A stretch of 43,274 nt of DNA from the IMG/VR virus record IMGVR_UViG_3300019886_000010, positions 1-43,274 of that record; one strand, given 5' to 3'. Source of the DNA: a virus. Within the stretch, counting starts at the first letter, position 1, and the number at the start of each line of letters is the position of its first letter. Positions 1 through 43,274 of this stretch are shown here, in pieces. The notes beneath the pieces are model-generated. The model did no database searches. It saw nothing but the letters and a program-made list of their open reading frames with translations, and was not told where the DNA came from. Position numbers and translations under genes: made by a program.

Positions 1-71
1 TTTTTTTTATAATCAATAAGATAGAGAGAAAGTGAATATGAATGAATACTCCGACAAATAGCGTCATTTTA

Positions 72-99
72 TTGACAGTAACGATAAGTCCTTTATCAT
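72..99 (+). promoter_or_regulatory. sigma70-like promoter for the left (early) arm
   Basis: A perfect -35 box TTGACA (72-77) is followed by a 16-base spacer and TATCAT (94-99), one mismatch from the -10 consensus. Transcription would start near 106 and read into the plus-strand early genes. It lies in the gene-free left end, where a main early promoter would be expected. Confidence 0.6.
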
Positions 100-114
100 C
101 AACACGAATTTATC

Positions 115-126
115 AGGGGTACCCCT
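115..126. promoter_or_regulatory. 12-base perfect palindrome, operator-like
   Basis: AGGGGTACCCCT is a perfect palindrome about 10 bases after the predicted start of the left promoter. A similar G4-TA-C3/4 pattern recurs in the control region near 41.4-41.6 kb. Its position suggests a protein-binding site or an RNA-level control element, but no binding protein can be named. Confidence 0.35.
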
Positions 127-198
127 ACCTAATCGGACCATTGAGGCACTCTAAGCCCACCTGGCGCTAACCCGTTGAAAACAAGCCAAATAGAGTTC

Positions 199-227
199 TT
201 GACAACCTCCTAACCACCCTGTAGACT
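199..227 (+). promoter_or_regulatory. second sigma70-like promoter
   Basis: TTGACA (199-204), a 17-base spacer and TAGACT (222-227, four of six matches to TATAAT). Transcription would begin near 234. An ATG lies exactly there, so a protein starting at 234 would need leaderless translation from this promoter. That is one reason to prefer a later start for the first gene. Confidence 0.4.
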
Positions 228-267
228 CCTCCAATGCGCCCGAGAACCATCACGAATGTACTAAGTA

Positions 268-301
268 AAAATCAGTCATCCTCATGTGAGACACTGATTT
301 T
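268..301. other. leader hairpin
   Basis: Perfect 9-base inverted repeat AAAATCAGT (268-276) / ACTGATTTT (293-301) with a 16-base loop. It sits in what is probably the 5' leader of the early transcript. It could act as an attenuator or protect the RNA 5' end. The U-run after it is too short for a strong terminator. Confidence 0.35.
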
Positions 302-383
302 GAACAATGCATTTTCGTTCTCGTCATCGCAAGCTAAAATCGCTCACGCGAACGATCTTAGCAAAGCTAAAACGTTAAAGGAA

Positions 384-557
384 ATGACAACACTCAAAGG
401 TAAAATGCAATACTTTAAAGTCAAATCATTACGCCAATTGCATTGGAATTGCGACATTGAGAAATCTCACGTAGATTGTACGTCTCAGGGCCGCGCCCAC
501 GTTTTAGCCGCACGCCGAACCATGAACGCGCTTGAAAGGTTAAACCCGAATGAATGA
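384..557 (+). CDS. small hypothetical early protein
   Basis: First gene of the left arm. I do not recognise the family. The product (57 aa from this start) is basic, with two cysteines, and its last bases overlap the next start by 8 bases, which supports a real reading frame. The frame is open back to an ATG at 234, but that ATG has no ribosome site and coincides with the predicted start of transcription. The ATG at 384 follows AAAGG very closely. The ATG at 405 has AAAGG at a better distance and may be the true start. Confidence 0.45.
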   Translation: MTTLKGKMQYFKVKSLRQLHWNCDIEKSHVDCTSQGRAHVLAARRTMNALERLNPNE

Positions 558-1224
558 GACTTGCGACATTTGCGAAAAATCATTTGATCGTTCAGACCTC
601 GAATACGTTGCATTACATAACGATCATCGTGGATATGCGCGCCCTGATGATCCGCCAGCGTTTTATGGTTGCGCCCAATGTGTTGTGCAACAAAAGCTAA
701 CCTTTTATCATTCTCGTTGGATTGAATGCGCGAGCGCTGCTGATGTAGATAAAACACGTTATCTGACTGAAAATAACCTTTTTCGAACGATGATGATGGG
801 CAATGATGCGATCATTACAATGTCAAACGAATCTTCAATTTCGATTAAATCCTACTTGATTCAACACAAGTCAGGATGGGAGAAACTTCCGCTTGATTCA
901 ATCCATATGTTTTTAACGTTGTTAAGCGGTCATGCGCAGTTTCTCGCGGCTATCATGACTGAGAAATCAACGAAAGAAGAAATTCAAGCGCACCTTGTAT
1001 CGAAAACGCAAGCAGCAAAAATCAAACACACGACAAAGCTTGAAATACAGCGTCAAGAGAACACTGGATTGAAAGGAACATACACGAAGGACGAAGCCAA
1101 GGCCGTTAAATCATTCATGAAGCAAATGAACGTAAGCGAGGAACAAGCTTATACGTTAATCACGGGCATGCTCAAAACGTCAATCTCGATGCGCGATGCG
1201 ACAACAAAGGATGAAACGAAATGA
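550..1224 (+). CDS. hypothetical protein with N-terminal zinc-ribbon cysteines
   Basis: 224 aa with no recognised family. The N-terminus has a CDIC pair (residues 5-8) and a CAQC pair near residues 41-44, so a four-cysteine zinc site is likely. The middle and C-terminal part is helical and rich in K, E and T, with a lysine-rich stretch around residues 150-180. Its start follows AAAGGTTAAAC, a ribosome-site pattern that recurs in this genome. Its stop overlaps the next gene (ATGA). It may bind nucleic acid or a host protein, but that is inference from the zinc site. Confidence 0.65.
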   Translation: MNETCDICEKSFDRSDLEYVALHNDHRGYARPDDPPAFYGCAQCVVQQKLTFYHSRWIECASAADVDKTRYLTENNLFRTMMMGNDAIITMSNESSISIKSYLIQHKSGWEKLPLDSIHMFLTLLSGHAQFLAAIMTEKSTKEEIQAHLVSKTQAAKIKHTTKLEIQRQENTGLKGTYTKDEAKAVKSFMKQMNVSEEQAYTLITGMLKTSISMRDATTKDETK

Positions 1225-1391
1225 GCAAAGACGCACCATCGAATGAACGCAGTGAACATACGCATGTATGCCCACAGTGTAAGAAAATCATTGAATGCAA
1301 TGATGAGATCTGCACGTTTATTTCGCCATTCTTTTGCAGTGCTGAATGTCAGATGATTTACATGAATCGTTCGAACGAATCGAAAGCTTAA
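1221..1391 (+). CDS. 56-aa zinc-ribbon micro-protein
   Basis: Short gene starting inside the stop codon of its neighbour (ATGA at 1221-1224), a standard sign of translational coupling. The protein has CPQC near residues 18-21 and CSAEC near residues 39-43, a compact zinc-ribbon pattern. Such proteins often bind nucleic acid or act as adaptors, but no function can be assigned here. It ends four bases before the SNF2-type helicase, so the three genes probably share one message. Confidence 0.6.
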   Translation: MSKDAPSNERSEHTHVCPQCKKIIECNDEICTFISPFFCSAECQMIYMNRSNESKA

Positions 1392-1394
1392 CAC

Positions 1395-3089
1395 ATGGCA
1401 ACACTCAAACACGAATGCCCATTCTGTCATAAGCCCGCGAAGCTTAAATCAGAATTCCCATTTGGTAAGAAAATCATGCGTTCGTATTTGTGCGGGCATA
1501 CGGAGTTTACGTCAGTGACCGCGCCCATGGAATTCACGCCTACGCAAGCTGACATTGCATTAATCAATGAGATTGACACGAATGAACTTGCTCGATTTGA
1601 TGACGATGGCGGGCATATTCCATGGATTAAGCCCGAAATCGATCCGTCCTTCTGGGCATTGGCGCCCACGGAACCATTCTTTTGTAATGAATGCCAAGAA
1701 ATTCATGCAGTTCATCATGCATACGCATATCAGCGTGAAGGTGTCAAATTTGCAGAGCATGCAAACTTCAGTGCATTAATTGCTGATGCGATGGGCCTAG
1801 GTAAAACCATTCAAGGTTTGCTTCTCATTCGTCGTAACGTTGAAGCATTGACTCCTACGCTATTCGCAGTGAAAGGCTCAACGCAGCTTCAATGGTGCCA
1901 TCAGTTAAAATACTGGCTTGATGATACACCGTTAGGCGTAATGCCCATCATGAATCGAGAATCGATCATTCGCGGATTCAAGTATTATGTAATCAGTATT
2001 GATTTCCTGGCACGTAAAGGTGTGCTCGACAAGTTAATAGCATTGGGCATTAAGCTTATCATCGTTGACGAATGCCAAAATTTTAAAAATCTCTCATCGC
2101 AACGAACAAAAGCACTCATTAAATACATTGAAGAATGTAAGATTGAGTACAAAGTTTTCTTGAGTGGAACCCCGATCAAAAACCGTGCGAGTGAATATTA
2201 CCCTGTATTGAACTTACTCGATCCCGTGCGTTTTTACTCACAAGCTTCCTTTTGTAAGAATTGGCTAATCCCGAACGAAAAAGGTATATACACTCGGATC
2301 GATCCATACATGCTTGATAAGTTCCACGAATTAACGTCGCAATACATTATTCGACGTGAGAAACGCGACGTTCTTACATCGTTGCCCAAACTGATGCCAC
2401 GCGACTATCAGTACATGGAAATCGAAGATCCACTATTGAAAGATATCTACAATAACGAATTGGATCTTTTTCAGAACTTTCAGCGCACAGCAGGTAAGAT
2501 AAACTCCACTGTATTGCTAGGCTGGCTTGCTAAAATGCGCGCGATTACAGGGCAAGCTAAAGTTCCATGGGCAATTGAGTATACTGAAGAATTCATGAAT
2601 GACACTGAAGATTCATTGCTCTTAGGTATTCACCACGTTTCTGTACGCGATACGCTTTATCTTGCAATGACACAAAAAGGTTACAGCGTCGTGAAGTTTA
2701 GTGGCGAAGATAACATTTATGCAAAGGAACGTGCGAAGGAAGGTTTTATTTCGAAACGTTTCCGTCTGATGATTATGAACATGCTGGCTGGCGGAGTAGG
2801 CGTTGACGGATTACAAAAGGTATGTTCGAACGCTGTTGTGCTCGAACGTCAATGGAACGCGGCCGATGAAGAACAATTTGAGTCACGTTTAGATCGAGAC
2901 GGGCAAAAGATTCCATGTACGTTTGTCTACCCAATAGCCAAAGGTACAGTTGACGAATGGTTCCATGATGGTGTAGCGGTTAAACGTCAAATCTGCGCTG
3001 AAACGTTAGGTGACTCGTTCGAGATTGAATCAGATGAAGGTTTCCTCCGTGACTTAGTAGACAAAACGTTAAGCAATCCATTAAGGTGA
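1395..3089 (+). CDS. SNF2/DEXH-type helicase (DNA translocase)
   Basis: 564 aa superfamily 2 ATPase of the SNF2 type. Visible motifs: zinc-ribbon cysteines in the first 35 residues and a second CNEC pair at 97-100; Walker A DAMGLGKT at 131-138; motif II DECQ at 225-228 in place of DEAH; motif III SGTP at 257-260; and motif VI QFESRLDRDGQK at 494-505, whose R-x-x-R-x-G-Q core is the SNF2 arginine finger. The family translocates on duplex DNA and remodels protein-DNA complexes. In phages such genes lie in replication modules. It is the first large gene of the early arm, so a role in opening or clearing DNA for replication is plausible. The specific role is inference. Confidence 0.88.
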   Translation: MATLKHECPFCHKPAKLKSEFPFGKKIMRSYLCGHTEFTSVTAPMEFTPTQADIALINEIDTNELARFDDDGGHIPWIKPEIDPSFWALAPTEPFFCNECQEIHAVHHAYAYQREGVKFAEHANFSALIADAMGLGKTIQGLLLIRRNVEALTPTLFAVKGSTQLQWCHQLKYWLDDTPLGVMPIMNRESIIRGFKYYVISIDFLARKGVLDKLIALGIKLIIVDECQNFKNLSSQRTKALIKYIEECKIEYKVFLSGTPIKNRASEYYPVLNLLDPVRFYSQASFCKNWLIPNEKGIYTRIDPYMLDKFHELTSQYIIRREKRDVLTSLPKLMPRDYQYMEIEDPLLKDIYNNELDLFQNFQRTAGKINSTVLLGWLAKMRAITGQAKVPWAIEYTEEFMNDTEDSLLLGIHHVSVRDTLYLAMTQKGYSVVKFSGEDNIYAKERAKEGFISKRFRLMIMNMLAGGVGVDGLQKVCSNAVVLERQWNAADEEQFESRLDRDGQKIPCTFVYPIAKGTVDEWFHDGVAVKRQICAETLGDSFEIESDEGFLRDLVDKTLSNPLR

Positions 3090-3119
3090 GCCGAACGTGA
3101 GTGCGGAGGACAATGCACA

Positions 3120-3239
3120 GTGCAGTACAGTATAGTTATCCTTATGCTTGTAATGACAATGGCAGTGACAATGACAGTGATAACTATAACTATAACTGTA
3201 ACTACAATTACAACAACAGTCGATAATATTAGGTTGTGA
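3120..3239 (+). CDS. possible 39-aa hydrophobic peptide
   Basis: A GTG-started frame with GGAGG ten bases upstream. It reads a run of I, V, L, M and T residues that could span a membrane, and its stop sits over the GTG at 3236. The DNA is a simple-sequence tract and a second frame from ATG 3113 (37 residues, rich in N, D and Y) is also open. An open frame is therefore weak evidence here. Treat as tentative. Confidence 0.2.
   Translation: MQYSIVILMLVMTMAVTMTVITITITVTTITTTVDNIRL
3135..3229. repeat. period-6 simple-sequence tract A
   Basis: Between the helicase and the next gene the sequence becomes a degenerate repeat of hexamers such as ACAATG, ACAGTG and ATAACT (three consecutive copies near 3180). 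A related tract lies at 41637-41760 in the opposite sense, sharing a TTATCCTTAT...TGTAATGA core on the complementary strand. Each lies upstream of a plus-strand gene block. Regulatory or origin-like use is possible. Confidence 0.5.
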
Positions 3240-3280
3240 AAATCGTTATTGTTGGCGAGACTAAATTTCGAGGTTTTGAA

Positions 3281-3559
3281 ATGGAAAATGACTTAATGGA
3301 AAATGACTCAATTCTTCCGTCATCCGATCCAATCATCAATATTCGACAATTTGATGGCCCAGATTACGATGTTCATGGCAAATGGTACGTTGTACGTGTA
3401 TCCAATAACGGATTAAGTTCCCCGTGCCATGAATATCTGCACTCAAATTTAAAGTGGCGCAGTATGGCGACTGATGAACGTGGTAATCCTGTCGGTTATT
3501 ATGATACGCATGAACAAGCGGAAGCCACGTTGAAAACTTACAGACTTATGTATTCATGA
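3281..3559 (+). CDS. hypothetical protein (92 aa)
   Basis: Unknown family. I chose ATG 3281 because GAGG precedes it by seven bases. A GTG at 3236 would add 15 residues and would overlap the stop of the small ORF upstream. The first 30 coding bases are a near-perfect tandem duplication of 15 bases, so the protein begins with the same five residues twice (MENDL, MENDS). The rest contains a KWYVVRV strand-like segment and an acidic, proline-poor C-terminus. Its stop overlaps the start of the cysteine-peptidase-like gene (ATGA). Confidence 0.55.
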   Translation: MENDLMENDSILPSSDPIINIRQFDGPDYDVHGKWYVVRVSNNGLSSPCHEYLHSNLKWRSMATDERGNPVGYYDTHEQAEATLKTYRLMYS

Positions 3560-3927
3560 ACGAAATGAACGAAATGAACGAAATACGCTACACTGAAACG
3601 AATGATTGTACTGTGCGTGCAATTTCGCAAGCATTCAACATTACATATGAAGCATCACATGCATTGTGTAAAGCGTATGGTCGCGTTGACCGCGCCGGGT
3701 TTCATGTGGATGCAAAGCTTTTGGGTGCAATGCGTGATAGGTTGTTCATTTTAGATCAATATACAGGCAAAGTTGTGTCATCCGTTCTTAAGTTGATTGA
3801 TCCACTTGGAACGTACATTTGTCTTGTCGATGGGCATATGTTTTGTATACGTAATCAAAAATCACTGGATGGTTTTGATAACTCACGTAAACGAATTCGA
3901 CGAATATTCAAGGGGGTTACGAAATGA
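3556..3927 (+). CDS. small papain-like cysteine peptidase candidate
   Basis: 123 aa. An NDCTVRAIS segment with Cys18 starting a helix, a GHMF segment with His94, and downstream D105/D108/N109 follow the Cys-His-Asp/Asn order of papain-fold enzymes. Small phage proteins of this DC-V-RA-I type are known, mostly without function. The residues between the two motifs could form the short beta-sheet of such a fold. The gene begins with ATGAACGAA repeated three times, so there are three in-frame ATG codons. It overlaps both neighbours by four bases. Protease activity is inference. It could also be an inactive fold or an amidase. Confidence 0.5.
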   Translation: MNEMNEMNEIRYTETNDCTVRAISQAFNITYEASHALCKAYGRVDRAGFHVDAKLLGAMRDRLFILDQYTGKVVSSVLKLIDPLGTYICLVDGHMFCIRNQKSLDGFDNSRKRIRRIFKGVTK

Positions 3928-4028
3928 CATGTACGTATGCAGTATCGAGTGCATTCTTTATTGGAGTGGGCATTGGAATGTTGATTGCGGTGGGTTGTTA
4001 CATGACCGCGAAACGAAAGAATTCATGA
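3924..4028 (+). CDS. 34-aa single-TM micro-protein
   Basis: Starts in the stop of the previous gene (ATGA, 3924-3927) and ends in the start of the next one (ATGA, 4025-4028). GGGGG lies about ten bases upstream. The peptide has one hydrophobic stretch of roughly 20 residues, rich in G, I and V, then a short basic tail ending KRKNS. This fits a single inner-membrane helix with a cytoplasmic C-terminus by the positive-inside rule. Function is unknown. The double overlap is the best evidence that it is a gene. Confidence 0.55.
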   Translation: MTCTYAVSSAFFIGVGIGMLIAVGCYMTAKRKNS

Positions 4029-4303
4029 AAACTAACGAACCAGATTATGAAGCACTCGATTTTGCTTCAAAGCGTATTCTTGCATTATCGTTAACAGTTG
4101 CAAAGCAGTTTCGTGCATTAAGCACCGAAGAACAAGTCTTTGTAACGAAAACTTTAGATATGCTCGATGCTGTAACGGCAGGCCATCCTGCACGTTCAAA
4201 TTTAGCTGTCATGCATATTGGTATTAGCATTATGCAAGAACAAGCAAAGTCAATTCAAGAGATGATCCGCGCCAGGAAAGCAAAAACTAACGTTAAAGGT
4301 TAA
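4025..4303 (+). CDS. hypothetical helical protein (92 aa)
   Basis: The frame is open from further upstream, but the ATG at 4025 overlaps the stop of the membrane micro-gene (ATGA), so I start there. The protein looks fully helical, with alternating A, L, E and Q. It ends in a basic tail containing RARKAKT. No family is recognised. It sits in the run of small early genes between the helicase and the nuclease. Confidence 0.6.
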   Translation: MKTNEPDYEALDFASKRILALSLTVAKQFRALSTEEQVFVTKTLDMLDAVTAGHPARSNLAVMHIGISIMQEQAKSIQEMIRARKAKTNVKG

Positions 4304-4304
4304 A

Positions 4305-4469
4305 ATGCGATATTTACTTAAGCAATTAATAAATTATCATGTTGAAAACTACATTCGAATTTGTTTAGCACCTGAATTTACAGAATCCCGGCATTTTGAT
4401 CAAACAATTGCTGAACGTAAGTATCTGGCAGCAGTGAATACGTTACGCGATTTCGTTAAATGGCTATAA
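4305..4469 (+). CDS. hypothetical protein (54 aa)
   Basis: Short gene with AAAGG five bases before its ATG, starting two bases after the previous stop. The product starts MRYLL and is mixed helical with two aromatic-rich segments. No motif or transmembrane helix is evident. Spacing and ribosome site match its neighbours, which is the reason to call it. Confidence 0.5.
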   Translation: MRYLLKQLINYHVENYIRICLAPEFTESRHFDQTIAERKYLAAVNTLRDFVKWL

Positions 4470-4486
4470 ACGAAGGTTAAACTATA

Positions 4487-4726
4487 ATGATTGATATCAC
4501 TCCACAGGAATTCAAGCTGATAACGGATAATGTATTCATAAATGCAACTTCAAAGTTAACTCCAGAGCAACGAAATAAAGTTGTAAAACTCGCCACTGAA
4601 CTTGAAACTACACTTCGAGCGCATATTACGGAAAACGGCGGAGAATATACGACTGGAGTCTTGTTTACTGCGTTGTTAATACACTTAAAAGTTGTCATGC
4701 ATTTAGGTTTAGAAGATCCATCATGA
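4487..4726 (+). CDS. hypothetical helical protein (79 aa)
   Basis: Preceded by AAGGTTAAAC, the ribosome-site pattern common in this genome. The sequence contains a TPEQRNK segment and predicted amphipathic helices. The last third is hydrophobic (TALLIHLKVVMHLGL) but broken by charged residues. The stop overlaps the start of the Cas4-like nuclease (ATGA), so the two are probably translated together. Function unknown. Confidence 0.6.
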   Translation: MIDITPQEFKLITDNVFINATSKLTPEQRNKVVKLATELETTLRAHITENGGEYTTGVLFTALLIHLKVVMHLGLEDPS

Positions 4727-5634
4727 GTAAGCTCATCATTGAACTTGACTCATCAAAGATCAAAACGTTCTTGTATTGCCCACAAGAATACAAGCTTGTA
4801 TACGTTGAAAATCTACGTAAAACCTGGATAACTCCGCAGTTTAAGAAAGATTACAGCGGGCAAGGTACATACGTACATAAACTGTTGGATTGTTATTACA
4901 ACCTACGTGCACTTAATCCTTCGAAGAATTCACTTGAGCACTCCGCAGCGGCATTAAGTTTATTTCAATCATTAAAGTTTCGAGATAAACTTAAGCTACC
5001 GCCGGAGTTTGAAACATTAGTAAATGTACGTTTTACGCAATATTGTATTAAAAACTCAGTTGCAGATTACAACCCCATAGTCAAAAATGGAGTGCCCGCG
5101 ACCGAAGTTAAGTTCAGTGTTAAGCTGTACGAAGATGATAACGTAATCTTCATTTTGATTGGCCGCATTGATTTATTGTGTAGCGTTCAATCTCAAATGG
5201 GTTATGCACTCAATGCATTTGTAGATCATAAGACGCAGGAACGTGAATCTGAATTGTATGAATGGAAGCCACAGTTTTTGTGTTACGCACTTGCAACTGG
5301 ATTCAATTATGGCGGATTTAACTATTTTGGATTGCAAAAAGAGTATAAAGAAAAGAGTACATTAAGGCGCGACTTCAATTACATTCCGGATTGGAAGATC
5401 AAACAGTGGAAAGAATACATCATTGAAGAAGTGTACTGGCCTATCGCACGATTACAACGTGAGTCACAAAGTGTATGGCCGCAAAATTGGGTTCATTGTG
5501 CAGGCCCCGATGAGAAAAGACCCTGCGATTTTACTGAAGTCTGCAACGTAGAGACAAATGAACTAAAGCAAACAATCAAACGGCAATTTTATGAGGTTAC
5601 AAAAGCTTGGCATCCGTGGAATGAAGACAGTTAA
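4723..5634 (+). CDS. Cas4/RecB-like PD-(D/E)XK nuclease with Fe-S cysteines
   Basis: 303 aa. The order of motifs matches the Cas4/AddB group of the PD-(D/E)XK superfamily: a first cysteine in LYCP (Cys19), a His in GTYVH (His52), Glu128 in TEVKF, Asp150 in GRIDLL, the catalytic D-x-K as VDHK (168-170), a Q-x3-Y motif (Q184), then three C-terminal cysteines (259, 268, 274). Cys19 with the C-terminal three would ligate a 4Fe-4S cluster. Relatives are 5'-3' exonucleases or DNA-end resection enzymes. Lying upstream of a Sak4-like ATPase and an SSB-like gene, it probably prepares single strands for recombination. That partnership is inferred from order. Confidence 0.8.
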   Translation: MSKLIIELDSSKIKTFLYCPQEYKLVYVENLRKTWITPQFKKDYSGQGTYVHKLLDCYYNLRALNPSKNSLEHSAAALSLFQSLKFRDKLKLPPEFETLVNVRFTQYCIKNSVADYNPIVKNGVPATEVKFSVKLYEDDNVIFILIGRIDLLCSVQSQMGYALNAFVDHKTQERESELYEWKPQFLCYALATGFNYGGFNYFGLQKEYKEKSTLRRDFNYIPDWKIKQWKEYIIEEVYWPIARLQRESQSVWPQNWVHCAGPDEKRPCDFTEVCNVETNELKQTIKRQFYEVTKAWHPWNEDS

Positions 5635-5705
5635 TGGGAGATAACACAAGATTTTGAAAACCTTTTTCTGTCCGATGTCTCTAATTCAACTACAAAGGAT
5701 AAACT

Positions 5706-5972
5706 ATGAAACGTCAAACTGATCGCAAGCACACAGCAGCATACATGAAGGCTCATCCAAAGTGGACCCCGGAGCGTAAAGCTAAGTTCCAGGCTACGAT
5801 GGCTGCAAAGAAAGCTTCGGAAAGAACATATGTACAGATCAATCATTTAGCTAAACTCGACGAAAAACCCGCTGTAAACTCGCATTTCGTTGAACATTTT
5901 GTTGGCGTGTTCAGTACACAAACAAAGGAAACGAAAAAAGCAATCTTATGTTCGATCGTGGCTAAGTTGTGA
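5706..5972 (+). CDS. basic hypothetical protein (88 aa)
   Basis: AAAGGATAAACT leads into the ATG. The first half is very basic and resembles a nucleic-acid-binding tail (RKH, RKAK, KAS segments, with HPKWTPERKAKF in the middle). The second half is mixed. No known domain is recognised. The 70-base gap before it holds no convincing gene. Nucleic-acid binding is inference from charge. Confidence 0.55.
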   Translation: MKRQTDRKHTAAYMKAHPKWTPERKAKFQATMAAKKASERTYVQINHLAKLDEKPAVNSHFVEHFVGVFSTQTKETKKAILCSIVAKL

Positions 5973-5981
5973 GCGCGGGCC

Positions 5982-6623
5982 ATGTTCCAACAAGTTTTAC
6001 CATTTGATGACTTTTATGCATGGCGTGAGTTAATTAAATCATTGCGTGCTTTACATCGTGGTGAGCGGTTCGTATTTTATGGTGTCGGGAAGAAAATTCA
6101 GTTTACAAGGTTGAATAATACAAGAGTTCAAATTGTAACTGAGTGGTTAATCACTGGACTCCCGACACCATCTTTTGAGGTGACTTTTATGGCCGCAGTT
6201 TTAAAAGATACGCACAAACATCTTCACATCTATGAAAAATCTGCAACACGGCAGGAAGATTGGAAGAAACAAATTTATCGATGCATTGATCCCGATTGTA
6301 AGACATATTACAAAGCGGAACAAATCATTGGTAAACGTGCGCGTTGTCATGAATGCAAGTCTGAGATCATTATTGAGAAATCACAAGTTCGAAATGCAGT
6401 CATTGTTGGGCTGTGTTGTTCGAAATCGTTGAAGGCAATTCGATTCAGAAATGCCCGCGCCACGATGAAGGACATCTTCGCCGAAGCTCAAATTAAAGCA
6501 GAAGCTGAAATTGCAGAGAATCATGAAACGTCAATGGAAGATACAGCCGCGGCAGATAAGTTGTCTGAGTTAATTGAAAGTGGCTTCGAATTTCCCAGTG
6601 GAGTATTCCACGATGAGCATTAA
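5982..6623 (+). CDS. hypothetical protein with internal zinc ribbon (213 aa)
   Basis: Not a recognised family. Residues around 100-125 carry a C-x4-C and a C-x2-C pair (CIDPDC, CHEC) about 18 residues apart, a likely zinc ribbon. The N-terminal third has aromatic and beta-prone segments. The C-terminal 60 residues are acidic and helical (AEAQIKAEAEIAE). Its end overlaps the next gene by 11 bases. A DNA- or RNA-contacting role would fit the ribbon but is not shown. Confidence 0.6.
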   Translation: MFQQVLPFDDFYAWRELIKSLRALHRGERFVFYGVGKKIQFTRLNNTRVQIVTEWLITGLPTPSFEVTFMAAVLKDTHKHLHIYEKSATRQEDWKKQIYRCIDPDCKTYYKAEQIIGKRARCHECKSEIIIEKSQVRNAVIVGLCCSKSLKAIRFRNARATMKDIFAEAQIKAEAEIAENHETSMEDTAAADKLSELIESGFEFPSGVFHDEH

Positions 6624-6876
6624 ATTCGTAGAGTTACGTTTGATTACAAAATGTGCACACTGTGATACAGAAACAGACGGTGAATATCCAGTTGGGGTAC
6701 ATTTAACTTCTCAAAATGTAATGCTCGCATATTGTTCAAATGAATGCCAAGTCTGCGATACATTAGATACGTTAATGGAACTTATTCTTACACATGAAGT
6801 CATAGGTGTAGAATGGATTCCAATCCTTCAACAAATCCATGACGAACTCTATAAAGGAGAACACGATGAACACTGA
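6613..6876 (+). CDS. zinc-ribbon protein (87 aa)
   Basis: I place the start at ATG 6613, which has GGAG nine bases upstream. The frame is open 39 bases further back. It contains CAHC and, about 25 residues on, CSNEC followed by VC, a compact zinc-ribbon pattern like that of the gene at 1221. The C-terminal half is helical and acidic. Its end overlaps the next gene by 11 bases. Function unknown. Confidence 0.6.
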   Translation: MSIKFVELRLITKCAHCDTETDGEYPVGVHLTSQNVMLAYCSNECQVCDTLDTLMELILTHEVIGVEWIPILQQIHDELYKGEHDEH

Positions 6877-7129
6877 AAAATCTTTAGCACAGCTAAAAAA
6901 GTCGCAACGAAAGCTTGAAGATGCCCTGGAGTTAATCTTTGATGCTGGAAAATTGCATGATGAAGTGTGCCTTGAAGGTAATCTTGCAGTAGGGAAACGA
7001 TTTCATAATTTGCGCGAACCAATTCAAAGCGCGATTACACATCTTGTTGGAGTACAAGCTTCAATACGCACGAAAGCTAATGCGTTGGAGGGTCAAGCCA
7101 TTGTCAAAGTTGAAAATGAAAGTCATTGA
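6866..7129 (+). CDS. hypothetical helical protein (87 aa)
   Basis: A strong ribosome site (AAAGGAG, six bases before ATG 6866) decides the start inside a longer open frame. The product appears all-helical with heptad-like spacing in the first 35 residues (LAQLKKSQRKLEDALEL), so a coiled coil or helical hairpin is likely. No family is recognised. It overlaps the genes on both sides. Confidence 0.6.
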   Translation: MNTEKSLAQLKKSQRKLEDALELIFDAGKLHDEVCLEGNLAVGKRFHNLREPIQSAITHLVGVQASIRTKANALEGQAIVKVENESH

Positions 7130-7316
7130 GCGCAATCTCATGCATCATTCAGGTTCACGATACAATCTCATTAAAGTGAAGGGTGTATTTAGTGAGCAGT
7201 TCATTTTTGCATTGCAGCACTCATCAGTAACGGATTCTGAAGTTGCATGGTGGTTCATCGATCAACGTTCAGCACATAGAGAATTAAGTGGGAAGTCACA
7301 TGAAAGTACCAGTTAA
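7116..7316 (+). CDS. hypothetical protein (66 aa)
   Basis: Small frame overlapping the previous gene by 14 bases and the next by 17. The upstream part of the open frame lies inside the neighbouring gene, so ATG 7116 or a later ATG is preferred. No clear ribosome site is seen, which lowers confidence. The product has a VAWWF aromatic cluster and a basic N-terminus. No function can be suggested. Confidence 0.4.
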   Translation: MKVIERNLMHHSGSRYNLIKVKGVFSEQFIFALQHSSVTDSEVAWWFIDQRSAHRELSGKSHESTS

Positions 7317-7611
7317 AGATTACATTGGCGATGGTGTTTATGTTGAGTTTGATGGTTTCGGTATACAGTTATCAACGCAACGTTTGGACGACGACTTAGG
7401 CGTCATTTTGCATTGGATCTATCTTGAACCCGGAGTCATGCAAGCATTAAACGATTTTGCAATGCGGATTAAGCGTGAGCTTGATATTCAGCCGATATCA
7501 GGTCACGTATTTGAGTTTGATGGAACAAACAAAGAATGTATTTTGTGCAATGAAATACGAACGCACGACATTCATATCATGGAGGAAAACGACGATGCCG
7601 GATCTAAATGA
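7300..7611 (+). CDS. hypothetical protein (103 aa)
   Basis: Start at ATG 7300 (GGGA seven bases upstream) instead of 7288. The protein begins MKVPVKDYIGDG and looks beta-rich in its first half. Near the C-terminus it has CILC and nearby histidines (THDIH), possibly a small metal site. It overlaps the Sak4-like gene by 17 bases and is likely co-translated with it. Family not recognised. Confidence 0.55.
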   Translation: MKVPVKDYIGDGVYVEFDGFGIQLSTQRLDDDLGVILHWIYLEPGVMQALNDFAMRIKRELDIQPISGHVFEFDGTNKECILCNEIRTHDIHIMEENDDAGSK

Positions 7612-8428
7612 TTTCAAGCCCGAGAAACGTTTTGTTGCATTGTTTGCTGGAGAGTCAAAGTCAGGTAAATCTGGCGCGGCAGCATCATTTGAGCATCCAT
7701 ATCACGAACTTGATTTTGATAATCGATTTGGTGGAATCGCAGATATGGTTGCGCAGCAGATTATCAAAGACCGCAGGATAAGCTATCAGCAGTTTGATGG
7801 TATGGCTGGCTGGGAACCCGTTGCGAAAGAAATGAGACGGCTGTATATGCTTAAAGTAGCATATAAGCTTAATCCAATGAATCAGCCTTTTCCGTACAAA
7901 ACGATTGGGCTCGGTTCATTAGGTCCGTTGTGCCGTTTAGTTATGGCATTGTTTTATGAAGAAGCGACAGGTGCTCATGTTGGTGGCAAAGGTGAAAACT
8001 CACTCCGTTTGGCGCATCCAGGAGACTACCGCGCCGAGAATAACGGCGTCAATCAAGTGTTAGACTACCTTTTTGCCATGCCCTGCAATTTAATCGTAAC
8101 CTGTCATACACGGGAAAAGTGGGGTAAACCAAAAATGCTCGCGCCCGGTGATGAGTACAAACCAAATGAGATTATTGGTGAGAAGTTAAATCTCACAGAT
8201 AATCTCGCCGCAGGTTTAATCGGTCGTTTTGATAATGTATTCAATTTTAGCCGTGAATTACAAGGTGGAAAGATTGAATACTATGTTGAATTCGCAAGTG
8301 AAATGTGCGGCAACAGCTTTGGTATCCCGCCAGGTAAGTTTAAGTTCACAAATCAAGAATTTCAACCGTTTTTCCGTGATCTGTGTAATAAGCATCGTAA
8401 AGACATAAAGGAGGGGACAACAGTATGA
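7595..8428 (+). CDS. Sak4-like RecA-fold ATPase (AAA_24 type)
   Basis: 277 aa. Start at ATG 7595, which follows GGAGG by nine bases; the longer open frame lies in the neighbouring gene. Walker A is GESKSGKS near residues 20-27, followed by a helix and a strand carrying acidic residues (ELDFDNRFGG) as in Sak4 and other AAA_24 phage proteins. A hydrophobic strand ending LIVTCHTREKW near residues 165-180 matches the sensor region. Sak4-type proteins are small RecA-like recombinases that anneal single strands, usually with a phage SSB. An SSB-like gene lies three genes downstream. The assignment rests on motifs and context. Confidence 0.7.
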   Translation: MPDLNDFKPEKRFVALFAGESKSGKSGAAASFEHPYHELDFDNRFGGIADMVAQQIIKDRRISYQQFDGMAGWEPVAKEMRRLYMLKVAYKLNPMNQPFPYKTIGLGSLGPLCRLVMALFYEEATGAHVGGKGENSLRLAHPGDYRAENNGVNQVLDYLFAMPCNLIVTCHTREKWGKPKMLAPGDEYKPNEIIGEKLNLTDNLAAGLIGRFDNVFNFSRELQGGKIEYYVEFASEMCGNSFGIPPGKFKFTNQEFQPFFRDLCNKHRKDIKEGTTV

Positions 8429-8625
8429 AGATTCGAATCAAAGTTTCAAAAGATGAAGCGCAACAGTTAGTCGTTCAGGAATTTAACAAACGTTTTCCGA
8501 ATGCTGAATTAAGCTTTGAACTCGAACATCAAAGTTACTCATCAGAATTCGGTGAGATCAATGTCGAAGTTGATTTGTTTCCAGTGAGTGAACAGTTAAC
8601 GTTCGTAGATAAGGAGGACGAATGA
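8425..8625 (+). CDS. hypothetical protein (66 aa)
   Basis: AAAGGAGGGG upstream gives one of the strongest ribosome sites in the window, and the ATG overlaps the previous stop (ATGA). The product alternates basic N-terminus and acidic C-terminus, with beta-prone segments (INVEVDLF). Coupling to the ATPase suggests a shared task in recombination. No family is recognised. Confidence 0.6.
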   Translation: MKIRIKVSKDEAQQLVVQEFNKRFPNAELSFELEHQSYSSEFGEINVEVDLFPVSEQLTFVDKEDE

Positions 8626-8834
8626 GACCAAAGTGTGCAGAAGCATTTGCAGCGATTGTTGAACAACAAAAGGTTAGCGATCCAGATGCAAACTTCATCG
8701 AAGTTGGATTAGCATTAGGCTACGCTGAGGATGAACTCAAAGAAGACTTTCCGCAGTTGTTTGCTGATGATGAAGATTTCGGTGATGACGATCAAGACGA
8801 TGACGATGACGAAGAAGCGGATGACGCTGAATAA
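8622..8834 (+). CDS. acidic-tailed small protein (70 aa)
   Basis: Starts in the previous stop (ATGA) with AAGGAGG upstream. The first 45 residues look helical. The last 25 are almost entirely D and E. Such tails occur in SSB partners and in DNA-mimic inhibitors. Its position between the Sak4-like and SSB-like genes favours a recombination accessory role. That is inference. The message could also be tuned for the SSB gene that follows. Confidence 0.6.
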   Translation: MRPKCAEAFAAIVEQQKVSDPDANFIEVGLALGYAEDELKEDFPQLFADDEDFGDDDQDDDDDEEADDAE

Positions 8835-8881
8835 GCTTCATTTTTAACTATAACGTTCGACTATGAAAGAAGGGTATCTAT

Positions 8882-9304
8882 ATCGAGATCAATTTTAGCC
8901 GCGGAGACTTGCTCGCGGGGCAGCCAATCCAGCCAGGGTGGTATACTGGAACAATTTTGAAGGACGAACTTAAATCTGAGGGTGGCCGCATTGATAACGA
9001 AATCGTATTGGATTTCGACAATGAGCTGCTACGTAATGATGAGCGTACAATTAAACATACGTTCTTCAATGCAATCGACAAAGGCAAAGGTTTTCTCGTA
9101 ACGTATATGGCCGCGCTCTTAAATAAACCAGTGAAAGACATCGTGGATGGCCTCGAAAAAGGTCAAACGTATGGTTTCTCGATTGGCGAAGGTAAGAACG
9201 TAGGCAAAAAGATACAGTTCAAGGTCATAAATGAAATGTATCAAGGCCGTCCGCAGAATCGTGTTGAAACGTTCATTCCTGCTGGAATGGAAGCTCCGGT
9301 TTAA
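8882..9304 (+). CDS. ssDNA-binding protein candidate with probable ATC start
   Basis: The C-terminal 131 residues are open from a TTG at 8909, but that codon has only two bases between it and GGAG. The reading frame is coherent further back (IEINFSRGDLL), and AAGGG lies seven bases before an ATC at 8882, so a rare ATC start is likely. The protein has PGWYTGTI and later beta-rich segments ending in RVETF, similar in style to phage SSB-like proteins (DUF669 type). Its place after a Sak4-like gene supports this. Function is inferred from context. The non-AUG start needs direct evidence. Confidence 0.5.
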   Translation: MEINFSRGDLLAGQPIQPGWYTGTILKDELKSEGGRIDNEIVLDFDNELLRNDERTIKHTFFNAIDKGKGFLVTYMAALLNKPVKDIVDGLEKGQTYGFSIGEGKNVGKKIQFKVINEMYQGRPQNRVETFIPAGMEAPV

Positions 9305-9382
9305 CAACGAAGGAGGTTCTCGTAAACGAGATTAAATCAGGTGTAGCCAATGCTTGTGAACCAAGTAAGCTTTAGCCGGAGC
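9293..9382 (+). other. structured intergenic RNA element
   Basis: From the end of the SSB-like gene to just before the next gene: GCTCCGG near 9293 can pair with CCGGAGC near 9376. Inside lies a perfect hairpin TCTCG-TAAA-CGAGA just after an AAGGAGG motif, and a GCTT/AAGC stem. The AAGGAGG is followed, five bases on, by a GTA-started frame of 17 codons. It might be a leader with a ribosome stand-by site, an SSB-binding RNA or a small RNA. Confidence 0.3.
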
Positions 9383-9398
9383 CTCAGAAAAGGATAAA

Positions 9399-9782
9399 AT
9401 GGCAAACGTAGACTTTAAAGAATTTATACTTGAACCGCGCTCTGAATTAAAACGACAATTCTTCGATCTGCTGCATAAAAATCAGCTTCAATGTCTCGAA
9501 ATGCTGATACGGAAGAACGCAGATTATGTACATCAGGACCCCGATCCATTCATCAATTTTCGCAATCCTAAAATGAAAGCCATTTTGGATCAACTTCCAT
9601 GTTCACATCCAGATGATGTTGAATGTGCAATCTTTGAACAAATTTCAATCAAGTTTAACCGCATTGCAAACTTGTTGTTTAGTTCAACCCCGCCAGTTAA
9701 TGAACGTCTCGATGATAGCTTCGATGACATTATGAACTATACCAACCTTTTAAAGACATACCGACAGATGAATCCACGATGA
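9399..9782 (+). CDS. DUF1599-like (Nmad1-type) protein
   Basis: 127 aa with AAAAGGATAAA before the start. An NADYVHQDPDPFINFRN segment (around residues 40-55), an EQISIKFNRIANLL segment and a C-terminal DDSFDDIMNYTNLL helix follow the order of conserved patches in DUF1599. That family is all-helical, related to NTP-pyrophosphatase-like proteins, and has been linked by context to nucleotide modification. If correct, it may act on nucleotide pools near the polymerase gene. The match is from memory of the motif pattern, so it is moderate. Confidence 0.5.
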   Translation: MANVDFKEFILEPRSELKRQFFDLLHKNQLQCLEMLIRKNADYVHQDPDPFINFRNPKMKAILDQLPCSHPDDVECAIFEQISIKFNRIANLLFSSTPPVNERLDDSFDDIMNYTNLLKTYRQMNPR

Positions 9783-9943
9783 TTGAACCAATCCTAGTTA
9801 CGTGCTTAATGTGTAGTGAAGAGTTTAACTATTATCTAGATGAGCATACAGGACAGCAATGTATAGTTAATTCTGAAAATGGATACGCTTGCATTGAATG
9901 TATCAAATTTGCATTTGAATCTGTAGGATACCCGACTGAATGA
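9779..9943 (+). CDS. 54-aa zinc-ribbon micro-protein
   Basis: Starts in the stop of its neighbour and ends in the start of the polymerase gene (ATGA at both ends). Two C-x2-C pairs (CLMC near residues 9-12 and CIEC near 38-41), plus one extra cysteine, form a typical zinc-ribbon layout. Perfect packing on both sides makes it a credible gene. Because it is coupled to the polymerase it might be a polymerase accessory, but this is inference. Confidence 0.6.
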   Translation: MIEPILVTCLMCSEEFNYYLDEHTGQQCIVNSENGYACIECIKFAFESVGYPTE

Positions 9944-12534
9944 TCGAAAACGTACCATTTAAACAATCATTTAAGCCTGAAATTTCATCACATGGATACG
10001 GTGACGCTACCATTATGTTCCTCGGAGGTTATCCTACCAATGAAGATATAATGAACGAGAAAGCATTGAGTGGTACGCAAGAAGCAACGTTAAATTCGAT
10101 GCTCCGCGCCGAGAAAATGGACATGGGCCAATGCTATAGCTCGCTTTTTATTAAGCAAGCCATCGGATATGCAGGCTCGAATCCAAAGAAACTGTATCAA
10201 GCATTGTTAAGAGTGGACAAGCAGCTTTACGAGGAAATGTTATTTGAAGAAATTAAAACAGTCAATCCAAACGTCATTGTACCTTTGGATGATATTGCTC
10301 TCAGTGCCGTTTTTACGCATATTAATCTTATCAAGAAACCTAAAGGAAGACGCTTTTTTATCAATTGTTATCGAGGGTCCATTCTCAGTTTACGTGATGA
10401 TTGGCAACTCAAGCTCCCTGCAATTATTAGAGTCATTCCGACCTTATCACCACAGTTGCTTAATCAAGATTACACCGCGCGAGCATATGTTAGGACTGAT
10501 TTTAAGCGTATATCGCAGTGTAAGCTTATGCGTTCGCCAATTAAGGAGCCAGGATTAATCTGGATCGCGCGCAACTCAATTGAAGTACATCGATTCTTTT
10601 CGAGAGGTTTAGCTCAAAACGATGGTTTTGTAACATTTGACATTGAAACATACGGTGGGATGCTTACAATGATCTCATTTTGTTTCGACGGTAACGAAGC
10701 CTGTTCAATTCCGCTATCGCCATTCTACTTTCAAGAAATCTCGCCAGGTGAATTAGCATTAATGTGGCAGCTTGTCGCAAAAGTATTGTCCCATTCAATT
10801 CCAAAGTGTAATCAGAACATAAAGTATGATTGGACGATACTTCAACGCCACGGATTTTACGTCAAGAATGTTGTTCACGATACCATGCTTAAAGGTGCAT
10901 TGTTATATCCTGAGCTTCCGAAAGCACTCGATTTTCTCAATTCCATTTATACAGAAATTCCTTATTACAAAGATGAAGGAAAAGACTTTGATCCACGTAA
11001 AGATAACAAAGACAAGCTATCTCTGTATAACGCGAAAGATGCCCTTAGTGCACACCTTGTTAATAAAAGACAAGACGAAGAATTAAAAGAAAACGATCAG
11101 CATGATTTGTATCATAAAGAGATTGCGCCGCTTATTCTTATTTATAAGAACATGGATGAGACTGGAATTTTGGTTGACGAAGATCGAAGAGATAAACTCA
11201 TCTTTAAATACACTGGAATGTATGAGCGCGAACTTGGTATTTTGCGCAGTTTTATTGGTGACCCTGTTTTTAATCCTAGGAGTTCTCAACAGGTTGGGCG
11301 CTTACTTTATGATGACTTGAGGTTTCCAAAGCGCACGAAGACTAATGAAAAAGGTGAGAAAGTATACAAAACAGATAAAGATACATTAGATGACCTTTTG
11401 ATTAATCACGCCGAGCACAACAAAAAAGGTCAAGTTGGTGCGCTCATTATTTCAAAAGTTGTTATCATTCGTAAAGTTGCAAAGGTGCTTGAACTGTTGG
11501 ATACTCCGCTGTATCCTGACCATACAATGCGAGGTTCGAGTAATCTCGGGGGCACCGAAACTGGAAGATCCTCGTCATCGAAAGCATTGGATGAGATTTT
11601 ACTTGAAAGAGCACTTTGGAAAGACTACCCCACTCGAAAACGTAAGCTAGGTCGTTCACTACAAACTATATCTAAACATGGATTTCACGTTGATGATGAA
11701 ACTTTTGATAGTTTTGATGATGTTGACATTGCAGCCGATTTACGTTCAATGTTTGTACCTCCACATAATTTTGTTTTTGTTGAAGGTGATGGATCGGGTG
11801 CTGAAGCTCGTGTTGTCTTTGTTTTAGCCGAAGATTGGGAAGGTTTAGCTGCAATGGATCAAAAGCCTAAGATTCATGCTAAAACAGCAGCCGCGATCTT
11901 TGGTATAGACGTTGCAACAATACATAAGGATGAAACGGGAGCTTGGCAGCCAACTATACCTAGAATTGGTATTTCATATTACGATTTGGGCAAGCGAATT
12001 CGCCATGCCGGAAACTATGACATGACGGAATTCAGACTCGCACAAATGACGCACATCAAAATAAAAGAGTGCAAGTACATGTTGGATAAATTTCATGAAA
12101 CTAACCCAAAAATTCGTGGCGTTTATCATAAAGAAGTTGATGAGGCACTCATCCGTTATCGTGTACTGGAAACTCCATTTGGGCGCAAACGGCAATTCTT
12201 CGATCGTATTTCAGGTCACACGTACAAAGAAGCTAAAGCGCAGATCCCACAATCTACGATCAGTGATTTAACGAAGTTTACCCTTCCGCGACTGGTAAAT
12301 AACCTGCCGGGGTACATGGTCAAGTATAAAATCTGCACTGAGCAGCATGATGGCATACTTGCTATTACGCACAAGGATTATTGGGAACGTTATATCGAAG
12401 TGTTTCAACAACAGTATGAAAGGCCGATTTCATTTCGCCGCGGCTCGTTAATTCGTGACTTCGATCTTATTGTGCCAGCAGAAATGTCAATGTCAGAAAC
12501 AAACTGGATGGATTTACAGGAGATTCGCATATGA
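9940..12534 (+). CDS. polA: family A DNA polymerase with UDG-like N-terminal domain
   Basis: 864 aa. Residues 1-190 resemble a family 4/5 uracil-DNA glycosylase fold (FLGGYPTNED near 28-36, then LSGTQ), but the usual GEAPG and HPS motifs are altered, so the domain is probably not active. Residues 230-370 hold a 3'-5' exonuclease with DIET (234-237), NIKYD (293-297) and YNAKD (363-367). The polymerase domain has a TETGR segment, motif A GDGSGAEARV (Asp617), motif B GKRIRHAGNYD (Lys685) and motif C QHDG (Asp804), where HDE is usual. It replicates the phage genome. The stop overlaps the next gene. Confidence 0.93.
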   Translation: MIENVPFKQSFKPEISSHGYGDATIMFLGGYPTNEDIMNEKALSGTQEATLNSMLRAEKMDMGQCYSSLFIKQAIGYAGSNPKKLYQALLRVDKQLYEEMLFEEIKTVNPNVIVPLDDIALSAVFTHINLIKKPKGRRFFINCYRGSILSLRDDWQLKLPAIIRVIPTLSPQLLNQDYTARAYVRTDFKRISQCKLMRSPIKEPGLIWIARNSIEVHRFFSRGLAQNDGFVTFDIETYGGMLTMISFCFDGNEACSIPLSPFYFQEISPGELALMWQLVAKVLSHSIPKCNQNIKYDWTILQRHGFYVKNVVHDTMLKGALLYPELPKALDFLNSIYTEIPYYKDEGKDFDPRKDNKDKLSLYNAKDALSAHLVNKRQDEELKENDQHDLYHKEIAPLILIYKNMDETGILVDEDRRDKLIFKYTGMYERELGILRSFIGDPVFNPRSSQQVGRLLYDDLRFPKRTKTNEKGEKVYKTDKDTLDDLLINHAEHNKKGQVGALIISKVVIIRKVAKVLELLDTPLYPDHTMRGSSNLGGTETGRSSSSKALDEILLERALWKDYPTRKRKLGRSLQTISKHGFHVDDETFDSFDDVDIAADLRSMFVPPHNFVFVEGDGSGAEARVVFVLAEDWEGLAAMDQKPKIHAKTAAAIFGIDVATIHKDETGAWQPTIPRIGISYYDLGKRIRHAGNYDMTEFRLAQMTHIKIKECKYMLDKFHETNPKIRGVYHKEVDEALIRYRVLETPFGRKRQFFDRISGHTYKEAKAQIPQSTISDLTKFTLPRLVNNLPGYMVKYKICTEQHDGILAITHKDYWERYIEVFQQQYERPISFRRGSLIRDFDLIVPAEMSMSETNWMDLQEIRI

Positions 12535-12854
12535 AAGACGATACCCCAATTTCAAACATACTCGTTACTTCGATTATATCCCATCGAGATAAGGCTCCTC
12601 GTGTGGATATTCAATTTAATGATAAGCAGCATGTTCAGCTAGAAGTTGAGGCCGCGATTAAAATTGGACTCGACATTATTCATGTTGCAATGGGTGCTTA
12701 TGCGGATGCCTTTTTATTTAACTGGTTTACTAAAAAGGTATTTGTTGATGATACTGAAAAAACAACACAAATTGCAGGCGCAATGCTAATTGATTTTCGA
12801 GAGTATCGAGAAAAACTTGAGCTTGCATTCAAAAGCTATCAACAGCCTAAATAG
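12531..12854 (+). CDS. hypothetical protein (107 aa)
   Basis: Starts in the polymerase stop (ATGA), with GGAG eight bases before the ATG. The first half is beta-prone (VTSIISH, VDIQF), the second helical. No motif is recognised. Coupling to the polymerase suggests it is made with it, perhaps as an accessory. The next gene is a mobile HNH gene, so this was probably once adjacent to the DUF3987-like gene. Confidence 0.6.
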   Translation: MKDDTPISNILVTSIISHRDKAPRVDIQFNDKQHVQLEVEAAIKIGLDIIHVAMGAYADAFLFNWFTKKVFVDDTEKTTQIAGAMLIDFREYREKLELAFKSYQQPK

Positions 12855-12862
12855 AAAGAGTT

Positions 12863-13309
12863 ATGCTGGATAATAAGCATGGAAGGCTCACATTTAAAAC
12901 AAACGCAGAAGGTTATCGATTAGTTTTTAAGCCTGACCATCCCAGAGCTACAAATGGAAATCATGGTTATGTCTATGAGCATATACTTATTGCTGAAACA
13001 GCTCTAGGTAAATACATCCCAATAAAGCATCCAGTTCATCATCAGGATGAAAACAACAGTAACAATCAAAATTCAAACTTAGTAATTTGTGAAAGTCATA
13101 AGTATCATATGCTTTTGCATGCTAGAATGCGAGTGTTAAAAGCAGGATACGATCCAAACCTATACAAGATATGCACTAATTGCAAAATAGCTAAAATGAA
13201 GATGTACTTTACGTTTAAAATTAGTTCGCATGACAACTTAGATCCTTCTTGCGTACAATGTAATGCTCTAGTACATAAGCTGAAAAAATTGAATAAACGC
13301 ATAAAATGA
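12863..13309 (+). CDS. HNH endonuclease with C-terminal zinc knuckle
   Basis: 148 aa. The HNH core is HPVHHQDENNSNNQNSNLV near residues 53-71, followed by HMLLH. A C-terminal pair CTNC ... CVQC (about residues 110-135) is the zinc-binding tail common in phage HNH homing endonucleases. These are selfish genes that cut DNA lacking their insertion. It is lodged between a polymerase-linked gene and the DUF3987-like helicase. The following gene lacks a good ribosome site, consistent with insertion damage to the original leader. Confidence 0.8.
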   Translation: MLDNKHGRLTFKTNAEGYRLVFKPDHPRATNGNHGYVYEHILIAETALGKYIPIKHPVHHQDENNSNNQNSNLVICESHKYHMLLHARMRVLKAGYDPNLYKICTNCKIAKMKMYFTFKISSHDNLDPSCVQCNALVHKLKKLNKRIK

Positions 13310-13322
13310 AAGCTTGTCTTGC

Positions 13323-14522
13323 ATGGAAAATCCCGATGAAAATTTCGTTGACCTTTTCATTAACCACTTCGCTGAATATGAGTCGCCACTCAGCTTTTGG
13401 AAATGGGGCGCGTATGGTACTATTGGAGCAGTATTAAAAACTAATGTTTGGTTTCAGCATGGAAACTATCGAATCTATCCAAACTGTTACATTGTTTTTC
13501 TGGCAGAATCAGCGCAGTTCCGGAAGGGCCAGCCAATAGAGGTAAGTAGGCGATTGCTTAATGTACTGAAGCATACAAAGGTATTCAGTGGAACGGCGTC
13601 AATTCAAGCTATACTTGATCTTTTAGCTCAGGACATAGCAAATAAACAGACGGGGATTCCGATTAAAGGTGGAAGTGCCCTAATCACGGCGGATGAACTT
13701 GCATCGTTCTTCATTAGTGATCCTAGGCTAATTCCACTTCTTACGGATATATGGAGTCCAAGAGTGGGAGATGATGTATATGAGTATCACCTCCGTTCAC
13801 AGAATAGTATTATTATTAAAAATCTTTGTGTTAGTATGCTTGCTGCGTCCAATGAAACATTTCTTCGTGACGTGTATGACTCGCGTGCAGTCTATGGAGG
13901 TTTACTTGGCCGCACGTTTATGATAAAACCAGACGAAACACGAAAGCCAAATTCATTAATGGGTGAGCCGATATTCAGTGATGAGTCGTCTTTAGTTGAA
14001 TCGTTGAAAAAGATTAAAGCGTTAAGTGGAAAAGTCACAATTACGCAGGGTGCAAAGGATGCTTACAATCCTTGGTACAATGAGTTGTATCATAAGTACA
14101 AAACACACCCAGATAAAACTGGGGTAATCCAACGAATGCATACGAACGTGATTAAGATAGCAATCATTATCGCGGCATCGAAGTATTCGCTAGAAGTAAC
14201 GAAAGAGATTTTTGAGTCCGCGATCCTGGAAGTAACCGCGTTAAAACAAAACTATGAGTTATATGTTATGAGTGCAGGAAAATCAGATCTCGCAGATATA
14301 GGGGCTAGGCTTTTGGCCGCAATGCTGGAAGCTAAAGATTACACAGTAACAAGAACTGAGTTCTTAACGAAGAACTGGGGTGACGTACAAGCGGAGGATT
14401 TAGACAAGTTAATTGAAACACTTACTCAAAGTGAGATGATTTCATTAGCACTTGTACCTCCATCGTATGTTGCATATCGAATGACGCCAAAAGCATTGGC
14501 GATCATGAACAAAAAGGATTAA
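13323..14522 (+). CDS. DUF3987-like helicase/primase-associated ATPase
   Basis: 399 aa from ATG 13323 (a TTG at 13314 is also in frame). The N-terminal half has FWKWGAYGTIGAVL and then NCYIVFLAESAQFRKGQP at about residues 62-80, the position of the P-loop in DUF3987 proteins, here without a canonical GKT/S. ALITADELASFF matches a Walker B-like strand and VSMLAASNE a sensor strand. The C-terminal 60 residues look like a winged helix. DUF3987 proteins are replication ATPases often next to primase domains. No primase active site is seen here. The altered P-loop is notable, but this subgroup often has RKG there. Confidence 0.6.
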   Translation: MENPDENFVDLFINHFAEYESPLSFWKWGAYGTIGAVLKTNVWFQHGNYRIYPNCYIVFLAESAQFRKGQPIEVSRRLLNVLKHTKVFSGTASIQAILDLLAQDIANKQTGIPIKGGSALITADELASFFISDPRLIPLLTDIWSPRVGDDVYEYHLRSQNSIIIKNLCVSMLAASNETFLRDVYDSRAVYGGLLGRTFMIKPDETRKPNSLMGEPIFSDESSLVESLKKIKALSGKVTITQGAKDAYNPWYNELYHKYKTHPDKTGVIQRMHTNVIKIAIIIAASKYSLEVTKEIFESAILEVTALKQNYELYVMSAGKSDLADIGARLLAAMLEAKDYTVTRTEFLTKNWGDVQAEDLDKLIETLTQSEMISLALVPPSYVAYRMTPKALAIMNKKD

Positions 14523-14525
14523 ACC

Positions 14526-14588
14526 ATGATTAGTTTATTCATCATCGTAGGTTGTATCTTTGTTTTATGGATGGCTGGGCGAAAATGA
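14526..14588 (+). CDS. 20-aa single-TM micro-protein
   Basis: AAGGATTAAACC precedes the ATG. The peptide is nearly all hydrophobic (SLFIIVGCIFVLWMAG) with a basic end (RK), fitting one membrane helix. It ends in the start of the next small gene (ATGA). One of several tiny membrane peptides in this genome. Could be a host-membrane effector or a lysis helper. Function unknown. Confidence 0.45.
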   Translation: MISLFIIVGCIFVLWMAGRK

Positions 14589-14725
14589 AACTGCGTAATT
14601 TCATGCACTATGAAAGCCCAGTTCGTTGGTATAAGATAAAAATAGCACGTGAGCCTGAAAAACGTGAATTCCTTTTCTTTATCGCATTTATACACTGGCG
14701 ATGGGCTTTCGTTATCTCCCTATAG
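14585..14725 (+). CDS. 46-aa hypothetical protein at the convergence point
   Basis: Starts in the previous stop (ATGA). Basic and aromatic-rich, with a hydrophobic C-terminal stretch (FLFFIAFIHW, then WAFVISL) that may associate with membranes. Its last 14 bases overlap the end of the minus-strand ejection-protein gene, so the two arms meet tail to tail with no spacer. No terminator is evident here on either strand. Confidence 0.5.
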   Translation: MKLRNFMHYESPVRWYKIKIAREPEKREFLFFIAFIHWRWAFVISL

Positions 14726-16958
14726 ATTTACGATATGCTTGTTCATTAGCATCAAGTGAATTTTTAACTGGGCGGGGTACGCCATCAGTTCCAACAATTG
14801 CAGACGTTGATGTACCGTCAGCGTTTTGAAGTTCCATTGCACCGCCACTCATAGCTTGCATTATACCACGAGATGCAGCTTGAAATGACATTCCCAATGG
14901 CTCACCATGCATCATTGCAAGCATAACTGGTGCCCACTTTTTAGACGCCATTACACGAGCAACAACAGAAAGTGAAACCGCGCCACCCACTACGCCAGCA
15001 GAACCAACAGAGGTTGCACTTCCAGCTAAAACTGCACTGGCAAGTGCTACTGCACGAGTTCCAAAGTTTAATGTTATATACTTTGTGAATGTTCCTGGAG
15101 TTGCCGTTGTCTTTCGTACTGCATCAAAAAACTCATTGTAATTTTGAATCTGCTGTTTACTGAATAACTCCTTTCCTTTATCTGAGTTCGCCAATTCAGT
15201 CCACTCCGTTGCCATTTTAGCACCATTAGCAGTACCAATCGTATGATTTAATGGATCAGTTTGAGTAAACCCGTTATCCCAAATACGATTGATCGCGTAA
15301 CCTTGCATGTCACGTTTAGCATTCGATGAAACAATCTGCCGACCATTCACAGTCATATTGCCAGTTTCAAAGAACCGCTGCATCTTTTTAGAATCATTAT
15401 AAATAGCTTCAATAGCATCATCAGGTGCATTAACTGTATTGAGCAGCGTTTTTGTGCCCGCGCCAGTTTCACCCATCGGCGAGAATATTTCATGCCGCTT
15501 TTGAACAATCGCCTTCGCATCTTCCCATGAGTTTTGTGCGCTTACTGCACCGTTTTGCCATTTCGGTATTGCATTATCGATATCACGATTCAACGCTTTT
15601 GATAGTTCTTTAAGTTTAGAATCTCCAGCATTCAATCCTTCAACTGGATCGCCATATGCTAGTTTATCTAATGCTTGTTTTGTCTTCCATGCATCCCCCG
15701 CGCTGATTGGTTCATGGGATACAACTTTACCTGTTGCGTCATCTAATGTGGCTCCAGTTCCATTAAAAAGTCCATCTATAGCACGAAGTACAGGATTTTC
15801 CGGGTCCGGGGGTACTTTGCTCGAATGCATATCCTGTGCAATTTGTGCTGCAAGATCCAATGTATCATCTAAATGAACTGCGCCAGAAATAACCTTTGGT
15901 GCAACAGGAACGCTTTTTGTTATAGGTTGACCAAACTGATCGAGCATTCCAGTATTAACAATTTGCGGAGGCTGAGGAATAAGCGTTTGATTTGTTTCTG
16001 CAATACTAAGAAAGTTCTTAGCTTCAACATTAGATGCTTCAACTGCATTCTTGAATCCCTGTTTAACCTCAGCTTGCATTACTTCAGCTAAACGTGAATT
16101 AGCCGGGCCAGGGCCAGTGTAAGTTTGTGGTGCGCCTGCAAATACATTCGTTACTTTTCCACCCGATGTATCTCTCGATGTAAGCTCACCAACAATATCT
16201 TTTATACGACTATCCGCAGCAGTTGTTGATGCTGTAACGGAAGCTTTCTTTGCTGCGGGAGCAAACATATTTTCAATTCGTTCACGCCCTGTAACTTGAC
16301 CATATGTAGGCTTTAAGTTTGCAAGCTCATCAGTCATTCTTTTAATCGGAACATCCTGACCTAATGCTTTACCAACACCACGGGCAACCCCGCCGATAAT
16401 TCTGCCACCAACTTCATTAAGGGCTGTATTTTTAAGTGTGGCGAGCACGGGATTATCTGTCGGCAATAATGAGTCTTCTTCACCTGTACCTTGTCCTGTT
16501 GATGAACGTAAAGCTTGATCCATTGTTGCGCCAGCAGCAGATCCAATCAAAGGATTCGCTGTAGCTATTCCAGCAGCAGTTCCAGTAACCGCACTTGCGG
16601 CATCACGAGTTACATTTCCAAGATCAGCGAGCTTATCGTTAAGCGTGTTACGTGTGAAATATTGAAGAACATCCTGAAGTGCTTGCGGAGTATTTCCTTC
16701 AATTCCATGTTTACCAGCATTCCATAAAGTGCTCACGATGCCTTGTGGAACCGCGCCCATTTTGGTGGGTGCAGCCGCAGCTTGCGCTACACTTACAGGT
16801 GGGGGTGTATTTTTACGTAAAGCTGCAACTTTAGCATCCTGCTGCACGGCATAAAGCCGTTTGGCTTGTGCCTGCACTTCAGCATCAGACGCACCTTCTG
16901 GACCCTGAACTTCAATTATACCCTCGGGGCCATTAACTTGATAAGTCTTCAATGCCAT
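14712..16958 (-). CDS. large internal virion/ejection protein
   Basis: 748 aa, last gene of the structural arm. The N-terminus resembles a short beta motif (TYQVNGPEGIIEV). A long region rich in A, G and T has amphipathic or weakly hydrophobic segments (around residues 120-150 and 640-690), then a soluble helical part. The layout (three consecutive genes of 194, 446 and 748 aa at the end of a podovirus virion module) matches ejection proteins of P22 or T7 type, which leave the particle to form a DNA channel through the host envelope. No lysozyme or transglycosylase motif is seen. It abuts the previous gene without a gap. Confidence 0.65.
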   Translation of the reverse strand: MALKTYQVNGPEGIIEVQGPEGASDAEVQAQAKRLYAVQQDAKVAALRKNTPPPVSVAQAAAAPTKMGAVPQGIVSTLWNAGKHGIEGNTPQALQDVLQYFTRNTLNDKLADLGNVTRDAASAVTGTAAGIATANPLIGSAAGATMDQALRSSTGQGTGEEDSLLPTDNPVLATLKNTALNEVGGRIIGGVARGVGKALGQDVPIKRMTDELANLKPTYGQVTGRERIENMFAPAAKKASVTASTTAADSRIKDIVGELTSRDTSGGKVTNVFAGAPQTYTGPGPANSRLAEVMQAEVKQGFKNAVEASNVEAKNFLSIAETNQTLIPQPPQIVNTGMLDQFGQPITKSVPVAPKVISGAVHLDDTLDLAAQIAQDMHSSKVPPDPENPVLRAIDGLFNGTGATLDDATGKVVSHEPISAGDAWKTKQALDKLAYGDPVEGLNAGDSKLKELSKALNRDIDNAIPKWQNGAVSAQNSWEDAKAIVQKRHEIFSPMGETGAGTKTLLNTVNAPDDAIEAIYNDSKKMQRFFETGNMTVNGRQIVSSNAKRDMQGYAINRIWDNGFTQTDPLNHTIGTANGAKMATEWTELANSDKGKELFSKQQIQNYNEFFDAVRKTTATPGTFTKYITLNFGTRAVALASAVLAGSATSVGSAGVVGGAVSLSVVARVMASKKWAPVMLAMMHGEPLGMSFQAASRGIMQAMSGGAMELQNADGTSTSAIVGTDGVPRPVKNSLDANEQAYRKSIGR

Positions 16959-18299
16959 TTATTTTCCAGCTTTCGGTTTAACAATACTCCACAATTCGGC
17001 TGCACCTTCTGCACCTGCGGATTTTGGTACTGATACAGAAGTTCGTGTAGATTCACCAGTGCTTGATGGCTTAAGCTTTGTACCTTCAGCCTTGATGATC
17101 GATACTCTTTCAGCACGAATTGCAGGCAAAATAGCTTCAATGATTTCTTTACCACGTTCTGCTGTGATGTAACGTTCATTACCTGGCGTGATACCTTTTA
17201 ATGCTTGAACTTGTGCGGCAGTCAACCGTGAACCAACACCAGCATTATCCTTTGCATCAAGAAATAATTGTGAAAGTATCGGACGAATCTTTTCAATCTC
17301 CGGATCTGGATAAAGATTTTGATAAGCCTCTTGAAATCTTCCTTTAACTGAACCTAAGAAATAACGTTGATATCCAGTCTTTCCAGTTGAATCCTTTGCA
17401 TCCAATAATTCTTGAGCATCGATTGCTTCAGGTTCCATCGTTGATAATGTAAGAAACTTCTTTTGACCATCCGCAGTAAGCTTCACATTACCTAAAACAT
17501 CATGCCATGTTGAACCGTAAGGAACTTTAAATGCCTCCGCTGCTTGAGGGTCCATTTTATCATCTAACCAAACTTGTTCACCGCCACCGCCGCTTGGTTT
17601 GAGATTTTGAACTGCCATTGCATATTTGCCACGTAAGTTTTCAACATCGATTGCATTACGATGATCTGCTTCATTGCGTGCATCCTGATGTGCTTCTTCA
17701 ACAGCTTTAATATCACTTTCATGATTCCATTGACCAGTATCATGTAGTTTCTGACGATGCTCTGCAAGAGAACTTTCAAACAACGCAGTATCGCGGTCCT
17801 GTTTTATGAGCGGCTCTTTAGCTAAGGCTGCAAGTTGACCTGACATTTGAGCCGTTACTTCAGGCGATCTCGCAGTATAAGACGTACCTGTAGCTTTATT
17901 GACATACTTCGTTGCACGAGGTACAAATGTTCCAGGCGAGGTTGTGGACTCAACAGTATCCGTTGGAGAATTAGCTAAGTCTGGCTCATAACCTTGAGCT
18001 GGATTTCCAGTTTTCTCAGTAAACTCAGATCCCTTTTGAGCTTGATCTTGTTGTGCAGTAGCTTGTTGAAGCCCAAAAATAGCTTCATGAAGTTTATGCT
18101 CAGCATCAAATTGAGCAGCATCTTGCTTTTGTTTAGCATCAAACTGCTTTTGAGCTTGATCTCTTAATGCAGCTTTATCTTCTTCTTCTTTTGCTTGCTG
18201 AGCAAGTTTATCTGCTTGTTGCTGTCGAGCAAAGGCTTCCGCGCGCCCTTGTGCATAGGCTGCATTTATACTATTAGCTATCGAAAGATCTACGGGCAT
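16959..18299 (-). CDS. internal virion/ejection protein with coiled coil
   Basis: 446 aa with a strong ribosome site (AAGGAG before ATG 18299). Residues about 20-90 form a Q, A, K and E-rich helix with coiled-coil character (KLAQQAKEEEDKA). The middle is rich in T, P and N, and the C-terminal part is helical. It sits between the other two ejection-type genes, as the second internal protein does in P22- and T7-like phages. Assignment is by size, order and composition. Confidence 0.6.
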   Translation of the reverse strand: MPVDLSIANSINAAYAQGRAEAFARQQQADKLAQQAKEEEDKAALRDQAQKQFDAKQKQDAAQFDAEHKLHEAIFGLQQATAQQDQAQKGSEFTEKTGNPAQGYEPDLANSPTDTVESTTSPGTFVPRATKYVNKATGTSYTARSPEVTAQMSGQLAALAKEPLIKQDRDTALFESSLAEHRQKLHDTGQWNHESDIKAVEEAHQDARNEADHRNAIDVENLRGKYAMAVQNLKPSGGGGEQVWLDDKMDPQAAEAFKVPYGSTWHDVLGNVKLTADGQKKFLTLSTMEPEAIDAQELLDAKDSTGKTGYQRYFLGSVKGRFQEAYQNLYPDPEIEKIRPILSQLFLDAKDNAGVGSRLTAAQVQALKGITPGNERYITAERGKEIIEAILPAIRAERVSIIKAEGTKLKPSSTGESTRTSVSVPKSAGAEGAAELWSIVKPKAGK

Positions 18300-18308
18300 A
18301 ATTTCTCC

Positions 18309-18893
18309 TTAGAAGTTACCTGTATATGGAAGCCCATCACCATTGCCCGTCGGTGCACCACCCGCAACAGGTTTTTTAAATGCACCCTGACCTAAAAAGT
18401 AAGCTAAAGTAGAAGCTCCACTTCCTATTGCACCACCAGCTACATTTCCTGGCGTTGTTCCTGTATTCGTTTGTCCAGGCTGTACGGCACGTAAAACGTT
18501 CGTACCAGAATTGATTGCTTCCGTTCCAAACTGTCGTTGAAGTAAAGGTATCGATGCACGTAATTTTGCAATCTGAGCAAACCTTGAGTTATCAACACGA
18601 CCGGCAGCGTAATTCGTGGCGGGGCCACTGATTCCACGCGCGGCCAATGTTTCCATGAGATTTTTCTTTTGAAGTTCAGCCATATGATTGATATCATCTT
18701 CCTGTGAAGCTTGATAACCACTCAAATCTGTAGGGTTCATCAAATTACCTTGTGCTGTCATAAGCTGACGATACAGATTTTGCTGATCTGGCGTAAGCGT
18801 TGGCGTTGATGTTTGCTTTGAAGTCTGACTTCGATTACTTAACGCACCACCTAAAGCTGATAATCCTGTAATCGCGGGCAAAATAAAACTCAT
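18309..18893 (-). CDS. small internal virion/ejection protein
   Basis: 194 aa, AAGGAG before the ATG. Starts with a hydrophobic G/A/L-rich segment (ILPAITGLSALGGAL) and ends with a glycine-rich tail that includes GAIGSGAS and a PTGNGDG segment. The middle is helical, with a QLMTAQGNLM segment. Composition and position match the first, smallest ejection protein of podoviruses, which inserts near the outer membrane. No sequence identity to P22 or T7 proteins is claimed. Confidence 0.55.
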   Translation of the reverse strand: MSFILPAITGLSALGGALSNRSQTSKQTSTPTLTPDQQNLYRQLMTAQGNLMNPTDLSGYQASQEDDINHMAELQKKNLMETLAARGISGPATNYAAGRVDNSRFAQIAKLRASIPLLQRQFGTEAINSGTNVLRAVQPGQTNTGTTPGNVAGGAIGSGASTLAYFLGQGAFKKPVAGGAPTGNGDGLPYTGNF

Positions 18894-18902
18894 TTTAACT
18901 CC

Positions 18903-20972
18903 TTATGCATACCACTTAACAGAGCTTTGTGACCAAGCATCTGGTTGTGTTCTTTTTCCAAACCATGTTGCTGTGCCTGTAGCATTTGGTTGATCCTCTA
19001 AAACATTTAATGCAGTATATCCAAGAGGAAGCGGGCCATAATATCTTCCATGATTAATTCCATACCCTGCTTGTCCTGCGGAAGATCCTGGAATACCAGA
19101 AAATACAGTTGTTGAATTAATTCCCCAGCCATTCATTGCTACAGTGGATGTAGTTGAAGTTCTAACAATTGCTAGTATGTCTGCAAGAATATCATTATAA
19201 GGTAACGTTGCAATTACCTCTATTTTCATCCCAGTTGCACCATTAGCTTGTCGAATTGTAGCTAGATTATATGCATAGTTGTCAGTCCCGTCCCAAACAA
19301 TAAGATTAACTGAAAATTGATGATATACGTTTTGTACAAACCACTTTCCACCAATTTGAGATGCAATCCCACCAAGATCTTGAATTGTTGTTGTAGTTGA
19401 ATCCGTCCGCAAAGTTCCAAGAAGCCTACGTGTAGTCGCTCCAGATTTAACCCAAACTCCATTTTGTAAAACAATTGCAGTCGCTCGTGCGGTATCACTT
19501 GTCCAAGCTAAAAGCTCTAAAGCTACTACTCCAGAGTTATTATACGCAAAAACATCATAAGGAAGTGCGCTAGTTAATGTTCCTAATGCTAAATTAGTTT
19601 CTACGAATGAAAGCGTTGTCCAAGCAGAACTTCCATCATAAAGCGAAATTTGTGACCCATTGTAAGGGCTAAAATTAATAGACGTTTGAGAAATTCCGCT
19701 TGGAATTATCTGTTGTGTAACAGATGCAGTTAAATCTACTTTACTAGCGTTTGCATTAGCATTAGCAACAGATGTATAAAATGCTCCTGTTGTTGATGAC
19801 AAGCTCCCATAAAAATATCTTGTGCCTGCTGTAAGCCCAGCTAAAGTTGATGCCGGAGTTACAATAGTTCCAGTAACCCATCCAGGATCTGCTGCCCAAG
19901 TAACAATATCCGTTGTAGTATTTGTAGAAGTTGGAGTTGCAGCTTTTGGTTGATAAACAGGAAATCCAGGAGCTAAAGTTAATCTCCCATTACAAATTCC
20001 AGGAACAGTAACACCAATACCTCCACTTCCTCCAGGAGTAGAAAAAACACCCGTCCCATCTAAAAACATTGTAGAATCATTAGGTGCTTTTGGAGCAAAT
20101 CCATGCTTCGTAAAACTTAAATTATTAGTCGTGATGTCAGTAAGTGATAAATCAGAATCTCTAGGTTGTGCATACGCTGGAGTCGATGCACCATTAAGAT
20201 ATTTTGTATCATCTCCTGGAGATTTTGGTGTTAAACCATGCGCAGAAGCAGAAACATTTAAATCAGTTATGTCCCAAGGATTTGCTAGTTCATCAATACG
20301 AAGTGGATCTAAACCATCTGCTTGATGATCTTCAGCATGAGGAATAGGCTCCTGAATAGATGAAAGCATTCCATAAAGGTTTTGAACATCAATTTCATCT
20401 GAACCTGCACTTTCATGTGTTGTTGCATGCGCTGAAGGAGCCCCGCCACCTCCACCAGCAGGAGTAGAAAAACTGCCAGTTCCATCAAGAAAGTGAGCAA
20501 CATTGCCATCTAGTTTAGGTAAAAGCCCATGTGTACTTGTGGATGCGTTCAATCTTGTATTATCTGAAGGATCTGCAAGATCGTCAATATGTAATGGATC
20601 TAGTCCATCATTTTCATGCTCAAAATTATGCGGTAATGCTTCCTGCGGTTCATCAAGTAAACCAGTCAGATTTGAAACGTTAACTTCATCCGAACCTTGA
20701 GTTTCATGTGAAACTGCATGCGATAGTGGAGTTTGCGGATCTGCTAACAAGCCGCTTAATCCGTCAACATTTAAAGGTACAATTATACCTGAAGGTGTAG
20801 TCGTGAACCCCGCCAACTTTAATACAGATGTCACTACACCAGTAGATTGCCCTTTTGTAATGTAATCGCCAGGATCAACTGCATCCGCAGCATTAATGAC
20901 ACGCCGCTTATGCATATCAATGTTTCTAACAAGTAATGATCTTAGTTGTTGTTCTTCAATAGAGGTTAACAT
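18903..20972 (-). CDS. tail fibre/receptor-binding protein with duplicated repeats
   Basis: 689 aa. Residues about 84-178 and 180-270 are an internal duplication: each begins with HAxxHE, G-SDE and NLxG(L/M)L, continues with a DGLDPL(H/R)ID segment and an HGL-PK segment, and the first ends in DGTGSFSTP. A third partial copy (287-320) repeats HGFAPKAP and DGTGVFSTP. Such HE-GSDE repeats are typical of fibrous shafts of phage tail appendages. The remaining 370 residues are rich in T, S, N and G and beta-prone, as in receptor-binding tips. It likely determines host range. No chaperone gene follows. Confidence 0.75.
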   Translation of the reverse strand: MLTSIEEQQLRSLLVRNIDMHKRRVINAADAVDPGDYITKGQSTGVVTSVLKLAGFTTTPSGIIVPLNVDGLSGLLADPQTPLSHAVSHETQGSDEVNVSNLTGLLDEPQEALPHNFEHENDGLDPLHIDDLADPSDNTRLNASTSTHGLLPKLDGNVAHFLDGTGSFSTPAGGGGGAPSAHATTHESAGSDEIDVQNLYGMLSSIQEPIPHAEDHQADGLDPLRIDELANPWDITDLNVSASAHGLTPKSPGDDTKYLNGASTPAYAQPRDSDLSLTDITTNNLSFTKHGFAPKAPNDSTMFLDGTGVFSTPGGSGGIGVTVPGICNGRLTLAPGFPVYQPKAATPTSTNTTTDIVTWAADPGWVTGTIVTPASTLAGLTAGTRYFYGSLSSTTGAFYTSVANANANASKVDLTASVTQQIIPSGISQTSINFSPYNGSQISLYDGSSAWTTLSFVETNLALGTLTSALPYDVFAYNNSGVVALELLAWTSDTARATAIVLQNGVWVKSGATTRRLLGTLRTDSTTTTIQDLGGIASQIGGKWFVQNVYHQFSVNLIVWDGTDNYAYNLATIRQANGATGMKIEVIATLPYNDILADILAIVRTSTTSTVAMNGWGINSTTVFSGIPGSSAGQAGYGINHGRYYGPLPLGYTALNVLEDQPNATGTATWFGKRTQPDAWSQSSVKWYA

Positions 20973-21006
20973 ATTATGGTTTTAATGCACAGTAATTGGA
21001 GTCCAC

Positions 21007-22275
21007 TCATTTTAATAACCCAGAACTACAAAATGGGCCATTCCATCCTGGCATTCCAGTAGTTAGTCTATTAGCAGTACTATCAGTGTATTCAACTAAC
21101 ATAACACTGTTAATAAATAGTCGAATTCTAACACTGCTTCCGCTTACTTTTGCTGTAATTGTTTGAACATCATGCAATGTTGCAGGGACTTCAGCCCCTA
21201 AATTAGTCCAATCATCGCCAGCATTAAATCTTCCTATTTGAGCAACTCCGGCTGCTCCTTTATACTTTTTAAAATCTATAAAATATCCTGCAATTGAACT
21301 TGCATTCCAATTTCCAGACATTAAAACCATTGGCCCAGAACGACAAAAAGCACTACCACTTGATGAAGGATCTAATACACAAGCTCCTTCAGCTAATTGA
21401 TCTGAATCTTCCATTAATGCATGTGTACCTGGAAAAAAGTAGTCTATAACACTAACAATTGCAATTCCACGCCCAGTTGAACCATTCTCATATTGAAAAT
21501 GTAATGCTTGTACACCTGAGTCATGGCTAATGCAAACTTGAGTCTTATTAACATCCCCAGGAGCACGAGGAAGTACAGTCCATTTAGGAGTTGATAGATT
21601 ATTAGATCCAAATCCAGTATCTGTACGATTGAAGTCATCTGTTAAAATTAAAGCATTAGCAGTAATAACAGTTATTTGACAAGACTTTGTTGTAATTAAT
21701 CCATTATGATCGGTTAGCCGAATAGTAAATGCAGATACTCCAGTACCCGAAGGCGTACCAGTAATTTCTCCAGTAGCACTATTTAAACTTAATCCTGTAG
21801 GTAGTGATCCTGAACTAATTGCCCAAGTATATGGAGTTGCACCCCCAGCACCAACTAAAGTTTGATCATAAGCTACAATCGTATTAGCATCAGCTAAAGG
21901 GCAGGATGTAGTGATTGAAAGCAAAACAACCGTAATCTGACACGATTTTGTAATTGAACCACCAATCGTTCCTGTAGCTTCAATTGTAAATGAAGCAACC
22001 TCTGCACCTGTTGGCGTTCCACTAATCATGCCATCTGTACTTAAAGTTAATCCAGCAGGTAATGCACCTGCACTAATAGACCAAAAGTAAGGAGCAACGC
22101 CTCCTGAAGCTACTAAGTCAAATTCATATGCAACTCCAACTTGAGCATCGGATAGCGGGCATGTAGTCGTGATAGCTAAATCTGATGGCGTGGTCCCATC
22201 ACTAGGAGATGCATTATCACAAGGCGAAGGTATGGCAGATCCTACGAATGTTCCTGTATTAACTGTTATATCCAT
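21007..22275 (-). CDS. tail appendage protein with two Ig-like repeats and a ConA-like domain
   Basis: 422 aa. The start is ATG 22275, which overlaps the upstream stop (TAATG). Two tandem putative Ig repeats (about residues 35-115 and 120-205) each contain TT(S/C)CPL-DA, then an LP-GL-L and a GTP motif typical of the He_PIG type found on cell-surface and phage appendage proteins. A C-terminal part starting DDFNRTD resembles LamG/concanavalin-like carbohydrate-binding domains, and a related DNFTRAD motif occurs in the neighbouring gene. A sugar-binding role at the host surface is likely by analogy. Confidence 0.65.
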   Translation of the reverse strand: MDITVNTGTFVGSAIPSPCDNASPSDGTTPSDLAITTTCPLSDAQVGVAYEFDLVASGGVAPYFWSISAGALPAGLTLSTDGMISGTPTGAEVASFTIEATGTIGGSITKSCQITVVLLSITTSCPLADANTIVAYDQTLVGAGGATPYTWAISSGSLPTGLSLNSATGEITGTPSGTGVSAFTIRLTDHNGLITTKSCQITVITANALILTDDFNRTDTGFGSNNLSTPKWTVLPRAPGDVNKTQVCISHDSGVQALHFQYENGSTGRGIAIVSVIDYFFPGTHALMEDSDQLAEGACVLDPSSSGSAFCRSGPMVLMSGNWNASSIAGYFIDFKKYKGAAGVAQIGRFNAGDDWTNLGAEVPATLHDVQTITAKVSGSSVRIRLFINSVMLVEYTDSTANRLTTGMPGWNGPFCSSGLLK

Positions 22276-22970
22276 TATTCCCAAACTTCAACTTTAAAGC
22301 TATCTACAATAATAGAAGCATCAGTAAATCCAGAAGCCGCTAATTGAAGTAGTGCAGTTCCTAATTGTAAATTTGCTCCAGTGCAAGAAGTAACTTGAAT
22401 ACCATTAACTCGTAGAATTAAATTTCCAGAAGCAGCATTTTCTAATGAAATAATATCTCCTGGGCTTAAACTGGGGCTACTTACATTTCCACCGTCTGAA
22501 AAAGTAAAACAATCTAAAGTTTCTATTCCTGTTTGATAGTTATGAATCCACTCAAAACCATCAAATCCAGAGTCACTATCTGGAGCATGAAGATATAAAG
22601 TTACTGCAATTGAAGATGGATTTCCTCCACTAAAAGCACCTAAAGTAATACTTACTCGTTGTCTTAATATTGTAGGAGACAAAGTAGCATTAGTTATTCT
22701 ACCCATTAAAAGTGGATTAGCTCCACCCGCAAACGGAGTAATTATTGACTTTAAAGCGTTAGAAACTATTTGAGTTGAACCATGAGCATCAGTTCCATCT
22801 GCTCCAAATAATAGTTCATATTGTGCTCCAATTGCTCCATCAGCACGAGTAAAATTATCTTCAAATACTGTTACCCAAGATTCTGATGGGAACACCAAAC
22901 TTACATCATCACAAGGAGACGAATGTAATGTAACGTCATCGGTCCCCATGAGTATTGGTAACGTTATCAT
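22275..22970 (-). CDS. tail appendage protein, ConA/LamG-like
   Basis: 231 aa. Started at ATG 22970, which overlaps the previous stop (ATGA). After a short variable N-terminus it has FEDNFTRADG and then beta-rich sequence in a jelly-roll style, similar to the C-terminal part of the neighbouring gene product (DDFNRTD). The two probably arose by duplication of a sugar-binding module. It likely sits on the tail or head surface. Confidence 0.55.
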   Translation of the reverse strand: MITLPILMGTDDVTLHSSPCDDVSLVFPSESWVTVFEDNFTRADGAIGAQYELLFGADGTDAHGSTQIVSNALKSIITPFAGGANPLLMGRITNATLSPTILRQRVSITLGAFSGGNPSSIAVTLYLHAPDSDSGFDGFEWIHNYQTGIETLDCFTFSDGGNVSSPSLSPGDIISLENAASGNLILRVNGIQVTSCTGANLQLGTALLQLAASGFTDASIIVDSFKVEVWE

Positions 22971-23938
22971 TTTAAAGTTACCCATTCCAACTCAGTATCT
23001 TTACCGGATTTTACAACTTGAAGATGCATATAAAAACGATGAAAATCAAATGCTGTTGGGCCAAGTTCAATACGCAAAACTTGTCCCGCTGTTGTTTTAG
23101 GTACTTTGATCTCGTAAGTATCCTCGACACCATCAACAACTGTTAACGTTCCAACATACTTTGGATCATCTGCAAAGTATATCGTAAATGGAATCGCGGA
23201 ACCTCCAATTGCCATTAATCGTACAATTAACAATTTAAGCTTACCATAACGAAATAACTCATCTGAACCTAATTGATCGAATCGTTTTGCAATTGGAAGG
23301 ATTTGAACTTCAGTTGGCTGATGTGCTTTATACAACTCAAATGAACAATCCGACAGCAACCTATATCCATAGTCCACACCAAAGGCATCAGTTAAAAACT
23401 GATAATGAAAGGTCTTTGGATAACTGCTATTGATTGTCATCGGAGTTTGAGGAATGTTATCTACATAAGGTGTCCAGGTTACATTCTCACCCATTGTATC
23501 AATTGTAACGGGCCAAACACGAACACGCTTTTTATTTGGGCCAAGATCAGCTAAATCTTCACGATAACTTGAAAGCGGCTGTGGATGATCTTCAATATCA
23601 ATTGATAATCCAGTAAGCTTAAAATCGCTTAGCAGCCCAATAAGACGAATTTGAAACCATTTCGTAATGCCTAACGTCTCACTCAAATTCAAAAAGCACT
23701 CAACTAAACTTGCAGTGTTAACATTACCTACATATATAGGATCATCTTGATATGATGTGTAAACCAGGATATTCAATACATCACTACCAGTAAACACATT
23801 CAACTTTAGTGTATATGCATTTTTTCGATTATATGGTGAGGCACTGAAAAGCCGCGGAGTTAAGATATCCACAAGCTGCTTTTCATTCGCAGCAGTAACA
23901 TCTTGAACTAATGATAATGTTTCTAGGGTATATGCCAT
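22967..23938 (-). CDS. tail/virion structural protein (323 aa)
   Basis: Family not recognised. Beta-rich throughout, with no signal peptide and no membrane helix. Lies between the tail hub gene and the appendage genes in a tightly coupled run. This is the position of a tail connector or appendage-anchoring protein in podoviruses. That placement is the only functional hint. Confidence 0.5.
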   Translation of the reverse strand: MAYTLETLSLVQDVTAANEKQLVDILTPRLFSASPYNRKNAYTLKLNVFTGSDVLNILVYTSYQDDPIYVGNVNTASLVECFLNLSETLGITKWFQIRLIGLLSDFKLTGLSIDIEDHPQPLSSYREDLADLGPNKKRVRVWPVTIDTMGENVTWTPYVDNIPQTPMTINSSYPKTFHYQFLTDAFGVDYGYRLLSDCSFELYKAHQPTEVQILPIAKRFDQLGSDELFRYGKLKLLIVRLMAIGGSAIPFTIYFADDPKYVGTLTVVDGVEDTYEIKVPKTTAGQVLRIELGPTAFDFHRFYMHLQVVKSGKDTELEWVTLK

Positions 23939-23942
23939 GTTG

Positions 23943-25940
23943 TTATGGTACGAAATTCAGTAACTTTGTATGCGCATAATCCAATGATGCCAATCGAAGA
24001 TCATCAAAGAATGCAATGACATTACCGTCTTCTTCAGCATAAAGTAACGTGGGTAGATAATTCAGCGGGCGCCAATATTTCTTCTGAAGGTCATAAACTT
24101 CAAGCCTTCGAGTCCATGTTGAATCATCGTTGATCGTTGTATCAGATGTATAATCCGTAATGACTGGAACTACACAGTAAGCTTTATCACGTGCAACTGC
24201 AATAGCGTAACGAAATGCATCCGCAACAATAACAGGAACCCCGCCATATTCATAGCGTACAACGCCCGTATAAAGTAGATCCGTATTCAGCTCAACTAAT
24301 GAGTGAAAGTCACCGCTTGTACTAACGATGGACCATCCAAATGGAGTATAGTATATTACCGCAGTCTTATACACCGCAACATCACGACAAACTGGAGGCT
24401 TTTCAATGCCCAGCGGTCGATGATAAACATCCAACGTTCCATCTGGCTGTGTAATGTATGTACCCGTTAGAGTATATACATCATGTGTCGTTCCAATTAA
24501 AACTGTATTCTCACTAACCTTGCGAGCCCAAAGAAAAACTTCACCCTCTGTACCTGCAATGCGAATTGTTAGCGCGGGGTCAAAACAATCCGGTTGATTA
24601 GGTGGCGTAAACAACAATTCTTCAGTTGTAAAATAAAGCATCCGGCCATTCACCGGCCCAACAATTTCAACAATGTCATCAGTAAGATTAGCTGCGTTTA
24701 CTTCAAGCAATGTATCATTAAGTAAGATACCTAATGCTAGTGCATCCTCATCAGATGTAATATCATCAAATGGAGCCAATGCACCTAACTCCATACGTTC
24801 AATTCGATAATACGAACTTAATGTTCCGCCACGACGAAAGATCCAAATCTCAGTAGTTTCAGGTGAGATTATGGAAGGATCTTCAGGAATAATTGTTGCG
24901 TTACCATTAACGATCGTCAATGAATCACTGACAGGCCCAGGTATCGATTGTACTTCATAAAGACCAGTTTTAAGTACATTGACTTGTAGCCAATCGTATG
25001 TTCCATTCAAAGCGGCTTCTGAATTATCTGTAAACTGAAATGCACTATAGATACATGATGCAACAGCCACACTCAACTTCGTTTCAATGATAGTTTGAAT
25101 GAGAATTACATTGGCCCAAGTATACGTTGAATTCGTGCCCGCGCGGATGAAATCGCCTCGTTTTTTACTTAACGATACGTTTCCACCTGGAACGACAACT
25201 CCAGTAATATCTGACGGATAAAACTTGGCGGAGTACAACTCACCAGTTGCCATCGTAAAGTTAACTGCGATATCAACTAGCTTTGTAAAATCATCCATGG
25301 ACAACGTAAATGAGAAAATGTCTTCATCACTTCCGCTGTAGTCTTGAGCAACATTGGCGTTATTACAATGAGCCGCGGCCACCCTAACACCCGCGTAGGT
25401 TGCGCTAGTGAGTAACTGAACTGAAATTGCACTTAGAATCATTGTACCGAATTCAACAGAGTGTCCAGAATAAAAGTCGCTTGCAAATGTAACAAGTAGC
25501 GGCGCTGCGTTCGCTGTCACTAAAGGTGCAGTTGTAGGCTCAGCTAAAATCAACGAACTCACTGTGCCATCACATTCATCTTTAAGCAACGTTTTTCCGG
25601 TTGCAATTAAAACGAAGTCACCGAAAACACCGAACGCGGCCCTAGTCAATGAACCTGCCGCCGCTGCTACAATCGCTGTCGCATCACGATAAACTGCACC
25701 AGAAACCAATGCAAGATATCTTCGTTTTACACCGCATACATACTTTGAAAACAATGTATGTGCCGCAGCAGGATAAACTGTCGCATGTCGTTTAGTGCCA
25801 TTGGACATAACGAGCGCGCCATTCTCATCTAACGTTACGCCTTCCATACGTAATAAAATGTTCTTTCTACCGTTGAGTGCGTCGTCACTTGGCGCCCACC
25901 CCCCAGAATAATCATCAAATTTGATCTGATTTGGGCTCAT
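23943..25940 (-). CDS. tail hub / head-tail stabilisation protein candidate
   Basis: 665 aa from ATG 25940 (GGAG nine bases upstream). The frame is open from 25964. The N-terminus (SPNQIKFDDYSGGWAPSDD) and the next motif (VTLDENGALVMSNGTKRH) resemble the beginning of podovirus tail proteins whose body is a beta-propeller, such as P22 gp10-like hubs. The rest is beta-rich with many V, T and Y. It follows the adaptor genes in the transcript, which is the usual place. The 5' end overlaps the HNH gene by 26 bases. Confidence 0.6.
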   Translation of the reverse strand: MSPNQIKFDDYSGGWAPSDDALNGRKNILLRMEGVTLDENGALVMSNGTKRHATVYPAAAHTLFSKYVCGVKRRYLALVSGAVYRDATAIVAAAAGSLTRAAFGVFGDFVLIATGKTLLKDECDGTVSSLILAEPTTAPLVTANAAPLLVTFASDFYSGHSVEFGTMILSAISVQLLTSATYAGVRVAAAHCNNANVAQDYSGSDEDIFSFTLSMDDFTKLVDIAVNFTMATGELYSAKFYPSDITGVVVPGGNVSLSKKRGDFIRAGTNSTYTWANVILIQTIIETKLSVAVASCIYSAFQFTDNSEAALNGTYDWLQVNVLKTGLYEVQSIPGPVSDSLTIVNGNATIIPEDPSIISPETTEIWIFRRGGTLSSYYRIERMELGALAPFDDITSDEDALALGILLNDTLLEVNAANLTDDIVEIVGPVNGRMLYFTTEELLFTPPNQPDCFDPALTIRIAGTEGEVFLWARKVSENTVLIGTTHDVYTLTGTYITQPDGTLDVYHRPLGIEKPPVCRDVAVYKTAVIYYTPFGWSIVSTSGDFHSLVELNTDLLYTGVVRYEYGGVPVIVADAFRYAIAVARDKAYCVVPVITDYTSDTTINDDSTWTRRLEVYDLQKKYWRPLNYLPTLLYAEEDGNVIAFFDDLRLASLDYAHTKLLNFVP

Positions 25941-26400
25941 AGTTCGAAACTCCAAAATTCCCATGATATTTTTTAACTGCTATATCATATGCTTTCGCAG
26001 CACTCTCAATTAAATCGTAATAACCTAATCCCTTACAAAACCCATTTACTTTAATTTGAGCTGTCCATTTTTGAGCCCTTTTTGACCAAGTTACACCTTT
26101 GAACCCGGAAGTATTTGTAACTGGTTTTCTTTTATTCCAAGCGTTTTGCAATTTAGTTGCAACTCGCAAATTAATCCGTTGATTATTAAAAGGGTCTCGA
26201 TCAATATGATCTGGCTCCATTTCTGGATGTTTAATATTGAGTAATAGATGTCCAACTGAAAAATAAGGTGGCCTTGTCATTCTAATTGCATACCCATGAC
26301 CAGTATTTATTAAATACCATTGATACTGTTGAATTGAATGCAAATCTGCGTCATCAATTAAAAACGTCAAAGTTGAATTTGTAAGGCTAATGCTTTTCAT
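25915..26400 (-). CDS. HNH homing endonuclease with AP2 domain
   Basis: 161 aa. An N-terminal 60 residues, then an HNH core (DHIDRDPFNNQRINLR, residues 64-79; His65, Asn73, Asn77), then an AP2-type DNA-binding domain starting SGFKGVTWSKR (98-108) and containing WTAQIKV. This HNH-AP2 order is typical of phage homing endonucleases. It starts in the stop of the small gene upstream (ATGA) and its end runs 26 bases into the tail hub gene, so it fits without breaking either neighbour. Confidence 0.85.
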   Translation of the reverse strand: MKSISLTNSTLTFLIDDADLHSIQQYQWYLINTGHGYAIRMTRPPYFSVGHLLLNIKHPEMEPDHIDRDPFNNQRINLRVATKLQNAWNKRKPVTNTSGFKGVTWSKRAQKWTAQIKVNGFCKGLGYYDLIESAAKAYDIAVKKYHGNFGVSNYEPKSDQI

Positions 26401-26573
26401 ATGTCATTACAGTAGCGTCGAATGTAGTCATTCATATGCTTATCATCATCAAGTTCAGGTGTCGTCAGTAACTCTGTAACATGATCTTCAATCATGCTTA
26501 TGTCATCACGATCATTCACATGACGACGCATATACCCTTCAAGATGAGCATTGTCTGGAGTTTCCTCACTCAT
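26397..26573 (-). CDS. hypothetical protein (58 aa)
   Basis: Small acidic, helical protein in the virion operon. The start overlaps the upstream stop (ATGA) and the stop overlaps the HNH start (ATGA). It contains many D, E and H residues and one cysteine. No family is recognised. A virion or assembly accessory role is likely only by position. Confidence 0.55.
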   Translation of the reverse strand: MSEETPDNAHLEGYMRRHVNDRDDISMIEDHVTELLTTPELDDDKHMNDYIRRYCNDI

Positions 26574-27001
26574 ACGTGTTTAACCCAGTATGTAACTGTA
26601 ATCCAAAGGATATTGGCCGCAGCACCACCAGTAAATGCACCAGCAGCATTAACGATTGCAAGATTTAACGGCTTATTTGTGATGTCCGTTGGTGCATCCA
26701 ATACAGGCTGTTGAATCATGTTTGCTGTTAAATCTGTCGCACTCCCTAACAATGAATCGAATGTATCCAAAGTAAAGATTTGACCCCCAGCCGTACCACG
26801 TTGCAACGCCATAGAAGCTAAAACGTCAAAGTTAGTATATCCACCAGCAGATTTTAAATGCAGATGTACATTCAATGGAATGATGACTTTGTTTGCGCCC
26901 GGCGTTGGAACCAACTCAATCATCGTACCAGGCGCGGCCTTAATCTGTGCATCAATCAAACGAAGCGTTGTAACAGAAAGATACTTGTTAATCTCACTCA
27001 T
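26570..27001 (-). CDS. virion protein (143 aa)
   Basis: Strong ribosome site (GGAGAATAAG before ATG 27001). Beta-rich with segments like VIIPLNVHLHL and ILWITVTYWV, and no signal peptide. It follows the two adaptor-like genes, so it may be a head-tail completion or minor tail protein. Family not recognised. Confidence 0.5.
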   Translation of the reverse strand: MSEINKYLSVTTLRLIDAQIKAAPGTMIELVPTPGANKVIIPLNVHLHLKSAGGYTNFDVLASMALQRGTAGGQIFTLDTFDSLLGSATDLTANMIQQPVLDAPTDITNKPLNLAIVNAAGAFTGGAAANILWITVTYWVKHV

Positions 27002-27002
27002 C

Positions 27003-27680
27003 TTATTCTCCTGGATTCATTCCTGTGCCACGCATGGACAAAGGTAAAACTGGTTGTGCTAAATATGAACGTGATTGAAAAGAGCCATTCGCCATTAATC
27101 GTCGTGGTATGTTAAGTTGATCTTCAAGCTGAATCCCATAGATTGATTTCAGCGCGGCCCATTTTTTAGCCCAGTATGCAGCAGCTTTAACGTTTTGTCC
27201 TTTGCCTTCAGCTAAAAATAAAGACTTAAGTACATAAGGTTTAAGCAGCCTTCGTCTTATATACTCAGGCAACTTGTAACCAATTCCGTCAGCCACAGTC
27301 CAAAACTCAACAATACATTGAACCCTAACAATTTCAGGATTAAACAAGTCAACTTGAATTGTACCTAAAGTTTCAGCGGGGGTAGGAAACAGCTTAATCG
27401 TAGACTGCCCAACATTGTTAAAAATGTAGTTTTGCGGAGTGCCAGACGAGCTTAAACCGTCAAGATATTCTCGCATGTCTCTGTGCGAAATGGGGTCAAT
27501 TTTACTGCCACGGTAGGTTATTCGGCGGATATCGATAACGTTGTCGGGGAGAGTATAAAGCGAAGTTCCAGAAACTACTTCAATCGCAAGGCGATCAGTA
27601 ATGCATCTGAACTCATTTGTAAAGAGCTGTTCGCCTTGCAGAACATATCTATTAATCTGTTCTGAACTGAATAAGGACAT
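27003..27680 (-). CDS. head-tail adaptor protein candidate (225 aa)
   Basis: Second of two similar-sized adaptor-like genes. Features such as EVVSGTSLYTLPDNVIDIRR and a later YIRRRLLKPYVL segment are typical of podovirus head-tail adaptor proteins, which start with a helical bundle and carry a beta segment after a SLYTLP-like turn. No classical ribosome site is visible, and a short hairpin lies in the leader (27695-27710). Confidence 0.5.
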   Translation of the reverse strand: MSLFSSEQINRYVLQGEQLFTNEFRCITDRLAIEVVSGTSLYTLPDNVIDIRRITYRGSKIDPISHRDMREYLDGLSSSGTPQNYIFNNVGQSTIKLFPTPAETLGTIQVDLFNPEIVRVQCIVEFWTVADGIGYKLPEYIRRRLLKPYVLKSLFLAEGKGQNVKAAAYWAKKWAALKSIYGIQLEDQLNIPRRLMANGSFQSRSYLAQPVLPLSMRGTGMNPGE

Positions 27681-27694
27681 TCGTTGGCTTGCTC

Positions 27695-27710
27695 AGAGAG
27701 ATAGCTCTCT
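27695..27710. other. short intergenic hairpin
   Basis: Perfect stem AGAGAG-ATAG-CTCTCT between two adaptor genes, with no U-run on the minus strand. More likely an RNA processing or ribosome-access element than a terminator. Confidence 0.3.
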
Positions 27711-27721
27711 AAACGTAAAGA

Positions 27722-28348
27722 TTAGATTGTAATTAGTAAATCACGCTTTGCTTGATTTTTGACCCGCTCAGAATACTCCTCGACATTTTCTCCATACATC
27801 TGAAAATATGCTCCAGCTTTAGTAAACTCTTCAGCGGACTCTAGCATATCACTAGTGGCGTACCATTCAAGCAACTTTTGCATATCAGTTGCAATCAATG
27901 GTGTTACTGTGTCATCAGTTACATCAGGAGCTTTAGCTGCATAATAAAGATCAAATGTACCTGTCGGACTGCTCAAGTAAGGTACAATGAGATTCATATC
28001 AAAGTTCAGCGGCGCCCAAAATTGAGGTTGTGCACTCCACAACTCCCAATCACAACGAATTCCATCAAGATCGCGTACAGTCAAATTATCAGTCAACCAA
28101 CGATTTGTGTTGTTATTGAAGATTGCAATTACACACATGAAATCTTCAACACCTAAAAGCTTAAAATCGTAAGCTGTCCGATTGATGAAATTTAACGTAA
28201 CCTTCTTAATCAAGCAACGAGTTTGAAAAAAGATGTCACTATATGCGTCTTCAATGCTTTCTAAAAGGTCATCCGCACTATAAAATGACACTCCTGAATC
28301 ATCAAGATTTGCCCTGACCGCGGCCTTGATTTGAGTAAATGTACTCAC
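27722..28348 (-). CDS. head-tail adaptor protein candidate (208 aa)
   Basis: GTG start overlapping the methyltransferase stop (GTGA). The beginning (TQIKAAVRANLDDSGVSFYSADDLLESIEDAYSDI, residues 5-39) is the pattern of phage adaptor proteins that open with a helix-turn-helix-like bundle around a short sequence preceding W/Y-SDDEL. The C-terminal part is helical. It would attach the tail hub to the portal. Assignment by pattern and order. Confidence 0.55.
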   Translation of the reverse strand: MSTFTQIKAAVRANLDDSGVSFYSADDLLESIEDAYSDIFFQTRCLIKKVTLNFINRTAYDFKLLGVEDFMCVIAIFNNNTNRWLTDNLTVRDLDGIRCDWELWSAQPQFWAPLNFDMNLIVPYLSSPTGTFDLYYAAKAPDVTDDTVTPLIATDMQKLLEWYATSDMLESAEEFTKAGAYFQMYGENVEEYSERVKNQAKRDLLITI

Positions 28349-28953
28349 AGAACCCTACGCCCTTTTTTGATCTTAATATTTTGATGCTGCACTGCCGTAA
28401 AAATCTCTCTACCCAACACAATTTCTTTTGTTTCAGGTAACTTTCCTCGTTTGGCTGTAATGAATGTATTGTAGTCACGCGGTTCAGGTGCAGATACAAT
28501 ATGATGAAATCCACAGTCTGAAAGAAAGCTTACAACTTCACTTGTTACCATCGGAACTACATGGTAATCACCAGGATAAGTTTGCCTTCCATACAATGTC
28601 ATCCGCCAAAAATCACGCTTACCTTGAAAGTTCTCAAGAAAGTTTTTAGCACATTTTTCAAATTCAGGAAAAGCTAAATACAAAACGCCTTCTGGAACTA
28701 AAACTCGTCGAAACTCACAAAAGATCTTTACCCAATGCACTTGTTCAATATGCTCGATGTTGTGAATGCATTGAATCAAAGATACTGACTCATCTTCAAG
28801 TGGAAAGGGTTCTTTGCGTAAGTCACAAATCAAATCAGGTTTTGCAGACTTCTCAATGTCTATGTTTAAAAACCCTTTAAGCTTCGTTTCACCGCAGCCA
28901 TAGTTAATCTTTAAAAGTGTAGGTTTAGCTTTGAGTGTAGGTTTAGCTTTCAC
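28345..28953 (-). CDS. SAM-dependent methyltransferase
   Basis: 202 aa class I methyltransferase. Motif I is INYGCGE (about residues 16-22), followed by NIDI and a later C-terminal VLYLAFPE strand. The N-terminus is two tandem copies of an 18-base unit, giving KAKPTL twice. The GTG start overlaps the glycosyltransferase stop (GTGA), so the two enzymes are coupled. No DNA-methylase DPPY or NPPY motif is seen, so a small-molecule, sugar or protein substrate is more likely. Together with the glycosyltransferase it may modify a virion or surface glycan. Confidence 0.75.
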   Translation of the reverse strand: MKAKPTLKAKPTLLKINYGCGETKLKGFLNIDIEKSAKPDLICDLRKEPFPLEDESVSLIQCIHNIEHIEQVHWVKIFCEFRRVLVPEGVLYLAFPEFEKCAKNFLENFQGKRDFWRMTLYGRQTYPGDYHVVPMVTSEVVSFLSDCGFHHIVSAPEPRDYNTFITAKRGKLPETKEIVLGREIFTAVQHQNIKIKKGRRVL

Positions 28954-29810
28954 TGTACACCTATGCCTTTAGCAGCAATTTCAGCTAAACACTGCTCAAT
29001 GTAATCTTCATTTCGACTAAATGGCGTTTCTTCCTTCCCGTACATCATTCCATAAAACGCCTTCATTAATGGTTTACTCCCATACTCAATTGGTTCAGGA
29101 TTAAGCATGTGCCCACCTTGAACACCAGTATGAAGATAGATTGATGGCTTTGGACGTAAATTTTCAGTAATTTTCATACAGAAATAAACATCTTCCGTAT
29201 GATACTTGCCAGTCAAAAAGTATGGCGTTTCTAAAGGCTTCAAAACATCCACTTTAATCAAGCAACATGAAAATCCAACTGCATCACAAGCTTGAAGCGG
29301 AACAAGTCGCATTGGAAGCTTAGACCACTGCCGTTTTGTCAACTTCGGGCGTTTCTTCGCAAGATCAGCCTCGGCAATCCAATCATTCTTAACTAATCTT
29401 TCTTGCGCTAGATTATTAAAATAGCCAAGATTCCTTTTATTCTCTCCGTTAACCTTTTTGTTTTCAAACTTAAATGCCATGACATTGAATGGATACCCAC
29501 GAATCATTATCAATCCAGCAACAACGTCTTTATCGGCTTCAAGTAAAGCCTTTAATGCGAACGGTGGAACTTGAACATCGTCATCAAGAAAGAAAAGATA
29601 ATCACACTCACGTTCCAAAGCATATTGTGCCGCAGTATTTCGTGCGTTATCAATGGACATTCGAGGCGGCGCCCAAAACTCAAATTCGAGCCCTGGGATA
29701 TGCTTAGCCGACCATCCAATCATATGAAGATGATTAGCATAAACTGAAGCTGTAACTGAATGTAATGTATTCACAAGAATAAACACTTTAAAAGGTTTAA
29801 CTTTTTCCAT
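28950..29810 (-). CDS. GT-A fold glycosyltransferase
   Basis: 286 aa from ATG 29810, which follows AAGGA. A TTG at 29858 is in frame but lies inside the terminator hairpin. The protein starts with FKVFILVN, then RMSIDNARNTAAQ, then FFLDDDVQVP (residues 74-83), the metal-binding D-x-D of GT-A family 2-like enzymes. Its C-terminal part has an HTED segment that may serve as a base. It should transfer a sugar from a nucleotide-sugar donor. Its place in the virion operon suggests the acceptor is a phage structural protein or host surface glycan. Acceptor and sugar are unknown. Confidence 0.75.
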   Translation of the reverse strand: MEKVKPFKVFILVNTLHSVTASVYANHLHMIGWSAKHIPGLEFEFWAPPRMSIDNARNTAAQYALERECDYLFFLDDDVQVPPFALKALLEADKDVVAGLIMIRGYPFNVMAFKFENKKVNGENKRNLGYFNNLAQERLVKNDWIAEADLAKKRPKLTKRQWSKLPMRLVPLQACDAVGFSCCLIKVDVLKPLETPYFLTGKYHTEDVYFCMKITENLRPKPSIYLHTGVQGGHMLNPEPIEYGSKPLMKAFYGMMYGKEETPFSRNEDYIEQCLAEIAAKGIGVQ

Positions 29811-29825
29811 TGTAGGAGAATCCTT

Positions 29826-29889
29826 AAAAAAGAGTGGAGTCAGAGTCTTACGCGCCAATGGCCAGAAAGGACGTTTACTCTGACTCCAC
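29826..29889 (-). terminator. intrinsic terminator downstream of the coat genes
   Basis: On the minus strand GTGGAGTCAGAGT (29889-29877) pairs perfectly with ACTCTGACTCCAC (29846-29834), followed within two bases by six T (29831-29826). The loop holds a small GGC/GCC hairpin. It lies after the coat and decoration-like genes and just before the ribosome site of the glycosyltransferase. It would cut transcription of downstream genes relative to the coat genes, raising capsid output. Confidence 0.75.
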
Positions 29890-29901
29890 GGAGGTGACTG
29901 T

Positions 29902-30435
29902 TTAGAACGCGTGAATCATTGCCTTCACGGTTAGAAAAGAAGCAGTCTGACTTAGATTCAAACTGGATGCTTGCGTTGTCGCAGAAGCATAAGTCTGACC
30001 CAATCGTAGTTTGCAATACACAGAACCGGCAGCCGATCCTGCGTTACTGAATGCTTGATCCATGTCAGTAGAACCAGCACCATATCCTGTGCCAGTGCAA
30101 ACTTGAAGCTGATCGCCAATTGCACCTGCTGGATAAGAAGCCCAAACATCAGAAGTAGCAACAGCACGAGTTGCAACTCGAAGTCTCGTACCATCATTAA
30201 ATCCAAAAACTTGAGCCTCACCATAAGCATTGGCTGCAACATCAGCATACAGCACACCAAAAAAATTACCGAGCAACGCTGCTGCAAGATTGCAGGATGA
30301 TGTTACAGCTAGTCCATCATCTGTAGCGTTAACTTGCAACATCGCAGGACTTCCTGCTTTCATGGTTAGTGTATCCTTATTCTTGATAACTACTGCCATG
30401 ACATCTCGCTTTGAACCTACAACTTTAAATCTCAT
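29902..30435 (-). CDS. capsid decoration/minor capsid protein candidate (177 aa)
   Basis: GGAG lies nine bases before ATG 30435. An internal ATG at residue 13 is another possible start. The product is rich in A, G, T and S and beta-prone, with an SAAGSVYCKLRLGQTYASA segment. No motif is recognised. It follows the coat gene and precedes the terminator, where decoration or head-stabilising proteins are usual. Being before the terminator suggests it is made in large amounts, like the coat protein. Confidence 0.5.
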   Translation of the reverse strand: MRFKVVGSKRDVMAVVIKNKDTLTMKAGSPAMLQVNATDDGLAVTSSCNLAAALLGNFFGVLYADVAANAYGEAQVFGFNDGTRLRVATRAVATSDVWASYPAGAIGDQLQVCTGTGYGAGSTDMDQAFSNAGSAAGSVYCKLRLGQTYASATTQASSLNLSQTASFLTVKAMIHAF

Positions 30436-30580
30436 TTCATCGATCTCCGAAAGGATTTCATCATTGTCATGAATTGGGAAGACTTACATGATATTCAGGA
30501 ACAACCTCAAACTGCAAATCATGCAAAAAATTGTACTCCCTTTTTCGAATGCTCCCCAAACCTTAAACGTAAGCGTATCG

Positions 30581-31801
30581 TTAGAAAGTGTATGCGGCCA
30601 TACGTGCAACCTTAGCAAGCACGCCATGTTTACGACGATTGTTCACTGTTGCTTGACCCATCCAAGCACAATGTCCAATTCGTGCGTCTTGATTCGCAGG
30701 CTTCGTGAATGTTTTACCATTCTCGTCAGTCAGCATTTCAAAATCACGGCCCGTGATAGGACGCAATTTCATAAACTGCGAGTTAATCATGTACATCGAA
30801 CCATAGGTCAAAGCGCCGCTTGCATTCGGAATTGCATTCGTATATGCATCCGGAACTTTGTCATCCAAAACAAGCAATGACTTTCCAGATCCAAATGGAA
30901 TTCGAATATTCGTGAACGGAAAATCCGAATCACTCGAAGTCTGACGATAACGTTTGTAAAGTGCCATCGAAGCAATTTCATACGTTACCTGATCCGCGAC
31001 ATTCAAATCAGGCGCGCCGCCCGATCCAAGTGAACAAGTGTTATACATATGCATCCATTCTGCAATGAATCCATCACCTGTCGTTGCAGCGGAATCTGCT
31101 GTCTTATTTCTCCACCACGTCGAAGTGCTTTGATTGATATTTCCAATGAGCGTTGACGTTGTAGGATCATACTTAATCAACAATCCCAGCGGATTAATAG
31201 ATTTCGCTCCATTAATCGGATTGCTGTATGCAGTTTCAATCGCGCCCGCACCTGAACCCTGCATGAACTGCTTTGAGAATCCTTCCTGGATACCCATTTT
31301 GCATTGATTCATCTTTGTCTTTACAAGATCAATGATTTTTCGACGATTCTGAATGATCTGCTTCATTGAATAAACAACAGGTGTTGCCAATTGTCGCCAT
31401 TCAAACTGAACTGCCGTCACACCATCCGTTTCAGCGGTAGATAGTTCGTCAAAACCATCATACGGCTCCATCGGAGACAACGCATACATCAACTCTTCTT
31501 CAATGTATGTTCCACCATCGGCGTCTTGATACATATCGCTTGCGATGATCTTATGGAACAACGCATTTGAATTTCCGATGTTATCAATCAAAATGCCGCG
31601 AGCATTCTTGAGTGACTGAGTGAAAACGCTGTCAAAATAAATTGCAATGTCATTTGGCGCTGCTGTGTCACCAAAAGTGATCGTTGCAAGTGAAATTCCC
31701 GCCTGCGCGTGATGCGTGAAGAGTAAAACTAGAGAATAAACCTGTGCAAGAATGACGCCAAGCGAAAAGACCATTCGTCCGAATGATACTTCTCGTTTCA
31801 T
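30581..31801 (-). CDS. major capsid protein with hydrophobic N-terminal extension
   Basis: 406 aa. Position after scaffold and portal and the overall pattern (SMKQIIQNRRKIIDLVKTKM in the helical region, then a beta-rich body with YKRYRQTSSD and WMGQATVNNRRKHG near the C-terminus) identify a coat protein of a P22-type group. Residues about 10-34 form a hydrophobic stretch (FSLGVILAQVYSLVLLF) ending HHAQA, which looks like a signal peptide with a signal-peptidase site. Coat proteins normally lack this. No good alternative start lies between this segment and residue 60. The following 145 bases hold no convincing gene. Confidence 0.75.
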   Translation of the reverse strand: MKREVSFGRMVFSLGVILAQVYSLVLLFTHHAQAGISLATITFGDTAAPNDIAIYFDSVFTQSLKNARGILIDNIGNSNALFHKIIASDMYQDADGGTYIEEELMYALSPMEPYDGFDELSTAETDGVTAVQFEWRQLATPVVYSMKQIIQNRRKIIDLVKTKMNQCKMGIQEGFSKQFMQGSGAGAIETAYSNPINGAKSINPLGLLIKYDPTTSTLIGNINQSTSTWWRNKTADSAATTGDGFIAEWMHMYNTCSLGSGGAPDLNVADQVTYEIASMALYKRYRQTSSDSDFPFTNIRIPFGSGKSLLVLDDKVPDAYTNAIPNASGALTYGSMYMINSQFMKLRPITGRDFEMLTDENGKTFTKPANQDARIGHCAWMGQATVNNRRKHGVLAKVARMAAYTF

Positions 31802-31807
31802 TTAATC

Positions 31808-32740
31808 CTACTTCTTTGTTGATTCAACCATGTCTACAGCCGCAGCAATAGCATCGTTGATACTCTTGACTTGGGTAGATTTCACACCTTCTTTGTGTGA
31901 GCCTCTACTCTCTGATAATGCATCCAAAGGACTTCTTTCTTTTTTCTTCACGTCAGGGTTTCCATTCGAAGGAGTCTTTTTAACTAGCGTAACACCTAAA
32001 TTTTCCGCGGCCATCGTTAAACAGGTTTTAAAGAACTTTTCCGGTGCAGCTTTACCTGGAAGAATTTCCTGCTCAACTTGAATTCGCAACACTTCCTGAA
32101 GAACACGCGTGGGAATTTCAACGTATTCAGATGAGACTTTAACTTGTGCATCTTTCACTGCATTCATCGTTGCAGCTTTTGCATCATTTTCTTGCTTTTC
32201 ACGAATATCCTTCGTTTGATCTTTGATTGCATCCGCAAGCACAGACTCAATGACCGCACCAAGCTTTTCACCTAAAAACTTATAATCATCACCCAAACCT
32301 TCACGAATCTTATCTTTAATCGTCTTCGCGGCAACGTTAACTTCTTTTTTCGTTTCAACGTCTTTCAACTCAACACCAGCAGCATTCGCAAGTGTCTTTA
32401 ACGTCCCGACGGCTGTTTTTTCGTTATTCAGAAGTTTAAAAAGGTTCTTTGCATGGATGAGTTCTTCTGCCGAGAGTTCTTTTTCCTTCTCATCGTCCTC
32501 ATCCTCGTCATCGTCTTTTGATTCATCATTTTTATCATCAGAATCATCAGATTTGTCATCCTTCTCATCCTTCTCATCCTTACGAAGTTCCTTCTCAATC
32601 TCCTCGGCTGCCGCGTCAATGGAACCTGAAAGTGACTTTTCAGCTTTAACGTCATCCTTACCTTCGGATTCACCGCCTGCACCATCGGCGGGGCCATCGT
32701 CCACAAACAGCAGTGTACGTTTAAATAGATTTTCAAACAT
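31808..32740 (-). CDS. scaffolding protein
   Basis: 310 aa, strong ribosome site (AAGGAG). Residues about 50-95 are almost only D, E and K (KDDKSDDSDDKNDES-like), with long helices after them. The C-terminus is basic with an SKSIND-like helix. Acidic, helical proteins immediately upstream of the coat gene are characteristic scaffolds that guide procapsid assembly and leave before DNA packaging. Assignment is from composition and position. Confidence 0.65.
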   Translation of the reverse strand: MFENLFKRTLLFVDDGPADGAGGESEGKDDVKAEKSLSGSIDAAAEEIEKELRKDEKDEKDDKSDDSDDKNDESKDDDEDEDDEKEKELSAEELIHAKNLFKLLNNEKTAVGTLKTLANAAGVELKDVETKKEVNVAAKTIKDKIREGLGDDYKFLGEKLGAVIESVLADAIKDQTKDIREKQENDAKAATMNAVKDAQVKVSSEYVEIPTRVLQEVLRIQVEQEILPGKAAPEKFFKTCLTMAAENLGVTLVKKTPSNGNPDVKKKERSPLDALSESRGSHKEGVKSTQVKSINDAIAAAVDMVESTKK

Positions 32741-32763
32741 TGTAGCTTACTCCTTAATTCAGA

Positions 32764-33162
32764 TTAATACATCGAGGCCATTTGTTTTGTGATCTTCGAA
32801 CTCACATCAGCCTTTTTCGTTGACTTTTTAGCTGATTTCGCAGCCTTATCTTCCTTCTTTTCAGCTTTAACTTGCTTCACGGTAAGCACCTTCTCTCCTT
32901 TGTGAATTTTTGCAATGCCAGACTTTTTAACCATTCCGCCCTTTTTGAATACGAAAGGTTTAGCCTTTGTTTCAGCCTGCATCTTTTTTGCAGTATCAGA
33001 TGCGCTGTCATTCTTCGTTGAGTTCTTCATATTCAAACGATACAACGCAGCTTGCATATCCTTAGACTTGAAGTCATCTGGAGTTAAAATCTTTCCAGCC
33101 TTACGTGCGTCTTCAATCTTCTTTTCGTATGGATCTTGATACGTCCCTAATTGTCCAGGCAT
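32764..33162 (-). CDS. basic virion-associated protein (132 aa)
   Basis: AAGGAG and ATG 33162 set the start; the frame is open 33 bases upstream. A central GGMVKKSGIAKIHKGEKVL segment (near residues 75-95) matches a recurring motif of phage structural proteins in the head region. The C-terminal third is lysine-rich (KAEKKEDKAAKSAKKSTKK). It may contact packaged DNA or the scaffold. Function not established. Confidence 0.5.
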   Translation of the reverse strand: MPGQLGTYQDPYEKKIEDARKAGKILTPDDFKSKDMQAALYRLNMKNSTKNDSASDTAKKMQAETKAKPFVFKKGGMVKKSGIAKIHKGEKVLTVKQVKAEKKEDKAAKSAKKSTKKADVSSKITKQMASMY

Positions 33163-33172
33163 CACGCGCTCC

Positions 33173-33346
33173 TTAATGTCGAACGATGTAACCATTGTAA
33201 AACAGGACGTAAAACACGATGAACATCACAATAATGACAATGTTCACAATCTTCTTTGTCTTTGGGTCTGAATCATTTGTAAGGTAGCCATTCGTAATCC
33301 AAAGAATCAAGGCCAAAACACCGAGCGTAATCAAAAGTGCTAACAT
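33173..33346 (-). CDS. small two-TM membrane protein (57 aa)
   Basis: AAGGAG six bases before ATG 33346. Two hydrophobic segments (LALLITLGVLALILWI and IVNIVIIVMFIVFYVLF) are joined by a short polar loop (NDSDPKTKK). This layout is common for small phage membrane proteins, including some holins. Its position in the head operon makes a structural or membrane role uncertain. A second holin-like gene lies at 39347. Confidence 0.6.
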   Translation of the reverse strand: MLALLITLGVLALILWITNGYLTNDSDPKTKKIVNIVIIVMFIVFYVLFYNGYIVRH

Positions 33347-33355
33347 AGATACTCC

Positions 33356-33547
33356 TTAACGAACAACAAGCTTTTGTTTACTCGTTTTCACCACACGCGG
33401 CACTGTCGGCAATGCATTTTTAATTGGTCGATTCAACTCTTCATCACTTAGTTTTTGTGGCACCACGACAGAATCCGCCATCTGCCCTAAACCTTTAATG
33501 TAATGATCTCGAATTGCATCTAAAATTGACTTTCGTTTATCTGCCAT
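33356..33547 (-). CDS. hypothetical protein (63 aa)
   Basis: Between portal and the two-TM gene. Starts ADKRKSILDAIRDHYI and is basic, with a VVVPQKLSDEELNRPI segment and a lysine-rich end. No family recognised. Perhaps a portal- or scaffold-associated accessory, inferred from position only. Confidence 0.5.
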   Translation of the reverse strand: MADKRKSILDAIRDHYIKGLGQMADSVVVPQKLSDEELNRPIKNALPTVPRVVKTSKQKLVVR

Positions 33548-33550
33548 ATA

Positions 33551-35446
33551 TCAATGCACCTGCGAATGAAGCTGGCTTTGAATTTCTGCAATTGTATTCG
33601 GAGTTTGCTGCTCAGACATTCCTTGCGCGGTACGATTCACATTGCTTGCATTAACTTGCTGTGGAAGTAAACCTTGTGTAAGCAATGATTGCCCCGCCAT
33701 GTTAGCTTTCTCTTGCATTGCTAACATTGCCATCTTTTGATACTCTTTGATGACCCGTTCGTTTTTATAGTTACAACGATATGCAGTCTCACGTACCAGT
33801 GTAGATGACATTGCAATTGCAGGAAACTGTGTCATCAATGATAAAAATTGAACGTAATTACTCAACTCACTCTGCATTTGATTCGGCGTAGCATTCACGA
33901 CATTACACACTACGTCAAAGTCATATCCGTCTTGTAAATTTTGTGAAGTGATATATTTGAAGATGGGTGCGTTCTGAGCAATTTCAGCCATTATTGATTC
34001 TTCATCACCAGGATCAGTGGTATATTTAACCCACATGCCTTCCGACATTTTCTCACCCAACTGAAGAAGAATCTCACGACCGATACCTGCAACAAAACGT
34101 GAAAAGTCAACTTGTTCTAAGGATTCAACTATACCTTGATCCGCAGCGATTTTATTGGTCGCGGTTGCCGTTTGTCTATCTGACGGCCTACCCGCGGACA
34201 CTGGAATTGATGCAACAGTATCAAAGTCTTCCTTTGCAAGAATTAATCCATTTTGAATATTCGAATCAATTTCAGGATTCGCAATTGCACGAATCACCGG
34301 CATCCCACCGTTTTCTTTAACTTCAATCGTTTCGCCGTCTACTTCAGTCTTCATTTTATCGAGTTCATCAATTGAAACTTTACCTTTTGTGAACTCGAAT
34401 TTACGTGTAGCTCTTCGACGATAACGCCGCATTTGCTCGCGGGCTTCATTAACTTCATTTTGTGGTGAAAGCCATTGCCAAACAGGAGGAATAGGATACC
34501 ATCCTTTAAGGGATAAATCAGAACGATGCGTAGAAAAAGGTAAACGCTCAAAATCCTCGCCATACATGTTTTCGCAGTTACCATCTAACAATAAAAGACG
34601 TTCTTTAGTTATGTTATCCCAAATATGCCACACTTTAGCTATCTGACCACGCGTGACCATATCAGCCGCAGCATCACTGCTGTATCCTTTTTCCTCAAAG
34701 TATGCTGAAGCATCTGCGATATCGACTGAATAGTAATTCTGATCAAATTGTGATGGAAAATCAATCCCTTTTGTCTTTTTTAAGACCGCAATCGGCATGA
34801 ATGAATAATAACCGCACCAATCGCAATTTCGCAGTTTTACATCATCTGCCATCGAAACTCGAAAGCGTCGTGCAGAAATCCACTTCGTATATGCTGACGC
34901 GGTTCCCGATGCTGGATTATCCGAAATGACTCGATCTTTATTTAAATATCTTTGTGGATCTTCATGCGAAGCTAACTCCATTTTAGGCTTATTTGGATTT
35001 TCCCATCCAGTGCTATATCCAACTTCGACCACACCAAACCTAAAAAATGAATCGATCGCAGCCAATCGAATATCTTCAACGAGTTCTAACCTTGGATCGC
35101 TTGCAACCGTATTCAGCGTATCTTGCTTAATCTGCGCGGATTGAACTGCCATATCCTGATTCCAATCCATTTGACCAGGGCGTGGAGTTAAGATAAATTC
35201 AGGATAAGTATACGTGATGTTCGCAACTTTCCTTTTCATTGTGGTATAAATGAGATTTAAAGTATATGGTCGGCGAACATTCATTGCATCAAGTGGGATT
35301 CCATTAGCTAAATACCACTGAAAACCTTCGTAATAAGATTCCAATGTTTCGCAACGAAAACGTTCTTCCCAAGCTTTATAATACTTATTAGCTTGCTGAA
35401 TACGTGTTTGCCACGGACTGCTTATCAATGTATTTGGTTTAGTCAT
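33551..35446 (-). CDS. portal protein
   Basis: 631 aa, a P22-type portal by length and pattern. It begins with a helical stem (YYKAWEERFRCETLESYYEGFQW) and carries a GMPVIRAIANPEIDSNIQNG segment, then ASIPVSAGRPSDRQTATATN near residues 410-430, a stretch typical of this family. The C-terminal region is Q- and N-rich. It forms the dodecameric ring through which DNA enters and exits, at the vertex next to the terminase. It lies directly after the terminase gene, as expected. Confidence 0.85.
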   Translation of the reverse strand: MTKPNTLISSPWQTRIQQANKYYKAWEERFRCETLESYYEGFQWYLANGIPLDAMNVRRPYTLNLIYTTMKRKVANITYTYPEFILTPRPGQMDWNQDMAVQSAQIKQDTLNTVASDPRLELVEDIRLAAIDSFFRFGVVEVGYSTGWENPNKPKMELASHEDPQRYLNKDRVISDNPASGTASAYTKWISARRFRVSMADDVKLRNCDWCGYYSFMPIAVLKKTKGIDFPSQFDQNYYSVDIADASAYFEEKGYSSDAAADMVTRGQIAKVWHIWDNITKERLLLLDGNCENMYGEDFERLPFSTHRSDLSLKGWYPIPPVWQWLSPQNEVNEAREQMRRYRRRATRKFEFTKGKVSIDELDKMKTEVDGETIEVKENGGMPVIRAIANPEIDSNIQNGLILAKEDFDTVASIPVSAGRPSDRQTATATNKIAADQGIVESLEQVDFSRFVAGIGREILLQLGEKMSEGMWVKYTTDPGDEESIMAEIAQNAPIFKYITSQNLQDGYDFDVVCNVVNATPNQMQSELSNYVQFLSLMTQFPAIAMSSTLVRETAYRCNYKNERVIKEYQKMAMLAMQEKANMAGQSLLTQGLLPQQVNASNVNRTAQGMSEQQTPNTIAEIQSQLHSQVH

Positions 35447-35454
35447 TCGTCATC

Positions 35455-36912
35455 TTAACCTTGCCTAAAGTTATCTACTGCCGTTCGTAACTTATGAATT
35501 CGATTAAAGTATGCAAAACTTCTTCGTGGTGGAGTTTTTTCAGGCTCCTTCATACCTACGCCGTGAACTGCAACATAATATCGAACGCAATCATAAGCGT
35601 GATCGGGTACTTTCGGGTCGCGGTCTTCGCTGTAAAATTTCTTTCCGTTAACTTCACCTAAAAGCAGCTTACGTTGTCGTGTAGTTTCAATTAAAGCTTG
35701 ATGACAACCATACGGCCATCTTTCACCTGACTCAAGAAAATAAATACCAGGTGCAGGGCTTTCCTTCGTTATTGGATTAACGAACTTTCCACCACCGCGT
35801 AACAACTCATTAATGCGATTTCGTGTTGCGAGTTCATTATTATCCGCTGGTGCCCAATAAAGTGGCGGCGATAAGATTTCTTCCGTATCAGCATATTCAT
35901 TTGCCGTTGTCCAATGTCCACCATTTTTCTGGCCTGTCTTTTTAAAGATCTGCGGATCAGCATAATCGTTAAAATTATCTAAATTCTTTTCGTCACACAA
36001 TATAACAGAGATATCATGAATATGCTGCCGATGATTACTAATGACATCGTTAGGTTGATAATACTCGCCAAAAATAAGGTGAATCCCGTTAAAACAAGCA
36101 ACCCAAAGGCAACAAGTAGGAGCAGTTTCACCGTGGTCCAAAATTCGATACAGGGAAGCTTTTTCTCTAATGATTTTGAGAAGCGCAGTCCATTGTTCTT
36201 CTTCAATTTCATCTGGATTTATTCGTGAACTCTTTTGTATTGAATGAACCGCCCCACCACTGATTACCTTTAAACCTAAATAATACTTATCAATCCAACT
36301 TTGATCCCGTGTAAGTATTTGACCAATTGTAGCTGCATCATTTAAATCGTCATCAGTCTTACGTACAATAGAAAAGTGTGTAGATAACGGTTTACGTTCC
36401 ACGGAGTCTGCATCAAAATATCGTGATACCCAGTGAAATTCGTCATCAGAAGGATTATCCAATATATCAACATAATTTGGAACTAATGGATAACCCCACT
36501 TAGGATGCCGCGGCCAGTTTGGAAACTGCTTCAGAAGGTAATCTGGCACTTCTGCCTTATCCCAGCGGCCAACACGAGCATCCATCAAAAGGAAGATTGC
36601 TTCCTCAACTTCCTCTGCTTGATCTATTAAAAGTGCATTGATCTCAAAACCTTTCGCGGTTGCCTCATCCATTTGGTCAAGATGCAACCAATAGACACGT
36701 GAACCATTAATAAAAGTTGTAAGGCCAAAGTTTTCATCATGAGTATTAACGAACTCTGCTGGACAGATCTTAAAAAACGTTTGCATCGTACTTGCGCGTA
36801 AGTTTTTATAAACTTGACGACACGCCGCAACACGATAATTAGGAAAAGTCATCAGCATTGTCAACGCACGTAAACATGCAGCGTAGGTCTTACCATTGCC
36901 AAAGCTTTTCAA
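35455..36912 (-). CDS. terL: terminase large subunit, main frame
   Basis: 485 aa open from a TTG codon. It starts inside the ATPase P-loop (KSFGNGKTYAACL). A Walker B-like strand (INALLIDQAEE) lies near residue 90, and the C-terminal nuclease part carries acidic clusters (NDYADPQIF, DPKVPDHAYDCVRYY) typical of headful terminases. The first about 35 residues of the domain are in another frame just upstream (36909-37016). The protein drives DNA packaging through the portal and cuts the concatemer. The break in frame is discussed under findings. Confidence 0.85.
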   Translation of the reverse strand: MKSFGNGKTYAACLRALTMLMTFPNYRVAACRQVYKNLRASTMQTFFKICPAEFVNTHDENFGLTTFINGSRVYWLHLDQMDEATAKGFEINALLIDQAEEVEEAIFLLMDARVGRWDKAEVPDYLLKQFPNWPRHPKWGYPLVPNYVDILDNPSDDEFHWVSRYFDADSVERKPLSTHFSIVRKTDDDLNDAATIGQILTRDQSWIDKYYLGLKVISGGAVHSIQKSSRINPDEIEEEQWTALLKIIREKASLYRILDHGETAPTCCLWVACFNGIHLIFGEYYQPNDVISNHRQHIHDISVILCDEKNLDNFNDYADPQIFKKTGQKNGGHWTTANEYADTEEILSPPLYWAPADNNELATRNRINELLRGGGKFVNPITKESPAPGIYFLESGERWPYGCHQALIETTRQRKLLLGEVNGKKFYSEDRDPKVPDHAYDCVRYYVAVHGVGMKEPEKTPPRRSFAYFNRIHKLRTAVDNFRQG

Positions 36913-37016
36913 CCTCCCCCGAAGCGATTATTGCGTTTTTTGCTCCAGAAGAATTTCTCCTGTGCCTCATTCCGAAACTCAATATTTAACTCCAGGGGAG
37001 ACCACCTTTCTAGCAT
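36909..37016 (-). CDS. terL: terminase large subunit, N-terminal piece in the previous frame
   Basis: 35 codons from ATG 37016 reading LERWSPLELNIEFRN ... QEKFFWSKKRNNRFGGG and stopping at a TGA. This is the usual beginning of a terminase ATPase and stops where the Walker A glycines should join FGNGKT in the main frame. Joining needs a -1 shift (or removal of 8 bases around the TGA). It could be programmed recoding, a real inactivating change, or an error in the GGGGG run. No ribosome site is visible. Confidence 0.55.
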   Translation of the reverse strand: MLERWSPLELNIEFRNEAQEKFFWSKKRNNRFGGG

Positions 37017-37155
37017 GTAGGTTATCTAATGCTCGTTTTCTTTCACATAGAATACATTCACTTCGATAACCATCAAGTGAAGACTTTCGCTTTCCAAAAT
37101 AGATGTGCAATTTTAATTGCTGACATTTATCACACCACTTTTGAGTATTTTGAAG
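36979..37155 (-). pseudogene. start-less zinc-knuckle ORF (HNH-tail remnant)
   Basis: A 58-codon frame open after a TAA and ending inside the terminase N-terminal piece (38-base overlap). It reads KWCDKCQQLK ... ECILCERKRALDN, the C-x2-C ... C-x2-C tail seen at the C-terminus of many phage HNH endonucleases, including the one at 12863. There is no ATG, GTG or TTG before the first pair of cysteines. A 21-codon frame from an ATG near 37183 leads up to it in another frame. It is probably a remnant of a homing gene next to the terminase, or a frame-broken small gene. Confidence 0.45.
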
Positions 37156-37198
37156 TTACTTGGATAACTTTAAAAGCATGCGAATTGCGTTGCATATT

Positions 37199-37438
37199 TT
37201 AGTGTTTCGGAATTCGAGATTTAACTCCATTCATTCGTTTCTTTGTGGCTTCAAGTTGCGCAGGAATTGTTACTTCATTCAATATACGTTGCATGAAACT
37301 TTTAACAGCTGCTTCCGCGGCTACTGTCCATGCATATTGGGATCGAATAGCTAAACTATCCCATAAGGTAAAAACTGAAAGCTCTCTTTTACCGTCAAGA
37401 TAATAGGCTTCGTAAGCTATTTTCCCAATGGCTTCCAT
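37199..37438 (-). CDS. hypothetical protein (79 aa)
   Basis: Starts at the stop of the gene before it. Helical with an aromatic N-terminal part (AYEAYYLDGKRELSVFTLWD) and a basic C-terminus. No motif recognised. Its place just upstream of the terminase could fit a packaging accessory, but there is no direct sign. Confidence 0.5.
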   Translation of the reverse strand: MEAIGKIAYEAYYLDGKRELSVFTLWDSLAIRSQYAWTVAAEAAVKSFMQRILNEVTIPAQLEATKKRMNGVKSRIPKH

Positions 37439-37764
37439 TACGGAAGAACTTCAATTGCTCCAGCACTGATACCAAAATGATCCAGCACAGCACCAAGCGT
37501 TCTTACCTGAAACGGTGTTGTAACAACTTTCTCACCTGCCGTTGCTGTTGCTTCACCTGAAATTGTAATTGTTTGAAAATCCATGTCAGCCACACTTTGA
37601 ACTACAAGCGTTGAGCCGTCATCTGAAGGAAGAAGTAGCGCGCCACCTTTCGGTTCAATATCAAATGTGATCTTTCCAAATACCTTCGCGGGCTTCTCGT
37701 TAGAACTCAACGGAAGAATCTGAAATGACTGCTGTGAATTCGCAGGAATCGTGAACTGCTGCAT
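37438..37764 (-). CDS. hypothetical beta-rich protein (108 aa)
   Basis: AAGGAG six bases before ATG 37764 supports this start. Another ATG in frame at 37818 overlaps the previous stop (ATGA) and would add 18 residues. The product is beta-prone (VFGKITFDIEP, MDFQTITISG) and could be an Ig-like domain. It lies between a secreted-looking protein and the terminase. Possibly a virion surface protein; unproven. Confidence 0.5.
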   Translation of the reverse strand: MQQFTIPANSQQSFQILPLSSNEKPAKVFGKITFDIEPKGGALLLPSDDGSTLVVQSVADMDFQTITISGEATATAGEKVVTTPFQVRTLGAVLDHFGISAGAIEVLP

Positions 37765-37814
37765 AACTATCTCCTTAACTAAAAAGTGATCTAAAATTTC
37801 GTCGTTTGTTGTAC

Positions 37815-38390
37815 TCATGGCGTGGTTTGATCCACCATAAATACTGAGGGTTCGCGGTTTGTCGTTACGCCTAAAGCGTCGGAAGAAACTAAACATGCTG
37901 CATGAAGTCCAAATCCAAGTTGTGTTGTATCAACAGTGTAAGTTATCTTTACATACGGTGGAGCTGAAAAGTCTTGCCCAATAGTAGTTACAACATTTCC
38001 ATCAATGTAAAGCGCCATTGACGTTGGCGTTCCAACAACTGGATAATTTGTTGCTAAATCAACAGTACCTTTAAATGGTCCTTTAATTAAAAGTGCACCG
38101 GAAGCTACTCGCGCCGTCATATTCATGAACGCGGCTTCCCAGGTATTAAATCCTATTCCAAGATCTCCATTATCTGCATTACACATTGGAGTTTTGAGTT
38201 GAATCATTCGAGTCCAGTTCGAATCCAACCCAAATCGATTTGAAGCTAATCCTGCATTTAATCCATATGCTTTACGGACTTTACTTAACGCCTGGCCATC
38301 GTTCATGGACGCATAAAGTGGAATCACAAATAAAACAACAATGAAGATTGTCCTCCACATTGTCCTCCACATTGTCCTCCACTTCGTCAT
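37815..38390 (-). CDS. secreted or envelope protein with signal peptide (191 aa)
   Basis: The N-terminus reads RTMWRTMWRT, from three copies of a 12-base unit (TGGAGGACAATG), then a hydrophobic segment (IFIVVLFVIPLYA) and an SMNDG junction, a likely signal peptide. The body is beta-rich and may contain a laminin-like or Ig-like fold. No lipobox cysteine. It is probably exported. It might shield infected cells or sit in the envelope. The repeated unit contains GGAGG and ATG, so there are three possible start codons. Confidence 0.55.
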   Translation of the reverse strand: MTKWRTMWRTMWRTIFIVVLFVIPLYASMNDGQALSKVRKAYGLNAGLASNRFGLDSNWTRMIQLKTPMCNADNGDLGIGFNTWEAAFMNMTARVASGALLIKGPFKGTVDLATNYPVVGTPTSMALYIDGNVVTTIGQDFSAPPYVKITYTVDTTQLGFGLHAACLVSSDALGVTTNREPSVFMVDQTTP

Positions 38391-38797
38391 AACGTTGCGC
38401 CTTTAATCTGCGAAATGGTTAATTGAAATGGCTCACTACCAAACTCTGCCATGAATGCTTCGAATGCAAGCTTAGAATCCAAAACGGCCCAATCACCCAT
38501 CAAAATTCCAAGTTTGCGGCCCACGCCAATACAGCCTTCAACGTCTTTCGGTACATTTGCAATATGAATTAAAATGTCTTGTCGATTCGGAACGCCTTTA
38601 ACTTCAACTGCATTGTATCCATCCTTGTGAAAAAACCGTGGTGCGCACGTAAATGTTCCTTCCGGAATACATGAAATGCCATGCGCATTGGATAACCAAG
38701 GCCGCTCGACTGTATATAAAACACCATTTTCACTTTGAGCGTATCCAAAGGTTCCTGTTGGGGCATAACAAAAGCGTATAATGTTAAGTTGTTTCAT
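38387..38797 (-). CDS. DUF5675 family protein, lysis-region candidate
   Basis: 136 aa from ATG 38797. The frame is open from 38812. The TVERPWLSN and CIPEGTF segments, then an H/G-rich region and an ILIHIAN stretch, follow the DUF5675 pattern (a family of phage and bacterial proteins of about 130 aa). Function is not known to me. It lies beside a holin-like gene, so an endolysin or cell-wall role is possible. A His and acidic residues are present, but no known catalytic set can be fixed. Confidence 0.6.
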   Translation of the reverse strand: MKQLNIIRFCYAPTGTFGYAQSENGVLYTVERPWLSNAHGISCIPEGTFTCAPRFFHKDGYNAVEVKGVPNRQDILIHIANVPKDVEGCIGVGRKLGILMGDWAVLDSKLAFEAFMAEFGSEPFQLTISQIKGATL

Positions 38798-38978
38798 TTC
38801 GTCCGCGAACAATCTTCAAAACGTCTTCGACTTTAATGAACTGCTTTCGACCAATGAAAAACGTTTTTAATCCACCACGTTGCACTCTTTTATTGATTGC
38901 ATGCGGGCCTAACCCAGTCAACGCACATACCGCAGGCAATGAATAAAAAGGCTTAGTCAAAGTTTTCGTAGATATCAT
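38784..38978 (-). CDS. excisionase-like HTH DNA-binding protein (64 aa)
   Basis: A start at ATG 38978 is preferred (residue 24 of the longer frame). The protein has FYSLPAVCALTGLG followed by a turn and KTFFIGRKQFIKVEDVLK, the layout of the HTH_17/MerR-like excisionase family. These bind DNA as small regulators. It overlaps both neighbours. No recombinase gene is present, so a transcription role is more likely than excision. Confidence 0.6.
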   Translation of the reverse strand: MISTKTLTKPFYSLPAVCALTGLGPHAINKRVQRGGLKTFFIGRKQFIKVEDVLKIVRGRNETT

Positions 38979-39321
38979 TAACGATTCCAATGAGCTGCGT
39001 AGTTTGTGCTTTAAACAACGCTTCGTCCTTTGGATGCTTTCCAGCAAGTAGCAATGAATTCAAAAACAACTGCGCAACCTGCGGCGCGGCTACCTTCGCT
39101 GCATCCGCTCCACTCAATCCAAGTGTTTGACGCACGGCTTCTGCTTGTGCAACAATAAGACCGAGCTGATCAATTCCCGTTGCAATCTTTGTTACCGCTG
39201 TAGCGGAATTCGGTTGAATCGCAGTAATCAACGGCGCGGCCAACCCAAACAGCGGATTTACCTCCGCCAATGCTTTATCAACGCCGAGCAATGCTTTAAC
39301 GAAACCGGATTTAAAACTCAT
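38953..39321 (-). CDS. hypothetical protein (122 aa), lysis region
   Basis: GAGGG lies about ten bases before the ATG. The product is A- and L-rich and helical, with a hydrophobic segment LFGLAAPLITAIQ and another near residue 85 (LFLNSLLLAG). No clear membrane topology. It follows the holin-like gene in the transcript. Could be a structural or lysis accessory protein. Confidence 0.5.
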   Translation of the reverse strand: MSFKSGFVKALLGVDKALAEVNPLFGLAAPLITAIQPNSATAVTKIATGIDQLGLIVAQAEAVRQTLGLSGADAAKVAAPQVAQLFLNSLLLAGKHPKDEALFKAQTTQLIGIVNDIYENFD

Positions 39322-39346
39322 AGTGTGATGCCCTCGTTACCCACCG

Positions 39347-39604
39347 TTACTCTTTGTCCTTCTTTTCTAACGCAGCTTTAATCGTTTCAGACTTTTCTGT
39401 TGAACCTGACGATGAACCGAACTTAAATGCTACAATCGTTCCAAACGCCGTTGCAACTGAACCAAGTAAAGTGTAAATGATACTTTGTGAATCTTTTGGT
39501 ACAGTATGAAAGCATAAGATTCCAATCAATGTAAAGAACCCAAACGTAATCATGATTACTAGGAATGACTTAACGTTTACTTTACGATTGATGAAATCCC
39601 ACAT
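39347..39604 (-). CDS. holin candidate, two-TM class
   Basis: 85 aa. Two membrane helices (about 12-32 and 43-61) with a short loop, a basic N-terminus and a polar C-terminal tail containing FKFGSSSGSTEKSE. A tail of this type is frequent in phage class II holins. The start is coupled to the previous stop (TAATG). Holins permeabilise the inner membrane at the time of lysis. Other small membrane proteins in the genome could share the task. Confidence 0.65.
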   Translation of the reverse strand: MWDFINRKVNVKSFLVIMITFGFFTLIGILCFHTVPKDSQSIIYTLLGSVATAFGTIVAFKFGSSSGSTEKSETIKAALEKKDKE

Positions 39605-39897
39605 TAAACGAATTCGCTATGAATTTCATCATTACGTGAAGCTTCCTGCATTGCAAGATCAACAACGAAAGGATAACAACCGCAGAATCGATAATCCATT
39701 CTCTCACAATGAAGCCGCGCGCGTGCTATCGCTTCCGGTAAATCGCTGTCCATTTCAAATACTTTTGATTCCGGCCTTCGATTACCTTTACGAAAATGCA
39801 GCTCAAAAGTTCGCTTACCGTTTGCATGACGCACGCCTGAAGTTTTTGCAGGTTCAGGTAAGTTAATTGTAGTTTTAAGTGCTGTTGGAGTTTCCAT
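39604..39897 (-). CDS. hypothetical protein (97 aa)
   Basis: AAAGG before ATG 39897. Basic in the middle (HANGKRTFELHFRKGNRRPE), with one CG-C cluster (RFCGCY) near residue 73. No family recognised. Start of the gene following it overlaps its stop. Function unknown. Confidence 0.5.
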   Translation of the reverse strand: METPTALKTTINLPEPAKTSGVRHANGKRTFELHFRKGNRRPESKVFEMDSDLPEAIARARLHCERMDYRFCGCYPFVVDLAMQEASRNDEIHSEFV

Positions 39898-39940
39898 GAG
39901 TTTCCTTTACGTTGTAGTTTATGCTTTTACGACGGGCATT

Positions 39941-40339
39941 TCACTGGGCCGCGGGCATAATAAGGTTCACGAGAGTTTTTGAATCGCTGCCAAAGCTATT
40001 ATGCACGTTAATCGTTACAGTCGGATTCACACGACCTTTATCCTTTTCATTAAATACGCCCTGAACCTTTAACGCCGTTTCGCACGCACGGAGTGCAATC
40101 TCACCTTTGTTTGACTCCATGAGTTCCGCAATCTTAATGGCCGCGTCATCAATTCCCGCGCCAGCGTTTTTGAACATCCTTTGTATATGATTGAGATCCT
40201 TTTCGGATGCAGCTTTAGCTTCCGGCGTCTCGATTAATCCGGCGGCGGCCATGATTGACGCAATGATGGCCGCCGCGTTCATTTCGTTCGAAACGAGCAT
40301 TTCATTTGTAGGTTGTTCGTTTACTTCAGGATGCAGCAT
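39941..40339 (-). CDS. terminase small subunit-like protein candidate
   Basis: 132 aa. The ATG at 40339 has AAGGA seven bases upstream. The frame is open 15 bases further. The mid-region has an AxxxIAxIMAAAG helix, then SNKGEIALRACETALKVQGVFNEKDKG, and a beta C-terminus (PTVTINV). The pattern of ALxxALKxxG followed by N, V and I-rich strand is seen in some phage small terminases. It is about 3 kb upstream of the terminase in the transcript, so it may be TerS, but this is tentative. Confidence 0.35.
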   Translation of the reverse strand: MLHPEVNEQPTNEMLVSNEMNAAAIIASIMAAAGLIETPEAKAASEKDLNHIQRMFKNAGAGIDDAAIKIAELMESNKGEIALRACETALKVQGVFNEKDKGRVNPTVTINVHNSFGSDSKTLVNLIMPAAQ

Positions 40340-40499
40340 AAGGATTTCCTTCAATGTAAGCTAAAAGTGGAGACGTTTTAACCCGGCGGAGCGCCTCGCA
40401 TTCAACTTCATTTCGTTCGAGATCTTCGAACTCTTCGGAAGTTAACTCGATAACTTCAACGACTTCATTTAATTGATGAGGGTGGCTTTCCTTTTTCAT
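40326..40499 (-). CDS. acidic hypothetical protein (57 aa)
   Basis: Small frame overlapping the end of the membrane-anchored coiled-coil gene by 35 bases and the next gene by 14. Helical and E-rich (NEVVEVIELTSEEFEDLERNE), ending PYAAS. No ribosome site beyond a weak purine run. The two overlaps and the coherent helix are the only evidence. Confidence 0.4.
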   Translation of the reverse strand: MKKESHPHQLNEVVEVIELTSEEFEDLERNEVECEALRRVKTSPLLAYIEGNPYAAS

Positions 40500-40806
40500 G
40501 TGGTTGTTGTGATATCATTACTTGCTTAATATCTTTTATTTCATTTTCCAACCTTAAATGCATTGATTCGTTGGATGAAATGTACTGATCTACGATGGCT
40601 TGTTTTAATGCCGCGACTTCTTCTTCCAGGCGTTTAATGCGTTGCTGCGCAAATTGATAAGTTCCGTCCGTTAATGATGTGATATTATCTAATTTTTGAT
40701 TCTTTATTGTATCACTCCTTTTAGACAAATACCATTGAAGCCACTGGCCGCTCAAAATAGAAATCGTACCTATTACTGCTACCCAAACCGGAATAAAAGT
40801 CTGCAT
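40465..40806 (-). CDS. membrane-anchored coiled-coil protein (113 aa)
   Basis: AAAGGCGG upstream of ATG 40806. One N-terminal membrane helix (PVWVAVIGTISILSG), then a coiled coil (about residues 30-95, RIKRLEEEVAALKQAI and IENEIKDIKQ-like). This is the layout of an inner-membrane spanin, but no outer-membrane spanin with a lipobox is seen nearby. It could also be a superinfection or assembly factor. Family unassigned. Confidence 0.5.
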   Translation of the reverse strand: MQTFIPVWVAVIGTISILSGQWLQWYLSKRSDTIKNQKLDNITSLTDGTYQFAQQRIKRLEEEVAALKQAIVDQYISSNESMHLRLENEIKDIKQVMISQQPHEKGKPPSSIK

Positions 40807-40839
40807 TTCAAGCTAAACCGCCTTTAAGATTTCGAATTT

Positions 40840-41301
40840 TTAATGAATAAGATCGCCGTTCGGATCGTATGGAGATTTATGTTTGTCCACGAATCCTTCA
40901 CGTTTTAATTCGTCAAAAGCCTGGGCCGCGTCCTGACGCACTTCATCATTAAACTCACGTCGAAGCTTTGCATCTTCAATCGTTGTCGGCAACTTATGCT
41001 TTTCATGCGCTTCATTCGTTGTTGGATTCGCCAATTCCAGCTTTTGACCTTTAACTGGATAACGAAACTTCGAAAGATGAAGGATCTGCGCCAATTTATC
41101 CTTCGGCATGTCATTTCGCCAGAAAACTCTAAGCTTACCGTACTCCGTTTCGATGAACGAATCACCTTCGAAGCGTTCTGACGGTGCCTGCGTTATCATG
41201 AATAATTGCGATATATCTTCCCGTTGGCGCTCAATTCTTAGGCGCAGCACATCGCCAATCCATTCTCGCGTAACTGCTATGTGAACACCATCGATAATCA
41301 T
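40840..41301 (-). CDS. hypothetical protein (153 aa)
   Basis: No family recognised. The N-terminal half is beta-prone (GVHIAVTREWIGDVLRLRIERQ), the C-terminal half helical and charged (EDAKLRREFNDEVRQDAAQAFDEL). The leader has a weak ribosome site. It is the first gene after the candidate promoter at 41364-41393, and thus the head of the long minus-strand transcript. Confidence 0.5.
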   Translation of the reverse strand: MIIDGVHIAVTREWIGDVLRLRIERQREDISQLFMITQAPSERFEGDSFIETEYGKLRVFWRNDMPKDKLAQILHLSKFRYPVKGQKLELANPTTNEAHEKHKLPTTIEDAKLRREFNDEVRQDAAQAFDELKREGFVDKHKSPYDPNGDLIH

Positions 41302-41363
41302 AAAGCTAAAATTAAGTTGAAGGTTTCGTGTGAATGAGCGGGATTTTGGCTTCCATTCGTCTG

Positions 41364-41393
41364 AGGGTACTTCATGGCGTATACGTTTGTCAA
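41364..41393 (-). promoter_or_regulatory. sigma70-like promoter for the minus arm
   Basis: On the minus strand: TTGACA (41393-41388), an 18-base spacer and TACCCT (41369-41364), a poor -10 but with an exact -35. It would start transcription near 41356 and read the lysis, packaging and virion genes. The weak -10 suggests an activator or late timing. Confidence 0.4.
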
Positions 41394-41427
41394 CACCTTT
41401 AATCGTTGTGTTTTCAGTAGGTTAGGC

Positions 41428-41465
41428 CATACCCCCGTAAGGGGCGCGCCTCGAAGCCGGGTATG
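41428..41465. other. GC-rich structured element
   Basis: CATACCC (41428-41434) pairs with GGGTATG (41459-41465), enclosing a CCCC-GTAA-GGGG hairpin (41433-41444) and a GC-rich stretch. It is far more GC-rich than the surrounding sequence and is followed by an A-T run. It may be a folded RNA, a terminator or a binding site. It shares the G4-TA-C4 style with the palindrome at 115-126. Confidence 0.4.
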
Positions 41466-41550
41466 AAAAATTATTTTTGAGCAGTTTAAGCATTTACGTT
41501 ATTTTATCTTCGCGTGAGTTTATGTTTACGTGCACAAAAATTTTTATTTG

Positions 41551-41556
41551 TATAAT
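41551..41556 (+). promoter_or_regulatory. possible -10 element for the plus cassette
   Basis: A consensus TATAAT, but no good -35 is seen 16-18 bases upstream. It precedes GGGGGAGGG and an ATG at 41589. Weak on its own. Confidence 0.25.
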
Positions 41557-41588
41557 GAATAACTCTTTATGTGTGTGGGGGAGGGTAT

Positions 41589-41636
41589 ATGAAAGATAAA
41601 GGTACTTCTTACATGAAAGTGGGGGTATCCCTATAG
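41589..41636 (+). CDS. possible 15-aa peptide
   Basis: ATG directly after a GGGGGAGGG ribosome-site-like run, three bases away. Encodes 15 residues (MKDKG...). Near the -10 at 41551. Too short to judge. It may be a leader peptide. Confidence 0.2.
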   Translation: MKDKGTSYMKVGVSL

Positions 41637-41760
41637 TCATTATTACAATAGCAATTACAATGCCAATTACAAGTGTAGTTACAACTATCATTACAGTTAT
41701 AAGGATAATGGCAATGATTATTGTGTTGACAATGATTCATGTATTTATTAGTATCGTTAC
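41637..41760. repeat. simple-sequence tract B (period about 6)
   Basis: Degenerate ACAAT/ATTAC repeats. All three plus frames and one minus frame are long and hydrophobic, so coding calls are unsafe. On its complementary strand it shares TTATCCTTAT and TGTAATGA with tract A near 3135-3229. It contains the promoter at 41726-41754. Confidence 0.45.
41726..41754 (+). promoter_or_regulatory. sigma70-like promoter for the small plus cassette
   Basis: TTGACA (41726-41731), a 17-base spacer and TAGTAT (41749-41754). Predicted start near 41761, with AAAGGA and ATG 41791 about 30 bases on. This geometry is good for driving the micro-gene cassette up to the terminator at 42199. Confidence 0.55.
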
Positions 41761-41790
41761 ATGCTCAATAGTAATGAAAGGAACAACACA

Positions 41791-41868
41791 ATGAACATCG
41801 AAGCAAAGCTTATGATTGTCGTCATGGTCGTCATCGTAGTCATCCTGGCACTGATGCCGCGCCTGTAG
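41791..41868 (+). CDS. 25-aa single-TM micro-protein
   Basis: AAAGGA eight bases before the ATG. Sequence starts MNIEAK, then a run of V, I, L and M over 17 residues, then PRL. A likely membrane peptide. First gene after the promoter, in a cassette with no large ORF. Confidence 0.5.
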   Translation: MNIEAKLMIVVMVVIVVILALMPRL

Positions 41869-41898
41869 TTAACGCTCGCAACGGAAGGATAGAACGCA

Positions 41899-42081
41899 AT
41901 GAAGGAATTAATGCAAATGATCGGCAAACGTGGTTACATCAACGTCAACGGTTGGATCGTTGCACTCGAAGTAACAGACGTTAAGAAAGTGTTCGGCCAT
42001 GAGAAGCTTGAGTGCACACAGCCATTAAGCAACGTTCGACAGTGGATCAATCGTGAATCGTTCATCGAGGTTGCATCATGA
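41899..42081 (+). CDS. 60-aa early protein
   Basis: GGAAGG before ATG 41899. Beta-prone N-terminus (RGYINVNGWIVALEVTDVKK), one cysteine, then a W-rich C-terminus. No family. Overlaps the next small frame by four bases. Likely a host-interaction protein by its setting. Confidence 0.5.
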   Translation: MKELMQMIGKRGYINVNGWIVALEVTDVKKVFGHEKLECTQPLSNVRQWINRESFIEVAS

Positions 42082-42158
42082 CTCCTGTACAGCTTGAGCA
42101 AGCATTACGACGCATCATGATGCTGCATTACATTCGAATCATGAAGGGAGGTCGCTAA
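42078..42158 (+). CDS. 26-aa basic peptide
   Basis: Starts in the previous stop (ATGA). Helical and basic with a methionine-rich core (RRIMMLHYIRIMKGGR). Its end carries AAGGGAGG, which could serve an ATG at 42161 encoding only six residues. Tentative. Confidence 0.4.
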   Translation: MTPVQLEQALRRIMMLHYIRIMKGGR

Positions 42159-42198
42159 CAATGGCAATCATCTGGATTTAACAACACAGCACAATACA

Positions 42199-42236
42199 AA
42201 AAGGCCGGATAAGCTTAAATGCTCATCCGGCCTTTT
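42199..42236. terminator. bidirectional intrinsic terminator
   Basis: AAAAGGCCGGAT (42199-42210) pairs with ATCCGGCCTTTT (42225-42236), with an inner AGC/GCT pairing and one mismatch. It stands between the plus micro-gene cassette and the end of the minus gene at 42264, with A-runs and T-runs on both sides, so it can serve both. Confidence 0.85.
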
Positions 42237-42263
42237 GCCGTCTCGCGTTACGAACGCGCTCGA

Positions 42264-42725
42264 CTACTCCGTCTCGCCATTATCATCATCAGACTCATCC
42301 GAAGCTTGAGCGGAACCAGCACGAATGGCGTCAAGCATCGCTTGATTGGACTTCACAACCTGAAGGATGCTTGCAGTTTGCGCGGCACGATCGATGACTT
42401 TCTCACCATCCTCAACCTTCGGCGTACCATCGGCATTCAGAACGTACATTGTGGACCATGGCGGCAAAGCACGAAATGGCTTGCAGATGGCGAACACGAC
42501 AGCCTTACGCCCACCTTTAGACGTAACAGACTTCTCAGCTTCCGCGAAAACCTGTGCTTTCAGGTAAGAGTTGAGTGCTTTCAAAAGGACGGATTCATCG
42601 CCACCAATGCGAGTCTGAGCTTCTGCGAGATCCTTAGCAGGTTCGAACGGTACATCAACGGCCTCAGACTTCTGTTCGAACGTGTCGAGATCAAAATACT
42701 TGTAGACTTTCTTGATAATGTTCAT
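42264..42725 (-). CDS. hypothetical protein with acidic C-terminus (153 aa)
   Basis: Started at ATG 42725, AAGGGA six bases upstream. The frame is open from 42773. The N-terminus has MNIIKKVYKYFDL, the middle a helical AxxAQTRI segment and a VVFAICKPF beta segment, and the end is D/E-rich (SDESDDDNGETE), an SSB-like tail. No family. It has its own promoter and operator-like palindrome and a terminator behind it, so it is a separate regulated unit. Confidence 0.6.
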   Translation of the reverse strand: MNIIKKVYKYFDLDTFEQKSEAVDVPFEPAKDLAEAQTRIGGDESVLLKALNSYLKAQVFAEAEKSVTSKGGRKAVVFAICKPFRALPPWSTMYVLNADGTPKVEDGEKVIDRAAQTASILQVVKSNQAMLDAIRAGSAQASDESDDDNGETE

Positions 42726-42771
42726 GGAATTCCCTTTCAGAGTAGTGAGTTTAGAGTTACGGTTTCTAGCC

Positions 42772-42809
42772 ATGAGAGAATTGTCTCATAGGTTGCCGAG
42801 ACTTGTCAA
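42772..42809 (-). promoter_or_regulatory. promoter with overlapping palindromic operator
   Basis: On the minus strand: TTGACA (42809-42804), an 18-base spacer and GACAAT (42785-42780). An inverted repeat ATGAGA...TCTCAT (42772-42777 / 42784-42789) covers the -10. A repressor site is a reasonable reading. Confidence 0.4.
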
Positions 42810-43048
42810 CGGTTATCTAGCTGCGCTTTAAGATCTGGATGACGCGCCCACCATTCAGCCTCATAGGTTGCCCATCGTGACTTTAGTTCGATTGAACCAT
42901 ACTTCGAGACTTCCAAAGCACAGATGTGCGCAGCATCAATTGTTCGATGTTCTTTTTGACAGAGCGGACAAAGCAGTTTTCCTTTTTGTTTCTTGTTGCG
43001 TTGTTTGTATTTCGTCCATTTTGGAGCTTTCCAAGGATTAATAATCAT
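42806..43048 (-). CDS. zinc-binding hypothetical protein (80 aa)
   Basis: AAAGGTTAAACT before ATG 43048. A basic N-terminus (KYKQRNKKQKGK), then CPLCQKEH ... AAHICAL (residues 27-43), a CxxC-H-HxC zinc-site pattern, and an aromatic C-terminus (WATYEAEWWARHP). May bind nucleic acid. It overlaps the promoter of the next unit by four bases. Confidence 0.55.
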   Translation of the reverse strand: MIINPWKAPKWTKYKQRNKKQKGKLLCPLCQKEHRTIDAAHICALEVSKYGSIELKSRWATYEAEWWARHPDLKAQLDNR

Positions 43049-43059
43049 AGTTTAACCTT

Positions 43060-43164
43060 TCATTGAAGTGTAATTTGTTGCATGTAGCATTCATGCAATT
43101 GACAGCATAAACTGCATTTTATGCATAGAAGTTTGGTGGCACCTTCTGGCCACTTGTCAGGCAT
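43060..43164 (-). CDS. possible 34-aa cysteine-rich micro-protein
   Basis: ATG 43164 (a GTG at 43173 and a TTG at 43191 are also in frame). The peptide has CIKC, SLCC and HEC, so six cysteines or histidines in 13 residues. Its stop is followed by AAAGG of the next gene. However, its start overlaps the -10 of the promoter at 43163, so one of the two calls is probably wrong. Confidence 0.3.
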   Translation of the reverse strand: MPDKWPEGATKLLCIKCSLCCQLHECYMQQITLQ

Positions 43165-43191
43165 TTTAGCCACAAAATCGTAGTGTGTCAA
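43163..43191 (-). promoter_or_regulatory. strong sigma70-like promoter, right end
   Basis: On the minus strand: TTGACA (43191-43186), a 17-base spacer and TAAAAT (43168-43163), the best promoter in the window. It reads toward the gene at 43048 and away from the genome end. Confidence 0.6.
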
Positions 43192-43251
43192 GTGGAATAA
43201 TTCCTTTAGAATCAATGAGTTACAGAGAATTCGTGCAGTTAGTAGTAGGTT

Positions 43252-43274
43252 GCTCCGTTCGGGTCGGGAGCCAT
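43252..43274 (+). terminator. hairpin at the window end, completed by the opening T-run
   Basis: GCTCC (43252-43256) pairs with GGAGC (43267-43271) around a ten-base loop, then CAT. The window starts with eight T, so end-joined the hairpin is followed by nine T. This is an intrinsic terminator and indicates a circular sequence. Confidence 0.55.

Follow-up and report, generated by a model that had tools for sequence, protein, structure and literature searches.

The DNA analysed here is IMG/VR record IMGVR_UViG_3300019886_000010, a stretch of 43,274 nt from a virus of bacteria, and the whole of this stretch is called the window below. Its minus strand carries the gene for a terminase large subunit in two parts, a short insert between them and, upstream, an open reading frame without a start codon (Table 1). 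The N-terminal part opens with ATG 37016 and ends in RFGGG, directly followed by a TGA stop codon (36911-36909) in the middle of the Walker A motif. The other half of the motif, continuing as FGNGKTYAAC..., restarts in the -1 frame, one base earlier, and this frame stays open down to 35455. A first-pass annotation had described this arrangement, with the same minus-strand coordinates, and it was borne out. Homologous starts lie at M/LEL, and the downstream part belongs to PHROG 979, terminase large subunit (E 6.4e-8), with a weak match to Pfam Terminase_6N.

Table 1. Coordinates of the features discussed, in the window unless another genome is named
Feature	Position	Strand	Remarks
Small gene, 79 aa, upstream of the terminase; left flank of the insertion	37199..37438	-	From the ORF list
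Vestigial original terminase start MELNLEFRN, with ATG	37204..37230	-	Overlaps the upstream gene, as the terminase start of L005 does
HNH endonuclease remnant, C-terminal zinc-knuckle tail, start-less	36982..37155	-	Stop overlaps the terminase start; profile E = 1.4e-8
N-terminal part of the terminase large subunit, MLERWSPLELNIEFRNEAQEKFFWSKKRNNRFGGG, up to and including half of Walker A	36912..37016	-	tblastn of L005 residues 1-28: 36995-36912, 71%, in its own frame
Possible RNA stem of 12 bp reaching to the take-off codon	36914..36953	-	Fold -13.5 kcal/mol; Shine-Dalgarno-like GGGGGAGGT overlaps the take-off codons
Proposed take-off codon, Gly GGT	36914-36912	-	Directly before TGA; last codon of the N-terminal segment
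Out-of-frame insert TGAAAAGC in Walker A	36904..36911	-	First codon is the stop TGA after Gly GGT; absent from relatives
FGNGKT, second half of Walker A	36903-36886	-	Proposed resume codon TTT at 36903
Remaining terminase large subunit: second half of Walker A, rest of the ATPase, nuclease domain	35455..36903	-	77% identity to L005 residues 29-513
Intact paralogous HNH endonuclease, 148 aa, HNH_3 and the same zinc tail	12863..13309	+	Pfam HNH_3 E 1.1e-6
Terminase of Streptomyces phage Hau3, L299 (JX182369)	2329-3995		Two 10-nt inserts; GreenWeasel and BroPlease are L300 and L301

The insert is exactly 8 nt long and lies between the GGG and FGN codons; the alignment allows it to be placed equally well as TTGAAAAG or GTTGAAAA. 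Aligning the window with its relatives, a check suggested at the outset, showed that all of them are continuous and that the window is longer by 8 nt. Every relative examined reads RFGGGFGNGKT or an equivalent without interruption and lacks the insert, including all 27 IMG/VR relatives fetched by means of the downstream terminase part; in the nearest one (L005, 77% identity) the motif reads MELNLTFRNAEQEAFYWSRKRNNRFGGGFGNGKTYVAC. Since the relatives run uninterrupted through the motif, the break in the window is an 8-nt insertion and not a one-base error in the run of Gs, which the first-pass annotation had offered as one cause. Indeed, one extra G would produce RFGGRLKSFGNGKT, which is not the motif of the family. 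The exact 23-mers on either side of the break have no other copy in IMG/VR, where no near-identical contig was found, the insert matches no other sequence in the window, and among the fetched loci it occurs solely in the window's own. Reading of the TGA as an amino acid was rejected, since translation would remain in the wrong frame, and so was an intron or intein, the insert being just 8 nt and the relatives having nothing at the site.

The start-less ORF upstream, which had been taken for a zinc knuckle typical of HNH tails, was confirmed as such. It was found (37155-36982) when a profile built from five HNH tails (window 12863-13309, L110, L078, L172 and L173) was run on the six-frame translation of the window, and it has endonuclease VII / HNH matches in PHROG. 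The intact copies of this endonuclease also carry an HNH_3 domain scoring above the Pfam cut-off; the remnant consists of the tail only. The intact paralogue in the window is 43-46% identical to the HNHs found beside the terminases of L078 and L110. It lies next to a small gene and to a helicase-primase-like gene that starts 4 nt past the HNH stop. No obvious frame break adjoins this gene, nor the HNHs of the same family that lie between genes in L172 and L173. The window has a second, unrelated HNH with an AP2 domain (25915-26400, minus strand), which overlaps the start of the next gene (23943-25964); HNHs similar to it are found near the terminase-portal region of the relatives L116, L103 and L066. 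In L100, a GIY-YIG-like endonuclease with a similar zinc knuckle (2917-3435) lies just upstream of a gene resembling the terminase small subunit.

The HNH tail is bracketed by two copies of the terminase start. The vestigial one, at 37230-37204, reads ATG GAG TTA AAT CTC GAA TTC CGA AAC in the terminase frame, and the one that opens the present terminase, at 36995-36969, reads CTG GAG TTA AAT ATT GAG TTT CGG AAT; they differ mostly at third codon positions. In L005, the positional counterpart of the 79-aa gene (4438-4710) overlaps the terminase start. The presence of a vestigial start upstream of the tail and of a second, mostly synonymous copy downstream suggests that the HNH gene inserted itself some nine codons into the terminase, and it appears to have brought with it a terminase N-terminus that had evolved separately. 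The sequence AAGGTGG, which resembles a Shine-Dalgarno element, lies 6 nt upstream of CTG 36995, so this CTG, rather than ATG 37016, may be the start codon of the terminase. Several relatives have a TTG start at the matching residue.

How unusual such a locus is was assessed by alignment-based scans of 237 terminase loci, forming 85 clusters at 95% identity, 80 of which have at least 300 nt of upstream sequence. Apart from the window's own locus, just one of the 85 clusters is broken in frame. This is L078 (IMGVR_UViG_3300005559_000018, also fetched as L102 and L175), in which an intact HNH gene of 137 aa (3537-3950; Pfam HNH_3 E 1.1e-8) stands directly before the terminase. The latter reads ...RNNCFSGGFG, reaches GGT TAG and goes on with GNGKTW in the -1 frame, as the result of a 5-nt insert, TAGGA, between GGT and AAT. 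L047 and L051, which are 88-90% identical to L078 over the terminase, have neither the HNH gene nor the 5 nt, TTCGGT (or TTTGGA) running straight into AATGG. The inserts of the window and of L078 are at most 6 nt apart in a 1.5-kb gene; they differ in sequence and length, and both begin with a stop after GGT. Other partial matches that looked broken (L098, L099, L032, L083 and similar ones) were rejected as contig ends or intact variant motifs, and a terminase search of bacterial genomes returned nothing, or one distant intact relative (L305).

A third HNH-bearing terminase, that of L110, has its frame intact, from which it follows that the HNH does not require an insert. In the remaining clusters, among the 80 with upstream sequence, no HNH motif or zinc tail was found within 900 nt upstream. 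Thus, Walker A is broken in two of the three HNH-adjacent clusters versus none of the 77 others (Fisher p = 0.00095), and the link between the break and the HNH cassette is well supported by these comparisons. The window and L078 are independent cases, each from one metagenome assembly, and they are the two of the HNH-plus-insert type that were found. When the proteins of relatives were searched against the window, the terminase was the only one of 15 genes with homologues to be split across frames. The break in Walker A can be regarded as confirmed, as a genuine feature of the sequence as given that exceeds what chance or poor sequence would produce, because no other window gene with homologues is split and the single further broken cluster is interrupted in Walker A too, and likewise has an HNH gene as neighbour. 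The P-loop of L110 (2495-2600) shows a Gly-to-Ala change and several synonymous ones relative to the HNH-free L116. Recoding of this sort could be an alternative means of removing the nuclease site, but is suggestive only, the Gly-Ala P-loop being present in HNH-free relatives too.

The flank between the endonuclease and the insert bears traces of homing. Identity between L078 and L051 is 73.5% from the terminase start to the insert and 94.7% over the following 150 nt (p = 7e-7), versus a much weaker step, from 85.6 to 93.3% (p = 0.05), in the control pair L051/L047. A step at this position is expected if the HNH gene, the flank and the insert moved together, by co-conversion from the HNH to the cut site; it indicates that in L078 a divergent donor supplied the flank. 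For the window, the mark of a donor flank is the duplicated terminase start with its mostly synonymous differences. Nonsynonymous divergence before the break amounts to a pN of 0.10-0.14 in L078 and about 0.17-0.21 in the window, with pS saturated, and in the window the pN of the N-terminal segment is similar to that of the rest of the terminase gene. Low pN together with saturated pS points to purifying selection: to judge by these values, selection continues to act in both genomes on the protein encoded ahead of the stop.

It is decidedly unlikely that the breaks are assembly or sequencing errors made where HNH-bearing and HNH-free haplotypes join. Both genomes are indeed metagenome assemblies, the window has no near-identical IMG/VR contig to confirm it, and the identity step of L078 falls at the insert. 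However, different errors would have to have struck one motif in two unrelated contigs, each time beside an HNH; an assembler working on a graph of short reads links the words they share and does not create 5-8 bases of its own, and the 15 window genes with homologues contain no further frame break. Real inactivation would mean that the terminase acquired an indel through error-prone repair of a nuclease cut and that these genomes are defective or complemented. In its favour, both inserts lie in the presumed cut region, are short and are unlike each other, and in the window the HNH itself has decayed. We nevertheless consider it unlikely, for the terminase is essential to tailed phages, the rest of it and 14 other genes with homologues are intact, the segment before the stop is still under purifying selection, an assembled contig represents the consensus of a population, and cultured phages with such inserts propagate (see below).

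The locus is probably a decayed homing cassette of the T4 mobA/gene 60 kind, with a short insert that would be bypassed by the ribosome. A short bypass tied to a homing endonuclease was among the possibilities raised initially, and it has become the best-supported cause, given the HNH tail, the pairing of HNH and insert in L078 and the lack of both in L047 and L051; the bypass step itself we infer. According to this model, the HNH gene would have inserted near the start of the terminase gene, bringing along a recoded N-terminus of the terminase and the 8 nt that now interrupt the Walker A DNA. The target of the nuclease would be the conserved P-loop sequence, so that the insert would shield its carrier from its own nuclease, and in the window the HNH gene would later have shrunk to its zinc tail.

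The terminase is required for DNA packaging in tailed phages, hence its two parts must be joined. In the window, the ribosome would release the message at the Gly codon GGT before the TGA, skip 8 nt and resume at TTT, yielding RFGGGFGNGKT; in L078, it would release at Gly followed by the stop, skip 5 nt and resume at AAT. Skipping the inserts exactly restores the canonical P-loop in both cases. The landing codon in the window is approximate: 8 nt fits the protein, and a valid Walker A motif would likewise result if 5 or 11 nt were skipped.

Joining by a programmed -1 ribosomal frameshift, or by transcriptional slippage in the G-run, at GGG GGA GGT, would give a fused protein with extra P-loop residues. 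This fits insofar as the net shift needed is -1 for both the 8 nt of the window and the 5 nt of L078, and the window offers a G-run, a Shine-Dalgarno-like GGGGGAGG and a possible 5' stem. The fusion would read RFGGRLKSFGNGKT in the window and SGGFGLGNGKT in L078, with the glycine of GxxxxGK[ST] out of register in both; nearly every relative preserves that motif. Moreover, L078 has no slippery heptamer (ATTCGGT), slippage on its T-run would scramble the P-loop, and the C GGG GGA of the window departs by one base from X XXY YYZ. Of the -1 shift proposed in the first-pass annotation, then, the frame holds good but the P-loop comes out wrong in both genomes, and we regard it as unlikely. The misregistered products, together with the lack of a slippery site in L078, favour bypass, which is the best decoding model that the sequences suggest.

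A split terminase, made as two polypeptides with the second re-initiated at TTG 36912-36910, is very unlikely. In the window, this TTG overlaps the stop (TTGA) and GGGGGAGG adjoins it, yet the break falls right within the P-loop, and MKSFGNGKT would be the beginning of the second part; L078 has no equivalent overlapping start and no relative is split in this way.

Several features of the sites bear on bypass. One conserved gene has its two segments in different frames, separated by an insert that is absent from relatives, as in gene 60, and an adjacent endonuclease gene co-occurs with the insert. A Gly take-off codon is immediately followed by a stop in the window (GGT TGA), in L078 (GGT TAG) and in T4 gene 60 (GGA TAG); the chance that a random first codon would be a stop is about 6%. 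The landing match is imperfect. The resume point of the window is preceded by the codon AGC, with which the tRNA-Gly of GGT would pair at two of three positions, and in L078 it would pass from GGT to GGA; landing on GGC, a perfect match in the window, would cost the P-loop two residues. The element GGGGGAGGT, which covers the take-off codons and stops 5 nt short of the proposed landing codon, could aid placement. The imperfect landing, the weak signs of RNA structure, the unbroken frame of L110 and the unbroken neighbours of the other HNHs of the family speak against the model. RNA folding of 100-nt regions gave nothing significant. The stem of the window has a z of -3.05 in a region picked post hoc and ranks about second of 68 when set against homologous stretches, and a hairpin over the break site of L078 has a z of -2.1, again in a region picked post hoc.

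A review, citing a 2013 paper, names the terminase of Streptomyces phage Hau3 as a likely case of bypass (PMC5009743). An insert of 10 nt breaks the frame in Walker A (KGWG^KDP) of Hau3, GreenWeasel and BroPlease, and Hau3 and GreenWeasel have a second one, also of 10 nt, just before Walker B, whereas BroPlease has only that in Walker A; phiScoe10, phiScoe3 and Vanseggelen have neither. The terminase of GreenWeasel is annotated as separate ORFs. These cases share with the window a short out-of-frame insert in Walker A, after a Gly codon and absent from relatives; they differ in that the Hau3 terminase is of a different family and its 10-nt insert begins with TTA, not with a stop. The HNH of this group lies about 1.4 kb upstream of the terminase and is present in relatives without inserts as well, so that no link to a nuclease is established there. 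Hau3, GreenWeasel and BroPlease are isolates whose propagation needs the terminase, which means that such inserts can be tolerated.

It is conceivable, and we put it forward tentatively, that mobile nuclease cassettes have repeatedly settled in the ATPase motifs of terminases, carrying frame-breaking inserts of 5-10 nt that the ribosome skips, and that T4 gene 60 and the Hau3-type inserts are members of a wider class. A second endonuclease-linked case would have the advantage of inserts short enough to dissect, in a gene that every tailed phage needs, with occupied and empty relatives, and it makes testable whether translational bypass arose more than once as a cost paid for resistance to homing nucleases. 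Annotation pipelines will label such terminases frameshifted pseudogenes.

Among other known systems, the mitochondria of Magnusiomyces capitatus contain bypassing elements at 81 sites (PMC5009743). These resemble the present inserts in being short blocks of nucleotides skipped in translation, with a landing codon that is not always matched; they occupy many sites in mitochondria, whose decoding is relaxed, as against a single phage site here. Phages also have free-standing HNH homing endonucleases, which spread by intronless homing and likewise place an HNH_3 gene beside a conserved gene, with a divergent flank reaching to the presumed cut site. The usual cases keep the neighbouring frame intact, as L110 does, in contrast to the window and L078.

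The nearest parallel is T4 gene 60, which has been described as unique within the T4-related phages and for which natural parallels are few. Its 50-nt gap lies downstream of the HNH pseudogene mobA, in the order 39-mobA-60.1-60 (PMC3014915); according to a review, the insert possibly protects against the nuclease (PMC5009743), and mobA/gene 60 is described as a mobile cassette of a homing endonuclease and the 50-nt bypass (Bonocora 2011, as cited in PMC8300805). The window shares with it an HNH remnant upstream, an essential gene disturbed near its 5' end, an out-of-frame insert starting with a stop after a Gly codon, and relatives without either HNH or insert. It differs in its target, which is the Walker A motif of a terminase instead of a topoisomerase, in the size of the inserts (5 and 8 nt instead of 50), in an imperfectly matched landing codon, in that bypass is here a proposal, and in that the HNH is still intact in the L078 lineage. 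As far as can be judged from the sequence, the architecture is the same in outline as that of T4 mobA/gene 60, and is a variant of that kind.
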